DNA of 32,139 nucleotides from Bacteroidota bacterium (GTDB lineage: Bacteria > Bacteroidota > Ignavibacteria > Kapaibacteriales > UBA2268), in contig JAKAKE010000195.1 in the NCBI GenBank assembly GCA_021824625.1, positions 1-32,139 of the forward strand, given 5' to 3'. Below are positions 1 to 32,139 of the stretch, piece by piece. A program made the translations under genes and the position numbers. How positions within the stretch are numbered: the stretch's first letter is position 1; every line of letters starts with the position of its first letter. The notes beneath the pieces are model-generated. The model made no database searches, was not told where the DNA came from, and saw only the letters and a program-made list of their open reading frames with translations.

Positions 1-705
1 AGAAATATCATTAAGGAAATGTCAAAGACTAATCGCTGTATTGCAATTGACCATATCGGTTTCGGGCTTTCTGACAAACCTTTCGAGTATGATTACCTGC
101 CTGAGAACCAGGCGAAAAATTTTGCGCTAATAATGGATAGCCTGAATTTGAGTAATATCACGATGACATTTAACGATTGGGGAGGACCGATTGGATTATC
201 TTATGCGATTAAGCATCCGGAAAAAATTAAGAAATTTGTTATAATGAATACCTGGCTGTGGTCAGTAGAAGATGATCCCCATTATCAGAAATTCAGCGGA
301 TTTATGGGTGGCGGATTCGGGAAATTTATGATAAAGAATTTCAATTTATTTGCTCATTTCTTTTTACCGAAAGTCTTTGGAGACAAAAAAAATCTCCCGA
401 AACATATCCATAAACAATATTACAAACATTTAGCTACAAGAAAAGATAGGAAGGGGTGCTATACATTTCCAAAGCATATAATTGCATCGAGTAATTGGTT
501 AAATCGTCTTTGGGAGCAGAGAGAGAAGATAAATTCCATTCCGGCAACTTTTGTATGGGGAATGAAGGATATTGCATTCAGGGAAAAAGAATTGAATAAT
601 TGGCTCGGGAACTGGAATAATCCAAGAGTGATTAAGTTGGATGGAGTGGGGCATTATCCGCAGGAGGAAGCGGCTGAAGATGTGATAAAAGCGATAAGGG
701 ATTAA
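1..705 (+). CDS. Haloalkane dehalogenase-like alpha/beta hydrolase, 5'-truncated by window edge
   Basis: Alpha/beta-fold hydrolase of the haloalkane dehalogenase type (C-halogen bond hydrolysis or a related esterase/epoxide reaction). The frame is open from base 1, and the codons before the ATG at 19 read like the family (RNIIKE, then SKTNRCIAIDHIGFGLSDKP), so the true start and the HGxP oxyanion motif lie outside the window. Counting from the methionine at 19, the nucleophile is Asp53 in NDWGG, followed by Trp54 as in halide-binding enzymes. The acid is probably Asp184 (GMKD) and the base His212 (GVGHYPQEE), which is the DhlA-like order of the triad. No usable operon partner is visible upstream. 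The fold and triad are secure. The substrate is not: many Asp-nucleophile homologues have no proven dehalogenase activity. Confidence 0.85.
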   Translation, partial: RNIIKEMSKTNRCIAIDHIGFGLSDKPFEYDYLPENQAKNFALIMDSLNLSNITMTFNDWGGPIGLSYAIKHPEKIKKFVIMNTWLWSVEDDPHYQKFSGFMGGGFGKFMIKNFNLFAHFFLPKVFGDKKNLPKHIHKQYYKHLATRKDRKGCYTFPKHIIASSNWLNRLWEQREKINSIPATFVWGMKDIAFREKELNNWLGNWNNPRVIKLDGVGHYPQEEAAEDVIKAIRD

Positions 706-770
706 TTACTAATTACGAATGAAAATAAATAATAAAAGAAAAATTTATCAATTAAAATTTTATAAAACAA

Positions 771-1151
771 ATGTCACCTTTATTAATTTTATCAACGACA
801 CTCATCACGCTTGCTTTGGTTTTTTATTCACTTGGGATATGGGCTGAAAGGATTGCCCGCTACCTTAAACCCTGGCATGTCGTAACTTTCTGGACCGGTT
901 TCGTATTTGACCTATCCGGAACATGGTGCATGCACTTGTTGTCAACAAGTCCATTTAATATTCTTGCGCCGCACACACTCGCAGGACAAATAGCAATCTG
1001 GCTGATGCTTGCTCATGCCTCGTGGGCGACTTATGTCGCTCATAAAGGCAGTGAAACTGCACGAGTGGGTTTTCACCGATACAGCATTATAGTCTGGATT
1101 ATTTGGTTAGTTCCTTATTTCAGCGGTATGTTTTTGGGGATGAGTAAATAG
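771..1151 (+). CDS. HsmA/TIGR03987-like small integral membrane protein
   Basis: A 126-residue, very hydrophobic protein with about four transmembrane helices (near residues 3-24, 38-58, 70-90 and 104-122). It resembles the conserved small membrane family TIGR03987, often labelled HsmA. Histidines and tryptophans sit in or near the helices (LKPWHVV, CMHLLST, MLAHASW, FHRYS), the kind of pattern seen in possible cofactor-binding membrane proteins, but no ligand can be assigned. It starts 65 bases after the hydrolase and precedes DUF1801, all on the same strand. There is no obvious Shine-Dalgarno sequence before the ATG. Membrane location is well supported; the family name is from memory and the function is unknown. 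Confidence 0.6.
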   Translation: MSPLLILSTTLITLALVFYSLGIWAERIARYLKPWHVVTFWTGFVFDLSGTWCMHLLSTSPFNILAPHTLAGQIAIWLMLAHASWATYVAHKGSETARVGFHRYSIIVWIIWLVPYFSGMFLGMSK

Positions 1152-1182
1152 AAAAATATTTTATATTAGATTACTTTTTATT

Positions 1183-1188
1183 AGGAGA
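1183..1188 (+). promoter_or_regulatory. Shine-Dalgarno of the DUF1801 gene
   Basis: AGGAGA five bases before the ATG at 1194. It is a near-perfect anti-16S match, worth noting because most core Bacteroidota genes lack such sites. Confidence 0.75.
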
Positions 1189-1193
1189 TAATT

Positions 1194-1598
1194 ATGAAAA
1201 ATTCACCAAAAAATATAATACCTAATGATGTAGACAGTTACCTTGCAACTGTTCCTGAACCTGCAAAGTCAACACTTGAAAAACTGCGTCAAACAATCAG
1301 AGGTATAGTCCCTGCTGCTGAAGAAGTAATCAGCTATGGTATGCCTGCTTTCAAATACAAAGGTATTCTTGTATATTTTGCGTCATTCAAAAATCATTGC
1401 AGTTTCTTTCCAGGCTCTGCTATAATTGAAAATTTTAAAGAGGAACTAAAAGCATATAAAACCTCAAAAGGAACTATTCAATTTGCTTTTGATAAACCTC
1501 TTCCTGCCTCGCTTGTAAAGAAAATCGTCAAAGCAAGAATGAAGGAGAATGAGGAGAAGGAAAGGAATAGGTTAATGAAGAAAGAGAATAGGGGATAG
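1194..1598 (+). CDS. DUF1801 (YdhG-like) domain protein
   Basis: A 134-residue soluble protein of the DUF1801/YdhG family, whose fold resembles frataxin; a Bacillus relative has been proposed as an iron chaperone. Family signals are the opening DVDSYLATVPEPAKSTLEKLR, the EEVISYGMPAFKYKG segment in the middle, the hydrophobic strand ILVYFASFKNHCSFFPGS and the closing KPLPASLVKKIVKAR. The C-terminus is a short charged tail of Lys, Glu and Arg. A strong Shine-Dalgarno AGGAGA at 1183-1188 fixes the ATG. The next gene starts three bases after the stop, so the two are probably co-transcribed. The family assignment is good; the role in this organism is not known. Confidence 0.82.
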   Translation: MKNSPKNIIPNDVDSYLATVPEPAKSTLEKLRQTIRGIVPAAEEVISYGMPAFKYKGILVYFASFKNHCSFFPGSAIIENFKEELKAYKTSKGTIQFAFDKPLPASLVKKIVKARMKENEEKERNRLMKKENRG

Positions 1599-1601
1599 AA
1601 A

Positions 1602-1841
1602 ATGAAAATAAAATACATTAAAGAGACTGATTCACTTTTTGTAATTCTTTCGGATAAAAAAAGTGTAGATTCAATTGAAATTTCTGATGGTGTTATAGCC
1701 GATTTAGATGAATCAGGAAATGTCATAGGTATAGAATTTTACTCTGCAAAAGATAAATTAAATTTTGATGATTTGTTTTTGGAGGAACTCCCTTTCAAAA
1801 ATGTTAATCTTAAGAATACTCCTACTCTTGTTACTGCTTAA
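1602..1841 (+). CDS. DUF2283 family protein
   Basis: A 79-residue protein with the DUF2283 pattern: an opening strand MKIKYIKETDSLFVILSD, then ISDGVIADLDESGNVIGIEF, a beta-rich domain of unknown function. DUF2283 proteins are often found beside toxin-antitoxin or DUF4258 genes, but here the partner is DUF1801, whose stop lies three bases upstream. A G-rich stretch (ggggatag) in the preceding stop region could act as ribosome binding site. No catalytic residues are evident. The C-terminal 20 residues (from about LEELPF onward) look variable. The gene is real on grounds of length, family pattern and spacing. Confidence 0.75.
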   Translation: MKIKYIKETDSLFVILSDKKSVDSIEISDGVIADLDESGNVIGIEFYSAKDKLNFDDLFLEELPFKNVNLKNTPTLVTA

Positions 1842-1924
1842 ATAAATTATTCCCTTGCTTTTTAAGAATAAAAATTCTTTTTTTGTTGAATATTATTTTT
1901 CAAAAATTTTATTTCCTTATATTT

Positions 1925-3160
1925 ATGCAGGATATTTCCTCTAAGCCGAGCCTGAAGGCTTTGTTCTCCGTTACCATTATTGTCGGTGCTTTGGGCTATT
2001 TCGTTGATGTCTATGATTTGATTCTATTCAGTATAGTTCGTGTATCGAGCCTGAAATCATTAGGATACCATGGCAATCAACTCCTCGATTATGGTGTGCT
2101 GTTACTGAACCTGCAAATGTTGGGAATGCTGTTAGGTGGCATTCTATGGGGTGTGCTTGGTGATAAAAAAGGAAGAGTGAAAATCCTGTTCGGCTCTATT
2201 CTTCTATATTCTCTTGCAAACTTCGCAAACGGTTTTGTCCATAACATTGAAACTTTCGTGATTTGCCGTTTTCTTGCAGGATTGGGACTTGCCGGAGAAC
2301 TTGGTGCCGCAGTAACTTTGGTTTTGGAAATTCTTCCGAAAGAAATACGCGGTTATGGTACAATGTTAATCGCCACGGTTGGTGTCAGCGGTGCAGTTGC
2401 GGCTAATCTCGTCGCTAAATTATTCGACTGGAGATTATCATTCATTATCGGAGGTGTGCTTGGTATTGTACTATTATTCTTACAAATGAGCGTCATTGAA
2501 TCGGGAACATTTAAAAAAGTTGAGAATCTAAAAATCAGCAGGGGAAATTTTTTCAGTTTCTTTACCAATTGGAAAAGATTCACAAGGTATGTGAAATCTA
2601 TATGTATCGGACTGCCAATATGGTTCAGCCTGAGTGTACTGATTACATTCGCACCTGAATTTGCAAAAGCAATTAAAATTAACGGGACGATTCATGCTGG
2701 AGATGCTGTGATGTGGTATTATCTAGGTGCAACAATCGGTGACTTTACAAGCGGTTTCCTGAGTCAATATTTCAAAAGCAGAAAGAAAATTGTCTTCGCT
2801 TTTATTTCTGCTTTAACTGTGATGGTAATAGTATATCTTCTTCAGAATCATATATCAACTACAACATTTTATATAATATGTTTCTTAACAGGATTGCCTG
2901 CGGGATATTGGGCAGTGTTCGTAACGATAGCCGCAGAGCAGTTCGGCACAAACCTTCGTGCAACTGCCGCTTCGACAATACCGAATTTTGTACGCGGTTT
3001 GGTAGTCCCAATAACATTTCTGTTTCAATATTTGGTATATCTGACAAACGTCAAAGCAAGCGGAGCAATAGTTGGTGCGCTTTGTCTTTTGATAGCATTT
3101 ATTTCCTTATGGCTATTGGACGAGACATATCACAAGGATTTGGATTTTCTGGAAGAGTGA
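1925..3160 (+). CDS. MFS transporter
   Basis: A 12-helix major facilitator superfamily permease of about 411 residues. The loop between helices 2 and 3 carries the signature GGILWGVLGDKKGRVK (G-x-x-x-D-K-x-G-R). A second diagnostic stretch, RFLAGLGLAGELGAAVTLV, lies in helix 4, and the central loop near residue 205 separates two six-helix halves. I place the start at the ATG at 1925 (MQDISSKPSLK); the frame is open back to a TTG at 1883, but that would add a hydrophobic leader unlike the family. The substrate cannot be predicted; the helix 4 motif resembles organic-acid and sugar permeases. It is 83 bases from DUF2283 and may be a separate transcription unit. Confidence 0.86.
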   Translation: MQDISSKPSLKALFSVTIIVGALGYFVDVYDLILFSIVRVSSLKSLGYHGNQLLDYGVLLLNLQMLGMLLGGILWGVLGDKKGRVKILFGSILLYSLANFANGFVHNIETFVICRFLAGLGLAGELGAAVTLVLEILPKEIRGYGTMLIATVGVSGAVAANLVAKLFDWRLSFIIGGVLGIVLLFLQMSVIESGTFKKVENLKISRGNFFSFFTNWKRFTRYVKSICIGLPIWFSLSVLITFAPEFAKAIKINGTIHAGDAVMWYYLGATIGDFTSGFLSQYFKSRKKIVFAFISALTVMVIVYLLQNHISTTTFYIICFLTGLPAGYWAVFVTIAAEQFGTNLRATAASTIPNFVRGLVVPITFLFQYLVYLTNVKASGAIVGALCLLIAFISLWLLDETYHKDLDFLEE

Positions 3161-3235
3161 AAATAATTACTAATTACTAATGATTATTGAAATTATTTGA
3201 ATTTAAAAACATTATTAAAATAGAAAAGGTGATTA

Positions 3236-4771
3236 ATGCCTAATGGTGGTTCAGATTGTTGTGGGAATTGCATATTAAATGAAGCCAATGAAAGTGGCTT
3301 TAATCCTAATGGGAAACACTATTGTAAATTAAGGATTGTTGAAATAAACAATCCATTTTGGACATATTGTGGCAACTTTATTGACCGGAGATGGTCAAAT
3401 AAAGAATCAAGGAAAACCGATATTATAAATGGTCCGATATATGCTTCTGGTATTTATGAGGGATATGTTAGGATTCCATGGAATGGGAAAAATGAACCTG
3501 AAACTTATGTATCTGGTATTTGTTCAGTGACTGGTAATCAATTTTCTGAAGGAATAAGAGTTTTTGATGATAAAAGTCAGGATTATAAATATTTTGAATC
3601 AAATGTAATTTATTTTAAATGGTTTAAAAATACATATCCAAATGAAACATTGCCTTTTGATTATTCATATGAAAACAATAATAGTATTGAAAAAATAGAT
3701 TTACATAAAATTTATACTGAAATTTATAAACAGGATTTTTTAAAAGTTGATTTTATTCATTTAGGAAAAGAATTAAATCTTGGAGAAAATGAATTAGAAT
3801 TTGAATTACTACAAAATAAAGTTAGAGGTACTTTAATTGGAGGAGCAGTTGGTGATGCATTAGGAAGAGCTGTTGAATCAATAAATCCCGGAAATTATTG
3901 GATTGAAAAATATGAAAAATGGCATGGTTGGAAGTCTGGTGTAATAGGTACAATAACCGACGATACACAAATGACCATGTGGCTTACAGAATCAATAATA
4001 GAAAATAAAGGTTTGAATCCTGAACATTTAGCAATAAAGTTCACTACTCAGAGAATTCGAGGTATTGGTATTGCAACAAAAGAGTTTGTTGCAAATTTTA
4101 CAGATAAAAAATTACCATGGTACAATTCAGGAGTAAATTCTGCTGGAAATGGTGTAGCAATGCGTTCCTCACCTATTGGAATTTTCTATCGAAATAATTA
4201 TGAAGAACTAAAATTAGCTGCTGGTATTCAAGCTGTGATAACTCATAATGATCCAATGGCAATTTCAAGTGGAATAGTTGTGTCATTAGCTATTGCCTTA
4301 CTTTTAAGGAAGAATTCAGATAGTTTATCCGATCTAAATAATAAGATTGAATTTTGTCAAATTTTATCTAGTTCAATTGAAGGTATAGAATCAAAGAATG
4401 AATACAAAACAAGAAATACAAACATTACAACAAATATATTTCAAAGAATAAAATATGAAATACCCGATTTATTGAAAAATGGGATTCATCCTAAAGAAGT
4501 CAATGAAATATTCTGGAGTGGTGCTTATGTATTAGAGAGTTTACCATTTGCAATCTATTGTTTTTTATATACACCCTGTGATTTTAAAACTACTCTTCTA
4601 AATTCTGTTAATTTAATTAGAGATTCTGATACAGTTTCATCTATTGCTTGTTCATTATCTGGTGCTTTAAATAGTCTGGACTCAATCGAATCTTATTATA
4701 CTGAAAATCTTGAATATTATGATTATTTAAATGAATTAGCTGAAAAATTGACGGTTGTTTCATCTTATTAA
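3236..4771 (+). CDS. ADP-ribosylglycohydrolase with cysteine-rich N-terminal extension
   Basis: A 511-residue protein in two parts. Residues about 195-500 are an ADP-ribosylglycohydrolase (DraG/ARH-like) domain, which removes ADP-ribose from modified targets using two Mg2+ ions. Visible motifs are GGAVGDALGRA (202-212), the metal-binding TDDTQM (241-246), GNGVAMRSSPIG (304-315), HND (337-339) and the C-terminal metal motif RDSDT (462-466), so the site looks intact. Residues 1-130 hold Cys8, Cys9, Cys12, Cys30, Cys45 and Cys96, a pattern suited to binding zinc or iron-sulfur; I do not recognise this domain. An AAGGTG ribosome site at 3226-3231 supports the start. The gene is much richer in A+T than its neighbours and adjoins a transposase, suggesting acquisition by transfer. 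No ADP-ribosyltransferase gene is next to it. Confidence 0.87.
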   Translation: MPNGGSDCCGNCILNEANESGFNPNGKHYCKLRIVEINNPFWTYCGNFIDRRWSNKESRKTDIINGPIYASGIYEGYVRIPWNGKNEPETYVSGICSVTGNQFSEGIRVFDDKSQDYKYFESNVIYFKWFKNTYPNETLPFDYSYENNNSIEKIDLHKIYTEIYKQDFLKVDFIHLGKELNLGENELEFELLQNKVRGTLIGGAVGDALGRAVESINPGNYWIEKYEKWHGWKSGVIGTITDDTQMTMWLTESIIENKGLNPEHLAIKFTTQRIRGIGIATKEFVANFTDKKLPWYNSGVNSAGNGVAMRSSPIGIFYRNNYEELKLAAGIQAVITHNDPMAISSGIVVSLAIALLLRKNSDSLSDLNNKIEFCQILSSSIEGIESKNEYKTRNTNITTNIFQRIKYEIPDLLKNGIHPKEVNEIFWSGAYVLESLPFAIYCFLYTPCDFKTTLLNSVNLIRDSDTVSSIACSLSGALNSLDSIESYYTENLEYYDYLNELAEKLTVVSSY

Positions 4772-4781
4772 ACATAATTTT

Positions 4782-5444
4782 TCAAAAATACCTGTCATCT
4801 TTCCAATTTTTCGGATTTGTTCTGATGTAATTCCGAATAGTGAAATATTCTTCTTTATATCGGATTATATGTTCATAATAATTTCGCTGCCATACCGTTT
4901 TTGTTGATGTATTCTGACGAAACCATTTTGTTGCACCGATTTTAAAACCGCGAATTATTGCACCTAATGATTTGGGTATTATGTGCTGGTATTTATTGCG
5001 TTGAATATTTAATTTTTTAAATGGTTCAATATCATTTTGATTTTTCATTTGGTTATGTAGGGGTTCAAAATTTTGAACCCCTACAATGTTTGAACCAAAA
5101 TTTTCAATATTACCAAATTCGTTATCCATAACGTCATTTTGACGGGGTTCAAAATTTTGAACCCCTACATTATTTTTATTTTGAATTTTTATTATTCCGT
5201 GAATGTGGTTGGGCATAATAACAACGGGACCTAATTTGACATCAGGATAATGTTTTGTAATATCATACCAACATTTTTTTACGAATTTTCCGGCATCATT
5301 TAATACCATTTTATCATCAATAATTTCACCAAACAAATGGTCTTTGTAGAATGTACAAATCGTTATAAAATAATATCCGGAGCGGGAATAGTCATATTCT
5401 CTGAAACGGAGCGATTTTCTATGGAATTTTCCAGAGATAATAAT
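4782..5444 (-). CDS. REP-associated (IS200-like, HUH) tyrosine transposase; start codon doubtful
   Basis: Single-stranded-DNA transposase of the Y1/RAYT family. Counting upstream of the TTG at 5336, the frame still encodes typical family sequence (GKFHRKSLRFREYDYS, then GYYFITICTFYKDHLFGEI), so the protein begins near 5444. The HUH metal motif is MPNHIHGI and the nucleophilic tyrosine is in NYYEHIIR. The family ending YIRTNPKNWKDDRYF is intact. No ATG, GTG or TTG lies in this frame above 5336: the only ATG (5449-5447), directly after the stop of the neighbouring barrel gene, is one base out of frame. Two palindromes inside the middle of the gene each encode VGVQNFEP. It could start at ATT (5444) or be inactivated by loss of one A. 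Convergent with the glycohydrolase gene, 10 bases away. Confidence 0.82.
   Translation of the reverse strand: MIISGKFHRKSLRFREYDYSRSGYYFITICTFYKDHLFGEIIDDKMVLNDAGKFVKKCWYDITKHYPDVKLGPVVIMPNHIHGIIKIQNKNNVGVQNFEPRQNDVMDNEFGNIENFGSNIVGVQNFEPLHNQMKNQNDIEPFKKLNIQRNKYQHIIPKSLGAIIRGFKIGATKWFRQNTSTKTVWQRNYYEHIIRYKEEYFTIRNYIRTNPKNWKDDRYF
5056..5085. repeat. Perfect 30-nt palindrome inside the transposase gene (copy 1)
   Basis: The half-site tgtaggggttcaaaa is followed directly by its exact reverse complement, giving a 30-base perfect palindrome with no loop. It lies in frame in the transposase and encodes VGVQNFEPL on the minus strand. Confidence 0.95.
5144..5165. repeat. Perfect 22-nt palindrome inside the transposase gene (copy 2)
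   Basis: Half-site ggggttcaaaa plus its reverse complement. One side continues as ctaca like copy 1; the other side has changed to gac. It again encodes VGVQNFEP in the transposase frame, 80-odd bases from copy 1. Confidence 0.95.
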
Positions 5445-5449
5445 TTCAT

Positions 5450-8332
5450 TTAATCATGTCTGTGTCCCGGTGGTCCGAATGGCATTTGTGGCTGCATTCC
5501 TCCGAAAGCACGCAAATTATATGTGAATGTCAACATTATATATTGCTGTAGAATTTTGTTTTGTGAATATTCTATGTAATAATCAGTAATATTGGTTTGT
5601 ATGCTTTTATTTTGTTTCAGGGCATCGAAAACAGTCAGCTTGATTTCTCCTGCATTATTTGTAAATAATTTTTTTCCAATGCCGAGATTCAATAAAGTGA
5701 AATTATTATTATTCTCCTGTACCAAGCCTGTATAGAACTGGTTTCTCAAATCAACATTAAAGAAGACACCTTCCCAGATAATCCATTGAAAGTTTAAGCT
5801 GTTTGTATAGTAATTGTAATTATTGTCGAGCTCCTCCCTGATTGAATTTTTTGTAATAGCAAAATTTCCCCTGGATGATAATGTAAAATCAAGGTCCTCG
5901 CTGATATTACTTGTCAAAACAATCTGAAGATTTGTATTATATGCATTTAAGAAGTTTGTAATATTATTTACAAGGCTTGGTGTCCTCGAATAGGAGCCGC
6001 CAAGATTCAGATTCATTTTCGATTTAATCAAATTTATCGGGAATCCATATGTAAAGAATGAAGATATATTCATTGATGCTCCAAGATTAACCGGTTTGGT
6101 CAATTGACCTCCTGCCGGTAGAATGATTCCTCTTTCAAGTGTAGTATCTTGTGTCGCTATGAATGTTGAATTTGCTATAGTATTCGTCCTGTAATTGAAT
6201 GATGTAAATCCCAGAATAACATTGTTGAAATCCGCACTGAAGCTTGAAAAACGCCCCATCAGGAAATGCGAATATTGCTGTTCCAATGCCGGATTGCCGG
6301 TTGATAACTGCATTGGATTACTTACATCAATTACATTTTGCAACTGAGAAATCGAAGGTGAATTTGTTGATGTTCTGTAAAAAATATTCAAATTATCAGT
6401 TTTTGAGAACTTGTATGTTAATCGCATCGAGGGCAAAATATTATCAAATTTATAATTCATAGAAAGGCTATGAGGAAAATCCTGCAAGCTGTTTAATTCT
6501 GCTCTCTGGTATGCCAAACCGGCAGTGAAATTCATTTCATCGGATTTTAATCTATATGATAATTCTGGTCTTTGAGTAAAATAATAATTATCAAATTTAT
6601 TTGATAGCATAGTATCTAATATATCATAGTCAATACTTTCAGGATTAAAATCATAAGTCCGCTTATCGGAATTATTCAAATTATAATTAGCATTATAACT
6701 GAACTGCAATTGCTGATTATCTGCCAAAGGTTCGGTGTAACTTATGTTCCCCGACAATCCGTATCCGCCGACGGGTGATATTGATTTTTGATTCAAAGTA
6801 TCATAAGTTGTCTGGTTCATCTTATTATACATACTCTCGGTCAACTGATTCCCTGAACCGTTTTTATCGTTAAGACCGGTATTTAAACTTATTGAAAAAG
6901 TTCTACCTTTGGTTTCAAATTTATGTCTATAGAGAAGTTCATTTGAAAAATTTAATCCCTCATAGCTTGATTTATAAAGATTATCAGAAGTATTTAGGGG
7001 ATTACCGTCACTTAGTAAATATTCGCTCAACTGGTTATTGTCAACATTGCTTGCCTGTACTGTTAAATAGGGCCTTAATATAATTGAATTGTTCGTATCA
7101 ATATCGTATTTCAGTCGAAAATTAAATCTGTGATTGTTATTCTTATTATAAGAATCAGTATTTTGATTATAATAGCTCAGTGAATCACTTATTAATGTGT
7201 ACTCACGATTAAGTGTCTGGTCATTCCTGTTTTCGGTATAATTAAAAAAATAGCTTCCTGAAAATTCAATATCTTCACTCCAGTCATCGGAATAATTAAT
7301 CCCAAATGCATGTGTGGAGCTGATTCCATCCATTTGCCCGACCATAAAATCTCCAATACCTGACTGGCTCAGCATTCTTGATTCACCTCCCCCCGGCCTG
7401 AATCCTCCCGGGCCGCCGCCTCTGAATGCCATCCTTAAAAATTGCCCTCTCTGTCCGCCGCCGCCTGCCATATCGAGGATATCCATTATTGAAAAATTCT
7501 GTTGACTGATATTGTTGCTTATTCCCATCATTGAGATTCGCTGTGCATTATCGAATATGTTCAGGTTTAGTGATGCGATATATTTATCCTGATGACCATA
7601 TCCACCGCTGAATTTTCCGAATGTTCCGCTTCTTTTGTTATTCTTTGTGATAATATTCATTGTCTTCGAACTTTGCCCGTCGTCGAATCCGGTAAATTCG
7701 GCTTGTTCGCTCATTTTATCATAAATTTGGACTTTATCAATAACATCAGCAGGTAAGTTTCTTAATGATAAAGTTGGGTCATCTCCAAAGAATTGCTTTC
7801 CGTCAACAAGAACTTTCTTTACTTCTTCTCCCTGAGCTTTAACTTTGCCGTCGCTTTCGACTTGCACTCCGGGAAGTTTTTTGACCAGGTCTTCGGCATT
7901 TGCGTCAGGAAGTGTTTTAATACTGTTTGCATTAAAAATTGTGGTATCTTCCTTCTGCTCTCCGATGGGTGCATTGGCTGTTACATCAACCTCATCTGTT
8001 GTTATATTTGTTTGTGATACAAACAAATTTCCAAGTTTGATATCTTTATCTTTAACAATTATCTTTTTTTCAATATCCCGGTATCCAACATAAGTTATCT
8101 TGAGTGTATATTCACCTTGCTTCACTTCTTTAATTTCAAATTCGCCCTTTATGTTGGTCAGGTCGTGATATTTTGTTTCTTTATTCTTATCATTCAACAC
8201 AACAGTGGCACTTATCATGGGTGATTTTGAAATGCTGTCGAGTGCTTTTCCTGTAATTACTACGTTTTGTGCTATAACAAAATTGAAAAGGGAAATAAAA
8301 GTGGATATAACAAGAAAAATCTTTTTATTCAT
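5450..8332 (-). CDS. TonB-receptor-like outer-membrane beta-barrel protein
   Basis: A 960-residue outer-membrane protein. Residues 1-21 are a signal peptide ending FVIA before QNVVITGK. About 22-110 is a carboxypeptidase-D regulatory-like domain (ITGKALDSISKSPMISATVV, with the typical GEYTLKITYVGYR). About 125-240 is a plug-like domain (LPDANAEDLVKKLPGVQVE, VLVDGKQFFGDDPT). The rest is a long barrel of the OMP_b-brl_3 type, rich in Asn, Tyr and Ser. A Gly-rich loop near residues 288-318 (GGGGQRG, FRGGGPGGF) and a His-rich end (GPPGHRHD) stand out. No TonB box is obvious. Such proteins are common in the FCB group, where the ligand is usually unknown. It is a single gene: a 94-base gap with a hairpin separates it from the RNA methylase upstream. 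Confidence 0.87.
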   Translation of the reverse strand: MNKKIFLVISTFISLFNFVIAQNVVITGKALDSISKSPMISATVVLNDKNKETKYHDLTNIKGEFEIKEVKQGEYTLKITYVGYRDIEKKIIVKDKDIKLGNLFVSQTNITTDEVDVTANAPIGEQKEDTTIFNANSIKTLPDANAEDLVKKLPGVQVESDGKVKAQGEEVKKVLVDGKQFFGDDPTLSLRNLPADVIDKVQIYDKMSEQAEFTGFDDGQSSKTMNIITKNNKRSGTFGKFSGGYGHQDKYIASLNLNIFDNAQRISMMGISNNISQQNFSIMDILDMAGGGGQRGQFLRMAFRGGGPGGFRPGGGESRMLSQSGIGDFMVGQMDGISSTHAFGINYSDDWSEDIEFSGSYFFNYTENRNDQTLNREYTLISDSLSYYNQNTDSYNKNNNHRFNFRLKYDIDTNNSIILRPYLTVQASNVDNNQLSEYLLSDGNPLNTSDNLYKSSYEGLNFSNELLYRHKFETKGRTFSISLNTGLNDKNGSGNQLTESMYNKMNQTTYDTLNQKSISPVGGYGLSGNISYTEPLADNQQLQFSYNANYNLNNSDKRTYDFNPESIDYDILDTMLSNKFDNYYFTQRPELSYRLKSDEMNFTAGLAYQRAELNSLQDFPHSLSMNYKFDNILPSMRLTYKFSKTDNLNIFYRTSTNSPSISQLQNVIDVSNPMQLSTGNPALEQQYSHFLMGRFSSFSADFNNVILGFTSFNYRTNTIANSTFIATQDTTLERGIILPAGGQLTKPVNLGASMNISSFFTYGFPINLIKSKMNLNLGGSYSRTPSLVNNITNFLNAYNTNLQIVLTSNISEDLDFTLSSRGNFAITKNSIREELDNNYNYYTNSLNFQWIIWEGVFFNVDLRNQFYTGLVQENNNNFTLLNLGIGKKLFTNNAGEIKLTVFDALKQNKSIQTNITDYYIEYSQNKILQQYIMLTFTYNLRAFGGMQPQMPFGPPGHRHD

Positions 8333-8400
8333 AAAATCTTAAAAAATTTAATAAATTCATTATCATTTGACTATTTATCAACCAAAAAAGTTTAATTTAA

Positions 8401-8431
8401 TGTAGAGACAGAAAATTGTTTTGTCCCTACA
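8401..8431. repeat. Imperfect palindrome at the 3' end of the SpoU methylase gene
   Basis: The arms tgtagagacagaa and ttttgtccctaca pair over about 13 positions with one mismatch and one G-T. The stop codon of the methylase (8427-8429) lies inside the arm. The ends (TGTAG-purine-G ... C-pyrimidine-CTACA) match those of the palindromes in the transposase gene. It could also help to end transcription of the methylase gene. Confidence 0.75.
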
Positions 8432-8966
8432 AAGAATGTTCCCAAATTCTGACAGCTTCGTAAGCGGCGATACCTGCAGCTACACTGACATTCAGTGAAT
8501 GTTTTACTCCATACATTGGAATTTCTATTGCATCATCACATTCTTTGAGGATTTTGTCATCTAATCCAGTTAATTCATTGCCAAGCACAAGACACATTGG
8601 AAAGTCCGGTTTTGTCAAAGTGTCATATTTTCTTTTTGTATCAGTTATTTCAACTGCAATCACTTTTATGCCTTTTGATTTTATATCCGTTATGGCTTCA
8701 CTTGCTGACTTCAAATATCTCCAGGGAACAGATTCAGTTGCCCCAAGTGCTGTCTTATCAATTTCTTTTCGGGGAGGGTGAGGTGTATATCCACACATAA
8801 TAAGTTCACTAAGTCTTGCTGAATCAGCAGTTCTGAATATCGAGCCAACATTGTAAAGGCTTCTTACATTGACAATCATTAATGTAATCGGGTGTCTTTC
8901 AATTTTAAGTGATTCTTCGGCAGTTAATCTTTCTTTAAGTATTTCACTATGCAGCAACTTTTTCAT
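8427..8966 (-). CDS. SpoU/TrmH-family RNA 2'-O-methyltransferase
   Basis: A 179-residue SPOUT methyltransferase that transfers a methyl group from S-adenosylmethionine to a ribose 2'-OH in tRNA or rRNA. All three family motifs are present: motif 1 NVRSLYNVGSIFRTAD (33-48) with the catalytic arginine, motif 2 LVLGNELTGL near 125-134, and motif 3 IPMYGVKHSLNVSVAAGIA near 149-167, which forms the trefoil-knot cofactor site. It lacks the N-terminal substrate-binding extension of TrmH/RlmB, so it is a minimal catalytic form and the target nucleotide cannot be named. It is divergent from the secreted protein gene at 9080, and its stop codon lies within a palindromic repeat. Confidence 0.9.
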   Translation of the reverse strand: MKKLLHSEILKERLTAEESLKIERHPITLMIVNVRSLYNVGSIFRTADSARLSELIMCGYTPHPPRKEIDKTALGATESVPWRYLKSASEAITDIKSKGIKVIAVEITDTKRKYDTLTKPDFPMCLVLGNELTGLDDKILKECDDAIEIPMYGVKHSLNVSVAAGIAAYEAVRIWEHSL

Positions 8967-9079
8967 AAAATTAGTGATATTAGTATCAATAGCAATAAAT
9001 ATAAATCGTCAACAAAAATGTTAATTAAATAGTCGTATTCTGCTAAATTACGAAAATGGTTTTTAAGGCAGATAATCAC

Positions 9080-11470
9080 ATGAGAAAAATTAATACCATC
9101 TTTAAATATATTATTTGTTTCTTTTTGATTTCCTCATCTGCCCCGGCGTTTGATTTGGACACAAAAGGAAAAGATTTCTGGCTGACATTCCTTCCAAATT
9201 TTCATAACAATAAAAACAAAGCCGATGACCGTCTCAGGCTGGGTGATTCTCTCTATATTTTTATTACATCAGATGAACCGACAAATGGCATCATTGAATA
9301 CATTGATTTGCTGGGTAATAAATATGACAAGAATTTTTCAATAACTGACACTTCGGAAATTTATATCTTTAAAGTATGTTATTTGGATTATGAGTTGTTG
9401 GGGCATAATGACAGTGGTTTATTAAATTCAAGGAATAACAGTGAAAATGTCAAGAAGCAATATTTTCATGTAACGTCAGAAAAAGAGATAACCGTTTATG
9501 CTCATAGCCAGGCTAACAAATCGAGTGATGCCTGTATTGTTTTGCCAAGTGACATACTTGGTAAAGACTATTTTGTCATGTCGTATAAAAGCGACGGTGA
9601 ATATGGAATTGTCCTTGACGGAAGCTCTACACCATCACAGTTTGTAATTTTAGGAACTCAGGAAAATACGAGTGTTGTCATCATTCCTTCCGATGAAACC
9701 CAGTATAATGGCAAAAGAACTCAGACAATAATACTAAATAGTGGTGATGCATACCTTGTGCAGGCAAATATTGAACAAGGCAAATTAAACACCGACCTTA
9801 CCGGAACAGAGATTCATTCCGATAAACCTGTTGCTGTTTTTGCAGGACATCAAAGGTCTCATTTGCCTGTAACGACAAGTATTCAGAATCCATCCCGTGA
9901 CATTCTTTTTGAACAAATGCCTCCAATTGAAACTTGGGGAAAAAATGCTTTATTGGTCCCTTACGTTCAACCGGCAGGCATAACCAATCAGGGAACTGAC
10001 CTTTTCAGGGTACTTTCTGCATATAATAACACTGACATTTATATTAATGGGGTATTGATTGACAGGCTTAACAAAGGTGAGTTTTATGAAGGACAGCTCG
10101 TTGAACCGGGACTTGTAGAAGCTTCGGCACCGGTGCTTATTGCTCAATTTAAGAAAACATCCGGGATAGGAACAAATATGGGAGACCCATTCGAAATGCT
10201 TATACCTCCCATCGGGCAATTCATGAATTTCTACAGAGTAATCAATACACAGTCTTTTGAATATAATGAAAGAGGCTATTATCAGAAAGCTTATTCATTG
10301 CAGTATATAACCGTTGTGGCACCAAATTCAGTTGTAAATAGTGTTTTCCTGGATGGCAGCGCAATACCCGGTAATAGATTTATTAATATTCCTGCATCAA
10401 CCTTTTCTTATGCTAATGTTTCTGTTACAGATGGTGTACACACTATATCTTCTAATGAAAAAATAGGTGTTTATGTGTATGGATACGGTGCGGCTAATTC
10501 TTATGGATATGTTGGCGGAATGTATCTTCGTGCATTAGATTTTCAGCCGCCCTCGATTGTTGGTGAAGATAGCTGCACATCTGTTTTGGGTATGGTTTAT
10601 GATACATTAATTGCAGATTCCAAAATAAAAAAAGTAACTTCTCCGGCTGAATCACAGAAAAATGTCCTTGTAAGTATTGAAAATTTTATACCTTATAAAA
10701 ATGCTGTAAGCTTCAAGGCAGAATTAGTTGATTACCTTAAGGATGGAGAATTCGAAATCGAGGCAACAGATTCAATGGGTTTTATAACAAAACAAAAATT
10801 TACTATTCATGGTTTCACAGTCGAATTTCCCGGGCTAACCTCAAAAAAACCTTCGATTATGTTTGACAGTACCATAATTGGAAACCTGAATTGTGATTCC
10901 GTTGAAATTAAAAACACAGGAGTTATACCCTTAAGCTTTGACAATAACATATACTTAAAAAATAATAATATTTTTTCAATTCCTGTTTCGCAATTACCTT
11001 TAATTATTCAGCCGGGCGAATCAAAAATGCTGAAATTATGCTTTAGTCCCCGAATTGTTAAAAATACCAGGTATGTGGATACACTGTTTTTAGTTTATAA
11101 TTGTATTCCTTTGAAAATCGTATTGGAAGGAATAGCCAAGCCGAGAATAGAAGAAGCCAATTCAACTTGTAATATTCCCTTAAAATTAAGCGTTGTGAAT
11201 CTACCCGGAAATAATTATCTCAGGCAAAATTTTCCCAATCCGGCTTCGGATAAAACAATTATCGGGTTCGGAAATTCTGCGACAGGATTTGTTTCTTTGA
11301 AGGTTTATGATTTATTCGGAAACCTGAGAATGACTGTTTTTAATGAGGAATTAAAACAGGGGGTATATGAAGTTCAAATTAACATTGGAAATCTTGAACA
11401 GGGTCTGTATTTTTACTCTTTAATTACCGGAAAAAATATTTTATCGAAAACAATGTTGATCAGAAAATAA
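9080..11470 (+). CDS. Type IX secreted surface protein, IgGFc-binding-like (paralog 1)
   Basis: A secreted protein of about 796 residues. I choose the ATG at 9080, because MRKINTIFKYIICFFLIS is then a direct signal peptide; the frame opens eight codons earlier at 9056. From DTKGKDFWLTFLPNF to ANSYGYVGGMYLR (about residues 25-480) it resembles the N-terminal part of IgGFc-binding-protein-like families. A region built of ATDSMGF, GFTVEFPG, IKNTGVIPLSF and LKLCFSP segments (immunoglobulin-like or choice-of-anchor-like) follows. The last 85 residues are a type A T9SS sorting domain: NFPNPASDKTIIGF, then LKVYDLFGNLR and the ending SKTMLIRK. It should cross the outer membrane and be anchored on the surface. 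A longer paralog follows directly. Function is probably adhesion or surface coating, which is inference. Confidence 0.78.
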   Translation: MRKINTIFKYIICFFLISSSAPAFDLDTKGKDFWLTFLPNFHNNKNKADDRLRLGDSLYIFITSDEPTNGIIEYIDLLGNKYDKNFSITDTSEIYIFKVCYLDYELLGHNDSGLLNSRNNSENVKKQYFHVTSEKEITVYAHSQANKSSDACIVLPSDILGKDYFVMSYKSDGEYGIVLDGSSTPSQFVILGTQENTSVVIIPSDETQYNGKRTQTIILNSGDAYLVQANIEQGKLNTDLTGTEIHSDKPVAVFAGHQRSHLPVTTSIQNPSRDILFEQMPPIETWGKNALLVPYVQPAGITNQGTDLFRVLSAYNNTDIYINGVLIDRLNKGEFYEGQLVEPGLVEASAPVLIAQFKKTSGIGTNMGDPFEMLIPPIGQFMNFYRVINTQSFEYNERGYYQKAYSLQYITVVAPNSVVNSVFLDGSAIPGNRFINIPASTFSYANVSVTDGVHTISSNEKIGVYVYGYGAANSYGYVGGMYLRALDFQPPSIVGEDSCTSVLGMVYDTLIADSKIKKVTSPAESQKNVLVSIENFIPYKNAVSFKAELVDYLKDGEFEIEATDSMGFITKQKFTIHGFTVEFPGLTSKKPSIMFDSTIIGNLNCDSVEIKNTGVIPLSFDNNIYLKNNNIFSIPVSQLPLIIQPGESKMLKLCFSPRIVKNTRYVDTLFLVYNCIPLKIVLEGIAKPRIEEANSTCNIPLKLSVVNLPGNNYLRQNFPNPASDKTIIGFGNSATGFVSLKVYDLFGNLRMTVFNEELKQGVYEVQINIGNLEQGLYFYSLITGKNILSKTMLIRK

Positions 11471-11628
11471 ATTTCAATAATTATTAAAATAACAAAGAGA
11501 ATCGTACAATAATTAATCATTAATTGAGTTTACAGTTCCAAAAGAAAAATCTGATTTATTCATTCAAAAATAGTTCAATTGTTGATTTTATTTGGCAGCA
11601 AATTATGGCAACAGAACATACTAATCGG

Positions 11629-14600
11629 ATGAAATTAAATTTCATAATTTTATTAATATTATTTCTGACTGTTTATTCCAATTTAACAGCCCAGCCTGAT
11701 ACTGCCAATTTCGACACAAGAGGGAATGATTTTTGGCTTGTTTTTCCACCAAATTTTCATAATGGTAAGAACAATCAGTCTGTATATTATGACGATTCAT
11801 TATATATTTTTATCACTGCCGATAAACCGACAACCGGTGTAATTGAATATCATGACCTAAGGGGAAGAACATTTACAAGAGATTTTACTATTCCTGACCC
11901 AACGAAAATTTATACATTTTCAATTTTTTATAATGACTTGGAATTGCTCGGCTATAATGATAATAGCGGTGTTTTAATTAATCGCAATAACAGTGAAGTT
12001 GTTACAAAACAATATTTCCATATAACGACAAATAATGAAGTAACAGTTTACGCACACAACCAGGCTAATACTACCAGTGATGCATGTCTTGTTCTTCCGA
12101 CAGACATACTTGGTAAAGATTATTTTATCCTGTCATATAATAGTGATGGTGAAATTGATTTATTTTATGATGATTTATCTGATAATTGTACACCATCACA
12201 ATTTGTTATTCTTGCAACAGAGGATAGTACTATTATTTCAATCATCCCCAAAGAAGAAACTCAATATAATAATCGAAATATTCAAAATATAACTTTAAAC
12301 AAGGGTGATGCTTATCTGGTACAGGCACGGATAAGAAGAACGAGCCTCAGAACGGATTTAACCGGCAGTGAGGTTCATTCTGACAAACCTGTTGCCATTT
12401 TTGCCGGACATCAACGTTCAACAATACCTAATGAAAATAGGGGCAGTAATCCATCAAGAGATTATTTAATAGAACAAATGCCGCCTGTTAAAACCTGGGG
12501 ACAAAATGCTCTTTTGATTCCTTACCAACAACCGTATGGTGTTTCTCTACTAAGAAACGATATATACAGAATACTTTCAGGTAACGATAATACAGAAATA
12601 TTTATAAATGATATTTCTATCGGAATTTTGAACAAAGGTGAATTTTTTGAGGGACCGCTTACTAATCCCGCTCATGTAAGGGCTAGTGCTTCTATTCTTG
12701 TTGCACAATTTAAAAAGACTTCTAATTATTCTGCTACAAGCAATGATTATTCAGGTGACCCATTTGAGATGCTGATTCCACCTGTTGAACAATTCATGAC
12801 AAATTACAGGGTAATCAATACACAAGCATACCAAACCAGTAATTCAGAAAAAGTTTATGATGAACAATATATAATAATTGTAGCAACAGATTTATCAATG
12901 GCATCTGTTCTGCTTGACGGAAATCCCATACAGTTTAGTTATTTCAAGCCAATTCCAACGACAAATTATTTCTATGCAAATGTTCGGGTTAGCGACGGAG
13001 TCCATTCTATTAGTTGTAATGATAAAATCGGAGTATATGTTTATGGTTATGGCTATGCAAATTCTTATGGCTATGTTGGTGGTATGAGCATGAAGCCTTA
13101 TGATTATACACCCCCGCAAATTACCTCCCTCGATACATGTTATTCTGTGAAAGGTACAATTGCAGATACACTTGTTTCGGACTCAAAGATATCAACCATA
13201 ATATCTCCTGTTGAAAGCCAGGTAAATGTTAATGTAAAAATTGACAATTTCAATCCTTATGCCGGAATTGTTAATTTCAGTACTAAACTCAATAATTTTT
13301 ATGAGGACGGAGAATTTGAACTCATAGCAACTGATTCTATGGGATTGTATTCTTCCAAAAAATTCGAGATTCCCGGTTTTACATTATCCGTTTTAAATTT
13401 CAGGAATGGTACTAAACTCCCGGAGCATAGTCGGTTTTACAGAATCAAGAAGGAGTTTTGCTATCCGGTAGTAATAGAAAACTATGGGAAACATAAGCAG
13501 AATATCAATAGTCTGATTTTAAAAAACAGCAGTAATTTTCGAATTGTTTATAATACTCCAAAATCATTGAATCCGGGTCAAATTGACACAGCATTGATAT
13601 GCTTTAGTTCGCCTGTTGACACAAATTTCATAGATACATTATCAATTATCGGAGATTGCGGCATAAGGAAAATACAGGCTTTCAACATTACATTCAGAGG
13701 TGACACAAGCAAACCCGATGTACAGGTAAATGTTGACCCATGCAACAAAATAACAAACCTGACAATTTCAGATTCAACGATTATTGATTTTGGAATGTCT
13801 TCTGTTGACATAATTGATACTGTAAATTGTTTAGTTACAATCGAAAAATATTTACCTAAATATGAAACTGTAAAAATTGAAGTGATTGACCAATATAAGG
13901 ATGCTATTTATCATCTCTCTGCAACTGATTCGGCGGGATTCGTAACTGACATAATTGATACGATACAAGGATTCACGATAGCATTTCCTGGTATCAATGC
14001 CGGTTCAAAGATGTTTGAAATTGACAGTACAACTATTGGTGACTTAAATTGTAAAACATTGAGAATCAGCAATACAGGTTTGCTTCCCATAACATTTGAT
14101 TACAATATGTATTTAAGATTGAATATTATTTATTCTTTACCATTAAGTCAATTGCCATTTACTATCAATCCGGGTACCTCAGAACTGTTAGAAATATGTT
14201 TCAGCCCGGTATTTGCAAGCGAATTCCCTCAAAACGATACTTTGGTATTTGAATTTAACTGCTTGTTTATGAAAATACCTTTGACAGGTATTGGTAAAAA
14301 AATAATCTTGATATCCGGGGGAGAATCTGTGGGGTGCAATACACCAATCAGATTTATAATAGATGAATTGCCCGGATATAATTTCCTTGAACAGAGTTAT
14401 CCAAACCCATCATCAGATTATTCAACTATAAGATTTGGTATAGCAAACGAAACAGTTGCTTCAATAATGATTTATGATTTATACGGTAAGTTAAGAGCTA
14501 CTGTGTTTTCTGAGAATTTAACGCCGGGAATATTTGAGGTAAAAATTAATACCGGCAAACTTGAACAAGGTATTTATGTTTACTCGTTAGTAACAGAAAA

Positions 14601-14637
14601 TTCGATTTTATCTAAAAAAATGATAATAAGAAAATAA
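11629..14637 (+). CDS. Type IX secreted surface protein, IgGFc-binding-like (paralog 2)
   Basis: A tandem paralog of the preceding gene, about 1002 residues from the ATG at 11629, which starts a clean signal peptide (MKLNFIILLILFLTVYSN, cut near TAQ). Another ATG at 11605 and a TTG at 11524 are in frame. The N-terminal half aligns throughout with paralog 1: FDTRGNDFWLVFPPNFHN, DILGKDYFILSYNSDGE, DKPVAIFAGHQRS, GDPFEMLIPP and ANSYGYVGGM. It then has two rather than one ATDS-x-G(L/F) plus CFSP repeat units, which explains about 200 extra residues. The T9SS domain at the end is QSYPNPSSDYSTIRFG, MIYDLYGKLRA, SKKMIIRK. The 158-base spacer from paralog 1 has no clear terminator, so the two may be co-transcribed. 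Confidence 0.78.
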   Translation: MKLNFIILLILFLTVYSNLTAQPDTANFDTRGNDFWLVFPPNFHNGKNNQSVYYDDSLYIFITADKPTTGVIEYHDLRGRTFTRDFTIPDPTKIYTFSIFYNDLELLGYNDNSGVLINRNNSEVVTKQYFHITTNNEVTVYAHNQANTTSDACLVLPTDILGKDYFILSYNSDGEIDLFYDDLSDNCTPSQFVILATEDSTIISIIPKEETQYNNRNIQNITLNKGDAYLVQARIRRTSLRTDLTGSEVHSDKPVAIFAGHQRSTIPNENRGSNPSRDYLIEQMPPVKTWGQNALLIPYQQPYGVSLLRNDIYRILSGNDNTEIFINDISIGILNKGEFFEGPLTNPAHVRASASILVAQFKKTSNYSATSNDYSGDPFEMLIPPVEQFMTNYRVINTQAYQTSNSEKVYDEQYIIIVATDLSMASVLLDGNPIQFSYFKPIPTTNYFYANVRVSDGVHSISCNDKIGVYVYGYGYANSYGYVGGMSMKPYDYTPPQITSLDTCYSVKGTIADTLVSDSKISTIISPVESQVNVNVKIDNFNPYAGIVNFSTKLNNFYEDGEFELIATDSMGLYSSKKFEIPGFTLSVLNFRNGTKLPEHSRFYRIKKEFCYPVVIENYGKHKQNINSLILKNSSNFRIVYNTPKSLNPGQIDTALICFSSPVDTNFIDTLSIIGDCGIRKIQAFNITFRGDTSKPDVQVNVDPCNKITNLTISDSTIIDFGMSSVDIIDTVNCLVTIEKYLPKYETVKIEVIDQYKDAIYHLSATDSAGFVTDIIDTIQGFTIAFPGINAGSKMFEIDSTTIGDLNCKTLRISNTGLLPITFDYNMYLRLNIIYSLPLSQLPFTINPGTSELLEICFSPVFASEFPQNDTLVFEFNCLFMKIPLTGIGKKIILISGGESVGCNTPIRFIIDELPGYNFLEQSYPNPSSDYSTIRFGIANETVASIMIYDLYGKLRATVFSENLTPGIFEVKINTGKLEQGIYVYSLVTENSILSKKMIIRK

Positions 14638-14734
14638 TATTATGCCAGACAAAAAATTAAAATAAATTCACAAATCCTTAGTCAATTCCTTAATTCTTTG
14701 GTAATTTTGAATTATTAAAAAAGATTAATTTTAA

Positions 14735-14739
14735 CGGAG
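14735..14739 (+). promoter_or_regulatory. Shine-Dalgarno of ctpA
   Basis: CGGAG nine bases before the ATG at 14749. It supports this start, which also gives the expected N-terminal membrane anchor. Confidence 0.6.
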
Positions 14740-14748
14740 TACTCTGTA

Positions 14749-16410
14749 ATGAAAAAATATGCTTTGATATTAGCAGCAATTGTAGGTGGCGTTTTTCTTG
14801 GTTTCTATTTACAACCGCTCATTTCCGAAGACAATATATATCAACAAATAAAAAAATTCCAGGATATATTAGTAACTGTTGATAAGAATTATGTTGAAAC
14901 AGTTGACACACAGAAACTTGTAGAAGCCGCCATACGCGGAATGCTCGAAGAGCTTGACCCTCACTCAGTTTATATCTCAGCCGATGAAATGAAAAGGGTG
15001 GATGAAGATTTTCAGGGAAGCTTTGAAGGCATCGGTGTTGAGTTTGATATTATTAATGATACAATTACTATTGTATCCCCGATACCCGGAGGCCCTAGTG
15101 AAGCACTCGGTATTTTATCAGGTGATAAGATTGTCAAAATTGACAGTGTGAATGCAGTTGGAATATCGAGAGCCGATGTTCCCAAAAAACTGAAGGGACC
15201 CAAAGGAACGCAAGTCGCCGTTGACATTGTCCGGAGCGGTTCAAAGGAATTACTTCATTTTAATATTACCCGCGATAAAATTCCACTCATAAGTGTTTAC
15301 GGCTCTTTCTTGATTGATGGCTCGGACATTGGCGTTGTTCAGGTAAACAGATTTTCGGCAACCACCCACAAGGAAATGATGGAAGCTCTTGCAGACCTAA
15401 GGGCTAAGGGGATGAAGAAGCTTGTTTTGGATTTGCGGGATAATCCCGGCGGCTACCTCAATCAGGCTTATTTAATGGCTGATGAATTTATTCGCGGTGG
15501 AGATACAATCGTTTATACAAAAGGCCGAAGGCCTGAGTTCGATGAGGTTTATATTGCCGCAGGCGGAGGCGAGTATGAGGATATACCTCTTGTTGTTTTA
15601 ATCAATGCAGGTTCTGCTTCTGCAAGTGAAATTGTATCAGGTGCAATCCAGGACCTTGACCGGGGGCTTATTGTTGGGACTACTTCCTTTGGCAAGGGAC
15701 TCGTCCAAAGACAATTCAAATCATTTGACGGTTCTGCCTATCGGTTGACTATTTCAAAATATTACACTCCTTCTGGGAGATGTATCCAAAGGTCATTCAA
15801 AGATAAGGATGAATACAGGCATCTGGCTGGCAGGCTTGAACTAAAGGAAGGGTCTTATATCGAGGATGCTATTAAGAAAATTCATGACCAGGTGGCTAAT
15901 TTTAATATTGGCAAAGAACCTTCAAAGGACAAAGATTATATCAGATTTGATTCTTTGCCTTTGTATCATACTCGCAGCAACAGACTTGTTTTCGGAGGTG
16001 GCGGCATAACTCCTGATTACATTATAAAACGTGATTCCATCAATAAATTGAGCAGGGATATTTGGAGTAAAAATATGTTTTTTGAATTTGCCAATAATTA
16101 CATCCATGGTAAAGGCAATTTTATAAAAGATAAGTATCAGATAAACTATCTCGATTATATCAGGAATTTTGAAGTAAACGATGACATAATTAATGATTTC
16201 AAAAAACTTGCTGAAGCAAAAGGAGTATTATGGGACAATGATTTATATAAGCAGGACCAGGATTTCATCAAGATTGCAATAAAAGCTACTATAGCACGAA
16301 TCCTTTGGAATGATAACCGTTCCTACCAGATATATGCGTCACTTGACAACCAGTTGTCGAAGGCAATTGAATTGTTCCCGGAAGCTGTGAAAATTTCAAG
16401 ATTACATTAA
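14749..16410 (+). CDS. ctpA: C-terminal processing peptidase (S41 family)
   Basis: A 553-residue periplasmic serine protease that cuts proteins near their C-termini. The order is: signal anchor at residues 4-22; helical N-terminal region with the family pair GMLEELDPHSVYI (64-76); PDZ domain about 85-170 (GSFEGIGVEFD, GPSEALGILSGDKIVKID); and the S41 catalytic core. The catalytic serine is Ser291 in GSASASE and the lysine is Lys316 in TTSFGKG. DNPGG (231-235) is also intact. A C-terminal extension of about 150 residues after YYTPSGRCIQ resembles the longer form of Bacteroidota-type CtpA. It starts 111 bases after the surface protein genes and ends at a shared terminator with ispH. A role in quality control of envelope proteins is inferred. 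Confidence 0.94.
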   Translation: MKKYALILAAIVGGVFLGFYLQPLISEDNIYQQIKKFQDILVTVDKNYVETVDTQKLVEAAIRGMLEELDPHSVYISADEMKRVDEDFQGSFEGIGVEFDIINDTITIVSPIPGGPSEALGILSGDKIVKIDSVNAVGISRADVPKKLKGPKGTQVAVDIVRSGSKELLHFNITRDKIPLISVYGSFLIDGSDIGVVQVNRFSATTHKEMMEALADLRAKGMKKLVLDLRDNPGGYLNQAYLMADEFIRGGDTIVYTKGRRPEFDEVYIAAGGGEYEDIPLVVLINAGSASASEIVSGAIQDLDRGLIVGTTSFGKGLVQRQFKSFDGSAYRLTISKYYTPSGRCIQRSFKDKDEYRHLAGRLELKEGSYIEDAIKKIHDQVANFNIGKEPSKDKDYIRFDSLPLYHTRSNRLVFGGGGITPDYIIKRDSINKLSRDIWSKNMFFEFANNYIHGKGNFIKDKYQINYLDYIRNFEVNDDIINDFKKLAEAKGVLWDNDLYKQDQDFIKIAIKATIARILWNDNRSYQIYASLDNQLSKAIELFPEAVKISRLH

Positions 16411-16430
16411 CATTAAAAATCCTATTATAT

Positions 16431-16462
16431 AAAAAAGCCCGTGATTTCTCACGGGCTTTTTT
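16431..16462. terminator. Bidirectional terminator between ctpA and ispH
   Basis: A perfect 14-bp stem (aaaaaagcccgtga / tcacgggctttttt) with a TTTC loop. A-tract and T-tract on opposite sides let it stop both converging genes. The ispH stop codon begins two bases beyond it. Confidence 0.95.
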
Positions 16463-16463
16463 A

Positions 16464-17372
16464 TTAGTTAATTTCAACTAACTCCTTTGAAAGAGTTGTT
16501 TCAATTTTCTCTTTTACTTTTTCCATATACCATTGTGGTGTGCTGGTTGCACCTGTTATTCCCACTCGTTCGATTCCGTCGAACCAGTCGAGGTTAATCT
16601 CTTCCATGTCCTCGATAAAATATGTATTTGGATTTGCCTGCCGGCATATATGGTAAAGACTTTTACCATTCGATGAATTCCTGCCGGCAACAAAGAGAAC
16701 TATATCATTATTTGATGCAAATTCCTGAAGCTTGTCCTCCCTGCCATATACATATTTGCAAAGTGTATTTTTTGCAATAAATACTTCGTTGACATCTCCG
16801 CCATCGATGAAATCTTTCACTTTTCCCTCGAGGGCATTTTTTATTTCGTTGAATGCTTGTTTTTCCATTGTCGTTTGAGAAAAGAGCATTGTCTTCCTGC
16901 TGAAATCAACTTTTTCCAATGCCTCTTCGACCGATTTAATCACAATACATTCTCCGTTGCACACTCCGCTGATACCAATAACTTCGGCATGGTCTTTTTT
17001 ACCGTAAACGACGATTTGGTAGCCGCTGTCATAAGCTTTTTTAATGCGGTTCTGGAGTGCCTGAACGAGCGGGCAGGTTGCATCAACGACATTCAGTCCT
17101 AAATCATCAGCTAACTTGAATGTTGAAGGTGGTTCACCATGTGCCCTTATAATAACTTTTGATTTTTCGTTTGTTATATTTTTAAGCTCTGAGTGGGTTA
17201 TGGTTTTTAATCCTTTGGCTTCGAGTCTTTCAATCTCCCTCGGATTGTGAATTATATCACCAAGAACATATACCTGTTCATCGGTTGAGTTCTGAAGGAC
17301 TTCTTCGACCTTATCTATTGTTTTTACTACTCCCCAGCAGAAACCTGCCGAGTCATCTATTGATATTAACAT
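16464..17372 (-). CDS. ispH: 4-hydroxy-3-methylbut-2-enyl diphosphate reductase
   Basis: The last enzyme of the MEP isoprenoid pathway: a [4Fe-4S] protein that reduces HMBPP to IPP and DMAPP. 302 residues, full length for the family. The cluster ligands are Cys12 (AGFCWGV), Cys100 (VDATCPLV) and Cys205 (KNTLCKYV). The substrate histidines are in GDIIHNP and RAHGE, with the third in KKDHAE. The end is the usual VGITGATSTPQW segment. The segment after the third cysteine (KYVYGREDKL) deviates from the common form with a Thr, but matches the Bacteroidota type. The gene is monocistronic: a terminator lies at its 3' end and a 440-base spacer at its 5' end. Its product feeds UppS, encoded at 29292-30134. 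Confidence 0.97.
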   Translation of the reverse strand: MLISIDDSAGFCWGVVKTIDKVEEVLQNSTDEQVYVLGDIIHNPREIERLEAKGLKTITHSELKNITNEKSKVIIRAHGEPPSTFKLADDLGLNVVDATCPLVQALQNRIKKAYDSGYQIVVYGKKDHAEVIGISGVCNGECIVIKSVEEALEKVDFSRKTMLFSQTTMEKQAFNEIKNALEGKVKDFIDGGDVNEVFIAKNTLCKYVYGREDKLQEFASNNDIVLFVAGRNSSNGKSLYHICRQANPNTYFIEDMEEINLDWFDGIERVGITGATSTPQWYMEKVKEKIETTLSKELVEIN

Positions 17373-17812
17373 ATATAATTTACCTTATTAATACACACAC
17401 AGTAATTAATTACATTATTCTATTTCTGAATACCATTAAACAGAAATTTTATTAAATTTACAGATGATATAAAAATTTTAATTTAAGGGACGGTATTGTA
17501 AAAAAAAATTTTATTAATTAATTGCTCTTTTCTAAGTGATTGAAAAAAATAGCACACTAAAGTTACATACAAAGCTCAATTCTGATGTAATTTGCTATTT
17601 ATTTATATTTTTTGTAAGTTTTGAATCTTTAATAAAAGCAACAAATTAATTATGTTATCCTGAGCAAAGTCGAAGGGTTTGAAATATGCAAGGAGAGAGA
17701 TAATAAATATCAGGTTATTCTCCACCTACTATGTAAAACCGGTAATTCCGGTTCTGATAGGATTGACTCTTATAATTAACTATATATTATTAACAATCAA
17801 CAAATAGGATTT
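17373..17812. other. 440-base intergenic region between divergent ispH and sdhC
   Basis: No credible gene is present. It must hold the promoters for ispH (leftward) and the succinate dehydrogenase operon (rightward), but I cannot place them with confidence. It contains a dispersed-repeat-like segment at 17654-17680 and a small hairpin (aaccgg/ccggtt, 17737-17753) about 60 bases before sdhC. The half nearest ispH is plain AT-rich sequence. Confidence 0.6.
17654..17680. repeat. Dispersed intergenic repeat segment (TCCTGAG...CGAAGGG type)
   Basis: The core atcctgagcaaagtcgaagg resembles a short repeat of the form TCCTGAGCGAAGTCGAAGGA that I recall from intergenic regions of many bacterial genomes. 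Only one copy is visible here, so it is identified by memory rather than by internal comparison. Confidence 0.4.
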
Positions 17813-18664
17813 ATGATACTGATTAACTACCTAAAATCTACCATCCTGAGCAAATTTGTGATGGCAGTAACGGGAGTTATTCTGGTTCTATTCGTCATTG
17901 GACATTGTGTGGGAAATTTGCAGGTTTTTCTTGGTAAGGACGCTTTTAACAGCTATGCTTATTTTCTGCAGGAGCGTCTCGGAGAACTGCTATTAATAAT
18001 AAGACTCGGACTTATTGTTGCGGTTGTTTTTCATATAATAACATCAGTAAGGCTTAAGTTCCTTAATTTGGGTGCCAAACCAACCAAATACCAGGTGAAA
18101 AATTATGTGAAAGCCCGACTGACCTCAAGAACAATGATTTGGACCGGAATAATGATTTTTGCTTTTTTGACTTATCACATACTGCATTTTACAATGGGAG
18201 TAGTTCATCCCGAAGATTACAACAAAACAGACTATTACGTTACGAATGCAGTTTCTGTCGAAAAGGTTGATAATTCCACCTTAAAAGATACCGAAGGGTC
18301 GGATGAATGTTGTGCCAAAGGGACTGCAACTACTGCAAAAGAAAGTTTAATTAAATATAAAGGCAGTATGTACAAAGTCGAAGGTGATGAACCTATTTTA
18401 TCGGAAAGGCATGATGCGTATGCAATGGTTATCAGTGGTTTCCAAAAACCGCTGGTTTCAATTTTGTATATTATAGGTGTCATCATACTTGGTTTCCACT
18501 TGAATCATGCAATTCAAAGTGCTTTTCAGACACTTGGGTATAACAATCCAAAGTATTTTCCAAAAATTATAGTCGGAAGCACAATTATTTCGATTCTTTT
18601 AGTTATATGTTACATATCTATACCGATTTCAATTCTTTTGGGATTAGTGGGAGGAAGATTATGA
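17813..18664 (+). CDS. sdhC: Succinate dehydrogenase/fumarate reductase cytochrome b subunit
   Basis: A 283-residue membrane anchor of the b558/type B kind, with five transmembrane helices and histidine ligands for two hemes (candidates His31, His74, His122 or His125, His229 or His232). It passes electrons between SdhB and menaquinone. The first helix region, [27 protein letters not shown], and the last, [21 protein letters not shown], match the family. Between helices 3 and 4 lies a hydrophilic insertion of about 55 residues (139-196) with adjacent cysteines 166-167 (DECCAKG), which makes the protein longer than the usual 220-235. The stop overlaps the start of sdhA as ATGA. An AGGA lies three bases before the ATG. 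Confidence 0.88.
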
Positions 18665-20574
18665 TATTAGATTCAAAAATTCCTTCAGGTCCACTAAAAG
18701 ACAAGTGGGATAAGCACAAATTTGAAATGAAGCTCATCAACGCGGCTAACAAGCGTAAATACAAAGCAATCGTAGTAGGTACAGGTTTAGCAGGTGCTTC
18801 TGCAGCAGCATCTCTTGCAGAACTCGGGTATGTTGTCGAAGCATTTACTTATAATGACAGCCCACGCAGAGCGCACAGCATTGCCGCTCAGGGAGGCATA
18901 AATGCCGCTAAGAACTATCCCAATGATGGAGACAGCATTTGGAGGTTGTTCTACGATACGGTTAAAGGCGGTGATTTCCGTGCAAGAGAAGGAAATGTTT
19001 ACAGACTTGCTCAGGTAAGCAATAATATCATTGACCAGTGTGTGGCTCAGGGTGTGCCTTTCGCAAGAGAATACGGCGGTTTGCTCGATAACAGGTCATT
19101 TGGCGGAGCACAGGTTTCACGAACATTCTATGCAAGAGGACAAACGGGCCAACAATTATTGCTTGGTGCATATTCTGCTTTAAGCCGTGCAATCGGAAAG
19201 AAACAGGTTACGATGTACAATAGAAAAGAAATGCTCGACATTGTTATCATTGATAGCAAAGCACGTGGAATTGTAACAAGAGATTTGATTAACGGCAAAA
19301 TTGAATCCTTCTGGGCTGATGCTGTGATTCTTGCAACAGGCGGATATGGAAATGTATTCTTCCTATCAACAAATGCACAGGCTTGTAATGTTACTGCTTC
19401 CTACAGGGCATATAAAAAAGGTGCTTTGTTTGCAAATCCTTGCTACACTCAAATTCATCCTACTTGTATTCCATTAAGCGGTGAACATCAATCGAAGTTA
19501 ACCTTAATGTCCGAGTCTTTGAGGAATGATGGTCGTATTTGGGTGCCAAAGAATAAAGGCGATAAGCGTAAACCGAACGAGATTCCTGAAGAAGAAAGAG
19601 ATTATTATCTTGAGAGAAAATATCCAAGTTTTGGGAATTTAGCACCAAGGGATATTTCTTCTCGCTCTGCAAAAGAAGTTTGTGATGAAGGCAGGGGAGT
19701 AAGTGCCACCGGTTTTGGAGTATATCTTGATTTTGCCGATTCGATTAATAGATTGGGTAAAAAGGTAATAGAGGAAAGGTATGGTAATCTATTTGAGATG
19801 TATGAAAGAATAGTTGGTGAAGACCCATACAAGACCCCGATGATGATTTATCCTGCTTCCCACTATACAATGGGTGGATTGTGGGTTGATTATAATTTGA
19901 TGAGTACAATACCAGGACTTCACATACTCGGCGAAGCTAACTTTTCAGACCACGGAGCAAACAGACTGGGTGCAAGTGCTCTAATGCAGGGACTTGCAGA
20001 CGGTTACTTTGTCATACCTTATACTATCGGTGATTATTTCGCGAGAAATAAATTTGACAAGGTTAACATTGACCATCCTGAATTCAAAAAAACCGAATCG
20101 GAAGTAATTGAAAAAACTAATAAATTACTTTCAATTAAAGGAAAGAAAACCCCTACAATGTTCCATCGCGAACTAGGTGAAGTCATGTGGGAATTTTGCG
20201 GAATGGGAAGGAATGAAGCCGGTTTGAAAAAAGCACTCGAACTTGTTCCTAAGATAAGAGAAGAATTCTGGCAAAATCTGACCATTACAGGTGAAGGGAA
20301 TGATTTAAACATATCACTTGAAAAGGCAGGCAGAGTTGCTGACTTCCTCGAATTTGCAGAAGTACTTTTGTGGGATGCACTCGAAAGAGACGAATCCTGC
20401 GGGGCGCATTTCAGAGAAGAACATCAGTATCCCGATGGAGAAGCTAAACGGGATGATGAACATTTTGCACACGTTGCAGCCTGGGAATACAGGGGTGTTG
20501 GAAACAAACCTGTAAGGCATATTGAGCCTCTTGAATTTGAGAATGTACAATTAGCCGTGAGGAGCTACAAATGA
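18661..20574 (+). CDS. sdhA: Succinate dehydrogenase/fumarate reductase flavoprotein subunit
   Basis: The 637-residue catalytic subunit, which oxidises succinate or reduces fumarate with covalent FAD. The start is the ATG at 18661, which overlaps the sdhC stop as ATGA; an upstream in-frame ATG at 18607 lies inside sdhC and is unlikely. FAD is bound by [18 protein letters not shown]. The flavin-linking histidine is in [14 protein letters not shown]. Active-site segments include [18 protein letters not shown], and [21 protein letters not shown] near the end of the FAD domain. The C-terminal helical part (residues about 480-637) is complete. The sequence belongs to the type B form paired with a single cytochrome b. 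Direction of the reaction in the cell cannot be told from sequence. Confidence 0.96.
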
Positions 20575-21326
20575 GATTAAAACTATTTATTTGGAGACAA
20601 AAAAATGCCACTGATAAGGGACACATGGAAAAATACCAGGTTGATGATGTTCTCGAAGATATGTCTTTCCTTGAAATGCTTGATGTATTGAATGAAAAGC
20701 TTATCCTTGAAGGCAAGGAACCTGTTGCATTTGACCATGATTGCCGTGAAGGTATTTGCGGTGCTTGTTCATTAACAATAAACGGTATTCCTCATGGACA
20801 TGAGAAGGCTACGACTACCTGTCAATTGCACATGCGAAAATTCAAGGATGGTGATTCAATTTATATCGAACCTTTCAGGGCAAAAGCATTTCCTGTTATT
20901 AAAGACCTTGTCGTTGACCGGAGTGCATTTGAGAGGATTATGCAGGCTGGAGGTTTCATCAGTATTAACACTGGTAATGCTATTGAGGCAAATGCACTTC
21001 CAATTTCTAAAAAGAATGCAGATTTAGCTATGGATGCGGCGCAGTGTATTGGCTGCGGTGCATGTGTAGCGGCTTGCCCGAATGGTGCTGCGATGTTGTT
21101 CGTATCTGCCAAAGTAAGCCAATTTGCTTTACTTCCTCAGGGACAACCTGAAAGAAAAAGACGTGTTCTCTCAATGGTAGGACAGATGGAGAAAGAAGGA
21201 TTTGGTGCATGCACTAATTTTTACGAATGTGAAGCTGCATGTCCGAAACAGATACCTGTCAGGTTTATTGCTATGATGAATAGGGATTATCTTTGTTCAA
21301 GAGTAACTGAACCTGTTGAAGCATAA
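20571..21326 (+). CDS. sdhB: Succinate dehydrogenase/fumarate reductase iron-sulfur subunit
   Basis: A 251-residue electron-transfer subunit; its ATG overlaps the sdhA stop as ATGA, so all three genes are translationally coupled. The [2Fe-2S] cluster ligands are in CREGICGAC and the later TTTCQLH. The [4Fe-4S] ligands are in [14 protein letters not shown]. The [3Fe-4S] ligands come from [14 protein letters not shown] with the preceding cysteines. It carries electrons from FAD to the heme subunit. A strong terminator at 21347-21384 ends the operon. Confidence 0.96.
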
Positions 21327-21346
21327 TTTGCTTTTTTAATATTCGT

Positions 21347-21384
21347 AAGCCATTGTATATAATAGATATACAATGGCTTTTTTT
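21347..21384 (+). terminator. Terminator of the sdhCAB operon
   Basis: A perfect 14-bp stem (aagccattgtatat / atatacaatggctt) with the 5-base loop aatag, followed by a run of T. It lies 21 bases after the sdhB stop. Confidence 0.93.
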
Positions 21385-21448
21385 ATCTTGATACATATTG
21401 AATTATTACGTAATTTTGAATAAAAAATATTTATATCTGATATTATCA

Positions 21449-21763
21449 ATGATGCTCAAAGATGTTAATAATATTGAATTAGAATTAGAACCAGCACTTT
21501 TTTGGGATGTTGATTTAAAGAAATTTGATTTTAAAAAATATTCAATTCAGGTTATTGATAGGGTATTAATGAATGGAAATATAAAAGACTGGGTTGAAAT
21601 AAAAAATTTTTATGGTTTGGATAAGATAAAAGAAATTGCTCTTCAATTGCGTTATCTCGATAAATTAACATTAAATTTTTGTTCATGGTATTTCAACATT
21701 CCAAAGGAAAAGTTCAGATGTTACAATACTCAGCAATCAGTAAAGGAACACTGGGATTATTGA
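21449..21763 (+). CDS. DUF6922 domain protein, possible toxin-antitoxin component
   Basis: A protein of about 104 residues. The ATG at 21449 (or the next codon) is preferred; the frame runs back to a TTG at 21398, inside the AT-rich stretch after the sdh terminator. The family pattern is clear: ELEPALFWDVDLKKFDFKKY, an ERVL-like helix (IDRVLMNGNIKDWVEIKNFYG), then KIKEIALQLRYLDKLTLNFC and the closing FRCYNTQQSVKEHWDY. I recall such proteins encoded next to AbiEii-type nucleotidyltransferases, which fits the AbiE-like genes downstream. It may act as a DNA-binding or antitoxin subunit; no motif proves that. Three inverted repeats lie between it and the AbiEi gene. Confidence 0.62.
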   Translation: MMLKDVNNIELELEPALFWDVDLKKFDFKKYSIQVIDRVLMNGNIKDWVEIKNFYGLDKIKEIALQLRYLDKLTLNFCSWYFNIPKEKFRCYNTQQSVKEHWDY

Positions 21764-21796
21764 AATACCAAAAGAATATTTAAGTTATAAATAAAT

Positions 21797-21814
21797 TTCG
21801 TACATATATACGAA
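21797..21814. promoter_or_regulatory. Inverted repeat 1 (TTCGTA-6-TACGAA)
   Basis: Two perfect 6-bp arms separated by catata, centred at 21805.5. It is the first of three inverted repeats in the 267-base spacer before the AbiEi gene. Confidence 0.55.
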
Positions 21815-21839
21815 TAGACATTGAATTTTAATATTTACA

Positions 21840-21867
21840 TATTTAATAGTATATATACTATTAAATA
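21840..21867. promoter_or_regulatory. Perfect 28-nt palindrome (putative operator)
   Basis: Half-site tatttaatagtata plus its reverse complement, centred at 21853.5. It shares the core atagtatatatactat with the next palindrome, exactly 100 bases away centre to centre. Confidence 0.75.
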
Positions 21868-21934
21868 AGCACAATTTATTCTAACAATTATATAATAAAG
21901 CACTGAATTATATGAGATTAACGAATAATTTTAC

Positions 21935-21972
21935 TGGTATTATATATAGTATATATACTATATATAATACCA
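21935..21972. promoter_or_regulatory. Perfect 38-nt palindrome (putative operator)
   Basis: Half-site tggtattatatatagtata plus its reverse complement, centred at 21953.5. It ends 58 bases before the AbiEi start codon and includes a TATAAT-like stretch, so binding here could block the promoter. Confidence 0.8.
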
Positions 21973-22030
21973 TTTGTTTCTTAATTATCTATTTCGTAAA
22001 TTGGAATAAATAATAATTGAAATAGTCAAA

Positions 22031-22912
22031 ATGGCTGGTAAAACAAGATTTCAAATTTCAAAAAAGGATATTATTAACCTTTTTGAAACAAAAGGGAAAA
22101 ATATTTATTCATTTAGTGATTTGATTCAAATTCTAGATGATAACAGAGAATTTTGGAGGCTCCCCAAGAGACTTACGGGGAAATTATTTATTGACCTTCT
22201 TTTGAAAAACACAAAGTTAAATAACCACATCATCCAATTTCCTAATAATAAATTTATTAAATATACTTGGGTGCCTGTTTCAATATTTAAATTAATATTA
22301 AGTATAAATTCAAAAGCTTATTTATCTCATTATTCCGCAATGCAAATTCACAGTTTAACTGAACAGATTCCTAAATCAATTTATATAAATATTGAACAAT
22401 CAAATAAATCACAAATTAGTAATAAATTGATATTACAAGACAGAATAAAATTTGCCTTTTCAAGAAATCAAAGAACAACAAAAAACATAGCAAATTTTCA
22501 TGATTTTAAAATATATCTTTTAAACGGAAAATATACTGAAAACTTAGGAGTAATTGAACATCAGTATGAAACAAATGAAATTATCAGAGTTACTGATATT
22601 GAAAGAACCTTGATTGATATTATTGTGAGACCAAATTATTCAGGTGGAATTTTCGAAGTGTTGAAAGCTTATCAAAATGCTTATTATAAAGTTTCAATTA
22701 ATAAATTATGTTCTTATTTAAAAAAAATAAATTTTATTTATCCTTATCACCAAATTATTGGTTTTTTATTGGATAAGACCAAACTTTACAAAGAGAATCA
22801 AATTAATCTTCTAAAGCAATTTGAAATAAAATATGATTTTTTTCTTACTTATGGAGCCAAGGATTTAGAATATTCAAAAGAATGGAGATTATTTTATCCC
22901 AAGGGATTCTAA
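22031..22912 (+). CDS. AbiEi-type antitoxin/transcriptional regulator
   Basis: A 293-residue protein resembling type IV toxin-antitoxin AbiEi antitoxins. The N-terminal about 80 residues look like a winged-helix region (KKDIINLFETKGKNIYSFSD, then WRLPKRLTGKLFIDLLL). The middle holds AYLSHYSAMQIHSLTEQIPKS, and the C-terminal domain has VTDIERTLIDIIVRPNYSGG and the ending YSKEWRLFYPKGF. AbiEi proteins counter AbiEii toxins and repress their own promoter by binding paired inverted repeats, which matches the palindromes upstream. Oddly, the toxin-like gene is not downstream on the same strand: it faces this gene and overlaps its last 24 bases. The gene is very AT-rich and was probably acquired. 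Confidence 0.76.
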   Translation: MAGKTRFQISKKDIINLFETKGKNIYSFSDLIQILDDNREFWRLPKRLTGKLFIDLLLKNTKLNNHIIQFPNNKFIKYTWVPVSIFKLILSINSKAYLSHYSAMQIHSLTEQIPKSIYINIEQSNKSQISNKLILQDRIKFAFSRNQRTTKNIANFHDFKIYLLNGKYTENLGVIEHQYETNEIIRVTDIERTLIDIIVRPNYSGGIFEVLKAYQNAYYKVSINKLCSYLKKINFIYPYHQIIGFLLDKTKLYKENQINLLKQFEIKYDFFLTYGAKDLEYSKEWRLFYPKGF

Positions 22913-23773
22913 AATTTTTTCTGCTAATTCTACTGTGTACTCAAAATAAAACTCAAAATCTTTTAAACCCTCCTTATATGTTACAGTATCTATTAAAGAT
23001 GGATATTCAGCCCGATGCAATTCTTTGGTATCTTTAATTTTTTTCAGATAATGATATGGTACCTTTTTTGAATCAAAAATTGCTTTCAATAAATCTAAAT
23101 TATCTTCGGAAGTTAAATTTATTTTAGAATAATCTGATAAAATATAAATATCAAAAAAATCTCTTGCTCTTGATTTTCTTGAAATTGTTTTAATTATTGA
23201 CTTGTAATCTTCCACTTGCTGACAAATCGCTCTTAATTTTTCGATAATAATCATTTCGGGTGTATAAACATAAATTGTATAACCTTCTAAATCCATTCGT
23301 TGTTTTGAACTGCAGAATTCAAATTTGCTAATTTCAATTGAATACCTTGTTGATAAATTTTTTCCTAATGGGATTGCATTTCTTCTTAATGCATCAATGT
23401 TGTCCTTTCTTTTATCATATTCAATTTCTGCTAGTAATTTAAATTCTATTTCATAACCTCCCCAAAATGATTTTACTGTTTCATCCAATTTTTCTGGTCT
23501 TTGTTGAAATTTATAATCAAAAAGAATAAATCCTTCTTTTTTAAATCCATCTTTTAATAATTCTTTAATTTTAACTTTAATAATATTAAGTTCATCTTCT
23601 TTAAAATCATCTTGTATTGAAAAATCTAAATCAATGGAAGCCCGTGATGAAAGATGGTATATTATATTTATAGCATTACCTCCTTTTAGAACTAATCTAT
23701 CCATCAATTCATCATCAGATATTAATGCAATAATTGCAGTTTTCTTTACTTTATCTAAAAAATTTAGATCCAT
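22889..23773 (-). CDS. AbiEii/AbiGii-family nucleotidyltransferase (toxin)
   Basis: A 294-residue member of the AbiEii-type nucleotidyltransferases, toxins that add nucleotides to tRNA or similar targets. The catalytic signature is complete near the N-terminus: LVLKGGNAINIIYHLSSRASIDLDFSI has the KGG loop and the metal-binding D-x-D. The downstream family segments are YTPEMIIIEKLRAI and KSRARDFFDIYILSDY. Family knowledge says that the gene normally lies directly after abiEi on the same strand; here it is convergent, with 24 bases of overlap. It is the last of five leftward genes starting at 26418, 42 bases after the lipoprotein gene, and so could share their transcript. Confidence 0.86.
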   Translation of the reverse strand: MDLNFLDKVKKTAIIALISDDELMDRLVLKGGNAINIIYHLSSRASIDLDFSIQDDFKEDELNIIKVKIKELLKDGFKKEGFILFDYKFQQRPEKLDETVKSFWGGYEIEFKLLAEIEYDKRKDNIDALRRNAIPLGKNLSTRYSIEISKFEFCSSKQRMDLEGYTIYVYTPEMIIIEKLRAICQQVEDYKSIIKTISRKSRARDFFDIYILSDYSKINLTSEDNLDLLKAIFDSKKVPYHYLKKIKDTKELHRAEYPSLIDTVTYKEGLKDFEFYFEYTVELAEKILESLGIK

Positions 23774-23815
23774 TGTTATATATTTGCAAGGGAACTATTA
23801 TATTGTATTCATTTT

Positions 23816-24388
23816 TTATTTCGGCTCTTCCTGCTTTTCCCTGAATTTATAATCTCTCAAAATAGTAAGTATATTTTCTTCCCATGAAAGTTTTGGTGTT
23901 TCAACTATTCTTCCGATTTCCTCACCTTCAACTTCCAATACTAAAGTCGGAACTTTTTCTATTTTATATTCTTTAGCAATACCTGAAGGTTCATCCTTCT
24001 GACGATCAACTCCATACAGAATAATTTTATCGGGAAAAATTCCTGCACCTGTAATCAATTTATATATTTTTGGGAGTTCCGTTTCAGAATCACTGCACCA
24101 TGAACCGGCAAAAATTATGAAATCAACCCCATTGTCCGTTGCGACTTCAGAAATTTCGTTTGCTCTTTTCAGATTTGGCATATATGATGGAGCACTATAA
24201 CTTTCCCATCCTGCATCTTCCTGCCACTCTTCCCAGGTCAGGTGTCCGACGAGCATTGGTTTCCCTTTCTCATCTTCTTCAATCGAATAATTTGAACTCA
24301 AACATGAAATAAGTATTATTGAAAAAATAATCGAATAAAATAATTTGAAAGTCTTTTGATATGCCGGTTTCATAATTATATTTCTCAT
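23816..24388 (-). CDS. Thioredoxin-fold lipoprotein
   Basis: A 190-residue predicted lipoprotein. Two starts are possible: the ATG at 24388, or the sixth codon at 24373 (MKPAYQKTFK), which gives a more usual signal peptide. The lipobox is LISC in SIILISCLSS. The mature part has a thioredoxin-like fold: FIIFAGSWCSDSETELPKI, where the active-site position reads CSDS instead of CxxC, then IILYGVDR and the cis-proline segment IEKVPTLVL. With only one cysteine it cannot act as an ordinary disulfide reductase; it may be a thiol carrier or non-redox protein. It lies 50 bases after the glycosyltransferase. A similar CSDS arrangement occurs in Bacteroidota thioredoxin-family proteins, so this may not be a lost site. 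Confidence 0.74.
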   Translation of the reverse strand: MRNIIMKPAYQKTFKLFYSIIFSIILISCLSSNYSIEEDEKGKPMLVGHLTWEEWQEDAGWESYSAPSYMPNLKRANEISEVATDNGVDFIIFAGSWCSDSETELPKIYKLITGAGIFPDKIILYGVDRQKDEPSGIAKEYKIEKVPTLVLEVEGEEIGRIVETPKLSWEENILTILRDYKFREKQEEPK

Positions 24389-24438
24389 TTTTTTATATTT
24401 AATAATTATTACAACTCTGAAAACAAGATAATATTTTA

Positions 24439-25758
24439 TTATCCTGAATTCACTGTTAAATTATCCAATATTTGTGCCAGTTTTTTTGCTGCTTCCTTTC
24501 TTTCATAAGTTTTGATTAATTCTAAATCAGGGGAATAAGTCCAATTCTTGTTTTTCCATTGTTCATAATATTCTTTTATTATATCAGCAATTCCTGCTAC
24601 ATCTGATTGGTGTGCAACTTTACCGCTTCGGGTTTCAAGCATTAATTTTGCAATTGCACTTTCATTTGGAGCAATTGCAATGATTGGTTTCATCACTCCG
24701 ATATACTCATATACTTTTCCGGGAACAATCTCTTCACTTTCCTTTGCCTCATCAACAACGAGAAGTAATGCATCTGATTGTAGTAATAATTTTATACTTT
24801 CTGAATGTGGTATGTATGAAATAATTTCGATTGAATCTCTGAAAGAAGCATTTCTGAACATTTCCTCAACTTCAGCACCAAACCTTCCGACAAACCTGAG
24901 ATGTAATTCTTCTGTTTTAAGTTCTCCATCTTTAATCAAAATCTCAATCGCCTCAAAAAAGCTTGCCGGGTTTCTTCTCCCATACATAGAACCGCTATAT
25001 GTTATTGTAAATTTCTCATTATCCTTTTTCTCGACTTTTGGAAAATCAGAAGAATCGAATCCGTTTGGTACATGTTCAAATTTATCTTTTTTTAAAAGTG
25101 GATATTTTCCCAATGCATCTTTTATAATTCCTTCCCAAGCACACTCTATAGCGTCTGCTTCAGTGAAAACGGAACGCTCCATTCTAATATCGAACATATC
25201 TGGTAGAAACCAACGCTTAGGTGCAGTTAGAAATCCCCTCCAGGGGTCACGAAAACCTGCTATCCATGGTACATTATATAAACGTTTAAATTTTCTTGCA
25301 ATAAGTGAACATGTGTAAGGCGGTGATGAACTATATACAGCATCAATCTTATATTGCTTCTGTATTCTCTTAATAGCTTTATTAGCTGTAATCCTCCAGG
25401 CAGTACGTGCATCGGGAATAAAAAAAGTGGCACGGATAAATTCTGCAACTTTATCTTTGAAACTTAATTTCTGGTTCTCCTTTTTTATAACATTAACATC
25501 AATCGCCCCTTTTTTTCTTCCTGTAAATATACGGTATAAATCATAAGGTTCATATATGTGTGTTCTCACAACGATTGTTGATTCAGTTAACTGAGATAAT
25601 AATGATTCATCCACAGCAGGAAATTGCCCGTTTGAAACAGTCAGAACAATAGGCTGCCAGCCGAATTCAGGAAGATACTTCACATGCTTCAGCACCCTCT
25701 GAACACCCGGTCCTCCCGACGGAGGAAAATAATATGCTATGATTAATAAGTTTTTCAT
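24439..25758 (-). CDS. Family 4-like glycosyltransferase
   Basis: A GT-B glycosyltransferase of about 439 residues, transferring a sugar from a nucleotide-sugar donor. The start at 25758 (MKNLLIIAYYFPPSGGPGVQ) matches the family. The frame opens at 25791, but that would overlap the MazF gene. The N-terminal domain shows FPPSGGPGVQRVLK, a loop typical of this subgroup; the C-terminal donor domain has ITYSGSMYGRRNPASFFEAI and the EEIVPGKVYEYIGVMKPIIA segment with the usual E-x7-E-like pair. It probably builds a surface polysaccharide or glycan, but no other biosynthesis genes are nearby. It is a single glycosyltransferase between two toxin-antitoxin modules, 19 bases after the toxin gene. Confidence 0.85.
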   Translation of the reverse strand: MKNLLIIAYYFPPSGGPGVQRVLKHVKYLPEFGWQPIVLTVSNGQFPAVDESLLSQLTESTIVVRTHIYEPYDLYRIFTGRKKGAIDVNVIKKENQKLSFKDKVAEFIRATFFIPDARTAWRITANKAIKRIQKQYKIDAVYSSSPPYTCSLIARKFKRLYNVPWIAGFRDPWRGFLTAPKRWFLPDMFDIRMERSVFTEADAIECAWEGIIKDALGKYPLLKKDKFEHVPNGFDSSDFPKVEKKDNEKFTITYSGSMYGRRNPASFFEAIEILIKDGELKTEELHLRFVGRFGAEVEEMFRNASFRDSIEIISYIPHSESIKLLLQSDALLLVVDEAKESEEIVPGKVYEYIGVMKPIIAIAPNESAIAKLMLETRSGKVAHQSDVAGIADIIKEYYEQWKNKNWTYSPDLELIKTYERKEAAKKLAQILDNLTVNSG

Positions 25759-25777
25759 TTCTTTGTTATTTAATTTC

Positions 25778-26137
25778 TCAAACAATCTCAATACAATTCT
25801 GTGCTGTTGCTATAATTTCTTCAAGTTCCTTACTCTCATTTCCTAACTTATTTACAATTCTTTCATCAGAAATACACCTTATCTGATAGCAGTTCACAGC
25901 ACTTTTAACATTCAATCCATTATGCTTGTTAGGCACAAGTTTATACAGCCACCAAATTTTTTCAAAATCATTTTTCCATGTTATGATGGGTGCTACTATT
26001 TTCAAATCCAAACCAACTGCGAAATTTCCATTAATTATAATAGCAGGTCTGATTTTTTTTATTTCATCACCTAGAGTTGGATTGAAATCTACAAGACAAA
26101 TATCACCTTGAAAAGCATTTATTGATTTGGGTTTCAT
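25778..26137 (-). CDS. MazF/PemK-family toxin (mRNA interferase)
   Basis: A 119-residue type II toxin of the MazF/PemK family, ribonucleases that cut mRNA. The signature FQGDICLVDFNPTLGDEIKKIRPAIII is at the N-terminus, with the usual GDI, P and RPAIII elements. A family-like hydrophobic strand (DLKIVAPIITW) follows near the middle, and the region LNVKSAVNCYQIRCISDERI is the usual C-terminal strand pair. The start codon overlaps the antitoxin stop as ATGA, which is typical of translational coupling. Residue-by-residue catalytic identity cannot be checked here. Cognate partner: the ribbon-helix-helix gene directly upstream. Confidence 0.86.
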   Translation of the reverse strand: MKPKSINAFQGDICLVDFNPTLGDEIKKIRPAIIINGNFAVGLDLKIVAPIITWKNDFEKIWWLYKLVPNKHNGLNVKSAVNCYQIRCISDERIVNKLGNESKELEEIIATAQNCIEIV

Positions 26138-26418
26138 TCTATCCCATCATCAATTTCATCAACAAATAATTCTTTTTTGTACTTATTATAATATGGCATT
26201 GATTCATTAGTCATTTGCTTTAGGAGAGCTGACCTGATTTCCTTAGGAAGTTTCCTTATATCTTTTGCACTTAGTTTTCTTGAATTAAGTTCTTTGTCAA
26301 CAAGTTCTTTTACCAATCTGGAAACCGGTTTATTGTCAATTGTTGACAATAGGTTGAATTTTGCTTTTTCCTCTTTTGTAACTCTAATCGCTATCATTGA
26401 TGAATTTATAGTTTGCAT
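26134..26418 (-). CDS. Ribbon-helix-helix antitoxin of the MazF module
   Basis: A 94-residue protein with an N-terminal ribbon-helix-helix pattern: beta strand SSMIAIRVTKEE (6-17), helix A KAKFNLLSTIDN, turn and helix B PVSRLVKELVDKELN to about residue 46. RHH proteins dimerise and bind repeated DNA boxes. The C-terminal half (KDIRKLPKEIRSALLKQMT, then YNKYKKELFVDEIDDGIE) is acidic at the end, as in toxin-wrapping tails. It precedes mazF by a 4-base overlap, which supports its role as antitoxin and operon repressor. Four tandem 8-bp boxes lie 17-48 bases before the start. It does not match a named antitoxin family that I recognise with confidence. Confidence 0.76.
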   Translation of the reverse strand: MQTINSSMIAIRVTKEEKAKFNLLSTIDNKPVSRLVKELVDKELNSRKLSAKDIRKLPKEIRSALLKQMTNESMPYYNKYKKELFVDEIDDGIE

Positions 26419-26434
26419 AATTTTTCCTTTTTGT

Positions 26435-26466
26435 ATTTACGTATATACATATATACAAATATACAA
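26435..26466. promoter_or_regulatory. Tandem 8-bp repeats, putative operator of the RHH-MazF operon
   Basis: Four head-to-tail octamers read on the plus strand: atttacgt, atatacat, atatacaa, atatacaa. They begin 17 bases before the antitoxin start codon. The layout resembles the tandem 8-bp boxes of the RHH repressor MetJ. Confidence 0.65.
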
Positions 26467-26572
26467 ATTTTCAATTTCTAATTTTCAATTTTCAACAAAT
26501 TTTTAATGAATAATTTTAAATTATCCTATTTATAATTCATTCAAAATTCAATATTTAAAATTCAAAATTTTT
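26461..26572. other. AT-rich low-complexity spacer between RHH antitoxin and ychF
   Basis: It contains repeated runs of the kind aattttcaatttt on one side and attcaaaattcaa on the other, which can pair imperfectly. No gene is present. It could be part of the ychF 3' region. Confidence 0.4.
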
Positions 26573-27658
26573 TTAACCGTGTCTCACATGCAGTATATCA
26601 CCATCCTTCACTATATACTCTTTTCCCTCGAGTCTGAATACTCCATGCTCTTTACATTTTGCAAAATTTTTATATTTCATGAAATCCTCATAATGAGTAA
26701 CTTCAGCACGAATGAATTTATTGAAAAAGTCTGTGTGTATTGTTCCTGCGGCTTCCTGCGCATTATCCCCTTCGTGAATAGTCCAGGCACGGCATTCATC
26801 TTCTCCTACTGTAAAAAATGACTGCAATCCGAGAAGTCTGTATGCACTCCGAATTAATCTTGAAAGTGCAGATTCCTTAATCCCATACTCTTCCATAAAC
26901 ATCTTTTTCTCTTCTTCTTCAAGAGAAACCAATTCTCTTTCAATTTTCGCAAAGAAAGGCTCAATTCGGATTTTCTTACCCTTAATGTTTTGCCTTAAAG
27001 TTTCAATAATTCCATCTGCCTTTGAAATGTCTCTCTCATCAAAATTAACTGCGATTAAGAGAGGCTTAGAAGTCAATGGTTGATAATTTTTGAGCAAAAG
27101 AATCTCATCATCGTGTATTTCTCTTTCTCTCAAAGGTATTCCTTTTTCGAGTGTTTCATTCCATTTAAGCATAACTTCTTTTTCTTTTGTAACCTGCTCC
27201 TTCGTTTTTTGTTTGCCCATCTCTCTTTCTAATTTCTCGAGACGTCCTTCGATGAAAGCAAGGTCGGCAAATAATAATTCATCTTCGAAAATTTTAATGT
27301 CCCTCAAAACATTAATACTGCCTTCGACGTGAGGAATGCTTTCATCCTCAAAAGCTCTGACTACATGAATCAGTGCATCATTTGTTCTTACTTTAGTCAG
27401 AAATGCAGTGTTAAACATGGAGCCGGCTTTTTCGCCTTTCTGCACACCAACCAAATCAACGATTTCGATTGTTGCATTAACCTTCTTTTTGGGCTGAAAG
27501 ATTTCAGTAAACTCATCTAACCTTTTGTCCTGCACCTTTACGGTTGCAATATTTGCCTCTCTTCTCTGGAGAGCATGCTGGTCGAACTGAGTTTCAGTCA
27601 AAGTCTGAAAGAAAGTTGTTTTACCTGAATAGGGAAGTCCCACAATTGCTATTTGCAT
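26573..27658 (-). CDS. ychF: Obg-like ATPase YchF
   Basis: A 361-residue P-loop NTPase of the Obg family that hydrolyses ATP and binds ribosomes. The P-loop reads GLPYSGKTT (7-15), a variant of the usual GxPNVGKST; switch/G3 is DLVGVQKGEKAG and the G4 segment is NFDE, in place of NKxD as in YchF, which explains the ATP preference. The coiled-coil insertion (about 125-205) with EGRLEKLEREMGKQKTKEQ is present. The C-terminal TGS domain ends with KDGDILHVRHG. It is an isolated housekeeping gene next to the MazF module; no frame break is seen. The P-loop variant is the only oddity, and the SGKT part needed for phosphate binding is intact. Confidence 0.96.
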   Translation of the reverse strand: MQIAIVGLPYSGKTTFFQTLTETQFDQHALQRREANIATVKVQDKRLDEFTEIFQPKKKVNATIEIVDLVGVQKGEKAGSMFNTAFLTKVRTNDALIHVVRAFEDESIPHVEGSINVLRDIKIFEDELLFADLAFIEGRLEKLEREMGKQKTKEQVTKEKEVMLKWNETLEKGIPLREREIHDDEILLLKNYQPLTSKPLLIAVNFDERDISKADGIIETLRQNIKGKKIRIEPFFAKIERELVSLEEEEKKMFMEEYGIKESALSRLIRSAYRLLGLQSFFTVGEDECRAWTIHEGDNAQEAAGTIHTDFFNKFIRAEVTHYEDFMKYKNFAKCKEHGVFRLEGKEYIVKDGDILHVRHG

Positions 27659-27974
27659 GGTTATAACCTTTTTAGAAATTTAATCTTAAATTTAATTCAA
27701 AGTAAAACAATTCTCTTTTGATTGCAAAAGAATTTAATTAATTTAAATGTAATAATTTCAATATTAGCGGGGATCAAAAAAAGAAAATAACTCAACTTAT
27801 AATATTCAAATACCATATCAAATCCAATAAATCTTAGTAAAAAAGCAATCATCCGGCATTTAACCTTATTATTCACAATACATATTTTGTGATTTTCGAT
27901 TTTAATTCATGTTTAATAAGGATATTTGAAAGTACATTATAAATAAATTTTCATAGAAAATTTTTCCAAAATTG
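27659..27974. other. 316-base gap between ychF and the hydF relic
   Basis: No gene, RNA or clear regulatory site is seen. It is AT-rich; near 27710-27736 ttctctttt and caaaagaa make a weak, short hairpin. It should contain the ychF promoter. Confidence 0.5.
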
Positions 27975-28310
27975 TTAATTGTGAATTAGATTTTTATAAA
28001 TTTGAAGTGCTTCTGGAAACGGCGATAAAACCCTCTCCAAAACTCCCTGTGTCAATGAAATTGTGATGCCGTAGTTTGTTATTGGTACATCTTCATCCTT
28101 TGCTTTGTGTATTCTGACAAGCTTTTCGTTCCGTGTCAGCATACATCCGCCGCAATGAATAATAAGTTTATAATCAGTTATATCTTAGGGAAAAGGAGAA
28201 GTCAGTGCCACATCTTGATTGGCAATCATATTAAGGAAGCCGGATTTACCTGTATTCGTCCTTCCGAATAAAGCAATTTGCAGCCTCAATGCTTTTGGTG
28301 TATATATCAT
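27975..28310 (-). pseudogene. hydF: hydF relic: N- and C-terminal ends of an [FeFe]-hydrogenase maturase joined by an internal deletion
   Basis: On the minus strand 112 codons can be read in one frame from ATG at 28310 to TAA at 27975, with a single internal TAA at 28187-28185. The first 41 codons match the HydF N-terminus: MIYTPKALRLQIALFGRTNT, with a GKS P-loop and then GFLNMIANQDVALTSPFP. After the stop, the last 69 codons match its C-terminus: DYKLIIHCGGCMLTR (HCGGC binds the [4Fe-4S] cluster), then VPITNYGITISLTQGVLERV and LSPFPEALQIYKN. An intact HydF has about 400 residues, so about 290 codons (most of the GTPase and dimer domains) are missing at the stop. HydF matures the H-cluster of [FeFe]-hydrogenases. 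Both ends have remained in the same frame, so deletion was recent or length-preserving. No hydE, hydG or hydrogenase gene is in the window. Confidence 0.88.
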
Positions 28311-28324
28311 TAATTTATAATCCC

Positions 28325-28359
28325 TCTTTTATCTCCCTTTATCAAAGGGAGATAAAAGA
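28325..28359. repeat. Palindromic hairpin of 16-bp arms upstream of the hydF relic
   Basis: Arms tcttttatctcccttt and aaagggagataaaaga pair perfectly with an atc loop. There is no gene for it to terminate on the minus strand, and the plus strand has no gene here either, so it looks like a dispersed palindromic element. Confidence 0.75.
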
Positions 28360-28486
28360 ATATTAATAAAAGTATTTTTTATCTATTACTGAATATTAAT
28401 AATAGAATATAAAATAACCAAAAAGATTATGAGTACCTTAATGAATGGTTATTGTCTTGCAGAGCTAACCATGAAGAAAAGACATC

Positions 28487-28521
28487 AAAAAAGCGTCTTG
28501 ACGAGAACAAAACGCTTTTTT
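28487..28521. terminator. Terminator of the mS38-like gene
   Basis: Stem aaaaaagcgt / acgctttttt with a 15-base loop, just two bases beyond the stop of the 31-codon gene on the minus strand. Confidence 0.75.
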
Positions 28522-28523
28522 AA

Positions 28524-28619
28524 TTAACGATTTCTCTTTTTATGACGATTCTTTCTAAGTCTCTTTTTTCTTTTGTGAGTAGCCATTTTATGGCGTTTTC
28601 TTTTTCTGCCGCAGGGCAT
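28524..28619 (-). CDS. 31-residue basic ribosomal peptide, AURKAIP1/COX24 (mS38)-like
   Basis: A very short gene that ordinary size cut-offs miss. It encodes MPCGRKRKRHKMATHKRKKR followed by LRKNRHKKRNR: half of its residues are Arg or Lys. This closely matches the tiny peptides annotated AURKAIP1/COX24-domain in Bacteroidota, related to mitochondrial small-subunit protein mS38. It has a good ribosome site: ggag reads on the minus strand, at 28625-28628 of the plus strand, five bases before the ATG. A terminator lies directly after the stop. It probably binds rRNA in the small subunit. Family assignment is from sequence pattern alone; the coding status is supported by the RBS, terminator and family fit. 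Confidence 0.76.
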   Translation of the reverse strand: MPCGRKRKRHKMATHKRKKRLRKNRHKKRNR

Positions 28620-28778
28620 AAAATCTCCAATTATGTTTTAAAAAAGTAATTTGTAAATATAACACTCTCAAAATAATCAATTTCGGATTATTACAGAAAA
28701 TGAATTTTCTAATCTTACCGTTGAGAAAATCAAATTAGCAACAATAGTTAAATTAAATAAATTAAATTAATTAATCTA

Positions 28779-29078
28779 TCATTCACTTGCTTTTGATTTC
28801 ATTGTTTCGTTAACCTTATGTAGAAATTCAGGAGAAGGTTTGAAAACCGGAACAAATCTTTTTTCCAGAGGAACCAAATCGCCTGTTTTGGGATTACGTG
28901 CCATTCTCGGTTTACGGCTCTTGGATTTAAAAACACCGAAGCCACGTAATTCAATACGTTTGCCGTTTGATATAGATGTGATGATGCTTGAAAAGACACC
29001 ATCCACAACGGCTTTCGTCTCAATTTTTGTTAACCCGGTTGCTTTTGCGATTTCGTCAACAATATCTGCCTTAGTCAT
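28779..29078 (-). CDS. HU/IHF-family DNA-binding protein
   Basis: A 99-residue nucleoid-associated protein. The start is MTKADIVDEIAKATGLTKIE, with helices forming the dimer core to about residue 40. The DNA-binding arm is GKRIELRGFGVFKSKSRKPR followed by MARNPKTGDLVPLEKRFVPVF, including the proline at the arm tip. The C-terminus FKPSPEFLHKVNETMKSKASE is usual. It bends DNA and acts in chromosome packaging, replication and gene control. HU cannot be told from the IHF-beta type by eye. It is divergent from uppS, with a 183-base AT-rich spacer. Confidence 0.93.
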   Translation of the reverse strand: MTKADIVDEIAKATGLTKIETKAVVDGVFSSIITSISNGKRIELRGFGVFKSKSRKPRMARNPKTGDLVPLEKRFVPVFKPSPEFLHKVNETMKSKASE

Positions 29079-29291
29079 AATGTACCTAAAAATTTAATTA
29101 TGAAATACATACAATTATAAAAATAGTCAATTTCAAGGAGAACAAATTTATAAAAACAAAATAAAAAACAAAAACTTTCGATAATAAATATATTGGAGTG
29201 CAAAAAAAAAATAAAACTTTGATTTTTTTGAAAATAACCTTAATCAAGGTATTTTTGTAGCTTGTTTAAATTTGAAAACTGCGGAGTAAAT

Positions 29292-30134
29292 GTGAACTGG
29301 GTTAAAGAACAGTCCCCTGATGATAAAAAAATCCAGGAAGAAATCATTAAGGAAGGTAATCTTCCGAGACATATAGCGGTTATCATGGACGGCAACGGCA
29401 GATGGGCCATCGAACGCGGATTAACACGTACCGAAGGCCATCAGGAAGGGATTGAAAGCGTTAGAGATATTGTCAAGGCATCATCCCAGATTGGAATTAA
29501 ATACCTGACTTTATATGCCTTCTCTATTGAAAATTGGAAAAGGCCTATTACCGAAGTCGGGGTTCTGATGAAATTATTAGAACATTATCTCAGGCAAGAA
29601 CTTAATGAACTGCATGCTAATAATGTTAAACTCCAATCAATCGGTAAATCTAGTTCACTTCCTAAAGTTGTACAAAAATTACTTCATGAGTCTTATGAAA
29701 CTACAAAGGATAATACGGGTTTGACTTTGACTCTTGCATTAAGTTATAGCGGCAGATGGGATATTGTCAGGGCTGTTCAAATGATGGCATTGGACGTCAG
29801 GCGGGGAAAAGTATCACCTGAAGATATTAACGAAGATTTATTTTCCTCCTATTTACAAACAACAGGAATGCCATATCCTGACTTTTTAATCAGGACAAGC
29901 GGAGAGATGAGACTGAGTAATTTTCTTTTGTGGGAAATGGCTTACGGTGAAATGTATATTACCGACAAATACTGGCCCGGATTCAGGCGAAACGATTTAT
30001 ATGATGCACTTATTAATTTTATGACAAGGGAGCGGAGATTCGGTAAAACATCGGCTCAGGTTGCTTCCGAAAAAGACATTAAACAAAAAGATACTTACTT
30101 ACAAAGGGTTGTTCATGCTATCAAAGGCAAGTAA
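29292..30134 (+). CDS. uppS: Undecaprenyl diphosphate synthase
   Basis: A cis-prenyltransferase of about 280 residues that adds IPP units to FPP to make the C55 lipid carrier for cell-wall synthesis. The catalytic Asp and signature are in RHIAVIMDGNGRWAIERG; further motifs are TLYAFSIENWKRP, the LTLALSYSGRWDI block and RTSGEMRLSNFLLWEMAYGE near the C-terminus. I place the start at GTG 29292: cggag lies at 29282-29286, five bases before it. The frame continues back to a TTG at 29262, which lacks a ribosome site. The 3' end overlaps the start of bamA by 20 bases, an arrangement also common in other bacteria. UppS uses IPP made by IspH. Confidence 0.95.
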   Translation: MNWVKEQSPDDKKIQEEIIKEGNLPRHIAVIMDGNGRWAIERGLTRTEGHQEGIESVRDIVKASSQIGIKYLTLYAFSIENWKRPITEVGVLMKLLEHYLRQELNELHANNVKLQSIGKSSSLPKVVQKLLHESYETTKDNTGLTLTLALSYSGRWDIVRAVQMMALDVRRGKVSPEDINEDLFSSYLQTTGMPYPDFLIRTSGEMRLSNFLLWEMAYGEMYITDKYWPGFRRNDLYDALINFMTRERRFGKTSAQVASEKDIKQKDTYLQRVVHAIKGK

Positions 30135-32139
30135 ATTCATAGTTTTTTATATTTTTTTATTATTAGGTATTTCTAATTGTTTTGCCCAGACTGAGAATCC
30201 ATCCTATGTTATAGCCGGTATTCAGATCGAGGGCAATAAATTCGCCGATGAAGAAACAATAATAGCATTGAGTGGATTAAGGCCCGGGGATAGGATTAAA
30301 CTTCCTAATGATAATAAGTTTCAGATTGCTATGAAAAATTTATGGAACCGAAAACAATTTTCTGACGTTGAATTTGCAGTTGATAAAATCACTCCACTCG
30401 GAGTTTTTCTTATTATAAGAGTCAAAGAGTACACAAGATTGAGCGAAATTATTATCGAGGGTAACAAAGAACTCACACGTGACGAGATAATAAAAGTAAT
30501 TGGGAAAGTCAAGGGTGATGTCTTAACCCCATACGAGCTTTATCTCGCTAAGCAAAGTATCAAGAAAAAATATACAGAAGAAGGTTTACTTTTTGCTAAG
30601 GTTGAAGCTGAACTCGAACCGACAGACACAAGCTATTATTCCAAAATGATTATCACTGTTAATGAAGGAACTGAATTTCATACAGGTTCTATTGAATTTG
30701 AAGGAAATAAAAACTTTTCAGATAATACTTTGGCAGGAGTGTTCGATGACACTCATACAAAAGAATGGTGGCAGTTCTGGCGCTCCTCAAAATTTGATAC
30801 AAAGGAATATGCGAAAGATAAAGAACTGCTCAAGACTTTCTTTAAAAAAGAAGGTTATATTGATGCAGAAATTCTAAAAGATACATTAATCTATGATGAA
30901 AATAAATCTGAGGTACATATTAAACTTTGGGTTGATGAAGGTAAAAAATATTATGTAAGAAATATTGAATTTGATGGTAATACCGTTTATCCTTCGGGTA
31001 TTTTGTCGGCAAGGCTTGACTTCAAAAAAGGCGATGTATATGACATGGATAAATTTGAAAAGAACCTGAATGGAAACGAAGAGCAAACAGATGTTCTCTC
31101 ATTATATGCCGACAACGGCTATCTGTCCATTCGTTTCATACCCGAAGAAGTAAGGATAAATCCCGATTCGGTTGATATCAAAATTAAAGTTTATGAAAAC
31201 CAAAGACTGAAAATCCGTCGTGTAGAAATTGTCGGCAACACTAAAACAAAGGACAAAGTAATAAGACGTGAACTATACACAAGGCCCGGCGATTATTTCG
31301 ACAGGTCTGCTGTCATACGCAGTGTCAGGGCTTTAGGAGTTATGAATTATTTCAATCCTGAAGCTTTGAGGCCGGATGTCAAGCCTGTTGATGAAGCGAA
31401 TATTGATTTAATTTACCGTGTTGAAGAGCGTTCAACTGATATGGTAAATGCTTCAATCGGTTTTGCCGGTTCTTTCGGATTAACCGGTTCTGTCGGATTG
31501 ACCTTTAATAATTTTTCAATTACCGAGCCATTGAGCGGCGGCGGCGGACAGATTTTTAATATACAGGCAGAATTTGGCCAGGCAAACCGGTATCAAACTT
31601 TTTCAATCGGTTTTACCGAACCCTGGTTGTTCGATGAACCAACAACGGTTGGCGCTAATTTATTTTACAGGGATATTAAATATTTTTACAATCAACGTTC
31701 AATAGGAGGTGCATTTAATGTAGGCAGAAGATTCCGTTGGCCCGATGATTATTTCCGGGGTGATTTGCGGATACGCATTCAAAATAACGAAGCTGACAGT
31801 ATTTATTTGACAAGGCCCGGATTAGAGGTTACACTTGGGCAGTCAATATCCCGTATCAGTTTGAATCACCCGTTTTTCCCGACTTATGGTTCAAAATTTA
31901 GTTTCTCGACAGATTTTGCAATGGCAGCATTAGGTTTGGGAAAGATTGATTATTTCAAGAATGAACTTAAATTTGAAATGGTTCATCCGCTGTTGAAGAT
32001 TGATGATAATGACAAGATGGTCCTTTATTTAAGTTCACATATAGGCTATATGGCAGGGTTTGGCAATGACACAACAATACCTCCCGTCGAACTGTATTAT
32101 ATGGGTGGAAGCGGGCTTTCCGGATACTTTGGTACAATC
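30115..32139 (+). CDS. bamA: Outer-membrane protein assembly factor BamA, 3'-truncated by window end
   Basis: The 675 codons in the window are open from the ATG at 30115 to the final base, so the gene continues beyond the window. Residues 1-24 form a signal peptide (MLSKASKFIVFYIFLL, cut after CFA). Five POTRA repeats follow, marked by EGNKFADEE (near 38), EGNKELTRDE (near 119), FEGNKNFSDN (near 196), FDGNTVYPS (near 285) and VGNTKTKDK (near 371). From about residue 445 (NASIGFAGSFGLTGSVGL) the transmembrane barrel begins. BamA folds and inserts beta-barrel proteins such as that at 5450-8332 into the outer membrane. Translation is coupled to uppS by a 20-base overlap. No breaks are seen. Confidence 0.94.
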   Translation, partial: MLSKASKFIVFYIFLLLGISNCFAQTENPSYVIAGIQIEGNKFADEETIIALSGLRPGDRIKLPNDNKFQIAMKNLWNRKQFSDVEFAVDKITPLGVFLIIRVKEYTRLSEIIIEGNKELTRDEIIKVIGKVKGDVLTPYELYLAKQSIKKKYTEEGLLFAKVEAELEPTDTSYYSKMIITVNEGTEFHTGSIEFEGNKNFSDNTLAGVFDDTHTKEWWQFWRSSKFDTKEYAKDKELLKTFFKKEGYIDAEILKDTLIYDENKSEVHIKLWVDEGKKYYVRNIEFDGNTVYPSGILSARLDFKKGDVYDMDKFEKNLNGNEEQTDVLSLYADNGYLSIRFIPEEVRINPDSVDIKIKVYENQRLKIRRVEIVGNTKTKDKVIRRELYTRPGDYFDRSAVIRSVRALGVMNYFNPEALRPDVKPVDEANIDLIYRVEERSTDMVNASIGFAGSFGLTGSVGLTFNNFSITEPLSGGGGQIFNIQAEFGQANRYQTFSIGFTEPWLFDEPTTVGANLFYRDIKYFYNQRSIGGAFNVGRRFRWPDDYFRGDLRIRIQNNEADSIYLTRPGLEVTLGQSISRISLNHPFFPTYGSKFSFSTDFAMAALGLGKIDYFKNELKFEMVHPLLKIDDNDKMVLYLSSHIGYMAGFGNDTTIPPVELYYMGGSGLSGYFGTI

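Follow-up and report, generated by a model that had tools for sequence, protein, structure and literature searches.

The window, which comprises the whole stretch of DNA analysed (32,139 nucleotides), encodes a RAYT/TnpA-REP-like Y1 HUH transposase on its minus strand. The open frame of 223 codons (4785–5453, stop codon at 4782–4784) was identified by its translation, family profiles and fold match, and its product has the HUH motif, the single catalytic tyrosine and the Y1 fold of this enzyme type. The HUH motif NHIH (residues 82–85, 5199–5210, minus strand) was located in the translation and in an alignment of 37 RAYT sequences, in which N82 and H83 are nearly invariant and H85 is invariant. 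The presumed catalytic tyrosine Y209 (YIRTNP, 4827–4829, minus strand) occupies a column that is invariant among the same 37 sequences. Scores were below the respective cut-offs for both Pfam Y1_Tnp (E 2.8e-4, 21.4 bits, cut-off 23) and NCBIfam REP_Tyr_transpos (E 7.2e-12, 45.4 bits, cut-off 80). Among the solved structures compared, the AlphaFold model of the protein (mean pLDDT 75.6) matched best to 4er8, in which E. coli TnpA-REP is bound to a REP hairpin (Z 13.6, rmsd 2.5, 127 residues; Foldseek E 4.9e-6), and had a Z of about 12 to the IS608 transposase. No ATG, GTG or TTG precedes the first conserved motif of the frame (first TTG at 5336). In view of this lack of a canonical start, the gene may be damaged at its 5' end and decayed, possibly inactive, or may use an unusual start. 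It is the single transposase of this kind in its genome, with no further homologue at E 0.001. Elsewhere in the window, two long adjacent paralogous genes (9056–14637) are 71–78% alike at the DNA level over seven blocks, and gene pairs at 22031–23773 and 25778–26418 resemble toxin–antitoxin modules, which we take to be AbiEi/AbiEii-like and MazF-like.

Two palindromes are part of the transposase coding sequence between NHIH and Y209. The first (5056–5085, TGTAGGGGTTCAAAATTTTGAACCCCTACA) is a perfect 30-bp, double-foot REP-like palindrome (GTAG...CTAC) that encodes IVGVQNFEPLH, and the second (5144–5165) has a perfect 22-bp core that encodes GVQNFEP and an altered left foot. A 28-mer matched positions 5057–5084 without mismatch, which a flanking T/A extends to the perfect 30-mer, and positions 5141–5168 with two mismatches; VGVQNFEP is encoded by both copies on the minus strand in the frame of 4785–5453. 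The original prediction had placed two in-frame copies 80-odd bases apart within 5056–5165, and these coordinates are correct, with a start-to-start distance of 84 bases; sequence and translation likewise confirmed the perfect 30-base copy, the shared VGVQNFEP and the site between HUH motif and tyrosine. A chance origin of the palindrome was rejected, as there were no matches in 100 dinucleotide shuffles of the window and none to the reversed pattern in the genome. Both copies are located in a linker (residues 97–139, 5037–5165, minus strand) that is predicted to be disordered in the AlphaFold model (pLDDT <50). Helix alphaC (residues 163–181, 4911–4967, minus strand) is a candidate palindrome reader, as suggested by the AlphaFold model, by covariation with palindrome type and by its counterpart in a weak alignment, alpha3 of E. 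coli TnpA-REP.

As described in the main-text parts of Quentin et al. 2018 (PMC6006769), a unique feature of TnpA-REP subclass 2.4 is that REPs are inserted in frame within the tnpA-REP gene itself, as a rule between HuH and Y. This subclass corresponds to Bertels group 4, occurs in Bacteroidetes, Cyanobacteria and other phyla, and has double-foot REPs (GT[AG]G and C[TC]AC). The link between this enzyme family and REP palindromes had been anticipated correctly and is published there for subclass 2.4. The window gene shares with this subclass the in-frame REP between HuH and Y, the double foot, and the NH[IFV]H (NHIH) and WQ (VWQRN) motifs. Its Y motif, YIRTNP, is one residue off the YIxNNP of subclass 2.4, which is also the majority form among the 37 aligned sequences, and, unlike in the published description, it has no flanking REP of its type in the window. 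Membership in the subclass 2.4 kind, as assigned by motifs and the in-frame REP, is the best explanation of the gene. A REPtron consists of a RAYT gene with REPs on both sides in inverted orientation (in the part of PMC2817692 consulted). We did not class the window RAYT as such, because no additional palindrome copies were found elsewhere in the 32-kb window at up to 3 mismatches.

Dispersal of the palindrome within and beyond the genome

The palindrome core is dispersed over 22 places in the 3.58-Mb genome (up to 3 mismatches; reversed-pattern control 0), which bears out the expectation of further genomic copies. Sixteen of these places were examined for gene context, and eight are in frame within long genes. 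The transposase and pyruvate kinase hold two each, in tandem in the latter, and a single copy is present in each of four further genes: those for an OmpA-family protein, a DUF3108 protein and an esterase carrying a secretion tail, and a 423-codon frame whose tail is similar (Pfam names were assigned to the pyruvate kinase, OmpA, DUF3108 and esterase carriers). Of the other eight places, one precedes the likely start of a long frame, and the rest are in short frames or outside any frame of >60 codons. The same genome also has four places of the CAATTCATGAATTG type plus GGGGTACAAAATCTTGTACCCC variants, for which no matching RAYT was found.

The tandem pair in pyruvate kinase is present in the window genome and in the congener G051, where it is decayed, while the pyruvate kinase of the congener G053 has one copy. 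A clean empty insertion site in pyruvate kinase was found in the congener G052 and in the more distant G001 and G003, all without copies; the pyruvate kinase search gave no match in G002 and G010. These sequence differences among congeners indicate that a housekeeping gene acquired in-frame palindromes within the genus, and that the copies have since decayed there. Both palindrome copies of the transposase are common to the window genome and G051. Rickettsia palindromic elements are likewise palindromes inserted in frame in protein genes. The likeness to them that had been proposed is one of behaviour, and of behaviour only.

These elements are cited by Di Nocera et al. 2013 (PMC3733652), in the consulted part of which GTAG REPs are described as 20–40 bp palindromes tagged GTAG, with copies in unrelated ORFs and some genes hit twice. 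The window palindrome has the length of GTAG REPs (20–40 bp), GTAG at one end and a dispersed, low-copy distribution; it differs from the published cases in its mere 22 places, in having a foot at both ends and in that the enzyme gene is itself a carrier. Since in-frame tnpA-REP REPs and intragenic GTAG REPs are already published (PMC6006769 and PMC3733652, as far as the consulted parts of both go), the window feature is of a known kind, to which our analysis adds the alphaC link, the codon evidence and the mosaic genes described below.

In one-per-species genomes, the exact 22-mer occurs in at least 117 stretches with at least 124 copies. The 80 record titles listed include Ignavibacteria, Bacteroidetes, Deltaproteobacteria, Nitrospirae, Zixibacteria, KSB1, Chloroflexi, Planctomycetes, WOR-3, Parcubacteria, Peregrinibacteria and Gracilibacteraceae, although individual records may be misbinned because these are mostly metagenome-assembled genomes. 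Six stretches (L208–L213) of four viral-collection contigs also contain the 22-mer. RAYT relatives on plasmids (three records) and phages (one record) are distant (<60% identity). Within frames of at least 150 codons, all 39 rows translate the 22-mer as GVQNFEP or a closely similar peptide; several of these rows repeat a gene. The constant phase was rejected as an independent sign of selection, since it is largely forced by an intact GTAG foot, which puts TAG or TGA in the other two frames. Relative to Pfam matches in 20 non-RAYT proteins, the insert is inside a match in eight (for example in alanyl-tRNA synthetase, phosphoglycerate mutase and an M50 protease). In three proteins it separates two matched domains (pyruvate kinase, biotin ligase and asparagine synthase), in eight it is outside the matches, and one protein had no match.

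Linker palindromes of RAYT relatives

Transposase matches were obtained in 27 of the 54 genomes of the family (E 0.001), in 27 of 67 genomes of a second family (E 1e-10) and in 160 of the 395 genomes of a phylum sample (E 1e-8). The relatives analysed are full-length RAYTs from a part of these matches, from which 2 of 116 RAYTs in the first set and 2 of 152 in the larger set were excluded because they failed to align through HUH and alphaC. A linker palindrome was detected in 83/106 full-length protein-search RAYTs of the first set and in 112/142 of the enlarged set, with 30/142 having none at the threshold used, and, as expected, in 8/8 RAYTs that were found through the palindrome. This threshold made no demand for GC-rich arms, which drops the TTCAAAA type. 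The 114 RAYTs of the first set have 120 linker palindromes versus 2.3 in shuffles, and 10 versus 8.1 in conserved domains three times longer than the linker. In 93/120 RAYTs the palindrome has a GT[AG]G or C[TC]AC foot close by. The palindromes themselves vary widely (TTCAAAATTTTGAA, CAATTCATGAATTG, CACGGCATGCCGTG, CGGGTTnnGAACCCG, GACAGGTC and others). Two linkers (L194 and L215) are enlarged by long runs of short repeated peptides (NANANVQL-like ones in a 402-codon frame, and GVGGMNDG).

Palindromes are conserved in these linkers as DNA and not as peptide, as judged by codon usage. Inside palindromes, identical residues are encoded by the same codon at a rate of 0.882 (587 codons, 84 RAYT pairs), compared with 0.488 in the bodies of the same 84 pairs and 0.490 in linker peptides that are shared but not part of a palindrome; palindrome codons are more conserved than the body in 80/84 pairs. 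The pairs were protein-search RAYTs with a body identity of ≤0.75 that share a five-residue peptide inside palindromes. We confined the test to protein-search RAYTs because a version with 13 RAYTs, 8 of them fetched by exact palindrome, was partly circular.

These results bear on the possibility that VGVQNFEP is an ancestral, low-complexity protein feature of the family in which the palindrome is incidental. VGVQNFEP or a near variant is present in 13/150 RAYT linkers, as such an origin would allow. Many unrelated peptides from other palindromes at the same place, the conservation of palindrome codons far beyond the rest of the gene, and the presence of the same palindrome in unrelated genes contradict it, and we regard it as extremely improbable. 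That the segment is not just ancestral protein sequence, a point on which the original prediction hinged, follows from the different palindromes that RAYT relatives bear at this position.

Palindrome type and helix alphaC

Palindrome types, which were set by palindrome similarity alone, covary with the sequence of alphaC: RGxKIGVTKW is found with TTCAAAATTTTGAA, PKIIGwyKMN with CAATTCATGAATTG, EIvRQFKTFSA with CGGGTTnnGAACCCG and irSfKSAVTK with CACGGCATGCCGTG. We compared 146 same-type with 4702 different-type pairs among 120 RAYTs, matched at a far-body identity of 0.45–0.65, a matching that corrects for relatedness only in part. The identity excess of same-type pairs was +0.30 to +0.35 in columns 84–109, which are mostly 3' of the palindromes and extend through alphaC, +0.19 close to the end of alphaB (columns 54–61), +0.13 in the N-terminal columns 0–7, +0.11 to +0.12 in columns 114–127, and only +0.07 in columns 78–85, mostly just 5' of the palindromes. 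For alphaC the excess was 0.314 versus a maximum of 0.055 in 1000 label shuffles, which ignore relatedness, and in a first set of 91 RAYTs it was 0.294 versus a shuffle maximum of 0.093. With neighbours of body identity >0.75 excluded, the nearest neighbour by alphaC has the same palindrome type in 45.9/83 cases, versus 19/83 by far body and 3.5 at random. Sequence comparison thus shows the adjacent alphaC to be a better predictor of palindrome type than the far body, with alphaC predictions being wrong in about 45%. Type and alphaC do not pair one to one: in L163 and L181 a TTCAAAA palindrome is combined with another alphaC (RAYKSAVT), and in at least five RAYTs (L038, L229, L234, L214 and L226) an RGFKIG alphaC resembling that of the TTCAAAA type occurs together with other palindromes.

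Palindrome types are clustered on a body tree calculated without linker and alphaC, and require 31 changes (minimum 13, shuffled mean 47.9, 0/200 shuffles as low); the tree is poorly resolved (16/88 inner branches starred). These 31 changes suggest that types have moved between lineages. In E. coli TnpA-REP, according to the consulted part of PMC8266576, alpha3 is the DNA-binding helix and K82 contacts a base of the REP bulge. This protein is the top fold match of the window RAYT and its alpha3 corresponds to alphaC; a weak alignment (E 0.19), consistent with the fold match, puts K82 on K176 of alphaC. The two systems differ: the REPs of E. coli contain a bulge and are imperfect as palindromes, and protein identity is 22% over the aligned part.

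Covariation with alphaC also bears on control at the level of RNA or translation, by which a hairpin in the mRNA, or RAYT bound to it, would damp transposase synthesis. A strong mRNA hairpin would be expected from the perfect 30-bp palindrome, and the DNA-level conservation would fit an RNA hairpin equally. A hairpin alone demands pairing and not a type-specific sequence tied to alphaC, and these palindromes also occur scattered between genes and within unrelated ones; we therefore consider RNA control quite improbable.

Exchange of the central part of the gene is suggested by tandem RAYT paralogues in G060, which belong to an array of at least three RAYT matches (G060:C2:2300669–2302050; L231, L355) with two genes mosaic in the middle. 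Their DNA identity is 0.93–1.00 over the first 120 columns, 0.38–0.73 in the middle and 0.87–0.97 from column 390, and they differ in both palindrome (CAATTCATGAATTG versus CGGGTTCTGAACCC) and alphaC (LLPKIIGYFKMN versus GLPEIIRQFKTFS). A similar, less sharp pattern was seen between L291 (G107) and L274 (G079), with 0.87–0.93 over the first 60 columns, 0.36–0.87 in between and 0.83–0.97 from column 390, and with palindromes that are partly alike. L029 and L190 (G010) differ over the entire gene. For RAYT pairs that are identical to at least 0.70 at both ends, alphaC identity is 0.93 in 19 same-type pairs versus 0.56 in 25 different-type pairs, of which three (L334 with L274, L310 and L311) are misfiled, since their shared palindrome is hidden by masked bases. 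Another 7 of the 51 both-ends-similar pairs are in neither class owing to intermediate palindrome similarity. As the differing segment also takes in the HUH strand and the end of alphaB, exchange may concern the entire middle of the gene.

Co-occurrence of palindrome types and RAYTs in genomes is suggestive of the same link, and is partly circular because the RAYT itself supplies one copy. The genomes of CAATTCATGAATTG-type RAYTs (G060, G079, G092, G099, G211 and G369) all hold a CAATTCATGAATTG palindrome (6/6), compared with 30/395 genomes of the sample. Arms fit the pattern in 8 of the 13 CACGGCATGCCGTG-type RAYTs and the genomes of all eight hold the palindrome (sample 42/395); the other five have variant arms, with no match in G078, G123, G174 and G305, and G046 is outside the sample. 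Only some RAYTs of the genomes counted were fetched. G024 has 14 double-foot palindromes and G021 has 29 places of the CAATTCATGAATTG type, yet both are without a RAYT hit.

We interpret the window gene as a RAYT that probably carries its cognate REP in frame in a disordered linker, beside the helix that reads this REP, and give this reading a probability of roughly 0.7. Helix alphaC would read the palindrome hairpin, and the enzyme would nick single-stranded palindromes at the GTAG foot and copy or move them to new sites, where copies within genes would persist if the frame stays open. The linker copy would keep the cognate target physically joined to the reading helix, and transfer or recombination of the gene, or of its central part, would let enzyme specificity and substrate travel together. 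The sequences show insertion, dispersal, conservation at the DNA level and covariation, and for the window enzyme we infer recognition, nicking and spread of the palindrome. The earlier proposal that the gene carries its own substrate is accordingly supported in part: covariation and codon conservation suggest a cognate palindrome, whereas its cleavage is presumed.

Alternatively, the internal copies could be idle bystanders, as REPs may land anywhere, a disordered linker is tolerant, and an enzyme that is nascent or close by may act preferentially on its own gene. Because linker and alphaC adjoin, their link could then reflect joint inheritance of one central block without recognition. The predicted disorder of the linker, the copies inside or between domains of unrelated enzymes and the differing segment in G060, which spans the end of alphaB, the HUH motif, the linker and alphaC together, are all compatible with this. 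So are the 500-base flanks of the 114 RAYTs, which are palindrome-rich too (160 palindromes versus 15 expected, in 69/114 genes). Idle copies would not be expected to keep their codons between RAYTs with different bodies (0.882 versus 0.488), while those in pyruvate kinase decayed within a genus, and a single inherited block fits poorly with an identity excess that is high 3' (columns 84–109) and low just 5' (columns 78–85) of the palindromes. We consider bystander insertion rather unlikely.

The reading of a RAYT with its cognate REP beside the reading helix can be extended, tentatively and at somewhat less than even odds, to a swappable specificity cassette. Linker palindrome and adjacent reading helix would be exchanged jointly between otherwise different transposases, so that each gene would be a natural enzyme–substrate pair able to cross phyla as a unit. 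The alphaC–palindrome link, the codon conservation and the mosaics were not found in the literature searched, which included main-text parts of PMC6006769 and PMC8266576. No study of palindrome choice by RAYTs of this subclass was found there either; the consulted part of PMC8266576 reports tests of three TnpA-REPs, which belong to two other groups. Provided that every gene of the subclass carries its cognate palindrome beside the reading helix, many natural enzyme–substrate pairs could be read directly from genomes. The hairpin-recognition code of a single-strand nuclease would then become testable, and the arrangement would explain how a REP type keeps its enzyme as genes move between distant bacteria.
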